Below, one piece after another: positions 1 through 46,248 of a stretch of DNA of 46,248 nucleotides. Each line of letters opens with the position of its first letter. The stretch's first letter is position 1. Origin of the DNA: Deltaproteobacteria bacterium (lineage in GTDB: Bacteria; Desulfobacterota; Desulfobacteria; Desulfobacterales; Desulfosalsimonadaceae); NCBI GenBank assembly GCA_013151835.1, contig JAADHK010000027.1, forward strand, positions 1 through 46,248, in the 5' to 3' direction. A program made the translations under genes and the position numbers. Under the pieces are notes generated by a model. It made no database searches. It saw nothing but the letters and a program-made list of their open reading frames with translations, and was not told where the DNA came from.

Positions 1-3
1 CCG

Positions 4-2355
4 TTATCGTCCCAAGGCTATCCGTATCACGTTGCGCATATTTGCCGCAAAATGAAAAGTCATCTGTTCACGAACGTTTTCGGGCAGGTCTTCGAGGTCC
101 TTTTCATTGGATTCCGGCAGAATAATGGTTCGAATGCCCGCCCGGTGGGCCGCAAGCATCTTTTCCTTGATCCCGCCCACGGCCAGCACCCGGCCCCTCA
201 AGGTGATTTCGCCGGTCATGGCCAGGTTTTTCGACGTTGGCGTATCCGTGAAAATCGAGGCCAGGGCCGTTAACATGGTAACGCCGGCCGAGGGCCCGTC
301 TTTCGGGATGGCGCCTGCCGGCACATGGACGTGGATGTCCGTCTTTGAAAACCTTTCCTCGTCGATCTCAAGCGCCTTTGCATTTGAACGGATATAGCTT
401 AAGGCCGCCTGGGCCGATTCCTTCATCACGTCCCCGAGCTGGCCGGTAAGTATAAGCCTGCCGGTCCCCTTCATTATGGTTGCCTCTATGAAGAGCACGT
501 CCCCGCCGGCCGGGGTCCAGGCAAGGCCCATGACTACTCCCGGCGTGGATACGCGCTTTTTGATTTCATCGGAGGAAAATTTTGCCGGTCCCAGGAAGCC
601 GACAATATCAGATTTTACCACCTTGAACATTTCCGCTTCATTGTTTACGATTTTGCTTGCCACCCCCCGGCATACGCCGGCGATTTCCCGTTCCAGGTTC
701 CGCACACCCGCTTCTTGCGTATAGGCCGATATAATTGTTTTTACAGCCCCTTTTGTAATGGATATCTGTTGACCGGTCAGGCCGTGGGCTGAGCGCTGCC
801 TTGGAACCAGGTACCTGGTGGCGATTTTCGTTTTTTCCTCGAGCGTGTACCCCGAAAGGCGCAGGACTTCCATCCGGTCGAGCAGGGGCGGAGGAATGGT
901 GTCGAGCCTGTTTGCGGTCGTTATGAACATTACCTTTGAAAGATCAAAGGCGACATCCAGGTAATGATCCGTAAATGAAGCGTTCTGTTCCGGGTCCAGA
1001 ACCTCGAGCAGGGCTGCGGACGGGTCGCCCCGATAATCCGCGCCAAGCTTGTCGACCTCGTCGAGCATGAATACCGGGTTTTTCGTCCCCGCCCGGCGGA
1101 TGCCCTGGATTATCCTGCCGGGAAGGGCGCCCACATAGGTTCTGCGATGGCCGCGTATTTCAGCCTCATCCCGGGCTCCCCCAAGGGCCATTCGCACGAA
1201 TTTTCGCCCCAGAGCCTTTGCGATTGATGCGCCCAGGGATGTCTTGCCTGTGCCGGGGGGGCCGGCAAAGCAGAGAATCGGTCCCTTGACGTCCGGTTTC
1301 AGCTTCAACACCGCAAGGTATTCCAGTATTCTTTTCTTTGCCCGTTCCAGGCCGTAGTGGTCCCGGTCGAGCACGGCCCGGGCTTTTTTCAGGTCGAGAC
1401 GGTCTTCCGAGACATCGCTCCAGGGAAGTTCCGTGAGCCAGTCAAGATAGGTCAGGGCCACGGTGTATTCGGCGGAAGAGGGGTGCATGCGGGCCAATCG
1501 ATTTAATTCACGCTCGGCCTCCTTTGCGGCCGCTTCGGGGAGCTTTCCGGATTTGATTTTTTCGCGCAGTTCGTCCAGCTCGACATTGGGGGCCTCTTTT
1601 TCGCCCAGTTCCTCTTTTATGGCCTTGAGCTGCTGGCGCAAATAGTATTCCCGCTGTTGTTTGTCCATGTCCCCCCTGACCTGGGTCTGGATTTTGCTCC
1701 CTATCTCGAGGATTTCGATCTGGTACGCCACAAGGCGCATAACCTCCTTTAACCGTTTTTTCACGTTAAAGCACTCGAGAATAACCTGCTTTTCCACTGT
1801 GGCCGATCCGATGGTGGAGGTGACCATGTCGGCCAGTGTGCCGGGCTCCTCTATGGTATTGGCCATTGCGCCGATTTCGGGCGGCAGGGACGACGACAGC
1901 TCTACGACCCTCTGGTACTGGTTGATCAGGCTCGACATCATGGCACTTATCTCTTTGCCCTCTGGTTCGGAAGGATTTATCGTCTCGATGCCGGCCGTGA
2001 TATACGGGTCGTCTGATATGAGTCCCGAAACCTTAAAACGGCCGATGCCCTGGAGGAGAATCTGGACCGTGTTTTCATCGGTTTTGGCCATTTTCAGGAT
2101 TACCGCGCTGGTTCCCACGCCATGCAGATCATCCATTGAATATGATTTTTTCAGCTGTTTACTCCGTGACGTAACCGCGCCCACGAGCCTGTCTTTTGCC
2201 ATGACCTCGTCGATGAGCCGGATCGATTCTTTCTGCTTGACGATTAAGGGGAGGACCATCTTGGGAAACAATACAACGTCAAACAGGGGGAGTATGGGGA
2301 GGACCGCTGGAATACGGTCAGTTGGCGCGGTCTTTTTTTTGTTTTTTTCAGTCAT
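4..2355 (-). CDS. lon: ATP-dependent endopeptidase Lon
   Basis: This is a complete 783-residue Lon, a cytoplasmic AAA+ serine protease that unfolds and degrades damaged and regulatory proteins. The N-terminal substrate-binding LON domain covers about residues 18-215 and starts with [18 protein letters not shown]. It is followed by a coiled-coil linker and an AAA+ module with Walker A GPPGTGKT at 365-372 and Walker [12 protein letters not shown]. The C-terminal protease domain has the nucleophile Ser689 in DGPSAGVTM and the dyad Lys732 in GGIKEK, with the spacing of E. coli Lon. The start at 2355 has an AGAGGA ribosome site four bases upstream. It lies 33 bases downstream of hsp20 on the same strand, so the two are probably cotranscribed as a heat-shock unit. 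The stop is at the very edge of the window but the gene is complete. Confidence 0.97.
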
Positions 2356-2388
2356 GGGTTCCTCTGCGTGTTATGCGAGTCCGGAGCT

Positions 2389-2853
2389 TTATTCCTCACG
2401 GATGGGTGTATTCTGCCGCGAAACAGGGGGCAGCTTTTCCATTTCAATGATCAGAAAACCTCTCTTGTAAGTTGCCACTACTGTTTCGGTGTCTATGGAA
2501 TACGGCAGACGAACCACTCGCTCGAACGGGCCGTACTCTATTTCGACCAGGCGGTACCGGCCGTTTTCAGCGGGAGGATGGCTTGAGCGGCGCCCCGAGA
2601 TCCGGACGGCATCGGGGCTGATTTCAAGGCCGATCTCAGCCTTTTCAACACCTGCGACATCGGCGCGGATAAATATTTTCTTAGCGGTTTCAAACACGTC
2701 GATCTGCGGTTTCCAGGCTGTTTTCGAAAACGAAAATATGGGATGCATGGATTTGAACATCTCGGCGATTGTTTTGTCTATTCCCCGGTTCATTATGCCA
2801 AGGGGATCAAACGCATCGAGATCATGGGCTATGCGGATTTTTAAAACTTCCAT
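2389..2853 (-). CDS. Small heat shock protein, Hsp20/alpha-crystallin family
   Basis: A 154-residue small heat shock protein, an ATP-independent holdase that binds unfolding proteins in the cytoplasm. The alpha-crystallin domain spans about residues 48-140, opening at KPQIDVFETAKKIFIRADVAGV and closing with the beta-strand motif YKRGFLIIEMEKLP. The N-terminal arm is short and the C-terminal tail (NTPIREE) has no clear IxI/V anchor, so oligomer packing may differ from classical members. An AGGGAGA ribosome site sits seven bases before the start. It precedes lon on the same strand, which fits a shared protein-quality-control operon. No CIRCE element or convincing sigma-32 box was seen upstream. 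Confidence 0.93.
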   Translation of the reverse strand: MEVLKIRIAHDLDAFDPLGIMNRGIDKTIAEMFKSMHPIFSFSKTAWKPQIDVFETAKKIFIRADVAGVEKAEIGLEISPDAVRISGRRSSHPPAENGRYRLVEIEYGPFERVVRLPYSIDTETVVATYKRGFLIIEMEKLPPVSRQNTPIREE

Positions 2854-2905
2854 TACCGTGTCTCCCTGGGAGGATGGTGCGGGTTTGGCACTTATATCGC
2901 TTTTT

Positions 2906-2962
2906 TGTGCGTCAGCTCTTTCACGGCTTGCGCGACGCAGCAGATGGATTTTTTACGAGTTC
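2906..2962. repeat. Half copy of a dispersed palindromic element
   Basis: This stretch matches the right arm of the 115-bp palindrome at 38430-38544. Shared blocks include GCTCTTTCACGGCT, GCAGATGGA and TTTTTTACGAG, with only scattered mismatches and two single-base indels. The matching left arm is absent here, so this is a solo half. It lies in the 5' leader region of the hsp20-lon unit, between its candidate promoter and start codon, so it would be transcribed as untranslated leader. Confidence 0.7.
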
Positions 2963-2968
2963 GACAAT

Positions 2969-2997
2969 GATATATCACGAACAAAAGCCTTTGTAAA
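2969..2997 (-). promoter_or_regulatory. Candidate sigma-70 type promoter for hsp20-lon
   Basis: Read on the minus strand there is TTTACA (2992-2997), a 17-base spacer and TATATC (2969-2974). It would give a leader of about 110 bases before hsp20, containing the half repeat at 2906-2962. This is pattern matching only. The 356-base gap 2854-3209 otherwise holds that repeat, a weaker plus-strand TTGACG at 3033 with TATATT at 3054 (spacer only 15 bases), and the ribosome site of the next gene. Confidence 0.4.
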
Positions 2998-3209
2998 CCG
3001 GATTACCGGGTGAAAGTATTGCTATTTTCTCCTTGACGGCAATGTGTCACTCCTATATTGAAAGAAAAGGAGCGGTTGAGCTTTTTACTGTCTGCGCCTT
3101 GCCTCATAATTATATGAACTCATAACCCGTCACGGATTCGGGAACCGGAACCCGCCCTTCTTCCGTTCAGGCAGGACGTCCGCCTCAATAGTGTAAGCTG
3201 GAGGATTTC

Positions 3210-5291
3210 ATGCGTATTCTTGTGGCTGATGATAACCGGGTGAACGCGGAGCTTTTAAAGGGCCTGCTGGAAAAAAGGGGGCACACGGTCTCTTGCGTTG
3301 AAAACGGGAAAAAGGGCCTGGAAATTCTCCTTTCTGCCGAAGATTTCGATCTGATCATTTCAGATATCCTCATGCCCGAGATGGACGGGTTCCAGTTCTG
3401 CAGGTATTGCAAACTCATTGATACCCTCCGTCACATCCCCTTTATTTTTTATTCCGGCACCTACACCGAGAAACAGGACGAGGAGCTGGCCCTGCGACTG
3501 GGGGCCTCTCATTTTATCCGCAAGCCGCTGGCCCCGGCCGAACTCATGGGACGTGTTGAATCGGTTATGGAGGATATCCGGTCCGGTGCCATCAGTTTCC
3601 GGGTGCCCGAGGATACAAACGAGTATGAAACATACAGGCTCTACAGCGAACGGCTTGTCAACAAGCTGGAAAAGAAGATGGAGGAGCTTGATGCCAGTGT
3701 GGTTGCCCTGGAAGATGAAATCGTGGAGCGGAAAAAAACCGAGGGAAACCTGCGGCTGGAAAAAGAGTTTGCCGAAAAGATTTTTAACGCAGCCCCGGTC
3801 CTTATGCTGGTACTGGACCCCGATGGGCGAATACTCAGGTTCAACCCCTGCCTGGAGCAGATCTCGGGCTATACTGTTTCAGAGGTTGTGGGCAAACACT
3901 GGAAAACCATTTTCAAGCCTGAAACTTTTAACACCAGAGAATATTTGGGCTATACAAAGGGGAAAAGTCCGGAAGGGCTGGGCGAAAATGTGACGGTTTT
4001 CAGAACACGGGACAACAAGCCCAGGATTATAGAATGGTTGTACAGGGACCTGACCGACGGCCAGGGAAGCGTTACCGCGCTTCTGGCCATGGGAATGGAT
4101 GTAACCGACCGGCTGGCGCAACACCGGGAACTGATGAACTCAAGAAATGCGGAAGTCGTCAACCAGTTGTGCGGCGGTTTGGTTCACGATTTTAACAATC
4201 TACTGGCGGTTATTCTTGGGCGGATTTCTCTTGCAAAAGATGATATCCGTCCCCTGGTGGGCGATTCGATTCACCTTGAGAGCGCGCACCAGGCCTGTCT
4301 CCGTGCCCGGGACCTGACCGCCTGTCTCATGCGCATGACCCACGGCAACATGCTTTCTTGCCGGACGACGGATATAAAGCAGCTTGTAAAAAAGGCGGTA
4401 GTTTCGGTGCCCGGTGCCGGCGGCGTGTGCGAAATTGAGGCGGAAGACGGTATGCCGGAACTCCTTGCCGATCCCAAACAGCTTGTCGACGCATTGTCCA
4501 ATATAGTTGCAAACAGCGTGGAAGCCACGGGTGGCAAGGGTTCGGTCAGGATCATCTGCCGGACCGAAAATGAAACCGGTGAAAATGGAACCGGTGGGGA
4601 TGTGGGTAACAAGATAAAGGAAAATATGAAAAAGCGGGTCAGGATCAGCATCAGCGACACGGGTTCCGGGATTTCCGAACATATCCTACCGCGTATTTTC
4701 GATCCGTATTTTTCCACAAAGGAGCGGGGCGCCAAAAAGGGGATGGGGCTCGGTCTGTCCACAGCTTATGCCATAATCGAGAAGCACGGAGGGAGCATAG
4801 ACGTTGTTTCTAATTCCGGTGTCGGGACCGTCGTAGATATTTTTATGCCGGTGGACGGGCCGGAGCCAGGGCCGGTCGAATCCTCTCGGGCCGCGCCCGG
4901 AGACGAGTTGCCCCAGCTTTCGGGACGGGTGCTGGTGATGGATGATGAGCTCGCTCTGAGGGATCTCTGTGTGATGATGCTGGCACGCAGCGGAATTGAT
5001 GCCGAGGCTGTTTCAGAAGGGGAGGCGGCGGTGAATCGCTATACCGAAGCCATGAAAGGAAAAACACCTTTTGATGCCGTGCTCCTCGATCTCACCAACC
5101 GGCACGGCATGGGCGGGATTGAGACCATGAAACGGCTGAGTGCAATCGACCCGGATGTCAGGGCAATTATCACCACGGGATTTTCCAATGATCCCGTGGT
5201 TACACAATTCTCAGCCCACGGGTTTGCCGCAGCGCTGACCAAGCCCTTTTCCAGGGCCGATCTTATCCATGCGCTGGAACGGGTGCTTTAG
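3210..5291 (+). CDS. Hybrid histidine kinase, REC-PAS-HisKA-HATPase-REC, soluble
   Basis: A 693-residue cytoplasmic hybrid sensor kinase with no membrane segment. Domains in order are an N-terminal receiver (1-120, phospho-acceptor Asp52 in SDILMPEMDG, Lys in IRKPLAP), a coiled-coil linker (140-190), a PAS sensor (190-305), a dimerisation/phosphoacceptor region with His326 in GGLVHDFNNLLAV, a HATPase domain (NIVANSVEATG, DTGSGIS, GMGLGLS), and a second receiver (about 575-693, Asp627 in LLDLTNRHG). The layout suggests an upstream response regulator input controls the kinase and that phosphate may pass to the C-terminal receiver. The ligand and output partner are unknown, and no DNA-binding regulator is adjacent. 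GGAGG at 3200-3204 fixes the ATG start. Its 3' end lies 3 bases from the end of the convergent antiporter gene. Confidence 0.9.
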   Translation: MRILVADDNRVNAELLKGLLEKRGHTVSCVENGKKGLEILLSAEDFDLIISDILMPEMDGFQFCRYCKLIDTLRHIPFIFYSGTYTEKQDEELALRLGASHFIRKPLAPAELMGRVESVMEDIRSGAISFRVPEDTNEYETYRLYSERLVNKLEKKMEELDASVVALEDEIVERKKTEGNLRLEKEFAEKIFNAAPVLMLVLDPDGRILRFNPCLEQISGYTVSEVVGKHWKTIFKPETFNTREYLGYTKGKSPEGLGENVTVFRTRDNKPRIIEWLYRDLTDGQGSVTALLAMGMDVTDRLAQHRELMNSRNAEVVNQLCGGLVHDFNNLLAVILGRISLAKDDIRPLVGDSIHLESAHQACLRARDLTACLMRMTHGNMLSCRTTDIKQLVKKAVVSVPGAGGVCEIEAEDGMPELLADPKQLVDALSNIVANSVEATGGKGSVRIICRTENETGENGTGGDVGNKIKENMKKRVRISISDTGSGISEHILPRIFDPYFSTKERGAKKGMGLGLSTAYAIIEKHGGSIDVVSNSGVGTVVDIFMPVDGPEPGPVESSRAAPGDELPQLSGRVLVMDDELALRDLCVMMLARSGIDAEAVSEGEAAVNRYTEAMKGKTPFDAVLLDLTNRHGMGGIETMKRLSAIDPDVRAIITTGFSNDPVVTQFSAHGFAAALTKPFSRADLIHALERVL

Positions 5292-5294
5292 GAA

Positions 5295-7235
5295 TCACTC
5301 AATTTCACACATTGAGGTGTGGAAAAAATCCCCGTTATCCTGCTTATCCTGTTTTTCGGGTTCATTTGGACCGGCGGCAACCCATCCGGTTTCCGACAGG
5401 GCTTTTTCCACGAATTTTGCCTCTTTTTCAAGAACAAAGAAAAACGCCTTGTCACCGGTCTTGAAGCGGGTCTGATCTCCAACGGGAAAAAGGTTTTTGC
5501 CGCGCAAAACCGCCGCGCAGATCATGGCGTTGTTCGCTTCCTCCGGCCATGCAGTTGCTGCGTCTTTTTCTAAATGCCGGGCATTTTCAAGTGTCCGGAC
5601 CCGCAGGACAACCTGACCTCTGCTTAAACGGACCGACCAGAGGGCCACGTCCGTGGGGTTGCCGAACAGAACCTGCGAACCGGCTTCGTGGAGCATCAGG
5701 TCGTTAAGGGAGTTGCCCGACTGCCTCAGCGTCGAAAAGAGTGAGATGCCCCTTGCCTCGGCCCTTGCCCTTGAAATAAATAAAAGATTTACCTCCTCAT
5801 TTTCAGTTGCGGCAATGGCACCCCGCCGGGTGTCGATTTCGGCCCTTTGCAGGGTCCGGGCTTCCAGGCCGTTTCCGAAGATGACCTTGGTGCAGTCGTC
5901 CCGGGCGGCCCGGCAATGGTCTGCGTTGGCATCGATGCTGATAACCTCCTCGCCACGGGTTTTCAGCACTTTTGCCAGGCCCCGGGCCAGGTCGTTGGCG
6001 CCCAGGATGACCCAACCGCTTTTCAAGGGCCGTCTCAGCCCGAGAATGCCCGCGATGACGGGACCGACAATGCCTGAAAAAAAGACCGTGGCCAGGATGA
6101 CGAGAAATACCATCGCCCGCAGGGCATAGCCGCCTGGAATTCCGTTTTCGGCCAGGTTAGCGGCAAAGAGAGATGCCACGGCGGCGGCCACGATTCCCCT
6201 CGGCCCGATCGAAGCGATAAAGACTTTTTCCCGCCAGCTCAGCGTCGAGCGGGCGCATCCCGCGAATACCGCCAGGGGGCGGACCACGGCGATTAATGCA
6301 ACGACCACTAAAAGGCCCGGCAGTCCCAGTTGCGTCACCTGGTTTATGCGCACGTCAGCCGCCAGCAGGACGAAGAGCATGCCGATGAGCATGACGGTGA
6401 GTCCTTCCTTGAACTCGGCAAGGTCGTCTATGGCTGTTGTGCCCGTATCGAGGTTGCCTACAAAAAGTCCGGCCACGGTCACTGCGGCGATCCCGCTTTC
6501 AGCCAGCACGGAATTGGCCGCCTGGAAGAGGGCAAGAACCGCGCAAAGTATAAATACATTTTCCATTCCCTCGGCAATGGCGCGCCCGGATTTAAGGAGT
6601 CGTACAAGTATCATCCCGGCTGCGCCTCCGGAAATAATTCCGAACCCGATCCGGGAAAAGACATGCCAGAGCCAGACATACGGGCCGGCCATGTGAGGGC
6701 CGGTTGCGGCCTCGAGGGCCACGATGGCCACCACTGCGCCGATTGCGTCGATAAATACCCCTTCGGCTTCCAGTATGGTCGCCACGGATCGGGTCACCCT
6801 CAGTCTCTTTAAGATCGGGTTGATCACCGTGGGACCGGTGACCATGACCAGTGTTCCGAATAAAAGGGATGTCTTGATCGGCCAGGAAAGGAAGTAGCGT
6901 GCCGCAAGCGTGCCGCCGGCAACGGTTATGGCCCCTCCGTACAGGATAAGATGGCGGATGGCCTTGTGAACCTTTTTCAGCCGTTTGAACCGAAGGCTCA
7001 TCCCCCCTTCGAAAAGGATTACGGCAACCGCAAACCCGGTCAGGATGTTCAGGCCCGAACCGAGGCTTGCCGGTTGGATCAGGCCAAGCCCGTCCGGGCC
7101 GAGAAAAACACCGGTCGCAAGCAGAAGCACGATGCCGGGCACGCGGATATGCCGGGCAATGCTCTGGGCGGTCATGCCGATCACGAGGGCCAGGGCCAGG
7201 GTCAGGCCGGGATTGTATGGGATGGCGGGCAGCAT
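5295..7235 (-). CDS. Cation/proton antiporter with C-terminal TrkA-N domain
   Basis: A monovalent cation:proton antiporter of the CPA (NhaP/KefB-like) superfamily in the inner membrane. With the start at 7235 it is 646 residues. The first 400 or so form about 12 hydrophobic helices with family motifs FEGGMSLRF, ILEAEGVFIDAIGA (the ion-binding helix, an EAEG...ID variant of the usual ES..ND) and SIGPRGIVAAAV. A Rossmann-like TrkA-N regulatory domain follows (GWVILGANDLARGLAKVL), then a TrkA-C-like tail, suggesting nucleotide control of ion flux. The frame stays open upstream to a TTG at 7301, but those extra 22 residues look non-native and the ATG at 7235 starts directly before the first helix with an AGGA about 12 bases upstream. 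The exact ion (Na+ or K+) cannot be told from sequence. Confidence 0.88.
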   Translation of the reverse strand: MLPAIPYNPGLTLALALVIGMTAQSIARHIRVPGIVLLLATGVFLGPDGLGLIQPASLGSGLNILTGFAVAVILFEGGMSLRFKRLKKVHKAIRHLILYGGAITVAGGTLAARYFLSWPIKTSLLFGTLVMVTGPTVINPILKRLRVTRSVATILEAEGVFIDAIGAVVAIVALEAATGPHMAGPYVWLWHVFSRIGFGIISGGAAGMILVRLLKSGRAIAEGMENVFILCAVLALFQAANSVLAESGIAAVTVAGLFVGNLDTGTTAIDDLAEFKEGLTVMLIGMLFVLLAADVRINQVTQLGLPGLLVVVALIAVVRPLAVFAGCARSTLSWREKVFIASIGPRGIVAAAVASLFAANLAENGIPGGYALRAMVFLVILATVFFSGIVGPVIAGILGLRRPLKSGWVILGANDLARGLAKVLKTRGEEVISIDANADHCRAARDDCTKVIFGNGLEARTLQRAEIDTRRGAIAATENEEVNLLFISRARAEARGISLFSTLRQSGNSLNDLMLHEAGSQVLFGNPTDVALWSVRLSRGQVVLRVRTLENARHLEKDAATAWPEEANNAMICAAVLRGKNLFPVGDQTRFKTGDKAFFFVLEKEAKFVEKALSETGWVAAGPNEPEKQDKQDNGDFFHTSMCEIE

Positions 7236-7395
7236 GAGATTTTTATATCCTAATTTTGGGGTTCCGGCAAGGGGCAAACAGAACATATGAAGGATGCCCA
7301 AACAAAAAAATCGGACAAAAAAAGTATGGACAGCAGACGTATTAAAACGTAATCTACAGTTTTATGACACAATCAACCAGAAAAGGATGTTTAAG

Positions 7396-7545
7396 ATGAG
7401 TAATATGTTGGTGTTTTTAATAATTGTTGCCGTCTGGTATCTGTTGCAGGCGGTTATACTCCCGAAGATGGGGGTTTCCACCTGAATGAAAGATGCCTGT
7501 CAGGTGACGGACAAGAAGAAAGAAAAGGACAATACAAAGGTATGA
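7396..7545 (+). CDS. Candidate small membrane selenoprotein (in-frame TGA at 7483-7485)
   Basis: The conventional reading is a 29-residue peptide (7396-7485) with one strong transmembrane helix, MLVFLIIVAVWYLLQAVIL, followed by PKMGVST and TGA. AAGGA at 7383-7387 is well placed for ATG 7396. Reading the TGA as selenocysteine extends the frame 19 codons to a second TGA at 7543-7545, which overlaps the argS start codon as ATGA, the usual form of translational coupling. The 49-residue product would have Sec30 followed by MKDACQVTDKKKEKD, putting a Cys five residues after Sec in a polar tail, a plausible redox pair beside a membrane anchor. An inverted repeat CACCTGA/TCAGGTG (7479-7485 and 7500-7506) includes the TGA, and a smaller hairpin with a GUC loop lies at 7495-7505. 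Neither is a textbook SECIS. The existence of the short protein is likely; the Sec reading is inference. Confidence 0.5.
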
Positions 7546-9227
7546 AAGAAAGACTGAGAAAAATCATCATTGACGCGGCGAAACAGGCCCATGTCGCGGG
7601 AATACTGCATACCGACGTATTTGCCGGCGCGGTCGTTGAAGCACCGAATGTCGAGGCTCATGGGGATTTTGCAACCAATTTCGCCATGGCAAATGCCTCG
7701 GTTCTGAAAAAGCCGCCCCGGAAGATCGCCGGGATTATTCTCGAACACATCGATGATCCGGACGGGATTATTGAAAAATTCGAGATCGCGGGCCCGGGAT
7801 TTATCAATTTTTTTATACGGCCGTCGGCCTGGCATCCTATTTTATGTGATATCCACGAAAAAAAAGAGACCTATGGCGCATCCGATATCGGCAGGAATAA
7901 AAAGGTCCAGGTTGAATTCGTCTCGGCCAATCCCACCGGCCCGCTGCACGTGGGCCACGGCCGCGGCGCCGTGGTGGGAGACAGCTTGGCGTCCATCCTC
8001 GCTTTTTGTCAGTACGCCGTTACACGGGAATATTATATAAACGATAACGGGCGTCAGATCGACACCCTCACCCTCGGCCGTTCCGTTCATGCGCGGTGCC
8101 GGGAGCTTTCGGGCCGCGATGTTACATTCCCGGAGGACGGGTATAAGGGGGATTACGTTTACGATATCGCGCGGGATCTGTTGGAAAAAGACGGGGAAAA
8201 CCTGTTTGCGCCGGAAGAAACGGGGAGCGCCGATGCCGTAATCAATCGATGCGCCGAGTTTGCGGCCGCCGGTATTCTGGCCGGCATCCGGACAGACCTC
8301 GAATGCCTGGGGATCCGGTTTGATGTCTGGTTTTCCGAAAAGGGGCTCTACGAAAGTGGAAAGGTTCGTGATATCATGGAGGCGTTGAAACTCGACGGAC
8401 GGGTCTATGAAAAAGACGGCGCTCTCTGGTTCAAATCGAGTGATTACGGGGATGAAAAAGACCGGGTCGTAGTAAGGAGCAACGGGCAGACCACCTATTT
8501 CGCATCCGACATCGCCTATCACAGGGACAAGTTTGACCGTGGGTTCGACCGCGTGGTCGATGTGTGGGGCGCGGATCACCACGGGTATGTCCCCCGGCTT
8601 TCGGCGGCCATTGACGCCATGGGGTACGACCGGGAATGCTTCAAGGTGATTCTGGTGCACCTTGTAAACCTTTTGCGGGACAATGTTCAGATCGCCATGT
8701 CCACCCGTGCCGGAGAGTTTACCACCTTAAAGGACGTGGTGGACGAGGTGGGAAGCGACGCGGCCCGGTTTATCTTCCTTACACGCCACCATGAAAGCCC
8801 TCTTGATTTCGACCTTGATCTTGCGAAAAAAAAGACCAATGACAATCCGGTTTATTACGTCCAGTATGTTCATGCCCGGATTTCGAGCATATTGAAAAAG
8901 GCTGAGGCCGACGGATGCGCTGCGCCCAAAGCCGGCATTGCCCCCGACCTTTCAGGCCTTAATACCGTAGAAGATGTACGGCTCATGAAGCACCTGTCCA
9001 GATACCCGGGTATCATAGAGACTGCGGCTCTCATGATGGAGCCGCACAGGGTGGCCTATTTTCTCATGGAACTTGCCGCTGCATTTCATGCCTATTACAA
9101 CAAACACCGTGTCTTAACGGATGATCCCGATATGACGGTGGCCAGGCTGTACCTGGTTTCGGCCGTGGCCGTCGTTATAAAAAATGGTTTGAATCTTCTG
9201 GGGGTTTTTGCGCCCGAATCGATGTAG
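7542..9227 (+). CDS. argS: Arginyl-tRNA synthetase
   Basis: A class I aminoacyl-tRNA synthetase charging tRNA-Arg with arginine, 561 residues, usual bacterial length. The N-terminal Add-1 domain recognises the tRNA D-loop. The ATP-binding HIGH signature is HVGH at 136-139 within SANPTGPLHVGHGRGAVVGD. The KMSKS region is replaced by AMSTRAGEF, which is normal for this synthetase. The DALR anticodon-binding domain fills the C-terminus, with YYVQYVHARISSIL at its entry. The start codon overlaps the second TGA of the upstream candidate selenoprotein frame, so initiation may be coupled to it. An imperfect hairpin follows the stop. Confidence 0.97.
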   Translation: MKERLRKIIIDAAKQAHVAGILHTDVFAGAVVEAPNVEAHGDFATNFAMANASVLKKPPRKIAGIILEHIDDPDGIIEKFEIAGPGFINFFIRPSAWHPILCDIHEKKETYGASDIGRNKKVQVEFVSANPTGPLHVGHGRGAVVGDSLASILAFCQYAVTREYYINDNGRQIDTLTLGRSVHARCRELSGRDVTFPEDGYKGDYVYDIARDLLEKDGENLFAPEETGSADAVINRCAEFAAAGILAGIRTDLECLGIRFDVWFSEKGLYESGKVRDIMEALKLDGRVYEKDGALWFKSSDYGDEKDRVVVRSNGQTTYFASDIAYHRDKFDRGFDRVVDVWGADHHGYVPRLSAAIDAMGYDRECFKVILVHLVNLLRDNVQIAMSTRAGEFTTLKDVVDEVGSDAARFIFLTRHHESPLDFDLDLAKKKTNDNPVYYVQYVHARISSILKKAEADGCAAPKAGIAPDLSGLNTVEDVRLMKHLSRYPGIIETAALMMEPHRVAYFLMELAAAFHAYYNKHRVLTDDPDMTVARLYLVSAVAVVIKNGLNLLGVFAPESM

Positions 9228-9235
9228 ATAATTAT

Positions 9236-9306
9236 GGCTTTTAGCCGTTAGCAATTAGCTATTAGCTGAAAAAATATAAACAATTAACAGCTAATGGCTA
9301 AAAGCT
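9236..9306. repeat. Imperfect 17-bp inverted repeat between argS and the SPOR gene
   Basis: Arms 9236-9252 and 9290-9306 match at 15 of 17 positions when folded and enclose an A/T-rich 37-base loop that itself contains repeated TTAGCT words. No clean U-run follows, so it is not a standard intrinsic terminator. It looks like a dispersed intergenic palindrome, but could also attenuate read-through from argS. Confidence 0.6.
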
Positions 9307-9331
9307 GACATCTTAAAATTAAAAGAAGAAC

Positions 9332-10249
9332 ATGACAAAAAAGGATCCAAAACATATAAAGACCGACGGGAAAGCAAAACCGCCTGCGCGTTCATCCGGA
9401 TGGATGTTTATGATCTTTTTCGCATCCGGGTTCATGTTTTTCATAGGTGTGCTGGTGGGCAGAAATACCGCGCCGATCCATTTTGATAAAGACAGCCTTG
9501 AACAGCAACTCGTCCATCTCCAGAGGAGCGTTCTTGATAAATCTTCCGTTGCTACGGCAGCCATTGAAGACAAATTGCAAAAGCATCCGGTTTTTGATTT
9601 TTATGACAAGTTAAAGGAAAAAACGGATCATAAAGGCGCCCATGTTCAGACGCCCGTGAAAAAACCCAAATACCAAAAGCCCGGACCCATGGCCCTGGCT
9701 TTGGCGTCCAGGGCGCGGCCATTGGCTGGCCCTGAACCTGTGCCTAAGACGGGTCCGGATGTGGGGTCCGTGATCCGGACTGAAACAGAAAAAGAGACAA
9801 AACCCCAGGCCATAGCTGAAACCAAAATTGCGGCCCTAAAAACCGTACCGCTTGAGCAGGCGCCTGAAACAGCACAACCTGTAAAGGCAAAGCCTGTGCA
9901 AAAACAGGAGTTGACTGCGGAAGTACGCAATAAACCAGCGCCCGGGAAAAAGCCGGTTTATTCAGGGCGTAAATACGCTATTCAGGTGGCATCGTTAAAA
10001 GACACCAGAAGTGCGGAGAGTATAAGAAATAAATTCCGGTCAAAGGGGTATCCGGCATATATTCAGGAGGCTATCGTTCAGGGGCGCGGCCAGTGGTTCA
10101 GGGTAAGAATCGGCCCGTACTCGGACAAGTCCCAGGCCGCAAGCGATCTTTCCCGGCTCCAGCAGGCAGGGGTCGACGCCATACTTTTTCTGTCGGATAC
10201 GGGTGTAAAAAGAAATACAGGGGGTAAGAATGAAAATAACAAGGGATGA
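9332..10249 (+). CDS. SPOR-domain membrane protein
   Basis: A 305-residue bitopic inner-membrane protein. A short basic N-terminus is followed by one transmembrane helix at about residues 24-42 (WMFMIFFASGFMFFIGVLVG), then a long low-complexity Pro/Lys/Ala periplasmic linker (about 100-210) and a C-terminal SPOR domain (about 210-290; KYAIQVASLKDTRSAESIRN, WFRVRIGPYSDK). SPOR domains bind denuded glycan strands and usually localise proteins to the division septum, so a cell-division or envelope role is likely. It sits between argS and gatC, an arrangement I associate with delta-proteobacterial genomes, and its last 20 bases overlap gatC. Confidence 0.88.
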   Translation: MTKKDPKHIKTDGKAKPPARSSGWMFMIFFASGFMFFIGVLVGRNTAPIHFDKDSLEQQLVHLQRSVLDKSSVATAAIEDKLQKHPVFDFYDKLKEKTDHKGAHVQTPVKKPKYQKPGPMALALASRARPLAGPEPVPKTGPDVGSVIRTETEKETKPQAIAETKIAALKTVPLEQAPETAQPVKAKPVQKQELTAEVRNKPAPGKKPVYSGRKYAIQVASLKDTRSAESIRNKFRSKGYPAYIQEAIVQGRGQWFRVRIGPYSDKSQAASDLSRLQQAGVDAILFLSDTGVKRNTGGKNENNKG

Positions 10250-10514
10250 GGTCATCCATGTTGCGGCCCTGGCCAGGCTGTGCGTGGCCGGAGACGATAT
10301 AGACCGCATGGCGGATCAGGTGGGCGATATTTTAAGCTATGTGGAGACATTGAGCCGTGTTGATACCACCGGCGTGCCTCCGACCGCACATGCCATAGAC
10401 ATAAACAACGCGTTTCGGGATGATACGCCGGGCAGACATCTGGACAATGCCGGGGCTTTGGCGAACGCGCCCGAGGCAGAGGACGGGTTGTTTGTGGTGC
10501 CCAGAATAATATAG
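10230..10514 (+). CDS. gatC: Asp/Glu-tRNA amidotransferase subunit C
   Basis: The small subunit of the GatCAB amidotransferase, which converts Glu-tRNA(Gln) to Gln-tRNA(Gln) and, in some bacteria, Asp-tRNA(Asn) to Asn-tRNA(Asn). At 94 residues it has normal length and the family pattern EVIHVAALARL near the start and a C-terminal DGLFVVPRII. It wraps around GatA as a scaffold. A strong GGGGG ribosome site lies just upstream inside the SPOR gene, which it overlaps by 20 bases. In many genomes gatA follows immediately; here 632 bases with two other genes intervene. Confidence 0.95.
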   Translation: MKITRDEVIHVAALARLCVAGDDIDRMADQVGDILSYVETLSRVDTTGVPPTAHAIDINNAFRDDTPGRHLDNAGALANAPEAEDGLFVVPRII

Positions 10515-10524
10515 GCACGTAATT

Positions 10525-10574
10525 GTAGGTCGGGATTCTTTCCCGACAATCGCCGGGTAAGAAACCCGGCCTAC
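10525..10574. repeat. REP-like double-hairpin palindrome, copy 1
   Basis: A 50-base palindromic unit beginning GTAGGTCGGG and ending CCCGGCCTAC. It contains two small stem-loops, CGGGATTCTTTCCCG and CGGGTAAGAAACCCG. A partial second copy is at 16368-16394. It lies just downstream of gatC and 44 bases before the DUF4258/DUF2283 pair, so it may mark where foreign DNA entered the gat operon. Confidence 0.75.
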
Positions 10575-10618
10575 TCCATGGTTATTTGTTCGGCGAAAAA
10601 GAAAGAGGGTAATATCAA

Positions 10619-10846
10619 GTGATAATAAAATTCTCCCGCCATGCAAAACGCAGGGCAAAGCTCTATAAGATATCGGAATCAACGGTCGAGGGAATATTGG
10701 ATGTCTTGGAATTAACCGATGGAGAACATGAGGTGATAAGAGAAGTGTCTGGTTTTAAATATCCAATAAAGATTGTTGTTGCTGTTGAAGATAATATAAT
10801 AACAGTAATCACAAACTACCTGTTGAAGAAAGGACGAAGCAAATGA
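10619..10846 (+). CDS. DUF4258 protein, toxin-like member of a putative TA pair
   Basis: A 75-residue basic protein with the DUF4258 pattern: an initial FSRHAKRRAKLYKIS helix, a central strand region and the ending NIITVITNYLLKKGR. DUF4258 proteins resemble small RelE/BrnT-like folds and are often found next to DUF2283 proteins, which suggests a toxin-antitoxin or similar module, but function is unproven. The start is GTG at 10619 after GAGGG. The stop overlaps the next ATG by four bases (ATGA). Codon use is more A/T-rich than in the flanking gat genes, consistent with horizontal acquisition. Confidence 0.8.
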   Translation: MIIKFSRHAKRRAKLYKISESTVEGILDVLELTDGEHEVIREVSGFKYPIKIVVAVEDNIITVITNYLLKKGRSK

Positions 10847-11088
10847 AAGTACATTATGATGAAGAAATAGACGCTTTGTACCTGAAGTTAAGCGATCAAC
10901 AACCAGATGGAGTTATCGAAATCGCTGAAGGTATAAATATTGACACAACGGCCGATGGAAAGCTTGCCGGTATTGAGATACTCAAGGCATCCAGGAAATT
11001 TAATATTAATACAATCCTCTCATACACTCTTGACTTGGACTCCGACATATTGAAACCAAAAGTAGCCGAACTCGGCGTTGCACTCTGA
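10843..11088 (+). CDS. DUF2283 protein, putative antitoxin partner
   Basis: An 81-residue acidic protein typical of DUF2283: it opens with [18 protein letters not shown], continues with [25 protein letters not shown], and is predicted to be a small alpha/beta fold. It is translationally coupled (ATGA) to the DUF4258 gene. The acidic partner downstream of a basic one fits an antitoxin-like role, an inference from gene order only. It ends 58 bases before gatA and so splits the gatC-gatA operon. Confidence 0.82.
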
Positions 11089-11146
11089 CCGCAAGCATTC
11101 ATTGTTTCTTGAAATGCGGTTTTACATAAAGGGGAAACCATACCAT

Positions 11147-12607
11147 ATGCAGCTCTATGAACTGACGATTCACGAGGCCCGCGACTTGCTGGAAAAAAAA
11201 GAGATCAGCGCGCTTGAACTCACGGAATCGGTTTTGGCGCGAATTGATGCTGTGGATGACAAGACGGATGCCTATCTCACCGTTACGGCCGATACGGCCC
11301 GGGCCCGGGCCAAAGCTGCGGATAAGGCCATTGCGGGTGGCACGGCCGGTCCGCTTGCAGGCATTCCGCTTGCCATAAAGGATCTGATCTGCACCAGGGG
11401 TGTGCGAACGACCTGCGCATCAAAGATCCTTTCCGATTTTGTCCCGCCCTATGATGCGGCCGTAATGGAAAGGCTTTCCACGGCCGGGGCGGTAATGGTG
11501 GGCAAGGTCAACATGGACGAATTCGCCATGGGATCTTCCACCGAAAATTCGGCCTTTAAAAACACGAAAAACCCGTGGGATCTCACCCGGGTTCCCGGCG
11601 GGTCGAGCGGCGGGTCCGCAGCTGCGGTTGTGGCCGACATGTGTCTCGGCGCCCTTGGGTCGGACACGGGCGGCTCAATTCGTCAGCCTGCATCCCATTG
11701 CGGAGTCGTGGGACTCAAGCCGACCTACGGAAGGGTTTCAAGATTCGGCCTTGTGGCCTATGCATCGTCTCTCGACCAGATCGGCCCGCTTGCAAAGGAC
11801 GTGACAGATGCCGCCATTCTTTCAGGTGTGATTTCGGGATATGACAGGCGGGATTCCACCAGCGCCGACCGTCCGGTCCCGGACTATGGCGCAGCCCTTG
11901 CCGGGGACGTTACGGGCCGCACCATAGGGATACCTGAAGAATATTTTAATTCAAAAGGCATTGACCCGGACGTGCGGGCGGCCGTGGAAAATGCGATTTC
12001 AGCGCTAAAGGACGCAGGCGCGAAATGCATCGATATCTCACTGCCCCACACGCCTTACGCCGTGGCGGCATATTATTTGATAGCGCCCGCAGAGGCCAGT
12101 TCCAACCTTGCCAGATACGATGGCGTGAAATACGGATTCAGGGATATGTCCGCAACAGCTCTTTCGGACATGTACACGGCCTCCCGGTCGGCCGGGTTCG
12201 GGCCGGAGGTCCAGCGCCGGATAATCCTGGGAACATATGCCCTTTCAGCCGGTTACTACGATGCCTATTACAAGAAGGCATCCCAGGTGCGGACCCTGAT
12301 TATAAATGATTTTAAAAATGCCTTTAAAAAATGCGACGTGATCGCCGGTCCCGTGGCCCCGACCCCGGCGTTCAGCCTGGGCGAAAAGACGCAGGACCCG
12401 CTTACCATGTATCTGTCGGATATATTCACGCTGTCGGCAAATCTAGCCGGCATTCCGGGGCTTTCGGTGCCGTGCGGCTTTTCGAAATCCGGGCTCCCCA
12501 TAGGGCTCCAGCTCATGGGAAATTATTTTGATGAGGCAATCCTGTTCGACACGGCCCTGTGCGTGGAGCGAGCCATGGGGATTGCGCATAAGCGACCCAG
12601 GCTTTAG
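11147..12607 (+). CDS. gatA: Asp/Glu-tRNA amidotransferase subunit A
   Basis: The 486-residue glutaminase subunit of GatCAB, an amidase-signature enzyme releasing ammonia from glutamine for tRNA amidation. The Ser-cisSer-Lys triad is visible: Lys78 in [11 protein letters not shown], Ser153 in [11 protein letters not shown] and nucleophile Ser177 in [11 protein letters not shown]. Positions are within one residue of well-studied GatA proteins, supporting the ATG at 11147 with AGGGG upstream rather than the TTG at 11078 that would overlap the DUF2283 gene. gatB is 6.4 kb downstream on the opposite strand, so subunit balance must be set across two transcripts. Confidence 0.97.
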
Positions 12608-12651
12608 ACCGGCCGTAAAAAGGTCTGATTATGGTCTTTAAAAAATGGTTG

Positions 12652-12754
12652 GTTCCCACGCTGGAGTGTGGGAACGAGATATATTCGCACGGGCAACGCA
12701 GCGGAAGGCTTCAGCCTTCCATGTAATTTCATGAAAGGCGGCCTGAAGGCCGCC
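12652..12754. repeat. Three successive short hairpins between gatA and mutL
   Basis: Three perfect inverted repeats lie in a row: GTTCCCAC/GTGGGAAC (12652-12659, 12668-12675), GGAAGGCT/AGCCTTCC (12703-12710, 12713-12720) and GGCGGCC/GGCCGCC (12737-12743, 12748-12754). The motifs resemble common mobile palindromes of the delta-proteobacterial type. None has a U-tract, so they are more likely repeats than terminators. Confidence 0.65.
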
Positions 12755-12770
12755 CCTACGAGGGCTTGAT

Positions 12771-12980
12771 ATGACAACCATAATGCCGGAAGGCGATGAA
12801 ATTAGAAAAGCGGTGAAGTGGATCTGCGATGAAAGGGGAGAGGATCACGGCCGGACAAAGGAACTTATCAATAAAGTGTCCGCAAACTTCGACCTTTCCC
12901 CTGTTGAGACGGAGTTTTTATTCCGTTTCTTTTCGGACAACCAGGCACCAAAGTGCGGACAGTCGCGTGACAAAGATTAA
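12771..12980 (+). CDS. Small hypothetical protein coupled to mutL
   Basis: A 69-residue charged, mostly helical soluble protein (MPEGDEIRKAVKWICDERGE, then LSPVETEFLFRFF). A GAGGG ribosome site is seven bases before ATG 12771. Its last 14 bases overlap the mutL GTG start, implying translational coupling. I do not recognise a named family. No catalytic motif is visible; the Cys pair (Cys19, Cys62) is not in a metal-binding arrangement. A structural or regulatory role is all that can be suggested. Confidence 0.65.
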   Translation: MTTIMPEGDEIRKAVKWICDERGEDHGRTKELINKVSANFDLSPVETEFLFRFFSDNQAPKCGQSRDKD

Positions 12981-14802
12981 AATTCTCCCCGAGATTCTTT
13001 CCAACAAGATCGCTGCGGGCGAGGTGGTCGAGCGGCCCGCGTCCGTGGTAAAAGAGCTTGTGGAAAATGCCATTGACGCTGGTAGCGATAAAATATTAAT
13101 CGAGGTCGAGGCAGGGGGAAAATCGCTCATCAGGGTTTCGGACAACGGCTGCGGCATGGGCCGTGACGACGCCCTTCTTGCCATTGAGCGTTATGCCACA
13201 AGCAAGATCGCTACGGAATCCGATTTGGATAATATAGGAACCTTAGGTTTTCGTGGAGAGGCCCTTCCCAGCATTGCCGCCGTCTCGAGGTTTACCCTGG
13301 TCACGCGTCAGGCCGACTCTGATATTGCCGCCAAAATTTTTGTTGAGGGCGGCCGCATAAAATCGGTGGGCGAGACCGGGGCGCCCTTGGGCACAATGAC
13401 CGAGGTCAGGCATCTTTTTTTCAATACCCCGGGTCGCCGCAAGTTTTTAAAGACCACGACGACCGAGATCGGTCATATCGTGGATGTGGCCGTGCACGCA
13501 GCCCTTGCAAGACCGGATATCCGGGTCCGGCTGGTGCATAACGGCCGTGTCGCCCGTGACTTTCTTCCTGTTTCAGACCCCGCTGACAGGATAGCAGACG
13601 TGTTTGGACCCGACATCCGCCCCCTTCTTTACCCCGTAAAACGGCCGGGTGAATCCATTTCAATTTCAGGATGGATAGTCGATCCTGCCATGGACAACGG
13701 ATCCATGAACCGCATTTTTATTTTTGTAAACGGCCGCCATGTCAAAGACAGGGGCGTGGCCTACGCCCTTGTGGACGGGTATGCGGGGAGGCTGATGAAG
13801 GGCCGTTTTCCCATGGCCGTTATTTATATTGAGATACCCCCCGGCCAGGTCGACGTAAACGTCCATCCCGCAAAACATGAGGTCCGGTTTGTCCGTCCGA
13901 AAGAGGTTCATGAATCCATCCGTTCGGCGGTGGCGGCCGCATGGCAGTCAGACCCGGCCCCCAGGGATCAGGACGCCGGACCACGGATGGGTGAAGATAA
14001 TTCCCAGACCGAATTTCGTACCGGCCCGGTATTTTATGGCCGTACCCGCGTAAGCGAGCCGGATGTCCCCTATGATTCCGGCAGGCGCGCGGATATGCCA
14101 GGCTTCGGGGAAAAAGTCATGCACAGGTCCAAAAACGGTCAGCCGGCAAAGATGCCCCGAAAAAAGCCCGGACTGGAACCGGGGCAGGCTATGCAAGCCC
14201 CCATTTGGGAACGGACCGGCCTCTTGGACGCGGTATTGATCGGCCAGTTTAAAAACGCCTACATTTTGTGCGAAATCGGCGACGAGCTTGTATTTATCGA
14301 CCAGCACGCCGCACATGAACGGATACTCTACGAGAGGCTTAAAAAAAAGCGGGACGCTGGCGCAATACCGGTCCAGAAGCTTTTAATGCCTGAAACCGTG
14401 GAGCTGGGCGCCTCTGAAAGCGCGTTGATTGAGGAAATGGTCGGAGATCTTGCGACTCTGGGGCTTGATATAGAGCATTTCGGGGATGAAACCTTTGTGA
14501 TAAAGTCGCTCCCGGCAATGATCGCCGACCGGGAGATAAAGCCTTTGCTGATCGAATTTGCATCCGAGCTCGCGGGTGACGGCTATACTCCGGGCCTTTT
14601 GGCCGTCATGGACAAGCTGACGATACTCATGGCCTGTCACGGAGCCATCCGGGCGAATCAGCATCTTTTGGAAAAGGAGATGCGTGCCCTGATTTCACAG
14701 CTTGCCGAATGCGACAATCCCTTTAACTGCCCCCACGGCAGGCCGACCACAACCCGCTGGCCGCTCAGAACGTTGGAAAAGGCATTTAAACGGATCGTCT
14801 GA
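12967..14802 (+). CDS. mutL: DNA mismatch repair protein MutL
   Basis: A 611-residue MutL, linking MutS mismatch recognition to strand removal. The N-terminal GHKL ATPase has ENAIDAG (metal-binding Asn34 region), DNGCGM and GFRGEALPSIAAVS. The C-terminal domain carries the metal-dependent endonuclease motif DQHAAHERILYE from residue 445, followed by ACHGAIRA and CPHGRPT. This MutL therefore probably nicks DNA itself, as in organisms lacking MutH. The GTG at 12967 is chosen because VTKIKILPEILSNKIAAGEV is the canonical N-terminus; the frame is open further upstream to 12829 but those residues are non-native and overlap the 69-residue gene. mutS is not in the window. Confidence 0.96.
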   Translation: MTKIKILPEILSNKIAAGEVVERPASVVKELVENAIDAGSDKILIEVEAGGKSLIRVSDNGCGMGRDDALLAIERYATSKIATESDLDNIGTLGFRGEALPSIAAVSRFTLVTRQADSDIAAKIFVEGGRIKSVGETGAPLGTMTEVRHLFFNTPGRRKFLKTTTTEIGHIVDVAVHAALARPDIRVRLVHNGRVARDFLPVSDPADRIADVFGPDIRPLLYPVKRPGESISISGWIVDPAMDNGSMNRIFIFVNGRHVKDRGVAYALVDGYAGRLMKGRFPMAVIYIEIPPGQVDVNVHPAKHEVRFVRPKEVHESIRSAVAAAWQSDPAPRDQDAGPRMGEDNSQTEFRTGPVFYGRTRVSEPDVPYDSGRRADMPGFGEKVMHRSKNGQPAKMPRKKPGLEPGQAMQAPIWERTGLLDAVLIGQFKNAYILCEIGDELVFIDQHAAHERILYERLKKKRDAGAIPVQKLLMPETVELGASESALIEEMVGDLATLGLDIEHFGDETFVIKSLPAMIADREIKPLLIEFASELAGDGYTPGLLAVMDKLTILMACHGAIRANQHLLEKEMRALISQLAECDNPFNCPHGRPTTTRWPLRTLEKAFKRIV

Positions 14803-14831
14803 CCGGCCCCTGATACATGGAGTGCAATATC

Positions 14832-16328
14832 ATGCCCAAAGGCCCCATGATTGGATTCGCCGTTGCCGCCGCAGCCGGGCTCGCCTGTTTCCTGTTGCTG
14901 CTTTTCATGCCCGCAGGTCGGCTTGCGCAGGTTCCATCGGGCGTGCCCCTGATCACGGATAATGGCGCGGATCAGGCAGCCGACCGGGATGTCTGGATGA
15001 ATGCCTCGCTGCGGGACAAAAAGATCGGGTACTCCCATTTAGTGCTCAAAAAAAAGGATAACGGTTTTACGCTCGAGGAGACCCTGTCGATACGCTTTAC
15101 CCTTCTGGGCGCAAGTCGCCCGCTTAAAATGAAAACCACGGCCTCGTTATTACCCGATATGACGTTATCGACGTTTGATTTTGTTATCTATTCCGGCTTG
15201 TTCCGGTTTTCAGCAAAGGGAAGGGCCGCAGGCCCGCGCACCCTGTCGGTGACAACGGCCTCCGGCGCTGCTTCATCCGGCACGGGCGTTACGCATGAAA
15301 TAACCCTGGAAAAGCCGCCGGTCTTAGGATCGTCAATGCTTTTTGCAGTTGGCGCAAAAAAGAACCTGCGCATCGGCGACCGATTCTCTTTTTTTATTTT
15401 TGATCCGGCTACAATGGGAAAAGCGCCCGTCATTGTTGAGGTTACCGGAAAAGAAAAGCTTTTCAATATGGGCATTGATGTGGACACAACGAAACTTACG
15501 ATTGATTTCAAGGGGATGAAAGAAACCGCATGGATTGACGACACCGGTGCGGTCATAAAAGAGACGGGAATGATGGGGCTGTCCCTTGAACGGACCAGCC
15601 GGGATGACGCCCTCGTGGATGTGCCGCCAGGAGCCGGCCCGGATATGGCGCAAATGGCCTCGATTCCTTCAAATATCGTGATCAGTGACCCGGCTGCGGC
15701 CCGGCGTCTGGTTGTTGAAATATCCGGCATTGATACGGGCCGCCTTGCGCTTTGCGGGGGCCGACAGGCTTTTGTCGGAAACCGGCTGACCGTGGCGCTG
15801 GAAGATACACAAAATCTGCCGGAGATTCATAAAATTTCAGACCGTAATATCTTTGGGCCATACCTTGTCCCGGATCCTTACGTGCAATCAAACAACCCGA
15901 AGATAGTCTCTCTCGCAAAAACCCTGGTTGATCCTAAAAAGAGTCTGTATGAAAATTCCCGTGCGCTGTGGAAATGGGTAAATGAAAATATCGCCAAACG
16001 GCCGGTGATTTCGGTTCCGGATGCTCTGTCCACGCTTGAGAACAGGGTGGGGGACTGCAATGAGCATGCGGCCCTTGTCTGCGCCCTGGCAAGGGCTGCG
16101 GGAATTCCGGCAAAGATCGAGACCGGTCTTGTCTACATGCGGGGCCGTTTTTATTACCATGCCTGGAACAGCCTCTACGTGGGCAAATGGATCACGGCCG
16201 ACGCCGCTCTCGGCCAGTTCCCGGCGGATGTCACCCATTTGCGCCTGATAACCGGGTCCCTTGAAAACCAGCTCGATTACGCCGGGATCATAGGGCGCAT
16301 CAGGCTTTCGGTGAAGATTGTTCAATGA
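14832..16328 (+). CDS. Exported or membrane-anchored transglutaminase-like protein
   Basis: A 498-residue protein with an N-terminal hydrophobic signal/anchor (residues 5-27, FAVAAAAGLACFLLLLFM), a large beta-rich periplasmic region and a C-terminal transglutaminase-like cysteine protease fold. The probable catalytic triad is Cys409 (GDCNEHA), His443 (YYHAWNSLYVG) and Asp457 (ITADAAL). Such proteins act as peptidases or amidases; the substrate is unknown. The ATG at 14832 has GGAG nine bases upstream, better than the ATG at 14817, which has none. It precedes an ABC exporter pair by 84 bases, so it may share a role or transcript with it. Confidence 0.82.
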   Translation: MPKGPMIGFAVAAAAGLACFLLLLFMPAGRLAQVPSGVPLITDNGADQAADRDVWMNASLRDKKIGYSHLVLKKKDNGFTLEETLSIRFTLLGASRPLKMKTTASLLPDMTLSTFDFVIYSGLFRFSAKGRAAGPRTLSVTTASGAASSGTGVTHEITLEKPPVLGSSMLFAVGAKKNLRIGDRFSFFIFDPATMGKAPVIVEVTGKEKLFNMGIDVDTTKLTIDFKGMKETAWIDDTGAVIKETGMMGLSLERTSRDDALVDVPPGAGPDMAQMASIPSNIVISDPAAARRLVVEISGIDTGRLALCGGRQAFVGNRLTVALEDTQNLPEIHKISDRNIFGPYLVPDPYVQSNNPKIVSLAKTLVDPKKSLYENSRALWKWVNENIAKRPVISVPDALSTLENRVGDCNEHAALVCALARAAGIPAKIETGLVYMRGRFYYHAWNSLYVGKWITADAALGQFPADVTHLRLITGSLENQLDYAGIIGRIRLSVKIVQ

Positions 16329-16367
16329 TGGCAAAGTCGATTTTTTAACTCCTGTTTTCATTCCTGC

Positions 16368-16394
16368 GCAGGCCGGGTTTCTTACCCGACAATC
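16368..16394. repeat. REP-like palindrome, copy 2 (partial)
   Basis: This 27-base stretch repeats one arm of the palindrome at 10525-10574: AGGCCGGGTTTCTTACCCG, then ACAATC, forming a CGGGTTTCTTACCCG hairpin. It lies between the transglutaminase-like gene and the ABC ATPase gene, just before the latter's ribosome site. Confidence 0.65.
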
Positions 16395-16412
16395 AACCCA
16401 TGAAAGGCGGCC

Positions 16413-17171
16413 ATGATAGAGATTGAAAATATAACCAAGCGTTACGGGAAGACCCTTGCCGTGGACCGGCTGAATCTTACGGTGCGGCCGGGGAAGATTT
16501 TCGGATTTATCGGGCCCAACGGCGCGGGCAAGACCACGACCATAAAGATTCTCGGGGGGCTTATCAGGCCGGATTCCGGGAGGGTGCGTATTTGCGGCAT
16601 TGACATGGCGGAATCTCCCGAAGCGGCCAAGATGAAGATCGGGTTCGTGCCTGATCGACCCTATCTTTATGAAAAGCTTACCGGCATGGAATTTTTGCGA
16701 TTTACGGCCGATTTGTACCGGGTGGATGAGAAGCAGTTGGTGCAAAAGTCAGAGAGCCTTCTGGACCGTTTTTCCCTGATCGATTGGAAGGACGAACTAA
16801 TAGAGGCGTATTCCCACGGCATGAAACAGCGCCTGATTATGGCCTCTGCCATCCTGCATGACCCCGAGATTTTTATCGTGGACGAACCCATGGTGGGACT
16901 CGACCCGGCGGGAATAAGGATGGTAAAGGAGCTGTTTGTGGACCTGGCCGGCCGGGGCATCACGTTTTTCATTTCTACGCATACCCTCACCGTTGCCGAA
17001 GAGATCTGCGACATCATCGGCGTAATAAACAAGGGAAAATTGGTGGCTTACGGCACGAACAACGATTTGAAGATAAGATCAGGAGCCTCGGCCGAAGACC
17101 TTGAATCGGCCTTTTTAGCCATAACCCGCGAGGAAACATTCGGCCCGCCGGTTTCAGGAAATGATTCATGA
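16413..17171 (+). CDS. ABC transporter ATP-binding protein
   Basis: A 252-residue ATPase subunit of an ABC exporter. Walker A is GPNGAGKT at 34-41, the signature motif is the variant YSHGMKQRL in place of LSGGQ, Walker B is FIVDEPMVGLDP, and a switch His lies in FFISTHTLTVAEE. This variant pattern is common in ABC-2 type exporters. It overlaps the permease gene by four bases (ATGA), so the two form one transporter. The cargo cannot be predicted. Confidence 0.93.
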   Translation: MIEIENITKRYGKTLAVDRLNLTVRPGKIFGFIGPNGAGKTTTIKILGGLIRPDSGRVRICGIDMAESPEAAKMKIGFVPDRPYLYEKLTGMEFLRFTADLYRVDEKQLVQKSESLLDRFSLIDWKDELIEAYSHGMKQRLIMASAILHDPEIFIVDEPMVGLDPAGIRMVKELFVDLAGRGITFFISTHTLTVAEEICDIIGVINKGKLVAYGTNNDLKIRSGASAEDLESAFLAITREETFGPPVSGNDS

Positions 17172-18844
17172 GACAGATTGCAACCCTTATAATGCCACGT
17201 CTTCTGTCTTTCGGCAATGGCGGGGCAAGCGCGGCAAGGCAGAGGTGGATCGTGCGCGTTGGGCTGTTCGGCGCAATAGGTGTAGCCTTTTGGGCGGGTA
17301 TGTTTGCGGTTTGTCTTAAAGTTCTGTTTTACTTTAAAAGTCAGGAGGAGATCGGAAATATTCTGGCCTGGAAGCTTCTTTCCATGGTTATGGTTATCTA
17401 TTTTTCCCTGCTCGTTTTCAGCGGTATTTTAACCTGCCTTTCAAAATTATATATCAGCAAGGATCTCCTGCTTGTCTTTTCCCTGCCCGTTTCCGCGTTT
17501 AAGATATTTATCGCCCGCTGGATCGAGGCTGCCTTAGACAGCTCATGGATGATAATCATCTACACCCTGCCGGTTCTCATCTCCTACGGCATAGTTTATT
17601 CAGCGGGATTTACATACTACCTCCTTTCCGCAGGTGTCATGATATTGCTTTCCGCAGTGGCTTCCCTGGTCAGCGCCGTTCTGGTCATGGTAATGGTGAT
17701 TGTAATTCCAGCGGGGAGGGTAAAAAGCATCTTTGTTTTTTTAGGGCTTACGCTGTTTCTTCTATTGTACCTGGCGTTTCGACTCTTGCGCCCTGAACGG
17801 TTCGTGGATCCAGAGGCTTTCAGGACCGTGATGGTCTATATGAAGGCCATGCAGGTGCCGGCATCCCCGCTCCTTCCCTCGACCTGGGCTTTTAACACCT
17901 TGAAATTCAGCCTGACGGGAAACATCGGACAGGCTGTTTATTATTTTATGATCCTTGTGTCATGCTCTGTTACGTTTTTCTGCACGGCGGTATTGGTTTC
18001 GGCCGGGATTTATTTTAAGGGAATGTCAAAGACCCAGACGGCCCGGCAGCCCTTTCACAAGCCGAAATCCAGAAAATCATTTTTTTTCTCTTTTTTGCCG
18101 CGTGCAAAGCAGGCCTATATCATCAAGGAGATCAAGATGTTTTTAAGGGATCAGACCCAGTGGTCCCAAGTGTTTCTTATTGCGGCTCTTATCTTTATTT
18201 ATGTCTACAACTTCAAGGTTCTTCCCCTGGAAAGGGCGCCCATAAACACGGTCTATCTCCAGAATCTTCTTTCTTTTTTGAACATGGGCCTGGCTACGTT
18301 CGTCCTCACGGCTGTTGCCGGCAGATTCGCATACCCTGCCGTCAGCGCCGAGGGGGAGGCATTCTGGTTGGTCAGATCAGCGCCGGTCAGCATCCGGACT
18401 TTTTTATGGATCAAGTTTTTCATCTATCTTTTTCCACTGCTCGTCTTAACAGAGGTGTTAATCGTCATGACCAACATTATGCTCAAGGTAACCCCGGCAA
18501 TGATGGGGATTTCGACAATCACGGTTTTTTTCATGGTCCCGGCGGTCGTGGGCATGGCAATAGGGCTTGGCGCCACATACCCTGATTTCAACGCGGAAAA
18601 TCCAACCCAGGTGATCACGAGTTTCGGGGGGTTGATTTTCATGATGGCAAGCGCGGCCTATATCATCTGCATAATCATGCTGGAGGCCGGCCCGGTTTAC
18701 CGGATTTTCATATCCGGGCTGCTGCACCGGGATCTTTCAGCGGGTGTTATCGCCTGGAGCGTGGCGGCCTTTGGTGCGGTGATAGTGATAAGTGTTTGCG
18801 TAACCATAATACCCATGTGGTTTGGGGAGAGGGCGCTTTCTTAG
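17168..18844 (+). CDS. ABC exporter permease
   Basis: A 558-residue polytopic inner-membrane protein with about 12 hydrophobic helices grouped in two halves around a central basic loop (KPKSRKSFFFSFLPRAKQAY). It is translationally coupled to the ATPase gene and is the membrane subunit of the exporter. It resembles large fused ABC-2 type permeases of unknown substrate. The gene is followed by a palindromic repeat and the convergent gatB. Confidence 0.85.
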   Translation: MRQIATLIMPRLLSFGNGGASAARQRWIVRVGLFGAIGVAFWAGMFAVCLKVLFYFKSQEEIGNILAWKLLSMVMVIYFSLLVFSGILTCLSKLYISKDLLLVFSLPVSAFKIFIARWIEAALDSSWMIIIYTLPVLISYGIVYSAGFTYYLLSAGVMILLSAVASLVSAVLVMVMVIVIPAGRVKSIFVFLGLTLFLLLYLAFRLLRPERFVDPEAFRTVMVYMKAMQVPASPLLPSTWAFNTLKFSLTGNIGQAVYYFMILVSCSVTFFCTAVLVSAGIYFKGMSKTQTARQPFHKPKSRKSFFFSFLPRAKQAYIIKEIKMFLRDQTQWSQVFLIAALIFIYVYNFKVLPLERAPINTVYLQNLLSFLNMGLATFVLTAVAGRFAYPAVSAEGEAFWLVRSAPVSIRTFLWIKFFIYLFPLLVLTEVLIVMTNIMLKVTPAMMGISTITVFFMVPAVVGMAIGLGATYPDFNAENPTQVITSFGGLIFMMASAAYIICIIMLEAGPVYRIFISGLLHRDLSAGVIAWSVAAFGAVIVISVCVTIIPMWFGERALS

Positions 18845-18882
18845 GCGGTGGTCCCAGTATATGGCCATAGTTCGCAATGTTT

Positions 18883-18966
18883 TTGAATGTCGAATATCGA
18901 ACAGGGAATATCGAATTCCGAAGTTTTTTTACTTCTGCGGTTTAACATTCCTTGTTCAATATTAGG
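18883..18966. repeat. Long imperfect palindrome between ABC permease and gatB
   Basis: The left arm contains GAATATCGAACAGGGAAT and the right arm ATTCCTTGTTCAATATT, with an inner stem CCGAAGT/ACTTC around a T-run. The stretch looks like a decayed copy of a dispersed TCGAATATCGAA-type palindrome. Placed between convergent genes, its long stem with internal T-run could also stop transcription from both sides. Confidence 0.55.
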
Positions 18967-18972
18967 CATTTT

Positions 18973-20403
18973 TTAAGAAAGTTTGTTTGTCAGAATCTTG
19001 TTTACCACCCCGGGGTTGGCCTTCCCTTTTGTGGCGCGCATGACCTGGCCCACGAAAAAGCCCATGAGCTTTTTCTTTCCCGCCCGGTACTTTTCCACCT
19101 CGTCCGGATTGTTTGTCATAACTTCGTCAATAACCGCCTCAATGGCCGACGCGTCCGACACCTGGACAAGGCCTTTTTCCTCGACAATGGTTTGGGCAGG
19201 TTTCCCGGTCTCGATCATTTCTTCAAACACGGTCTTGGCGATTTTACCCGATATCACATTATCCGTGATCAAACACAGGAGTTTTGCAAGGGCGTCCGCC
19301 GGAATCGGGGACTGGTCTATGGATTTGCCGCGCGCATTGAGGGCTGCGGCAAGCTCGCCCATGATCCAGTTTGCACAAAGCTTGGTCGGGGCACCGGTAG
19401 CAATGCATGCCTCGAAATAATCCGCCGTCTTTCTGTCAGCGGTAAGGAGGTCTGCGTCATATTCCGAAAGATCGAAGTCGCTGATAAATCTTGCGCGCCG
19501 GGCGTCCGGCAGTTCGGGCAGGGACTTTTTTACGGCATCCATCCAGGCGTCGTCGATCACCAGCGGGACAAGGTCCGGGTCCGGGAAATAGCGGTAATCA
19601 TGGGCTTCTTCCTTGCCGCGCATGGAGTTCGTGCGGTTTTTTGCCGTATCCCACAAACGGGTCTCCTGGATGACCCTGCCGCCCCCGGTAATGACGGAGA
19701 TCTGCCGCTTGATTTCATACGCCAGGGCCTTTTCCACGAATTTAAAGGAGTTTATGTTCTTGAGCTCGGCACGGGTCCCAAGCTCTGTTTGCCCTGCGGG
19801 TCGGACGGATATGTTTGCGTCGCACCGGAAACTCCCTTCCTCCATGTTGCCGTCACTTATGGAAAGGTAGCGCAGGATCATGCGGATTTGCCTGAGGTAG
19901 GCTCCTGCTTCTTCCGGTGATGCCAGGTCCGGTTCGCTTACGATTTCGATCAGGGGAACCCCGGTGCGGTTTAAGTCCACGAAGCTTACGGGACGGCCCG
20001 GGTCGTGAATCGATTTTCCAGCGTCTTCCTCCATGTGTATCCGGGTAATCCCGATCCGTTTTTTTGTGCTGTTTGGAAGTGAAATATCCACGTGTCCGTG
20101 CTCTGCAATGGGAAGTTCGAACTGGGAAATCTGGTATCCCTTGGGAAGGTCCGGGTAAAAATAGTTTTTCCGGGCAAACCGGCTTTCTCCCGCGATTTCA
20201 CAATTTGTGGCAAATGCCATGCGCATGGCGTATTCCACCACCTTTTTGTTCAATACCGGAAGAACCCCGGGCATTCCCAGGCATACGGGGCATACATGGG
20301 TATTTGGCGGGGCCCCGAATTTTGTGGAACATGAGCAGAAAATCTTGGTGTCCGTCTTTAAATGGGCATGGACTTCGAGCCCTATGACCGGTTCAAAATT
20401 CAT
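18973..20403 (-). CDS. gatB: Asp/Glu-tRNA amidotransferase subunit B
   Basis: The 476-residue tRNA-binding kinase/transamidase subunit of GatCAB; it phosphorylates the tRNA-linked Glu or Asp and replaces the phosphate with ammonia from GatA. The N-terminal cradle domain shows [17 protein letters not shown] and the zinc/metal cysteines CSCSTKF...CPVCLGMPG, then [17 protein letters not shown]. The C-terminal helical and YqeY-like domains end in [17 protein letters not shown]. The length is normal. It is encoded opposite and distant from gatCA. Confidence 0.97.
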
Positions 20404-20600
20404 TTGAATTTCCTTGCGTTGTAATTTTTATGGTCTTGTGCGCCCGTGGGCGGAGTATGGGAAACCCGTGACGCAACGGACCATAACCCATTAGCATGAA
20501 ATGTTCAAGTGCTGGGCGCAATCCTTATGTTTTGACAATCGGCCATGCAGTCGATATACGATAAGCTTTCCATAAACCCCGTACGGAGAAATCGAAGGAT
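20404..20600. other. Intergenic region upstream of gatB and DUF2065
   Basis: This 197-base divergent gap carries the upstream signals for gatB (minus) and the DUF2065-queA unit (plus). The only structure seen is an 8-base inverted repeat TTATGGTC/GACCATAA (20428-20435 and 20479-20486) enclosing 43 G/C-rich bases. No confident promoter or preQ1 riboswitch motif was found. Confidence 0.4.
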
Positions 20601-20795
20601 ATGAAATTTTTCTTGTGTGTCATAGGGATGGTCATGATCATAGAAGGCTTGCCGTATTTTGGATTTCCGGACCAGATGAAACAGGCGATGGTCCATCTTT
20701 TGAGTCTGCCGGATGACGCCCTCAGGCGGATGGGGCTTTTGCTCATGGTGTCGGGCCTGATGCTGCTGTATATCGGGAAAACCTACTTGAAATGA
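20601..20795 (+). CDS. DUF2065 small membrane protein
   Basis: A 64-residue inner-membrane protein with two hydrophobic helices: FLCVIGMVMIIEGLPYFGF at the N-terminus and LLLMVSGLMLLYIG near the C-terminus. The pattern fits DUF2065, whose function is unknown. The ATG at 20601 gives the family N-terminus, though the AAGGAT ribosome site almost touches it (20595-20600); CGGAG at 20584 is an alternative. It overlaps queA by four bases (ATGA), so expression is linked to queuosine synthesis genes. Confidence 0.82.
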   Translation: MKFFLCVIGMVMIIEGLPYFGFPDQMKQAMVHLLSLPDDALRRMGLLLMVSGLMLLYIGKTYLK

Positions 20796-21886
20796 ATACA
20801 GTATCAGAAAGATTTGTTGAAGCCGATTTTTTACTTTCCGACTACGATTACGAGCTGCCGGACGGGCTGATTGCGCAAAAGCCGGCGGACAGGCGGGATG
20901 GTTCCCGCCTGCTTCATCTGGACCGGGGCACGGGCGGGATATCGCATTTGCACTTTGACGGGCTGGTTGATCTTCTTAATCCCGGCGATCTACTTGTGGT
21001 AAACAATACCCGGGTGATCCCGGCGCGGCTTATGGGGAAAAAAGAGACCGGCGGACAGGTCGAGGTCCTGCTCATTGATTACGCGGGCGCGGTGCGCATC
21101 GCAGGCGAGAGCGAAATCGTTGAATGCGATGCCCTGGTCAGGGCTTCACGGGCGCCGATCGCGGGATCCGGGCTTTTATTCGACGCAGGACTGACCGCCC
21201 GGGTCCTTGGCCGCAAAGACAGCGTTTTTAGGCTCAGGTTCCAAAGCCCGGGCTCTTTTGACGATGTCCTTAAAATGATCGGCAGGATTCCGCTTCCGCC
21301 TTACATACGGCGGGACGGGGAGGCGCCGCCCTGCGATGATGGAACAGCCTATCAGACCGTTTATGCCGAAAAAGACGGCGCCGTGGCCGCACCCACGGCC
21401 GGGCTCCACTTTTCAAGGCAGCTGTTTGACCGCCTGGCCGAAAAAGGGGTTGAAACAGTCTCCATAACCCTTCACGTGGGCTATGGTACGTTCATGCCGG
21501 TACGGGTGGATGATATCCGGGACCACCGGATACATGCCGAACGGTTTTTTGTTTCATACGAGACCGCGCAGGCGATTAACGATGCAAGGGCCTCGGGCAG
21601 GCGGGTCGTGGCCGTGGGCACCACCTCGGTCAGAACTCTTGAATACGTTGCCGGTCCGTCCGGCCGGGTTATGCCCGGCCCCGGGGTCTGCGACCTTTTT
21701 ATCTATCCCGGATATAAGTTCAAATGCGTTGATGCCATGATCACCAATTTTCATCTCCCGAAGACCACTTTATTGATGCTGGTCGCGGCTTTTGCCGGGC
21801 GGGCGCGGATGCTTGACGCATACCGGGCCGCTATTGAGCGTAGATACCGGTTTTACAGTTACGGGGATGCCATGTTTATCGGGTGA
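20792..21886 (+). CDS. queA: S-adenosylmethionine:tRNA ribosyltransferase-isomerase
   Basis: A 364-residue QueA, which transfers and isomerises the ribosyl group of S-adenosylmethionine onto preQ1-modified tRNA to form epoxyqueuosine. Family motifs are DYELPDGLIAQKPADRRDGS, LLVVNNTRVIPARL, AAPTAGLHFS and TSVRTLEY. It is slightly longer than the common 340-356 residues because of a short N-terminal extension. It is coupled to the DUF2065 gene and lies 24 bases before tgt, the preceding enzymatic step. Confidence 0.97.
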   Translation: MNTVSERFVEADFLLSDYDYELPDGLIAQKPADRRDGSRLLHLDRGTGGISHLHFDGLVDLLNPGDLLVVNNTRVIPARLMGKKETGGQVEVLLIDYAGAVRIAGESEIVECDALVRASRAPIAGSGLLFDAGLTARVLGRKDSVFRLRFQSPGSFDDVLKMIGRIPLPPYIRRDGEAPPCDDGTAYQTVYAEKDGAVAAPTAGLHFSRQLFDRLAEKGVETVSITLHVGYGTFMPVRVDDIRDHRIHAERFFVSYETAQAINDARASGRRVVAVGTTSVRTLEYVAGPSGRVMPGPGVCDLFIYPGYKFKCVDAMITNFHLPKTTLLMLVAAFAGRARMLDAYRAAIERRYRFYSYGDAMFIG

Positions 21887-21907
21887 GACAGGAGACAGGG
21901 TGAATAA

Positions 21908-23065
<1,158 letters not shown>

Positions 23066-23100
23066 CGTAATATTACACGATAAACCAAGGAGAATACTCA

Positions 23101-23318
23101 TGGAAGAAAAGGTAAAAAAGGCTTTAGATAAAATACGGCCGGCGCTCCAGGCGGACGGTGGGGACGTTGAATTGGTGGCCATAGAGGGAAGCATCGTAAA
23201 GGTCAGGCTCCAGGGGGCGTGCGCGGGTTGCCCCATGTCGCAGATGACACTTAAAAGTGGTATTGAGAGGATATTGAAACAGGAGATACCCGAAGTTACG
23301 GCAGTGGAATCCGTATAG
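23101..23318 (+). CDS. NifU-like Fe-S scaffold domain protein
   Basis: A 72-residue protein that is essentially a stand-alone NifU C-terminal (Nfu) domain. It shows ALQADGGDVELVAI and the cluster-binding CxxC in GACAGCPMSQMTL. Such proteins carry and deliver [4Fe-4S] clusters to apo-proteins in the cytoplasm. A clear AAGGAG ribosome site precedes ATG 23101. It lies 22 bases before the aminotransferase gene. Confidence 0.93.
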
Positions 23319-23340
23319 CAACCTTGATGGAAAGATAAAG

Positions 23341-24522
23341 ATGTCAATTTCAAAAAAGATAGAGTCCTTTATTGAAAAATCTTCCTGGATCAGGAGGATG
23401 TTCGAGCAAGGGGCAAGGCTCAAGGCCGAACACGGCGCGGACAAGGTCTTTGATTTCAGCCTCGGCAACCCGAACCTGGCGCCTCCGGAAGAATTTTACG
23501 CACAACTTGAGAAAATCGCAAAAGATAATCCATCCGGTGTCCATGCATACATGCCCAACATCGGATATCCGGATACAAGGGCCGCTGTAGCGGATTATGT
23601 CTCAGGCGAGCAGGGCGTAAAACTCTCCGCCGCCGACATTATAATGACCTGCGGGGCTGCGGGCGGCATAAACGTGATTTTAAAGGCCATTCTCGATCCA
23701 AATGACGAGGTCGTCACGCCGACTCCTTATTTTGTGGAATATGGATTTTACGTGGACAATCATGGCGGTCGCCTGGTGCCCGTTCCAACAGGGCCCGGTT
23801 TTTCCCTTGATGTGAGCGCGATCATAGGGGCTGTCACCCCGAAAACCAGGGCGGTTCTTATCAATTCCCCAAATAATCCGAGCGGCAGGGTATATCCTGC
23901 GGCCGACCTTGAAAAACTCGGACAGGGCCTGCGCCAGGCATCGGAGAAAAACGGCCGGACAATCTATCTCATCTCGGACGAACCCTACAGGAAAATCGTG
24001 TATGAAGGTATAATCGTTCCGCCGATGTTCGCCCATTACGGGGATTGCATAATTACGACTTCATATTCAAAGGATTTGTCCATACCGGGTGAGCGCATAG
24101 GGTTTATTGCGGTAAATCCTTCGGCTTCCGGACGGGCGGCCTTGCTCGACGGCATGGCCCTGGCCAACCGGATTCTGGGATTCGTGAACGCACCCGCCCT
24201 CATGCAGAGGGTCGTGGCAAAGCTCCAGGGCGCGCATGTGGATGTGGGTTTATATGCGCAAAAGCGGGAACTCCTGTGCGACGGGCTGGCCTCGGCAGGC
24301 TATGTGTTCACCCGTCCCGAGGGCGCGTTTTACCTCTTTCCCGAGGCTCCGGGCGGAGACGACGTGGCCTTTGTCCGTGCCCTTCAGGATGAGTTGATTC
24401 TCGCCGTTCCCGGAACCGGTTTCGGGTCTCCGGGGTATTTCAGGCTTTCGTATTGTATTTCAGATGAAACCATCATTGGCGCAATGCCCGGCTTTAAACG
24501 CGCTATAGAGAAATTTCGATAA
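23341..24522 (+). CDS. Class I/II pyridoxal-phosphate aminotransferase
   Basis: A 393-residue PLP-dependent aminotransferase of fold type I. The substrate-recognition and PLP motifs are DFSLGNPNLAPP, MPNIGYPDTR, INSPNNPSGRVY, ISDEPYRKIVYEG and the Schiff-base Lys244 in TTSYSKDLSIPGERIG. The sequence resembles aspartate/aromatic aminotransferases, but the exact amino-acid pair cannot be assigned. It is likely cotranscribed with the NifU-like gene. Confidence 0.9.
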   Translation: MSISKKIESFIEKSSWIRRMFEQGARLKAEHGADKVFDFSLGNPNLAPPEEFYAQLEKIAKDNPSGVHAYMPNIGYPDTRAAVADYVSGEQGVKLSAADIIMTCGAAGGINVILKAILDPNDEVVTPTPYFVEYGFYVDNHGGRLVPVPTGPGFSLDVSAIIGAVTPKTRAVLINSPNNPSGRVYPAADLEKLGQGLRQASEKNGRTIYLISDEPYRKIVYEGIIVPPMFAHYGDCIITTSYSKDLSIPGERIGFIAVNPSASGRAALLDGMALANRILGFVNAPALMQRVVAKLQGAHVDVGLYAQKRELLCDGLASAGYVFTRPEGAFYLFPEAPGGDDVAFVRALQDELILAVPGTGFGSPGYFRLSYCISDETIIGAMPGFKRAIEKFR

Positions 24523-24559
24523 CCGGTGAAAGCAGGGGAAGGCTTTACGCCCTCCCGTT

Positions 24560-24638
24560 GCGGGCGGGGATTAACCCCGCACCCTACGGAGACGATGATC
24601 ATGGCCGTAAATATTTTTTATGCGGCGGACCGCCGCAT
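24560..24638. repeat. Two palindromes between the aminotransferase and fmdB genes
   Basis: GCGGGCGGGGATTAACCCCGC (24560-24580, related to the palindrome at 37077-37101) and a near-perfect 19-base palindrome centred on A24629 with arms ATGCGGCGG/CCGCCGCAT (24620-24638). Neither is followed by a U-tract in the direction that would make an intrinsic terminator, so they are listed as repeats. Confidence 0.55.
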
Positions 24639-24654
24639 CACGGGTTTATCCCCC

Positions 24655-24858
24655 TCATGAAAAACGGCTGCCGGCCGGTGAAGAGCAGGCGGTCGAGCCG
24701 GAGCTGAGCCCGGATGTGCTGAAGCTTGAGGCACTTATAAGCCGTTTGGTATGCTTGGCACCGCACTTGGGGCATTCCGGTTTGACATCCGTGCGGCTGA
24801 AAATTAATTCCTCGAATTTGTGACCGCATTTTGTACATTCATATTCATAGATAGGCAT
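24655..24858 (-). CDS. FmdB-family zinc ribbon protein
   Basis: A 67-residue protein with the FmdB/CxxC_CxxC regulatory-domain pattern: MPIYEYECTKCGHKFEEL, then CPKCGAKHTKRLIS, giving two CxxC zinc knuckles. The rest is a Ser/Ala-rich, probably disordered tail. FmdB-like proteins are thought to act as small regulators or accessory metal proteins; the target is unknown. A GGAGATATCC-type ribosome site precedes the start. It is convergent with the aminotransferase and divergent from the MEMO gene. Confidence 0.92.
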   Translation of the reverse strand: MPIYEYECTKCGHKFEELIFSRTDVKPECPKCGAKHTKRLISASSFSTSGLSSGSTACSSPAGSRFS

Positions 24859-24983
24859 GGATATCTCCTTATATTTTGAATTTTTGTGCTTTTGTTGCAG
24901 TAGACGAATTTTTTATTAGATCATCACTAAATTATATATAATCATTGCCTGTAAATTTGCAAATCGGGAAAGAAGGTATGGCT

Positions 24984-25850
24984 ATGGGAGTCAGAAAAGC
25001 GTCTTTTGCGGGTAGCTGGTACCCGGATGATCCGGTGGAATGCGAAGCCCAGATCCGGAAGTTTCTCGAATCGGACCGGTTTGTTTCCCGAACGGACCGG
25101 GAGGCCGTGGCCGGAATCGTGCCTCACGCGGGCTGGTTTTTTTCAGGTGATCTGGCATGCAGCGTTATTGCGGCCCTGCGCGGTGAAAAAAAATCCGAGC
25201 AGCCGGACGTGGTGGTGGTTTTCGGCATGCACCTGCCTGCCGAAAGCAGGCCGTATATCATGCCAAAAGGGGCCTGGCAAACTCCTTTTGGAGACCTTGA
25301 GGTGGCTGAAGAACTCTGCCGACCGCTTTTGGAGGAGTTCCCGTTTACAATCGAATCGTCTGACAGGTTTACCCCGGACAATACGATCGAGCTTCAGCTA
25401 CCGCTTATAAGTTATTTTTTCGATAAACCCAGGATCGTCGCCATGGGTGTTCCCCCGTCACAAACGGCCCTTAAAATTGGGCAGCGGGTTGTGGATATGG
25501 CATCCGGGCTGGGGTTGAGCGTAAAGATTATCGGTTCGACCGATCTGACCCACTATGGGAGGAATTACGGATTTGTGCCTGCAGGGCAGGGCAGGGAGGC
25601 ATTTGAATGGGTGCGGGCGGAAAACGATCGCCGGGTCATTGAGAAAATGATGGCCATGGATGCTAAAGGAGTTGTGGCCGAGGGACTTACGAATCATAAC
25701 GCATGTTGTCCCGGGGCGGCGGCGGCCGCAATCATTGCCGCCGGACGGGCCGGTGCGCGGCAGGCGGTCCTTTCGGGCTATAGCTCCAGCTATGAAAAAT
25801 CCCCCGGAGATTCCTTTGTGGGGTACGCCGGACTTGTCCTGACCAGATAG
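24984..25850 (+). CDS. MEMO-family protein (AmmeMemoRadiSam system protein B-like)
   Basis: A 288-residue member of the MEMO1 family, related to metal-dependent non-haem dioxygenases. Typical elements are RKASFAGSWYPDDP at the start, VPHAGWFFSGDLACS, FGMHLPAE, STDLTHYGRNYG and LTNHNACCPG; their His, Asp and Cys residues form the expected metal site. In bacteria it often occurs with an AMMECR1 protein and a radical-SAM protein, but neither is adjacent here. The ATG at 24984 is preferred because AGAAGG lies seven bases upstream; ATG 24978 is too close to it and TTG 24945 is unlikely. Confidence 0.88.
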   Translation: MGVRKASFAGSWYPDDPVECEAQIRKFLESDRFVSRTDREAVAGIVPHAGWFFSGDLACSVIAALRGEKKSEQPDVVVVFGMHLPAESRPYIMPKGAWQTPFGDLEVAEELCRPLLEEFPFTIESSDRFTPDNTIELQLPLISYFFDKPRIVAMGVPPSQTALKIGQRVVDMASGLGLSVKIIGSTDLTHYGRNYGFVPAGQGREAFEWVRAENDRRVIEKMMAMDAKGVVAEGLTNHNACCPGAAAAAIIAAGRAGARQAVLSGYSSSYEKSPGDSFVGYAGLVLTR

Positions 25851-25882
25851 ACGCTTCCGGTTTGCCAATCGACCGAAACGTC

Positions 25883-25939
25883 TTGACATAAGCCGTTTTC
25901 TTTCCTAATTGGATAAATACGGTATTGGATAAATTCGGT
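25883..25939 (+). promoter_or_regulatory. Tandem 16-bp direct repeat next to a TTGACA box
   Basis: TTGACA (25883-25888) is followed 17 bases on by a weak -10 (TAATTG, 25906-25911). Overlapping and following it are two tandem copies of ATTGGATAAATACGGT (25908-25923) and ATTGGATAAATTCGGT (25924-25939), identical at 15 of 16 positions. A second possible promoter uses TTGGAT (25926) with TATAGT (25950). The direct repeat in this place suggests an operator for control of the acyl-CoA synthetase gene, an inference. Confidence 0.45.
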
Positions 25940-25988
25940 TTTTTGTTTTTATAGTCATTATAAACCAAATTACTCATGGAGGGCGGAA

Positions 25989-27782
25989 ATGCACATTGTT
26001 GATTACCAAAATATCCACCAGATGATGAAAAAAACCATAGATAACCGGCCGAACCATACGGCTTACCGCTGGTTTTATGATGATGGAAGCTCGGAATCCG
26101 TTACCTGGAAAGAGTTCTATGATCAGGTCAAACAGGTTGGAAAGAGTCTCATGGCCCTGGATGTGCAGAGGGGTGATAAGGTTATTATCCTGAGTAATAC
26201 CTGCTATAAATGGGTTCTCTCGGACCTTGCCAATGTCACCATCGGCGCCGCCACCGTTGGTGTTTACCAGTCGAACCTGCCCAATGACTGTGAGTATATT
26301 ATTAATCACTCGGATTCAGTGGTCATCTTTGCCGAAGACCAGGCGCAGCTCGACAAGATTCTTAAAATCAAGGGCAATATTTCAAAAATCCGGAAGGTGA
26401 TACTGTTTAATGGCGATCATGCCGGCGACGACTGGATTGTCTCCTATGACGAGTTCTTAAAGTTTGGCAAGAAGGTAACGGAAAAAGACCTCCAGCAAAG
26501 GATTCAGGAAATTACGCCCGAGGACGTGGCGAGTTTCGTATATACTTCCGGCACGACCGGGGTCCCCAAGGGGGCGGTGATCACCCATGACAACCTGATC
26601 TTCACGCCCCAGTCCGTTCAAAAATGCGTGGATATTTATGACGATGACGAGACATTCCTCTTTCTCCCCCTGGCGCATGTTTTCGCACGCACGCTTGTCT
26701 ATTCGACCCTTCTTGAAGGGGTTACCTTAAATTTTGCACGGAGTATCGATACCCTGATTGAAGATCTCAAAGTGGCTCGGCCTCATTGGTTCCCGAGTGT
26801 GCCCAGGATATACGAAAAGGTCTATTCAAAGGTGGTTTCCGGTGCGGAAGCCAAGGGCGGTGTGGCTTTAAAGATTTTTAACTGGGCGTGTGAAGTCGGG
26901 GATCAGATGGCGGACTGCCTTTTAAACAAAACCCCTGTCCCCTTCCTGCTCGGTATCAAGCATAAGATCGCCACGAAACTGGTTTTCAGCAAGCTGCACG
27001 CGGCCCTCGGCGGAAGGGTCCGTTGGTGCATAAGCGGGGCCGCGCCGCTCGACCCGACCATCGGCAAGTTCTTTATCGGCGCCGGCATCATAGTAATGGA
27101 AGGGCTCGGTATGACAGAGAACACATCCTTTACCAACATAAACCGGCTCGAGGACTTCAGGATCGGATGGGTAGGCCCTCCGGGACCGGGAATAGAGCAG
27201 AAGATAGCGGATGACGGAGAGATCATGTTCCGGGGAAGGAACGTGATGCGGGAATACTACAAGATGCCGGAAGAGACCGCCGCCACGATAACAAAGGACG
27301 GGTGGCTGCTGACAGGAGACCTGGGCGAGATCGATTCGAAAAATTTTCTGAGGATAACGGGCCGGAAAAAAGATCTTATCATTACCGCCGGCGGCAAGAA
27401 CATCGGTCCTTCCGCCATTGAGGGGCACATGGCCACATCAAAGTACATCAACCAGATGGTCGTTGTCGGGGACCGGAGAAAATATCTCACGGCCTTGATT
27501 ACGCTGGATCAGGATAATGTCAGCGAATATGCGAAAATCAACGGGATATCATTTAACAGTTTTGAAGAGCTGTTTACGAACGATAAAATCGTGGCCCTGA
27601 TGGACTCCGTGGTAAAGGAAAAGAACAAGGACCTTCCTTCCTATGAAACCATCAAGCGGTTTTCCATTGTTCCCGAATTTACGATTGAAAACAAGATGCT
27701 CACGCCCACGATGAAGGTCAAAAAGGCCATTGCCTTAAATACTTACAAAGACAATATTGATACCTTGTATCCAAAAGACTGA
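25989..27782 (+). CDS. Long-chain acyl-CoA synthetase (AMP-forming)
   Basis: A 597-residue AMP-forming ligase of the FadD15/FAA1 type that activates long-chain fatty acids to acyl-CoA via an acyl-adenylate. Motifs are the P-loop YTSGTTGVPKGAVITHDNL, the adenine-binding GLGMTENTSF, GWLLTGDLGEID, the hinge ITGRKKDLIITAGGKNIGPS and the C-terminal LTPTMKVKKAI with the catalytic Lys. A GGAGGG ribosome site precedes the ATG. It ends in a strong intrinsic terminator. The next gene encodes a fusion with a Pat-like acetyltransferase domain, a possible regulator of such ligases. Confidence 0.95.
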   Translation: MHIVDYQNIHQMMKKTIDNRPNHTAYRWFYDDGSSESVTWKEFYDQVKQVGKSLMALDVQRGDKVIILSNTCYKWVLSDLANVTIGAATVGVYQSNLPNDCEYIINHSDSVVIFAEDQAQLDKILKIKGNISKIRKVILFNGDHAGDDWIVSYDEFLKFGKKVTEKDLQQRIQEITPEDVASFVYTSGTTGVPKGAVITHDNLIFTPQSVQKCVDIYDDDETFLFLPLAHVFARTLVYSTLLEGVTLNFARSIDTLIEDLKVARPHWFPSVPRIYEKVYSKVVSGAEAKGGVALKIFNWACEVGDQMADCLLNKTPVPFLLGIKHKIATKLVFSKLHAALGGRVRWCISGAAPLDPTIGKFFIGAGIIVMEGLGMTENTSFTNINRLEDFRIGWVGPPGPGIEQKIADDGEIMFRGRNVMREYYKMPEETAATITKDGWLLTGDLGEIDSKNFLRITGRKKDLIITAGGKNIGPSAIEGHMATSKYINQMVVVGDRRKYLTALITLDQDNVSEYAKINGISFNSFEELFTNDKIVALMDSVVKEKNKDLPSYETIKRFSIVPEFTIENKMLTPTMKVKKAIALNTYKDNIDTLYPKD

Positions 27783-27820
27783 TGGATTGCTGAAACCTTT
27801 CTAAGCGCGACTTATTACTT

Positions 27821-27854
27821 GGCCGGGGCGGGCTTTCCTGCCCCGGCCATTTTT
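27821..27854 (+). terminator. Intrinsic terminator after the acyl-CoA synthetase
   Basis: A 12-bp G/C-rich stem with one G-T pair (27821-27832 with 27837-27848) and a CTTT loop, followed by ATTTTT. This is the cleanest rho-independent terminator in the window and separates the ligase from the downstream fusion gene. Confidence 0.9.
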
Positions 27855-27873
27855 AATTGTCAGGACCTGTTCC

Positions 27874-29730
27874 ATGATAAAGACCGGAAAAACAGACTGG
27901 AAGGAAAAGATTGTCACACCGGATAAGGTGCTTGAAAAGATAGACCCCGGCATGTGTATTTTTCTTTCCACCGGCACGGCCGAGCCACGTACCCTGTTAA
28001 AGCACCTCATGGAATCGGAGACGGGAAATCTCCAGGATCTGGAGTTGTTCCAGCTTTTGAGTTTCGGCGAGGCCATTTCCCTTAAAAAGCTCCAGGGGCA
28101 GAAATTTCGTTTAAAAACTTTTTTTTCGGGTTGGGTTGCCAATGAGGCCATAACTGCGGGCCGGGTTGACCTGATCCCAAGCAGGTTTTCCCGTCTGACC
28201 GGTTTGATCGCATCTAAGCGTATACCCTTTGACGTGGCATTTATTCAGATCACACCTCCAAACAAGCTTGGCTATTGCAGTCTGGGGGTAGCGGTGGACG
28301 TGGCCCGCCTGGCCATGGATCAGGCATCTCTCGTGGTGGGTGAAATCAACCCGGAAGTTCCCTGGACATGCGGCAATACGCTGGTGTCGGTAGATGAGTT
28401 CGATTTGCTTGTGGAGGCCACCGAGCCCCCGATTTTTTTCTCCCGCTGGCCGGTGGATGAGACATTTGACAGGGTTGCGGCCAATGTGGCATCGGTGATA
28501 GAAGACGGGTCCTGCCTGGCTTTTTCCTTTGGCCCGTTATTCGAGGCCCTGGCCCAGAGGCTTGCCGGGAAAAAGCATCTTGGGATTCACACGGCGGTGT
28601 TCACGGATGCCCTGATGGATCTGGTCAACAGCGGGGCGGTCACAAATCTCAACAAGGAACATTTCATCGGCAAGTCCCTTGCGGCCTATGCTGCGGGTTC
28701 CCCTGAACTCTTTTCCTGGTTAGACCAGAATCCCCTGGTTGAGTTCCAGGGACTCGACAAGGTTTTCAGCCCGCTTCGTATCGGCAAAAATCCGCGTTTC
28801 GTGTCGATCGTGCACTGCCGCAAGGTTGATCTCACGGGAAGAATCGCCTTGCACGTGGGCAAGTCGAATGTGACCACCGATGCCGCCGAGGTGATCGATT
28901 TTTTCAATGGCGCGGAGATATCTAAAGGCGGATATTCCATTTTTTCCCTGCCAAGCCGGAACCTCAAGGGCGAGCCGAACATCAGTCTTTCCATAGAGGA
29001 CTTCCCCAACCAGTTTAATGTCAGGGAGTCTGTCGACCTCGTGGTGACCGAGTACGGTGTTGCCAACCTGAACGGCCGGACAATACGGGAGCGGGCCATT
29101 GCCCTGGTTGAGATCGCTCATCCGGATGACCGCAAGGCCCTTGTGGAGGCAGCAAAGGATATTAATCTTATCTATCCCGATCAGATTTTTCTTGATGAAA
29201 GCTCCCATCTCTACCCGGCTGACATCGCCACGATCCATACTTTTAAAAACGACCTTTCGGTCCGCTTCCGGGCCATCAAGCCCTCGGATGAAGAAGAGAT
29301 GCGCCGGCTTTTTTACCGCTTTTCGGACGAGGCGGTGTATTACCGGTATTTTACCCCTATGCGCACCATGCCCCATCGAAAGATGCAGCAATACGTTAAT
29401 GTCAATTACGGCCAGATTATGTCAATCGTCGGCCTGGTGGGGGAGAAGGGGAAGGGAAGGCTAATCGCCGAGGCGCGTTTTGTAAGGGACCCGCACCGGC
29501 CATACGCGGATGTTGCCTTTATCGTGGATGAACAATACCAGGGTTACGGCATTGCAACCTATATCTATAAAATGTTGATTCGTCTTGCAAAGGAGCGCGG
29601 CCTCCAGGGGTTTACCGCAGATGTTCTTCCTGCGAACCGGCCGATGATGCGAGTTTTTGAAAAAGGCGATGCAAAGGTCAAGGCCACACTGGAAGACGGA
29701 GTCTACCGGCTTAGGATACCGTTCGGATAA
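27874..29730 (+). CDS. CoA-transferase-like / GNAT acetyltransferase fusion
   Basis: A 618-residue fusion. Residues 1-450 resemble the acetyl-CoA hydrolase/CoA-transferase family (EINPEVPWTCGNT, GIHTAVFTDALMDLVNSG, VTEYGVANLNGRTIRERA). The family's catalytic Glu, normally in G.HTE, is Ala241 here, and the usual GIG..P CoA motif is the divergent FSFGPLFEAL near 218-226. Residues from about 465 form a GNAT domain (VRFRAIKPSDEEEM, YYRYFTPMRT, acetyl-CoA loop QYQGYGIATYIYKML) like that at the end of Pat/PatZ lysine acetyltransferases. Family knowledge thus suggests the first half senses or binds CoA esters without transferase chemistry and the second half acylates proteins. The adjacent acyl-CoA synthetase is a natural candidate target, which is speculation. 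Confidence 0.85.
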   Translation: MIKTGKTDWKEKIVTPDKVLEKIDPGMCIFLSTGTAEPRTLLKHLMESETGNLQDLELFQLLSFGEAISLKKLQGQKFRLKTFFSGWVANEAITAGRVDLIPSRFSRLTGLIASKRIPFDVAFIQITPPNKLGYCSLGVAVDVARLAMDQASLVVGEINPEVPWTCGNTLVSVDEFDLLVEATEPPIFFSRWPVDETFDRVAANVASVIEDGSCLAFSFGPLFEALAQRLAGKKHLGIHTAVFTDALMDLVNSGAVTNLNKEHFIGKSLAAYAAGSPELFSWLDQNPLVEFQGLDKVFSPLRIGKNPRFVSIVHCRKVDLTGRIALHVGKSNVTTDAAEVIDFFNGAEISKGGYSIFSLPSRNLKGEPNISLSIEDFPNQFNVRESVDLVVTEYGVANLNGRTIRERAIALVEIAHPDDRKALVEAAKDINLIYPDQIFLDESSHLYPADIATIHTFKNDLSVRFRAIKPSDEEEMRRLFYRFSDEAVYYRYFTPMRTMPHRKMQQYVNVNYGQIMSIVGLVGEKGKGRLIAEARFVRDPHRPYADVAFIVDEQYQGYGIATYIYKMLIRLAKERGLQGFTADVLPANRPMMRVFEKGDAKVKATLEDGVYRLRIPFG

Positions 29731-29737
29731 TCGAAAA

Positions 29738-30622
29738 GTGCAAAAAACTCCAGAAAACAGCCCGGATAATGCCCCTGAGGAGATAAGGAACACTACGCCT
29801 GTTATTTCGGTAATCATTCCTGTATTCAACCGAGAGGCATTTATAAAAAAGGCGGTTGAATCGGTGCTGGATCAGGATTACGGCCCGATTGAATGCATTG
29901 TGGTGGATGACGGTTCAACGGACGGCACACCACAAATTCTGGCCGGATTCGGGGACGGGATTCGGGTCATCCAACAGGAGAATTCCGGGGTGAGCGCCGC
30001 GAGAAACACAGGCATACGCGCGGCGTCCGGCGAACTTATCGCGTTTCTCGATTCGGACGATTACTGGCTTTCAGGAAAGGTCGGCGCCCAGGCGGCGTTT
30101 TTTAAAGCGCATCCAAAGGCGCTGCTCTGCCAGACAAATGAAATCTGGGTCAGAAACGGGCGCAGGGTAAACCCCGGAAAAAGGCATGAAAAACTCTCTG
30201 GTCAAATATTTGTGCCGTCTCTTGAGCTTTGCCTCATAAGCCCGTCTGCGGTAATGATGCGGCGGAAGCTTTTTGATAAAATCGGATTTTTTGACGAAAC
30301 GCTTTTAGCGTGTGAAGACTACGACCTCTGGCTCCGGGTTACATGCAAACATGAAGTCCACTTGATTAAAAGTGCGATGATCGTAAAGCAGGGCGGGCAT
30401 AAAGATCAGCTTTCAGCCGCGCCCGGCCTTGACCGGTACAGGATTACGTCAATTGATAAAATCATGAAAAGCGGTATTCTTTCGGAAAAACAGTTTGAGG
30501 CTGCGGCTGCGGTGCTGGCCCGAAAGTGTCGGATTTATGCAAAAGGGTGTGCCAGGCGGGGGAGAAAAGAAGAGGCGGCCAAATGCCTGAGCATTGCACA
30601 AACGCATGGCATTGACTTATGA
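29738..30622 (+). CDS. Family 2 glycosyltransferase
   Basis: A GT-A fold glycosyltransferase of about 294 residues transferring a sugar from a nucleotide donor to an unknown acceptor. Motifs are VISVIIPVFNREAFIKKAVE, VVDDGSTDGTP, NSGVSAARNTGIRAASGE, the metal-binding DSDD in AFLDSDDYWLSG, and the acceptor-side CEDYDLWLR. The start is uncertain: GTG 29738 lies seven bases after the preceding stop with only a weak ribosome site, while the frame is open upstream to TTG 29657 inside the fusion gene. It is followed by the convergent hrpA. No other glycan genes are nearby. Confidence 0.85.
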   Translation: MQKTPENSPDNAPEEIRNTTPVISVIIPVFNREAFIKKAVESVLDQDYGPIECIVVDDGSTDGTPQILAGFGDGIRVIQQENSGVSAARNTGIRAASGELIAFLDSDDYWLSGKVGAQAAFFKAHPKALLCQTNEIWVRNGRRVNPGKRHEKLSGQIFVPSLELCLISPSAVMMRRKLFDKIGFFDETLLACEDYDLWLRVTCKHEVHLIKSAMIVKQGGHKDQLSAAPGLDRYRITSIDKIMKSGILSEKQFEAAAAVLARKCRIYAKGCARRGRKEEAAKCLSIAQTHGIDL

Positions 30623-30697
30623 TGGCGTCGTAAAAAGACCGTCTGCTTCGTTTTTAAGTGGCTTGAGACCTTTTTTGCTTTACCGTCAACCGACAAC

Positions 30698-33600
30698 CTA
30701 TAACATCCTGGCAATCTCCTGGTATTTCTTTAAAAGCCGCTTGTCGGACACCCTTTGCCGGGTTCCGAGTTCCTGAGCGAAAAGCGAAACCTTGAATTCT
30801 TCGATCATCCAGAAAAATTCCTCGAGCCTTTCCCTTTTTTTCCCGGATGAGGTCTCGTCAAGGGATTGAATCAATTCTTCGAGGCCCCGGACATGGAGAA
30901 CAACACGGTTTTGTCTTTCCCGGTCCCTGTCCGGATCAATAACACCTCTTTGAGCCCGGATCAAAACCGCCTTCGTATAACGCACGAGATCGGGCATGCG
31001 GTTTAAATCATAGAGGGTTATAAAATGGGCGGCAACTATCCTTTCCATCCCCTTTTCAAGCTCGCATATAAAAGAGATGATCCCTTTTTGTCCGGAATGC
31101 TTTGAAACCATGCGACCCATGCCGGTTTTCGCTTCGTAAAATGCATCCATCACCGGGATTATCGCTTCAAGCACACCAAGACCCTCGGGTATCACCTGGT
31201 TGACACAATCTCCGGCAAGCAGGTTAAAGGCCTCTTTTGTCCTGATGTTGTTTTCAAACAGGCTCGATTTGACCTTGTTTGCGACCTGGTCCGCCACAGC
31301 GGCCGCTCCGCCAAAAAAGCGGGCGGATGCGCCGGGCACAGCCGATGCGACCATTTTTCTTAATTGCCTGAATTCCTTTTTAAAGTATATGGAATATAGA
31401 TTGGCTACTCCGGCAAGGTGTTCTTTTTCACCGCGTACCCGGTCGGTTGAGAGCCTGAGGGCAGCCCCTTTTTCACACGGGACCAGTCCCGGATATACCG
31501 GCAAGCCGCCCTTTTTTCCGGCACCGATGAACAGGGTTTCAGGAATATCGGGAAACTCCCAGGTCGTGGCCGGGCCCTGTTCCCATTCTTTTTTTGCCGC
31601 CATAAGCGCGCGGTTATCCGGTTGCCGCTCATGGTCCTGCCTTAAAATGCGCACGTTCCTTTCGCAGACAATTTCCTTGCCGTTTGAATCCATGATGGAA
31701 AACCGGGGTTTTAGATAATCGGCAAGCCCGTCGTCCTTCCAGGCCTTGGCCGGAATATCGATATCAAAGTTTTCATGAATAAACCGGCTGAGGCTTCCGG
31801 CAAGCGAATCTTCATACATGGGCATGTCGGCCATGATCTTTTCCGCTGTTTCGTTTACCGGAACAAGGCGCTTTCTGTATTGTTTGGGCAGCGCCCGGAT
31901 CATGGCAGTGATTTTTTCGCCCAACAGCCCCGGCACGACCCAGTCAGCGGCCTCCATTGGTATGTTTGATGCTTCAGCCGCCGGCACCACCACGGTTATG
32001 CCGTCATCGGGCTTGCCCGGATTGAAGCTGTACCTGCATGTCCAGTCATGGTCCCCCAGCCTCAGGGTGTCGGGGAAGAGGGCAAGCTCGGACTCTTCTG
32101 GTGCGCCCGAGAGGATTTCGCCTTCGGTCATTTTTAAAAACCCGTCTCCCCCTTTTTTCCGGATTTTCCTGCGCAATGACCGGATATCTGAAATTCTGCA
32201 AAGACGCTTTTCGTAAAACGCGGCCATGACTTCTTCATCCGCCAGAATCCCGCGCCGTCTCACCTTGTTTTCCATCCCGCTTATTTTTTCCACAAGTCTC
32301 CGGTTTGCCAAGAGAAACGAAAACTCATCTTCTATTTCTCCATCTATAAGAGCGCTTTGTATAAATATTTGACCGGCTTTTTCAGGATCTATTTTTCCGT
32401 ATGGGACGGTCCGATTTGCTACGATTACAAGTCCGTGCAGGCTGACCTGTTCGTCCGCTACAACCATTTTCCTGGATTTATCCCATCTCGGATTTAGGTG
32501 TGTGTATTTGCACAGGTCTCCGGCTATGGGCTCTATCCATGCCGATGATATTTGGGCTGCGGTCCGGGCGAACAAACGCGAGGTTTCAACCATTTCGGCC
32601 GCGACAATCCATTGTCCGCCTTGGTTGAACAAGCCCGATCCCGGGAAAAGCATTACTTCCCTGTTGTGGGCTGCGGTATAGAAATTTTTCTCTTTTTTAA
32701 CGGCGATATTGGAGACAAAACCGGTCAATACGGCCTTGTGAATAATGGCATAACGGGCGGAAAACCCCGAGCACTCTTTTTCCCCTGACTTGCCCGTTTG
32801 AGCGCTTTTTTTAGTAATTGGTATGTCGGCGTCGCTCATGATTGCAAAAATCTGCTCATGGATATCTATCCATTCACGCATCCGCCTGAAAGAAACATGA
32901 TGGGTTTTTGAAAATTGTTTTAATTGTTTTGCCCGCACAACGGCCTGTCCGGCCCGATCACTTATATTATCGCCGACGCAGGCCCGCCACAGGGAATAAA
33001 GCGTTATAAAATCGGACTGGGGGTCAATAAACTTTGCATGGGCACGGTCGGCCGCCTGCCGGTCGTCTTCATCTCTAAGCCTTGGATCGGGTATGGTCAG
33101 GGCCGCAGCAATAGCCATGACCTCGGGCATGCAGCCCGTTTTTTTCGCTTCTATGAGCATGCGCGAAAGTCTCGGATCCAGGGGAAGCCCTGCCATGAGG
33201 TGTCCGTTTTTGGTCAGCGCAAAATCGGTTGCAGTCCCTTTTTTATTGCGAATTGCCCGTATGGCGCCCAGTTCGAGAAGGATATCGTATGCATTGCCGA
33301 TCCGTGCGGCCGGAGGCGGGTCTACGAATTCAAATGATTTGATGTCGCCAAGTTTAAGCGCCATCATCCTTAATACGACTTCCGCCAGGTTGGCCCGCAG
33401 GATTTCAGGGGGCGTGTATTGCCGACGCGAAAGAAGATCCTCCTCATCAAAGAGCCGTATGCATACCCCGTTTTGCACCCTTCCACACCGGCCGGCACGC
33501 TGGTCTGCGCTGCTTATTGATATGGGGGAGATCGGAAGGGTCGTGGCGCGGGTCTTTGGAACATAACGGGCGATCCTGGCAAGACCGGTGTCCACGACGT

Positions 33601-34720
33601 ATTTTATGCCCGGAATGGTGATTGAGGTTTCGGCAACGTTTGTGGCAACCACTATTTTTCGGCCCCTGCCCCTTTCAAACACACTTGCCTGCCTGGCTGC
33701 GGAAAGGCGCGCATACAAAGGGAGCACCCGCGTGTTTCGGTATTTCCTTCCTTTGAGCATGTCACAGGTTTCCATGATATCCTGCTGGGTTGGCATAAAG
33801 ACCAGGATGTCTCCTTTACCCCGGGCCGCAAGCAGCCGGTCAACCGCCGCGACTGCCGATTCCACGTAAGTGACGTCGTTGTTGTCGCGGTTGTTTTTTT
33901 CAGGCGGGTCATAGATGATTTCCACCGGATACATCCTGCCGGAAACCTCTATGATTGGAGCATTGTCAAAGGCACTTGAAAATTTTTCCGTGTCTATGGT
34001 CGCGGAGGTGATTATGAGTTTCAGGTCCCGGCGTTTTTTAAGTATCTGCTTTAACAGGCCCAATAAAAAATCGATGTTCAGGCTCCGCTCATGGGCCTCG
34101 TCGATAATGATGGTGTCGTACTCGTTTAAATACCGGTCGGACCGGGTTTCCGCCAAAAGGATGCCGTCGGTCATTATCTTTACAATGGTCTCATCGGCTA
34201 CGTGGTCGGCAAAGCGGATTTTGTATCCAACCGCCGTGCCCGGCGCGCATCCGGTTTCCTCCGCGATCCGGTTGGCAACCGTGACCGCCGCGATCCTGCG
34301 GGGCTGGGTGCATCCTATGCGGCCGGCAATGCCCCGGCCGGCGGCCATGCAGAACTTGGGGAGCTGGGTGGTCTTGCCCGAACCCGTGGCCCCGGAGACG
34401 ATTACGACATTGTTTGCGGAAATGGCCTCTATGATTTCGTTTTGTTTTGCTGCTATGGGAAGGCCGGGGGCGCAGGAAGTTCCAGGCCGAATGGAGGCCC
34501 TGCGGCGGCGGATTGCGGCGGATTTCGCAATCAGTTTTCTGATTCCATCCAGGTCGACGGAGATTTTTTTGTCTGCGGGATTGTTCTTTAAGAGCCGTTC
34601 AATCAGTTTCAGCCTTCTTAAGGCATTCATGCGGTCGGGTGCAAGCGCCCGGTCGAGGCTGCCTTTGATCCTTCGGATAATTTTTTCGTAATTCCGTTTT
34701 TCTTCCGTGGTCTTTTCCAT
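30698..34720 (-). CDS. hrpA: ATP-dependent RNA helicase HrpA
   Basis: A 1340-residue DEAH-box helicase, close to the usual HrpA length of about 1300. The N-terminal motor has Walker A GATGSGKT at 110-117, TQPRRIAA, the DEAH box at 207-210 and ITSATIDTEKFS, then the second RecA domain (TNVAETSITIPGI, QRAGRCGR). HA2 and OB-fold domains follow, then the long DUF3418 region characteristic of HrpA. HrpA acts in mRNA processing and in rescuing stalled or collided ribosomes. It is monocistronic by position, convergent with the glycosyltransferase and divergent from the second hybrid kinase. Confidence 0.96.
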   Translation of the reverse strand: MEKTTEEKRNYEKIIRRIKGSLDRALAPDRMNALRRLKLIERLLKNNPADKKISVDLDGIRKLIAKSAAIRRRRASIRPGTSCAPGLPIAAKQNEIIEAISANNVVIVSGATGSGKTTQLPKFCMAAGRGIAGRIGCTQPRRIAAVTVANRIAEETGCAPGTAVGYKIRFADHVADETIVKIMTDGILLAETRSDRYLNEYDTIIIDEAHERSLNIDFLLGLLKQILKKRRDLKLIITSATIDTEKFSSAFDNAPIIEVSGRMYPVEIIYDPPEKNNRDNNDVTYVESAVAAVDRLLAARGKGDILVFMPTQQDIMETCDMLKGRKYRNTRVLPLYARLSAARQASVFERGRGRKIVVATNVAETSITIPGIKYVVDTGLARIARYVPKTRATTLPISPISISSADQRAGRCGRVQNGVCIRLFDEEDLLSRRQYTPPEILRANLAEVVLRMMALKLGDIKSFEFVDPPPAARIGNAYDILLELGAIRAIRNKKGTATDFALTKNGHLMAGLPLDPRLSRMLIEAKKTGCMPEVMAIAAALTIPDPRLRDEDDRQAADRAHAKFIDPQSDFITLYSLWRACVGDNISDRAGQAVVRAKQLKQFSKTHHVSFRRMREWIDIHEQIFAIMSDADIPITKKSAQTGKSGEKECSGFSARYAIIHKAVLTGFVSNIAVKKEKNFYTAAHNREVMLFPGSGLFNQGGQWIVAAEMVETSRLFARTAAQISSAWIEPIAGDLCKYTHLNPRWDKSRKMVVADEQVSLHGLVIVANRTVPYGKIDPEKAGQIFIQSALIDGEIEDEFSFLLANRRLVEKISGMENKVRRRGILADEEVMAAFYEKRLCRISDIRSLRRKIRKKGGDGFLKMTEGEILSGAPEESELALFPDTLRLGDHDWTCRYSFNPGKPDDGITVVVPAAEASNIPMEAADWVVPGLLGEKITAMIRALPKQYRKRLVPVNETAEKIMADMPMYEDSLAGSLSRFIHENFDIDIPAKAWKDDGLADYLKPRFSIMDSNGKEIVCERNVRILRQDHERQPDNRALMAAKKEWEQGPATTWEFPDIPETLFIGAGKKGGLPVYPGLVPCEKGAALRLSTDRVRGEKEHLAGVANLYSIYFKKEFRQLRKMVASAVPGASARFFGGAAAVADQVANKVKSSLFENNIRTKEAFNLLAGDCVNQVIPEGLGVLEAIIPVMDAFYEAKTGMGRMVSKHSGQKGIISFICELEKGMERIVAAHFITLYDLNRMPDLVRYTKAVLIRAQRGVIDPDRDRERQNRVVLHVRGLEELIQSLDETSSGKKRERLEEFFWMIEEFKVSLFAQELGTRQRVSDKRLLKKYQEIARML

Positions 34721-34803
34721 GCCCTGTTTTGCCTCATATCCGGGTTCATGTCAATGCATAGCCGGTCCGGGGCGCGGTATAGGATAGGCGTCATCAAACC
34801 CTG

Positions 34804-34831
34804 TTGACTGCCCGGTAAAATGTGTTACTCT
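34804..34831 (+). promoter_or_regulatory. Weak candidate promoter for the second hybrid kinase
   Basis: TTGACT (34804-34809), a 16-base spacer and TACTCT (34826-34831) lie 48 bases before the GTG start at 34879. The -10 element is poor, so this is a tentative call based on position and the good -35 element. Confidence 0.3.
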
Positions 34832-34878
34832 TTATCGGAATCTTTCCGGGATCAATAAACAACAGGGGATAATTTATC

Positions 34879-36972
34879 GTGCTTATAACGTCTTTTTTAT
34901 GGATTCTTATCCTGCTCCTTACGATTTTTGTAATAGTTCTTGCGCAGGCCCTGAAAAAAAAGAAACTCAGCCTGCATGAAGAGCGGCGAAGGCATAGAAA
35001 GACCATGGAAGCGGTCCTTGCCAGGGAAAAGGAGACCCGGCTGATTTTTGATTCCATGAATGATTTTCTTTTTTTCTACGACATGGATGGAAATTTTCTT
35101 GAAGTTAATGCCGCAACTGAAAAGGCGCTGGGACGCCGGATTTTTTCGAAGGATCGTTTAAATCTGAAAGATATCGTGCCTGCGCCGCACGATAAGCAGA
35201 CGGCGGATTTTCTGAAACGTATCAGGGCAAAGGGACAAGAGCGAGGATACATGCGCGTTAAGACCGGGGAAGGGCGTCATCTGATACTCGAACATCATTC
35301 AGTCCTGGTGTGTGACGATTCCGGCACGCCAAGGGGAGTCAGGGGACTTGCCCGTGATGTTACGGAGAATTTTTACACTAAAAGAGCCCTTAAAAGGAGC
35401 GAGAAGCGGTACCGGGCAATTCTTGAAAGTATTGAGGAAGGATATTACGAATGCGATCTTGCGGGAAACCTGACATTCTTCAATCCGGCCCTTGCCGGGA
35501 TGTTGGGTTATCCTGAAAAGGAACTTAAAGGCATGAATTACCGCGCTTTTGTGGAGGACTCTTATGCGGAGGCGGTTTTTGAGGCTTTTAATTCGGTGTT
35601 CCGCACGGGCAGGGCGGTAAAGTCGTTTGACTGGCGGCTTCGGCGAAAGGACGGCAGTTTTTGTCACGTGGAAGCATCCGTTGCATTGATTGGCGGGGAG
35701 GAAGCGGAGGAAACAGGGAAAAAGACTCCTACGGGCTTCAGGGGCATTATCCGGGATATTACCGGGCGAGTCGAGGCCGCCAAAAGGCAGAAATCACTTG
35801 AGGCCCAACTCGTGGTGGCCCAGAGGATGGAGTCCATCGGTGTGCTTGCCGGAGGCATTGCCCATGATTTCAACAATATTCTTTTTCCCATGATCGGGTA
35901 TACGGAAATGGCGGTATCCGACCTGCCCGAAGAGAGCCTGATTCGTGAAAATCTCGAAAGTGTCCTGAAATCGGCCTACAGGGCCCGGGACCTTGTGCGC
36001 CAGATACTGGCCTTCAGCCGGGAGCACGCCGATCAGGTCACGGAGCCGGTTTTTGTTCAGCCGGTCATCCGTGAAATTGCCGGTCTTTTGAGAAAGACTG
36101 TTTCCACGGCGATTGATATCAAAAGCGAGATTGACGATTCCGTTGAAGCCGTAATGATATTGCCGACCCGTTTACATCAGGTGGTTATGAATCTTTGCAC
36201 AAACTCGGTGCAGGCCATGGAAAATGACGAAACCGGGACCTTATACGTAACCCTCGATAAAAAAGATCTTCGCAAAACTGATATTGCCGTCGGGACCGGC
36301 CTGGTGGCAGGCCCCCACGTGGTCATTACTATTTCAGATACCGGCCCGGGGATCAAAGAGGAGATAGCCGGCAAGATTTTCGAGCCCTATTTTACCACCA
36401 AGCCCAAAGATAAGGGGTCGGGACTCGGTCTTGCCATTGTATGGGGGATCGTGAAAAAAGCCGGGGGCATGGTTTTTGCGAAAAATCAGCCGAACGGGGG
36501 CGCTTTATTTGAAATCTATCTTCCTGTTGCAGTTACAAGAAAAGCGCCCGCAGATAAAACCGGGGATTTTTCCCCAGGCCCCGATGCGCTGCCCACGGGG
36601 AGTGAAACCATCCTTCTGGTGGATGATGAACAGGAGATCGTTCTGCTTGAAAAGAGCATCCTTGAAAATCTGGGTTATACGGTGGTTCCCCGCACCAGCA
36701 GCGTAGAGGCTTTAGAGGCATTCAAGTTCGACCCCGCGCGTTTCGATCTGGTGATTACCGACCATTCCATGCCCAACATGACGGGCCTGATGCTCTCAAG
36801 GGTAATTTTTGAAATAAGGCCGGATATCCCGATTCTAATATGCACGGGATTTTCCGAACAGGTTACCGAGGATAAGGTCGCAGCCATGGGCATCCGGCAG
36901 ATGCTCATGAAACCTATTTCTTCCCGTGAGCTGGCTTATGCGGTCCGCAAGGCCGTGGACGGCGGAAAGTGA
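34879..36972 (+). CDS. Membrane-anchored hybrid histidine kinase, PAS-PAS-HisKA-HATPase-REC
   Basis: A 697-residue sensor kinase. One N-terminal transmembrane helix (residues 2-24) is followed by a basic coiled segment, two PAS domains (about 50-165 and 172-298), the phosphoacceptor His329 in GGIAHDFNNILFPMIGY, a HATPase domain (NLCTNSVQAM, DTGPGIK, GSGLGLAIVWG) and a C-terminal receiver (ILLVDDEQE, Asp in LVITDHSMPNMTG, Lys in MKPISS). Lack of a periplasmic domain suggests it senses a cytoplasmic or membrane signal through PAS. The GTG start has AGGGG about 11 bases upstream. No cognate regulator is adjacent. It is convergent with carA. Confidence 0.9.
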   Translation: MLITSFLWILILLLTIFVIVLAQALKKKKLSLHEERRRHRKTMEAVLAREKETRLIFDSMNDFLFFYDMDGNFLEVNAATEKALGRRIFSKDRLNLKDIVPAPHDKQTADFLKRIRAKGQERGYMRVKTGEGRHLILEHHSVLVCDDSGTPRGVRGLARDVTENFYTKRALKRSEKRYRAILESIEEGYYECDLAGNLTFFNPALAGMLGYPEKELKGMNYRAFVEDSYAEAVFEAFNSVFRTGRAVKSFDWRLRRKDGSFCHVEASVALIGGEEAEETGKKTPTGFRGIIRDITGRVEAAKRQKSLEAQLVVAQRMESIGVLAGGIAHDFNNILFPMIGYTEMAVSDLPEESLIRENLESVLKSAYRARDLVRQILAFSREHADQVTEPVFVQPVIREIAGLLRKTVSTAIDIKSEIDDSVEAVMILPTRLHQVVMNLCTNSVQAMENDETGTLYVTLDKKDLRKTDIAVGTGLVAGPHVVITISDTGPGIKEEIAGKIFEPYFTTKPKDKGSGLGLAIVWGIVKKAGGMVFAKNQPNGGALFEIYLPVAVTRKAPADKTGDFSPGPDALPTGSETILLVDDEQEIVLLEKSILENLGYTVVPRTSSVEALEAFKFDPARFDLVITDHSMPNMTGLMLSRVIFEIRPDIPILICTGFSEQVTEDKVAAMGIRQMLMKPISSRELAYAVRKAVDGGK

Positions 36973-37076
36973 TTCGGCGTTTTGATGACTTCGACATAGC
37001 TTAAAAATGTTTTTATATGTTACAGGTCATTGATTTTTTTGCACAATATCTCAATAAGTTTGGGGAACATCCGGAA

Positions 37077-37101
37077 ACGGGCGGGGTTTATCCCCGCCCG
37101 T
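37077..37101. repeat. Perfect 10-bp palindrome
   Basis: ACGGGCGGGG/CCCCGCCCGT (37077-37086 and 37092-37101) with loop TTTAT. It is related to the palindrome at 24560-24580. It lies in the gap between the convergent hybrid kinase and carA genes (36973-37209). The gap also holds a TGGTGA/TCACCA hairpin near 37182-37197. No U-tract follows either stem. Confidence 0.65.
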
Positions 37102-37209
37102 GCTGAAGATCAGTGTATCGGGGCGCCCACCGTGCTAAATCTTAACAGTTTGAAATAATAGATAAATTGTTTTAACATATAGTGGTGATCCTTCACCATG
37201 AAGAGCTTT

Positions 37210-38349
37210 TTACGAGTCCTGCATTAAGCCGACAAACTCGTCGAAAAGATAGCGTGCGTCATGCGGTCCGGGACAGGCTTCGGGGTGGTACTGGACGGCG
37301 AACAAAGGTAACTTTTTGTGGCAAAAACCCTCGAGGGTGTTATCGTTCAGGTTTATGTGGGTGATCTCGATGTCGTTTTGATTCAGGGTCTCCATATCCA
37401 CGGCAAACCCGTGGTTCTGGGATGTGATCTCCACGCGGCGGGTGGAAAGATTCCGGACGGGCTGATTTACACCGTGATGTCCGAACTTGAGCTTGTAGGT
37501 TTTTGCTCCAAGGGCAAGGCCCACGAGCTGAATTCCAAGGCAGATCCCGAACATGGGGGCATGGCCCAGGAGTTTTCGGATCGTTTCCACGGCATAGGTG
37601 ACCGGTGCGGGGTCTCCGGGCCCGTTGGACAGGAAAATTCCGTTCGGCTTCAGGTTTTTAATCGTTTCCGGTGATGTCCGGGCCGGGACCACCAGAACCT
37701 CGCACCCCGCAGCCTCAAGGCAGCGCAGAATATTGTACTTGATACCGAAATCAAGAGCCACGACACTTAATTTTTCTCCTCTTTCCCGCCAGATCGTGGA
37801 ATCGAGGGGGGAGGTTTCGGAATAAACCGGCATGCGCACGTTATTTTTCCAGAAATACGGGAAGTCGGAGGTGACTGAAGATACCAGGTCCCGACCTGTC
37901 ATGGCCGGTATTTCCCGGGCGCGCACGGAAAGAGACCCCGGATCGAGATCCTTCGTGGAGATAATGCCCCGCATGGCCCCGGCTTTTCTGATATGACGGG
38001 TAAGCGCCCGTGTATCGAGTTCGTCTATGCCCGGCACGCCGGCGGATTTAAGGTATGCACCAAGGGATTGGGTTGATCTGAAGTTGCTTGGAAATTCCTG
38101 GTATTCCCTCATGATGAATGCAGACACGCAAATACCGTCCGACTCCACGTCATCGGGGTTTATGCCGTAATTGCCGATGAGCGGATAGGTCATGGTGACC
38201 ATCTGGCCCGTGTAGGACGGATCCGTCAGTATTTCCTGGTACCCGGCCATGCCGGTGTTAAAGACCACCTCTCCTCCGGTATCGCACGGTCCGGTGAAGC
38301 TGCGGCATTCAAATGTCTTCCCGTCTTCCAGCGCCAGCATTGCTTTCAT
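37210..38349 (-). CDS. carA: Carbamoyl-phosphate synthase small subunit
   Basis: A 379-residue glutaminase subunit of carbamoyl-phosphate synthase, delivering ammonia to CarB for pyrimidine and arginine synthesis. The N-terminal domain begins MKAMLALEDGKTFECRSF. The class I amidotransferase domain has the nucleophile Cys in MFGICLGIQLVGLALGAKT and the His-Glu pair in VQYHPEACPGPHD; the usual LGHQ reads LGIQ. The ATG at 38349 gives the family N-terminus; ATG 38364 and TTG/other starts to 38409 are possible, and none has a strong ribosome site. carB is not adjacent. The last residues and stop codon coincide with the end sequence of the dispersed 115-bp repeat. Confidence 0.95.
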   Translation of the reverse strand: MKAMLALEDGKTFECRSFTGPCDTGGEVVFNTGMAGYQEILTDPSYTGQMVTMTYPLIGNYGINPDDVESDGICVSAFIMREYQEFPSNFRSTQSLGAYLKSAGVPGIDELDTRALTRHIRKAGAMRGIISTKDLDPGSLSVRAREIPAMTGRDLVSSVTSDFPYFWKNNVRMPVYSETSPLDSTIWRERGEKLSVVALDFGIKYNILRCLEAAGCEVLVVPARTSPETIKNLKPNGIFLSNGPGDPAPVTYAVETIRKLLGHAPMFGICLGIQLVGLALGAKTYKLKFGHHGVNQPVRNLSTRRVEITSQNHGFAVDMETLNQNDIEITHINLNDNTLEGFCHKKLPLFAVQYHPEACPGPHDARYLFDEFVGLMQDS

Positions 38350-38429
38350 GGTTTTATCTTTCATTATATTTTTTGTGATTTTTTGACAAAAAGGCGATCC
38401 CTGCCCCAACTAAAACCCGGTCTTAAGGG

Positions 38430-38544
38430 CTCGTAAAAAGCTCCATATGCAAGGCGCGCGAGTCGGGAAAGGGCGAAGGCGTACTTTTTGTACGTTGAGC
38501 TCTTTCACGGCTCGCGCAACGCCGCAGATGGAGTTTTTTACGAG
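38430..38544. repeat. 115-bp MITE-like palindromic element
   Basis: A long imperfect palindrome with terminal CTCGTAAAAA.CTCCAT and its complement at the other end (GATGGAG, TTTTTTACGAG). Arms of about 55 bases match at roughly three quarters of positions around a centre GTACTTTTTGTAC. A right-arm half copy is at 2906-2962, and the terminal 16 bases recur at 37205-37220 over the carA stop. It lies between carA and the glutamate synthase gene upstream, and has no coding capacity of its own. Confidence 0.75.
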
Positions 38545-38554
38545 TCCGTCATAG

Positions 38555-40897
38555 TTAACCCATGGGATCGTTTTCCACAAGCGCCCATACACCGCAGGGG
38601 CATGAGCCCGCGCAGAAACCGCATCCTATACAACGGTCGGGGTCGACTGCGTACTCCCATTCATTATTCGGACGTTCCTCCCGGCTGATGGCCGCCTGGG
38701 GGCAGACCGCAACGCAGATTCCGCAGTCACGGCAGGCTCCGCAAGACGCGCACGAGGACCCGCAGGCAGAAAGGTCGTCAAACCGGGTCGTGCGTGGATC
38801 AAAATACTCTAATACAACCCTGGACTTGTCGATCACCGGCCGTTTGGCTCCTTTGGGCCGGCGGCCGGTGAGCATCTCGTGTATGGCTGCTGCGGCTGTC
38901 CTACCCTCACCGATGGCATCTGTTAAAAGGCCGGGGCGTACGATGTCGCCGATGGCAAAAAGCTTTGGATCAGTAGTTTGAAAATCATCGTTTACCATGA
39001 CAAACCCTTGCTCGCTTTTCACCGTGTCAGGTAAAAATTCCAGGTCGGGCATATCGCCTATGGAAATGATCACGGTGGCGGCCGGTATGGTTTCGCCGGT
39101 TTGAAGGACAACCCCGTCTTTAGTGATCTCTTTTGTAAAACAGGGCCATCTGAATTTTGCACCCGCAGCCTCGGCATGGGCTCTTTCCTTGCCGAATGAC
39201 GCGGGTTTCTGTACGTCTATGAGGGTCATCTCCCGTGCGCCCAGTCTGTGGGCCTCCACCGCCACGTCGCAGCCCACGTTCCCGGCCCCTATGATCACGA
39301 CCTTTTTCCCGGGATCGATGCCGTCCTTTTTGGACCGGGCCAGAAAATCATTTGCAGTGATCGCCAGTTCATTTCCCGGGATCGGAAGCATTCTGGGTTT
39401 TTGCGCCCCGGTTGCGATCACTATGAAATCATGGCCTTTTTTAAGATATTCAAAATCGTCTTTTTCAAATTTCTGTTGCAAGTGAACATGGGGCAGAACC
39501 TTTCTGACCCGTTCCAGCTCGGCGTCGAGCACATCTTTTGGAATCCGCTCTTCGGGGATCACTGCGCTGATCTTGCCCCCCAGCTTCTCGGACATGTCGT
39601 AGATGGTCGCCTCATGTCCCGCGCGCCTCAATTGCCAGGCCACGGATATTCCGGCGGGGCCGCCGCCGATGACCGCGATTCTTTTCCCGTCCGTGTCAGG
39701 CAGTTCGGGCACGCCGGCCCGTATGCTCGCCTTTCCGATCTGCGTGATGTCCACGGACGGCATGAATGCGTCCTGACGGGTGCATGCGTTCATGCAGATA
39801 TTGGGACAAAGGTAACCGCATACCGTTGCGGGAAACGGGGTATAGGCCAGCGCAAGGTCCACTGCCTCGTCAACACGGCCGTCGCGGATCAGCCGCCATC
39901 GGTCATGCACCGGGATTCCGGTTGGGCAGGCCGATTCGCAGGGCGCGCTGTATTTTCGGTTCTCCCATACCGGGACATATCGTCGAAGTTCGCCGGTCGT
40001 GATCAGGGGTATCTGGCTGACATCAAAGTCTATGAGGTCTCCGACCATTCCGCCCGGTCCCAGTTCCCTGTCCCATGCATTTTCACGGAAATCGGACATT
40101 GAAAGGACAGCGCCGGTCCCTTTTTCATGGGGGGATTTCGCGACAATAAGCTGCCAGTCCTCCCGAACCAGGAGCTTTTCCAGCATATCCCGATGGCCGG
40201 TGCTTTCAAGAAAGTCCTTCATGCCTGCGGCAAGCCATTGCCAGTCATTGTCTGAAATGGGGATTTGTTTTGCGTCATCCTTGCTGAAGCCGCTGTGGGG
40301 ACCTCGGAAAAAAACCCTGCCGCCCACCATGCCCACAAGGGGCCTGTAGCCAAGGACATTATTTGGGGTTTGAGGATTAAAACCGCAGATCACGGCGATT
40401 CCGCCGGCCATGAACTCTCCGAAAAAATCGCCCGCAGACCCGAGTGCCCACAGCTCCGGGGGTGCGAACCTGGGGTTGTGTTTGGTCATGGTCATGCCCC
40501 TGGAACCGATGCTCCCGGCAATATAGACCTTACCCTGGGCCATGGCATTGGCGATACCGTTACCGGCATTGCCGTGGACGACAATCGTTGCTCCGGCGTT
40601 CAGCCAGCCCACATCGTCGGACGCCTGTTTCATGGCATCGATTCGCGTATTGGGAAATCCCATGGCGCCGAGGCGCTGACCCGTCGGCCCCGTAATCCGT
40701 ATATGGACCGGATCATCTCCGGCCTTCCAGAGTCTGCCACCGATTCCGTGCTGGCCGAAGGCCTGGACCTCTATGCGGCGTAAGCCCTTTGCCACGGCAT
40801 TCTGGATCTGTTCTTCAAGAGTTCTGGATTCTATCCGAATACCATCAACCTTACCTGAAATCACATGATATTGCTGATTTGACATTTTATTCACCAT
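38555..40897 (-). CDS. Glutamate synthase GXGXG domain fused to GltD-like oxidoreductase and ferredoxin
   Basis: A 780-residue fusion. Residues 1-250 are the GXGXG beta-helix that closes glutamate synthase large subunits (GLRRIEVQAFGQHGIGGRLW, GNAGNGIANAMAQGKVYIAG). Residues 310-700 are a GltD-like flavoprotein: Cys-rich Fe-S N-terminus (CESACPTGIP, CGYLCPNICMNACTR), FAD site AVIGGGPAGISVAW, and NAD(P)H site VVIIGAGNVGCDVAV. The C-terminus carries two further [4Fe-4S] ferredoxin motifs (CRDCGICVAVCP, CIGCGFCAGSCP). It should feed electrons to the FMN subunit encoded just upstream, six bases away. ATG 40885, with GGTG before it, is an alternative start. Confidence 0.9.
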   Translation of the reverse strand: MVNKMSNQQYHVISGKVDGIRIESRTLEEQIQNAVAKGLRRIEVQAFGQHGIGGRLWKAGDDPVHIRITGPTGQRLGAMGFPNTRIDAMKQASDDVGWLNAGATIVVHGNAGNGIANAMAQGKVYIAGSIGSRGMTMTKHNPRFAPPELWALGSAGDFFGEFMAGGIAVICGFNPQTPNNVLGYRPLVGMVGGRVFFRGPHSGFSKDDAKQIPISDNDWQWLAAGMKDFLESTGHRDMLEKLLVREDWQLIVAKSPHEKGTGAVLSMSDFRENAWDRELGPGGMVGDLIDFDVSQIPLITTGELRRYVPVWENRKYSAPCESACPTGIPVHDRWRLIRDGRVDEAVDLALAYTPFPATVCGYLCPNICMNACTRQDAFMPSVDITQIGKASIRAGVPELPDTDGKRIAVIGGGPAGISVAWQLRRAGHEATIYDMSEKLGGKISAVIPEERIPKDVLDAELERVRKVLPHVHLQQKFEKDDFEYLKKGHDFIVIATGAQKPRMLPIPGNELAITANDFLARSKKDGIDPGKKVVIIGAGNVGCDVAVEAHRLGAREMTLIDVQKPASFGKERAHAEAAGAKFRWPCFTKEITKDGVVLQTGETIPAATVIISIGDMPDLEFLPDTVKSEQGFVMVNDDFQTTDPKLFAIGDIVRPGLLTDAIGEGRTAAAAIHEMLTGRRPKGAKRPVIDKSRVVLEYFDPRTTRFDDLSACGSSCASCGACRDCGICVAVCPQAAISREERPNNEWEYAVDPDRCIGCGFCAGSCPCGVWALVENDPMG

Positions 40898-40903
40898 TAT
40901 TTT

Positions 40904-42538
40904 CTAAACCACATATTTGATCTTAAGCCTGTCGGCAATATCCTTATCATCAATCCCCAGCGCATCGGACATGCCTATGGGAAGAGAGGTGGAGCGTCCC
41001 AGGGGAGCCATTATTTTTCGGAGTTCCGTGTCAAAGCTTACAAAAACATCCACAACCCTCTGGGCCACGGCCTCGGGATCGAGCCGTCTGTACAGGCGCG
41101 GATCCTGGGATGTAATACCCTTGGGGCAGAGACCGATGTTGCAGATATTGCAGCGTCCGGATTCCGAGCCGAGACACCCGGCGGCCGCCTGCATGATATA
41201 CTTGCCGGTCTGAACGCCGCTTGCTCCCAGCATGATCAGTGAGGCGGCATTGGCCGCGAGGTTGCCGGTCTTCCCAACGCCGCCGCCGGCAAAGATCGGG
41301 ATTTCGTTCTGCTGGCCGATGGTCACCAGGTTCAGGTAGCAGTCCCGGACGCAGCTTGCAATGGGATGGCCCATGTGGTCCATGGAGACATTATAGGCCG
41401 CGCCCGTGCCGCCGTCCTCCCCGTCAATGGAGATTCCCGCCGCGTACTGGTTTCTGGACAGGTTATTTAATACGGCCATTGCAGTTGAAGTTGCTGATAT
41501 CTTAGGATATACCGGTACTCTGAATCCCCAGGCCATGTACATGGACTGGATCATCTTGGCGACAGACTCCTCGATGGAGTACTGGGTCTGGTGGGTCGGC
41601 GGGCTCGGAAGGCTTATTCCCTCCGGGACCCCGCGGATGGTGGCGATGAGCTTTTTCACCTTGTGCCACATCAAAAGACCGCCGTCGCCTGGTTTGGCTC
41701 CCTGTCCGTACTTGATCTCCACAGCGCAGGGATCGACTTTCATTTCCGGGATGGCATGGATAATTTCATCCCATCCAAAGTATCCGGATGCTATCTGCAG
41801 AATCACATACCGGAGGAAGCGGGACCGGAGCAGCCTGGGGGGGCATCCTCCTTCACCCGTGCACATGCGCACCGGCATTTTGAGTTCCTCGTTCAAATAG
41901 GCCACTCCCATCTGGAGACCCTCCCACATGGTGGGTGAAAGGGCGCCAAACGACATCCCTCCTATGATCAGGGGATAAATCTCGCGCACAGGCGGAATCC
42001 ATCCGTTTTCACGGATGAACTTGAGATTTTTTTCGGGCGGAAGCACACGGCCGAGGAGTGTGCGCAGCTCAAACTCGTGGCGGCCCGCATCCAGAGCCGG
42101 GTCGGTGAGCATGGATATCCGGATGAATTTTATGCGGTCGAGAACGCCTCCGGGCACATTGCGCCTGCCGCCCCGGCGCTGGGGCTGGCCCCCCTGGTTG
42201 ATGTGGTACCTGAGCTTGTCCGTTTCATCGCCGGCCATGGGCATGATGGCATCATTGGGGCAGGCCATGGTACACATGGCGCATCCCACGCAATGGTAGG
42301 CGGGCGCTGTTTTCTGGCGTATGCCGTAATAGGTTTTATAAACATTGCCCCCGGGCTGGTTCCCCTCGATATCAACCTCTATAAGTCGCTTGCGGAAAAC
42401 GCCCAGCTCTATGGCGGATACCGGACAGACCGCCGTGCAGCGGCCGCACAAAGTACATTTGTCCTTATCCCAGAGGATCTGCCAGGGTAGATCCTTTATG
42501 CTTAATGAAGATGGGGTAATGGTTCCGATTGTTGACAT
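40904..42538 (-). CDS. Glutamate synthase FMN/Fe-S synthase subunit, archaeal type
   Basis: A 544-residue protein with an N-terminal 2[4Fe-4S] ferredoxin domain (CTLCGRCTAVCPVSAI, CVGCAMCTMACPNDAI) and the FMN-binding synthase TIM barrel of glutamate synthase (IGGMSFGALSPTMWEGLQ, IKYGQGAKPGDGGLLMW, ISIDGEDGGTGAAY, FAGGGVGKTGNLA). Cysteines in CNICNIGLCPKG fit the [3Fe-4S] site. It combines 2-oxoglutarate with ammonia made by the separate glutaminase subunit. GAGG is eight bases before the start. Its first 37 bases overlap the glutaminase gene. Confidence 0.93.
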   Translation of the reverse strand: MSTIGTITPSSLSIKDLPWQILWDKDKCTLCGRCTAVCPVSAIELGVFRKRLIEVDIEGNQPGGNVYKTYYGIRQKTAPAYHCVGCAMCTMACPNDAIMPMAGDETDKLRYHINQGGQPQRRGGRRNVPGGVLDRIKFIRISMLTDPALDAGRHEFELRTLLGRVLPPEKNLKFIRENGWIPPVREIYPLIIGGMSFGALSPTMWEGLQMGVAYLNEELKMPVRMCTGEGGCPPRLLRSRFLRYVILQIASGYFGWDEIIHAIPEMKVDPCAVEIKYGQGAKPGDGGLLMWHKVKKLIATIRGVPEGISLPSPPTHQTQYSIEESVAKMIQSMYMAWGFRVPVYPKISATSTAMAVLNNLSRNQYAAGISIDGEDGGTGAAYNVSMDHMGHPIASCVRDCYLNLVTIGQQNEIPIFAGGGVGKTGNLAANAASLIMLGASGVQTGKYIMQAAAGCLGSESGRCNICNIGLCPKGITSQDPRLYRRLDPEAVAQRVVDVFVSFDTELRKIMAPLGRSTSLPIGMSDALGIDDKDIADRLKIKYVV

Positions 42539-43632
42539 ATTGTTACCTCGCGGCGATCCGGTTTTACTAAAACAGTGTCAGTGTGCATGGGTTGAAAATC
42601 TGCGGTTGCGTCACGGTCCGGCAATACGGCGTCAAGGCCGCAGGTCTCCGATGAAAATACATACATTCCCGGCCGTCCGCCGACGATACCGGGGCGTAGT
42701 TTTTTCCGGTCCTGGGCCATGAACATGGTGCTGTCCGGCAAAACCCCTATGACGCAGTTGGGCCCGTCTATGATAAGCTTCCGGCAGGATTGCTTAAGCT
42801 GCTTGAGGAAAGGTCCGTCCGGGTGGGCCTTTAAGGCCTCTTCCCGGAGCGGTGTTATCACGTGCTTGTATGCCTCGATCCCCAGGTTAAGATGAGTAAG
42901 CGTATAATGGAGAATATGGACAAAAACCTCGGAATCGGAATAAAATCCCGTGTATCCAGGCTCTCCCCTTGATATGAGATATTCACGTATCGGCACGAAG
43001 GCCGTGTTCTCGCCATTGGTCATGGTGGAAAAACCCTGGATGAAAAAAGGGTGGCAGGCATAGAGATTAATGGCATAGTTCGTGTTCTGTCTCCCCTGGG
43101 CCATTATGATCCTTGCGTCCAGGTCCTTGTCCCCGAGCTTCAGGAATTTTCCCACTGCCAGGGGATCCCCGATCTCCTTGATCATGACGGTATCGGGCCA
43201 GAAGGAAAAGACGATCATGTCTTTTTTTTCATTTCCCATGGCCTGCAGGCTCAGTCGTATATGCGTGAGGCGTGAAAAGCGTTCCGTGTCGCTGATTTCT
43301 TCCCATTCTTCCGGGTATTCATAGGCCCGGATCAGGTAGATGTCACGCTTTGGGATCCCGGGCGGTGTTGTTTTCGGGGTCTTGATCGATATCTTGTACT
43401 TTGTCATAAACCCCTGGTCGAGCATGTATTCGTCCAGTTTCCGGATACCTGAATCCGTAAAAATTCCCGAAAGTATGGGCGCATCCTTCATTTTTTCCAG
43501 CGGTCCGCCGAGTCCTCGTAAAAACAGGCCGACCCCGGATCCGTCATGTCCTTCACGCATGACGTCAAGCGCGTTTAACGCAACCATCGGCGAAACCGGT
43601 GTATCGCTACTGATGGCTAACAAACGGCACAT
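42502..43632 (-). CDS. Class II glutamine amidotransferase subunit of glutamate synthase
   Basis: A 376-residue Ntn-type glutaminase. The nucleophile is Cys2 of MCRLLAISSD, exposed after Met removal, followed by the family motif EGHDGSGVG. This equals the N-terminal domain of ordinary GltB as a separate protein. AAAGGAG lies six bases before ATG 43632, so the 14 extra codons upstream are not used; the Cys must be at the N-terminus for activity. It is the first gene of the minus-strand cluster and overlaps the synthase subunit by 37 bases. Confidence 0.93.
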   Translation of the reverse strand: MCRLLAISSDTPVSPMVALNALDVMREGHDGSGVGLFLRGLGGPLEKMKDAPILSGIFTDSGIRKLDEYMLDQGFMTKYKISIKTPKTTPPGIPKRDIYLIRAYEYPEEWEEISDTERFSRLTHIRLSLQAMGNEKKDMIVFSFWPDTVMIKEIGDPLAVGKFLKLGDKDLDARIIMAQGRQNTNYAINLYACHPFFIQGFSTMTNGENTAFVPIREYLISRGEPGYTGFYSDSEVFVHILHYTLTHLNLGIEAYKHVITPLREEALKAHPDGPFLKQLKQSCRKLIIDGPNCVIGVLPDSTMFMAQDRKKLRPGIVGGRPGMYVFSSETCGLDAVLPDRDATADFQPMHTDTVLVKPDRREVTICQQSEPLPHLH

Positions 43633-43774
43633 AATGACTCCTTTATATATATAACGTAATATGTTATTCCGCAAATAATGGTGCTTGGCATCAAGTTAAA
43701 ATATTCCCCGGCCATCCTGCAAGGGGCAATAAGTTTGTATGCAAACGGGGTAATTTGCAAGAATTATTTTGCGA

Positions 43775-43802
43775 TTGACTATAAGGTCGGCTGTGGTAAT
43801 AT
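43775..43802 (+). promoter_or_regulatory. Sigma-70 type promoter for the small exported protein
   Basis: TTGACT (43775-43780), a 16-base spacer and TAATAT (43797-43802), 70 bases before ATG 43873. Both boxes match well. The rest of the 240-base divergent gap holds the glutaminase ribosome site and an A/T-rich ATAAC/GTTAT inverted repeat near 43652-43668 that could belong to the glutamate synthase promoter. Confidence 0.55.
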
Positions 43803-43872
43803 GTACAGATATTGTCTGCTGGCGGATCTCCCGGCATGAAACCAAAGCCCTTTTTCCGGAAGGATGATTTTG

Positions 43873-44187
43873 ATGAAACAAATGCGCGCTCGAAAAAACC
43901 TGGCTGCGGCATTAATTATTTTTGCCGTTTTTGCCATGGTCTTTGTCACGGCAGCCCCGGCCTATGCCGGCGATAAACTCCCGCTGGGCGAACCCACAAC
44001 CGGGAACACCTTCTTGGACGCCCTGATCTACCGGCCGGTGGGACTGATCTCAATACCCCTTGGCTGTGTCCTTTTCGTTTTTTCTCTGCCCTTTTCCGCC
44101 ACCGGCAGGAACGTGGGCCAGGCTTTTCACAACCTGGTGGTCGTTCCCATAGACTGGACCTTTAATCGGCCTCTAGGCGATATATAG
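43873..44187 (+). CDS. Small exported membrane protein, unknown function
   Basis: A 104-residue protein with a clear signal peptide (KNLAAALIIFAVFAMVFV, cleavage likely after AYA near residue 33), a mature segment, and a second hydrophobic helix (LISIPLGCVLFVFSLPF). It ends with VVVPIDWTFNRPLGDI. I do not recognise a named family. GGAAGGA at 43858-43864 is eight bases before ATG 43873, which is better placed than ATG 43864. It stands alone with its own promoter and is followed by a long palindrome. Confidence 0.72.
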   Translation: MKQMRARKNLAAALIIFAVFAMVFVTAAPAYAGDKLPLGEPTTGNTFLDALIYRPVGLISIPLGCVLFVFSLPFSATGRNVGQAFHNLVVVPIDWTFNRPLGDI

Positions 44188-44193
44188 ACTTCC

Positions 44194-44278
44194 AGACAAT
44201 AAATTTGGGTTGCGTTATCGGTCGGAGATATACCATTAGTATTATCTCCTCCCTCTGGCCTTGCCAAATTTATTGTCT
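44194..44278. repeat. 85-nt nested palindrome between convergent genes
   Basis: Outer arms AGACAATAAATTTGG (44194-44208) and CCAAATTTATTGTCT (44264-44278) are perfectly complementary over 15 bases. Inside lies a second stem GGAGATA/TATCTCC (44224-44230 and 44244-44250). The structure is symmetrical and could act as a bidirectional terminator, a structured RNA, or a small mobile palindrome. No second copy was found in the window. Confidence 0.7.
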
Positions 44279-44346
44279 GTAAGCCTCTGCAATAACTTTC
44301 CTGAACCTGTCGTGAATCGTATTCAACATGTTTTCCCGTGGGAAAA

Positions 44347-44829
44347 TCAAGCTGCCCCATGCTTCAGGCGCATGATAGCGGTGATTAAAAGAAGGAGCCC
44401 GTCCTGAAGAGGCGGGAAAAATGCAAACAATGTGACGATAAGGAAGACGACGATCAGTAAAATAGCCATAAACTTCATATGGTAGGCAAAACATACCATT
44501 GTTGATGGAATCACCGCGCATAGGAAAGCAAAATAGAAAAGGCCTGCGTTGTAAAATCGATAACCGATTACGCCGCAGAACAAGACTGAAAAGGTCAACA
44601 GCCAGAATATTAAGAGATTGGCGCCTTTGCTCCGGTCCAGGTTCCGGGCGGCCCCGGCGATCCCCTGGGGCGGCAGCCGCACCCCCCTTGTGACAAGGAT
44701 ATCCTCTACCACGTCGAAGGTCTCATTCGACCAGCGGCGCCGGTCATTTGTCGTCCATATCAGCAGCAGTTCATCAGATGATTTTTTGGAAAACCGGTCC
44801 CGAATACCTGCAATAATGTTGGTTGTCAT
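44347..44829 (-). CDS. Hypothetical membrane protein
   Basis: A protein of about 160 residues. The soluble N-terminal part (KKSSDELLLIWTTNDRRRWS, then EDILVTRGVRLPPQ) resembles the short helical motif found at the start of various small membrane proteins. Three to four hydrophobic helices follow (LLIFWLLTFSVLFCGVIGY, FYFAFLCAVIPSTMVCFAY, MAILLIVVFLIVTLFAFF, LLLLITAIM). Function unknown. ATG 44829 has GGGG five bases upstream; ATG 44841 is possible. Confidence 0.65.
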   Translation of the reverse strand: MTTNIIAGIRDRFSKKSSDELLLIWTTNDRRRWSNETFDVVEDILVTRGVRLPPQGIAGAARNLDRSKGANLLIFWLLTFSVLFCGVIGYRFYNAGLFYFAFLCAVIPSTMVCFAYHMKFMAILLIVVFLIVTLFAFFPPLQDGLLLLITAIMRLKHGAA

Positions 44830-44902
44830 TTTATCCCCCATAAAGGGCAGTTGATGGTTATCTGGCAGGCATGACAGTCACGACGGCTTCGTAAAGAGAA
44901 GA

Positions 44903-45337
44903 TCATGCCCTTTCATCATCAATAGACTCCAGCATGGACCTGACAACGTCGAGAAGGGGCGATTTTAATTGGCGCCATTTGGGTTCAAATGCCCTGCTGT
45001 CATTCCATGTGAAATCAACGGCCACGTATTGTTCCGGAATCATGTATTCATTTTTCTTGCCGTACTGGACCTCCGGATAATATTCAACCCAGAGCATGCG
45101 GTTGGGATTGATTTTAAAATCTTTTGAGACACTGGTTGCCACGTGCCCGGCACAGCTCCTGATCGTCATTGTGCCTCCGGGTATGTCGGAAACCACCACG
45201 ATTATAGGCCTCAAATAGGTAACCGGCTCTCCCTTGGCCCGGGTCAGGTCGAAAATGCGAAGCCGGCATTTGCCGTTTGCCAGTTTCAGCTTTCCGCCCC
45301 ATCCCTTCCACTGGTAAATATCGTTAAAAATTATCAT
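44903..45337 (-). CDS. Hypothetical protein, unrecognised
   Basis: A 144-residue soluble protein with no signal peptide or membrane segment. Its middle is beta-rich (RPIIVVVSDIPGGTMTIRSC, VATSVSKDFKIN, MLWVEYYPEVQYG) and it ends in a charged helix (LLDVVRSMLESIDDERA). I cannot assign a family. A GGAACCCGGAAC stretch precedes ATG 45337, and it lies 73 bases upstream of the membrane-protein gene on the same strand, so they may share a transcript. Confidence 0.6.
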   Translation of the reverse strand: MIIFNDIYQWKGWGGKLKLANGKCRLRIFDLTRAKGEPVTYLRPIIVVVSDIPGGTMTIRSCAGHVATSVSKDFKINPNRMLWVEYYPEVQYGKKNEYMIPEQYVAVDFTWNDSRAFEPKWRQLKSPLLDVVRSMLESIDDERA

Positions 45338-45598
45338 TGTTCCGGGTTCCTTTTGCCCCGGGTTTTAATTTTGCCATCACTATACTATTTTGACGACATT
45401 ATTTTATAATACCCGGTTATTCAGGAATAATCAAGGGATTCGGTTATCTTTATCGCGTGCTCATTCCCGGGCATAGTGCCCCTGATCGGGTGGCCGTGCC
45501 CCATTCCGGCCTTGACACGGGCTTAAAACTATGAGCAATCGTGACTGGTTCAAAGCCGGTCCGCAGATCATGTGATTTCCTAATACAGGGGTATATAA

Positions 45599-46248
45599 AT
45601 GTCTGAATTAAAACTTGAGTCCGATCAGAAAAAAAAATCGCCCGTCACCCGATTTTCCATTGAAGAAAAAGAGATAATCCTCGTGGGCACGGCCCATGTT
45701 TCAAGGGATTCCGTCGATCTGGTGGAATCCGTCATAAATGAGGAACAGCCCGATACGGTCTGCGTGGAACTCTGCCGGCAGCGTTTTGACTCCATACGGC
45801 AGGAAGAAAAATGGCGGGACATGGATATTCTCAAGATTATCAAGGAGAAAAAGGCATTTCTTCTTCTTGCCAACCTGCTTTTGTCCTCGTTTCAGAAAAA
45901 GATCGGTGAAAAGATCGGGGTCAGGCCCGGGGAGGAGATGATACGGGCCATTGAGACCGGAGAGGCACAGGGAGCGAAGATATGGCTTGCCGACCGGGAT
46001 ATCACGATCACCATGTCAAGGACATGGCGGGGTACCGGCCTGTGGAACCGGCTGAAGCTCATTTTTCAGCTCGTGTTCTCCCTTGGCGGGGTCGATGAGA
46101 TCGACGAGGAAGATATCGAAAAAATGAAGCAGGAGGACATACTCGAAAGTATCCTGTCCGAGCTGGAAAAATCCCAGCCTTCCATACGGAAGATTCTCAT
46201 CGACGAGCGGGACCAGTATCTTGCTTCAAAGATCAAAACAGCCCCGGG
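45599..46248 (+). CDS. TraB/PrgY-family protein, truncated by the window end
   Basis: The first 216 residues of a TraB-domain protein. The N-terminal motif EIILVGTAHVSRDSVDLVES, then CVELCRQRFDSI, is characteristic of TraB/PrgY, related to the Tiki/erythromycin-esterase-like fold; the second conserved block WLADRDITITMSRTW is also visible. PrgY/TraB reduce pheromone activity in Enterococcus, but chromosomal members in other bacteria have no settled function. The expected C-terminal membrane helices lie beyond the window. ATG 45599 follows CAGGGG. Confidence 0.87.
   Translation, partial: MSELKLESDQKKKSPVTRFSIEEKEIILVGTAHVSRDSVDLVESVINEEQPDTVCVELCRQRFDSIRQEEKWRDMDILKIIKEKKAFLLLANLLLSSFQKKIGEKIGVRPGEEMIRAIETGEAQGAKIWLADRDITITMSRTWRGTGLWNRLKLIFQLVFSLGGVDEIDEEDIEKMKQEDILESILSELEKSQPSIRKILIDERDQYLASKIKTAP

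Follow-up and report, generated by a model that had tools for sequence, protein, structure and literature searches.

The window analysed here is the whole 46,248-nucleotide stretch of contig JAADHK010000027.1, from a deltaproteobacterial genome of the Desulfobacterota (GCA_013151835.1). On its forward strand a short reading frame, neighboured by an antiporter-like gene on the opposite strand and by argS, runs for 29 codons to an in-frame TGA, stays open for another 19 sense codons and closes with a TGA at 7543-7545 (Table 1). The coordinates confirm the arrangement given in the original prediction, namely a 29-codon membrane peptide, a TGA, 19 further open codons and an ATGA overlap with argS, and they identify the Cys noted five residues past the TGA as Cys35. 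Read through the TGA, the peptide would consist of one membrane helix, the segment LPKMGVST-U-MKDACQV and a Lys-rich tail, in that order. Translation of argS is possibly coupled through the ATGA to the stop of the upstream frame. The two window neighbours say nothing about function.

Table 1. Features of the candidate selenoprotein locus in the window
Feature	Position	Strand	Basis
Shine-Dalgarno-like AAGGA	7383-7387	+	Sequence; 8 nt 5' of ATG 7396
Predicted selenoprotein gene, 49 residues plus stop, MSNMLVFLIIVAVWYLLQAVILPKMGVST-U-MKDACQVTDKKKEKDNTKV	7396-7545	+	Translation; homologues in 160/395 phylum genomes
Predicted single membrane helix, residues 2-24	7399-7467	+	AlphaFold2 and hydropathy
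TGA, predicted to be read as selenocysteine (U30)	7483-7485	+	TGA in 111/111 phylum homologues extracted; Cys codon in six elsewhere
SECIS-like hairpin, apical loop AGGU at 7502-7505	7494-7513	+	Folding; family-wide excess over synonymous shuffles
Cys35 codon (U-x4-C)	7498-7500	+	First tail Cys at +5 in 96/111, at +6 in 8/111
argS	7542-9227	+	ATGA overlap with the selenoprotein stop; neighbour, not conserved partner

Conservation across the TGA and the downstream hairpin

A search with the peptide gave matches at E 0.01 or better in 46 of 60 relatives, each with one in-frame TGA, and a single row among them (L007) additionally spans its final TAA. In a further search, 395 genomes of the window's phylum, taken to be Desulfobacterota, were covered; residue 30 of the query was given as Cys to avoid disfavouring Cys forms, and 160 genomes matched. 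All of the approximately 150 matches listed out of these 160 contain the TGA, two of them also span a TAA, and none among them is a Cys form; the ten or so weakest matches lie outside this set. Loci were extracted for the best matches and, to represent many further families, for one or two members of each. A profile was built from 55 loci and the gene was recovered in all 115; after removal of four duplicates (L062, L121, L122 and L124), 111 distinct homologues remained. They are 45 to 73 residues long, with a median of 53, and a Shine-Dalgarno-like tetramer lies ahead of the start codon in 102.

The TGA stands at the same column in every one of the 111 homologues. As the final stop, 42 homologues have TGA, 41 TAA and 28 TAG, indicating that the carrier genomes are not restricted to TGA. 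The pattern that would have spoken against the prediction, a set of tail-less homologues closing at position 29 on differing stop codons, was not seen: the varied stops sit at the tail end, and the sequence is conserved past the TGA, the first point on which the original prediction had proposed to be checked. Relative to the TGA, Pro at -7 and Gly at -4 are invariant, Thr at -1 is present in 107 of the 111, and at the conserved residues the third codon position is variable and the second nearly fixed. The family motif at the membrane edge is P-[KR]-x-G-[VI]-x-T-U, followed by a short basic tail, usually with Cys at U+5. This partner Cys is not universal: four homologues have none within 12 residues past the TGA, the tails of L095, L096 and L129 containing no Cys and that of L073 only one at +21.

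The bSECIS model, in the form in which PMC13188914 describes it, has a loop of 3-9 nt with a G in the first two loop positions, an upper stem of 4-16 bp, a spacing of 16-37 nt and a minimum free energy of at most -7.5 kcal/mol. In the window, the lowest-energy fold from the TGA on is the hairpin CUGUC[AGGU]GACGG at 7497-7510 (-5.9 kcal/mol, z -1.76); its second loop base is G, and 16 nt separate the UGA from the loop. The short GUC-loop hairpin suggested originally, CCU-GUC-AGG, can be drawn, but the lowest-energy fold is the shifted one; the inverted repeat said to span the TGA is present as CACCTGA (7479-7485) and TCAGGTG (7500-7506). The caution that no textbook SECIS is found here applies to the folding energy of the window hairpin, which misses the -7.5 kcal/mol limit, but not to its geometry, which fits the model, nor to the family, which conforms to it. 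As a control, codons were shuffled synonymously with the protein held fixed. A simple scan for hairpins that have a G within the first two bases of the loop was positive in 105 of the 111 homologues, compared with 54 ± 5 in the shuffles (maximum 70, 200 sets). The full bSECIS description fitted 80 homologues, compared with 18 ± 3 (maximum 24, 20 sets), and the other 31 missed at least one criterion. For 92% of members the folding energy is lower than the mean of the shuffles, and the mean z is -1.28. AGGT (28) and GGA (21) are the loops that occur most often, and the loop of E. coli fdhF, which we take to be AGGUCU, resembles those of the family.

The genome of the window contains selB (364.8 bits), tRNA-Sec (76.5 bits), selA (E 1.8e-174) and selD (343 bits), each match being over its respective cut-off where one is stated, so that all four components named for checking are present. 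The selD gene (L164, G000:C88:20438-21367) has its own in-frame TGA, at TCGU, presumably the known Sec site, and is an internal positive control. Across the phylum, selA was found over cut-off in 355 of 395 genomes, comprising 153 of the 160 carriers versus 202 of the 235 non-carriers (Fisher P 0.002). The seven carriers lacking selA over cut-off, identified by eye from two tables, all have tRNA-Sec over cut-off. Because selA is so common in this phylum, its presence is a weak test.

Cysteine forms and a second phylum

The original prediction had named TGA or Cys codons aligned at position 30 as support, and both occur: Cys replaces the TGA in six homologues (L132, L133, L134, L145, L149 and L155), none of which is among the matches listed for the window's phylum. 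Three were found by scanning 84,980 species genomes with the pattern LPKLG[VI][SP]TC, taken from a nine-member alignment. Nine stretches matched, and three of the four listed (L132, L133 and L134) are true homologues that keep the same helix and motif. Since the pattern ended in Cys, the scan finds only Cys forms of that exact motif and is silent on Sec forms in other phyla. L135 was rejected as a chance match. The three records, all MAGs, are labelled Deltaproteobacteria (L132), Cyanobacteriota (L133, where a contig end cuts the gene) and Chloroflexi (L134); tRNA-Sec over cut-off is absent from the genomes of L132 and L134 and present in that of L133.

Sec forms were sought in three phyla, those of the window (395 genomes), of G448 (282) and of G450 (292). 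The phylum of L132's genome (G448), hereafter the second phylum, is taken to differ from that of the window; selA occurs in only 172 of its 282 genomes. The search matched 24 of the 282, and the profile check left 19 TGA loci in 18 genomes and Cys forms in four (L132, L145, L149 and L155). L161 and L162 gave no profile match and were set aside as chance. In the phylum of G450, three of 292 genomes matched, only G450 itself being real; L137 and L138, without a profile match, were rejected. The SECIS model fits 17 of the 19 TGA loci of the second phylum, a count made without a shuffle control, and the loop is GGTC in 12 of the 19. In L146-L148, L150, L152-L154, L156-L160 and L163 the tail becomes U-[MAT]-[VA]-P-...-R-R, the loop is mostly GGTC, and the Cys, where present, tends toward the C-terminus.

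In the second phylum, selA is present in 16 of the 18 TGA genomes versus 156 of 264 others (Fisher P 0.012), and tRNA-Sec scores at least 59 bits in sixteen of the 18, with G750 at 50.5 bits and G994 at 46.5 bits, the latter under the cut-off. G994 has selA, and G986 has tRNA-Sec and no selA. Only one TGA carrier, G750 (L143), has neither a selA match nor a clear tRNA-Sec match, and it counts against the selenocysteine reading; its assembly may be incomplete, or it may have lost Sec decoding. Among the genomes with Cys forms in this phylum, G746, G767 and G786 have both tRNA-Sec and selA, and G448 has neither. Cys therefore does not simply track the loss of Sec decoding, and the three genomes with both components point to Sec/Cys interchange within Sec-using bacteria.

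Neighbourhoods, possible function and alternative readings

The neighbourhoods of the family vary: the largest group of related neighbours spans 11 loci, and there is no constant partner family. A census was made of 116 of 147 same-strand nearby proteins, 31 spurious-looking ORFs being left out, and the list excluded 15 loci from groups of close relatives, SSB adjoining several of them. The most frequent Pfam domains were ECF sigma (8), 4Fe-4S ferredoxin (6), zf-HC2 anti-sigma (6), thioredoxin-like (5), thioredoxin (4), class I Glu/Gln tRNA synthetase (4), MobB (4), NrfD (3), 3D (3), cytochrome c7 (3), DUF302 (2), rhodanese (2) and DsbD/CcdA (2). Thioredoxin genes lie near L084 and L106. Of the Cys forms, L132 has a CcdA-thioredoxin fusion gene next downstream, L134 has a metallo-beta-lactamase/rhodanese protein upstream, and L149 is fused to DUF302; a DUF302 gene is also found downstream of the Sec forms L146, L154 and L159 of the second phylum. 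The DUF302 fusion and adjacency provide a lead to the function of both partners. Within the order to which the window belongs, seven loci (L004, L013-L017 and L057) have an ECF sigma ORF whose first start codon falls inside the Sec tail, 34-43 nt past the T of the Sec TGA. Six of them have an anti-sigma-like ORF next, and in six of the seven a Shine-Dalgarno-like AGGTGA lies within the SECIS hairpin.

The conserved TGA and tail, the excess of SECIS hairpins, the Cys forms and the Sec machinery all support the candidate selenoprotein reading, and on this comparative evidence positions 7396-7545 very probably encode a small single-pass membrane selenoprotein, with the UGA decoded as selenocysteine. 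The hairpin just past the UGA would help its decoding, giving the 49-residue protein. An AlphaFold2 model from a three-sequence alignment places a single helix at residues 2-24 and leaves the tail unstructured, with a mean pLDDT of 86 for residues 1-10, 83 for residues 11-20 and then 57 to 49. Where a thioredoxin-like fold around the Sec motif might be sought, the model, which past residue 20 is of low confidence and draws on three sequences, shows helix and tail; 49 residues would be too few for a thioredoxin fold. Over the 111 homologues the helix core has a mean hydropathy of 2.4, and from the LPK motif onward there are on average 6.6 Lys plus Arg, with a net charge of +2.6. According to the positive-inside rule, this Lys/Arg-rich segment would place the tail probably on the cytoplasmic side, a topology read from charge alone.

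In such a protein, U30 and Cys35 could form a selenenylsulfide/selenol-thiol redox pair at the membrane surface. This pair might exchange electrons with a thioredoxin/CcdA-type relay, and its reaction partner at the membrane might be an oxidant, a disulfide or sulfane sulfur. Such a role, that of a membrane-anchored Sec/Cys redox relay, is suggested by genes for thioredoxin, CcdA, ferredoxin, DUF302 and anti-sigma proteins near some of the loci. Housekeeping neighbours (SSB, tRNA synthetases, GalE-like proteins and others) are as frequent as redox ones, which counts against a relay, and we propose the role tentatively, as one that is rather less than an even prospect.

A version of the selenoprotein claim, rather than an alternative to it, gives the protein a mainly regulatory job, in which read-through or stopping at the UGA would report selenium or redox state to the overlapping gene. 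The ECF sigma ORFs inside the Sec tail of seven loci, the anti-sigma-like ORFs after them in six, the AGGTGA within the hairpin in six and the overlap of the frame's stop with argS in the window speak for such a job. The overlapping gene nevertheless differs between lineages, and the conservation of residues and the Cys forms point to a functional protein itself, making a mainly regulatory role unlikely. That the UGA/SECIS module is additionally a selenium-responsive switch, SelB-bound read-through or a stop deciding the use of the overlapping start, is similarly improbable; if true, one 50-codon gene would make a membrane redox protein and also report the supply of selenium or the redox state.

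A different account holds that the locus contains two short genes, the peptide stopping at the TGA and reinitiation at the adjoining ATG (TGA-ATG) making a Lys-rich 19-mer. The codon after the TGA is indeed ATG in the window and in 74 of the 111 homologues, CTG in 13 and GTG in three. It is otherwise CTC (4), GCT (4), GTT (3), GTC (2) or, once each, GTA, CTT, TTC, GCC, GGC, GCG, ATC or TTA; under table 11, ATC serves as a start only rarely. A second gene begun by reinitiation does not account for the 21 of 111 homologues in which none of the usual starts ATG, GTG, TTG or CTG follows. Reinitiation also provides no reason for the stop to be TGA and never TAA or TAG in 111 homologues, and leaves unexplained both the SECIS hairpins and the Cys codons that elsewhere make one continuous frame. 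We regard it as highly improbable.

Read-through of the UGA by a near-cognate tRNA, or under a changed code, is compatible with the reading frame alone, and nothing specific speaks for it. The Sec machinery of the window genome, the presence of selA or tRNA-Sec in all 160 carriers of the phylum, the SECIS-type hairpins, the TGA at TCGU in the same genome's selD, and Cys as the only residue observed in place of the TGA leave this explanation with very little likelihood. That an ordinary 29-residue peptide is followed by a frame open by chance within the argS leader has a negligible probability: 19 open codons are by themselves likely by chance and not significant, as the original prediction had said, but the tail aligns as protein across many families and two phyla with differing downstream genes, and the significance comes from this conservation.

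Comparison with known selenoproteins

The window peptide matched no family in Pfam and NCBIfam (June 2026), and 32 family members gave no match better than E 0.012 in the same two collections. Within Table 1 of PMC13188914, a 2026 table of 119 selenoprotein families, no motif or domain fits P-[KR]-x-G-[VI]-x-T-U-x4-C. A literature search for LPKLGV with selenoprotein returned no match; the remaining literature search was by topic, with several key papers, figures and supplements lying outside it. A widespread bacterial selenoprotein family thus seems to have been overlooked, since its frame looks like a 29-codon scrap, although an earlier sighting is possible. One early prediction method, by the account in PMC1242214 of its length settings, lowered its limit to 80 residues for the shortest targets, and many selenoprotein screens, according to the description in PMC13188914, look for Cys homologues. 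An apparent ORF of 29 codons, length limits and reliance on Cys homologues, which are few here, are plausible reasons for the escape. The family would add a single-helix protein of approximately 50 residues to the bacterial selenoproteins, would suggest that short-ORF filters and Cys-homologue screens overlook real families, and would offer selenium physiologists a directly testable membrane redox protein.

The eukaryotic SELENOK and SELENOS are likewise small, cross the membrane once and carry Sec in a polar tail; their Sec lies closer to the C-terminus and their motifs are other than those of the window family, and no homology is claimed. DUF302 (PF03625), fused to the Cys form L149 and adjoining Sec forms, is a separate domain outside the window's gene. 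The deep-Sep hypothetical proteins DG, DW and DF, predicted in Desulfosediminicola and Desulfosarcina, are domain-less selenoproteins as well, as PMC12013277 describes them. The motifs given for DG and DW, GUxG and GxU (PMC13188914), are unlike that of the window family, and DG, DW and DF are described as having many Cys homologues, DF having no TGA homologues (PMC12013277), so that by these descriptions the window family differs from all three. With the 119 selenoprotein families, as they are listed in PMC13188914, it shares a UGA for Sec, a bSECIS directly downstream, Cys counterparts and a Sec/Cys redox-type motif.
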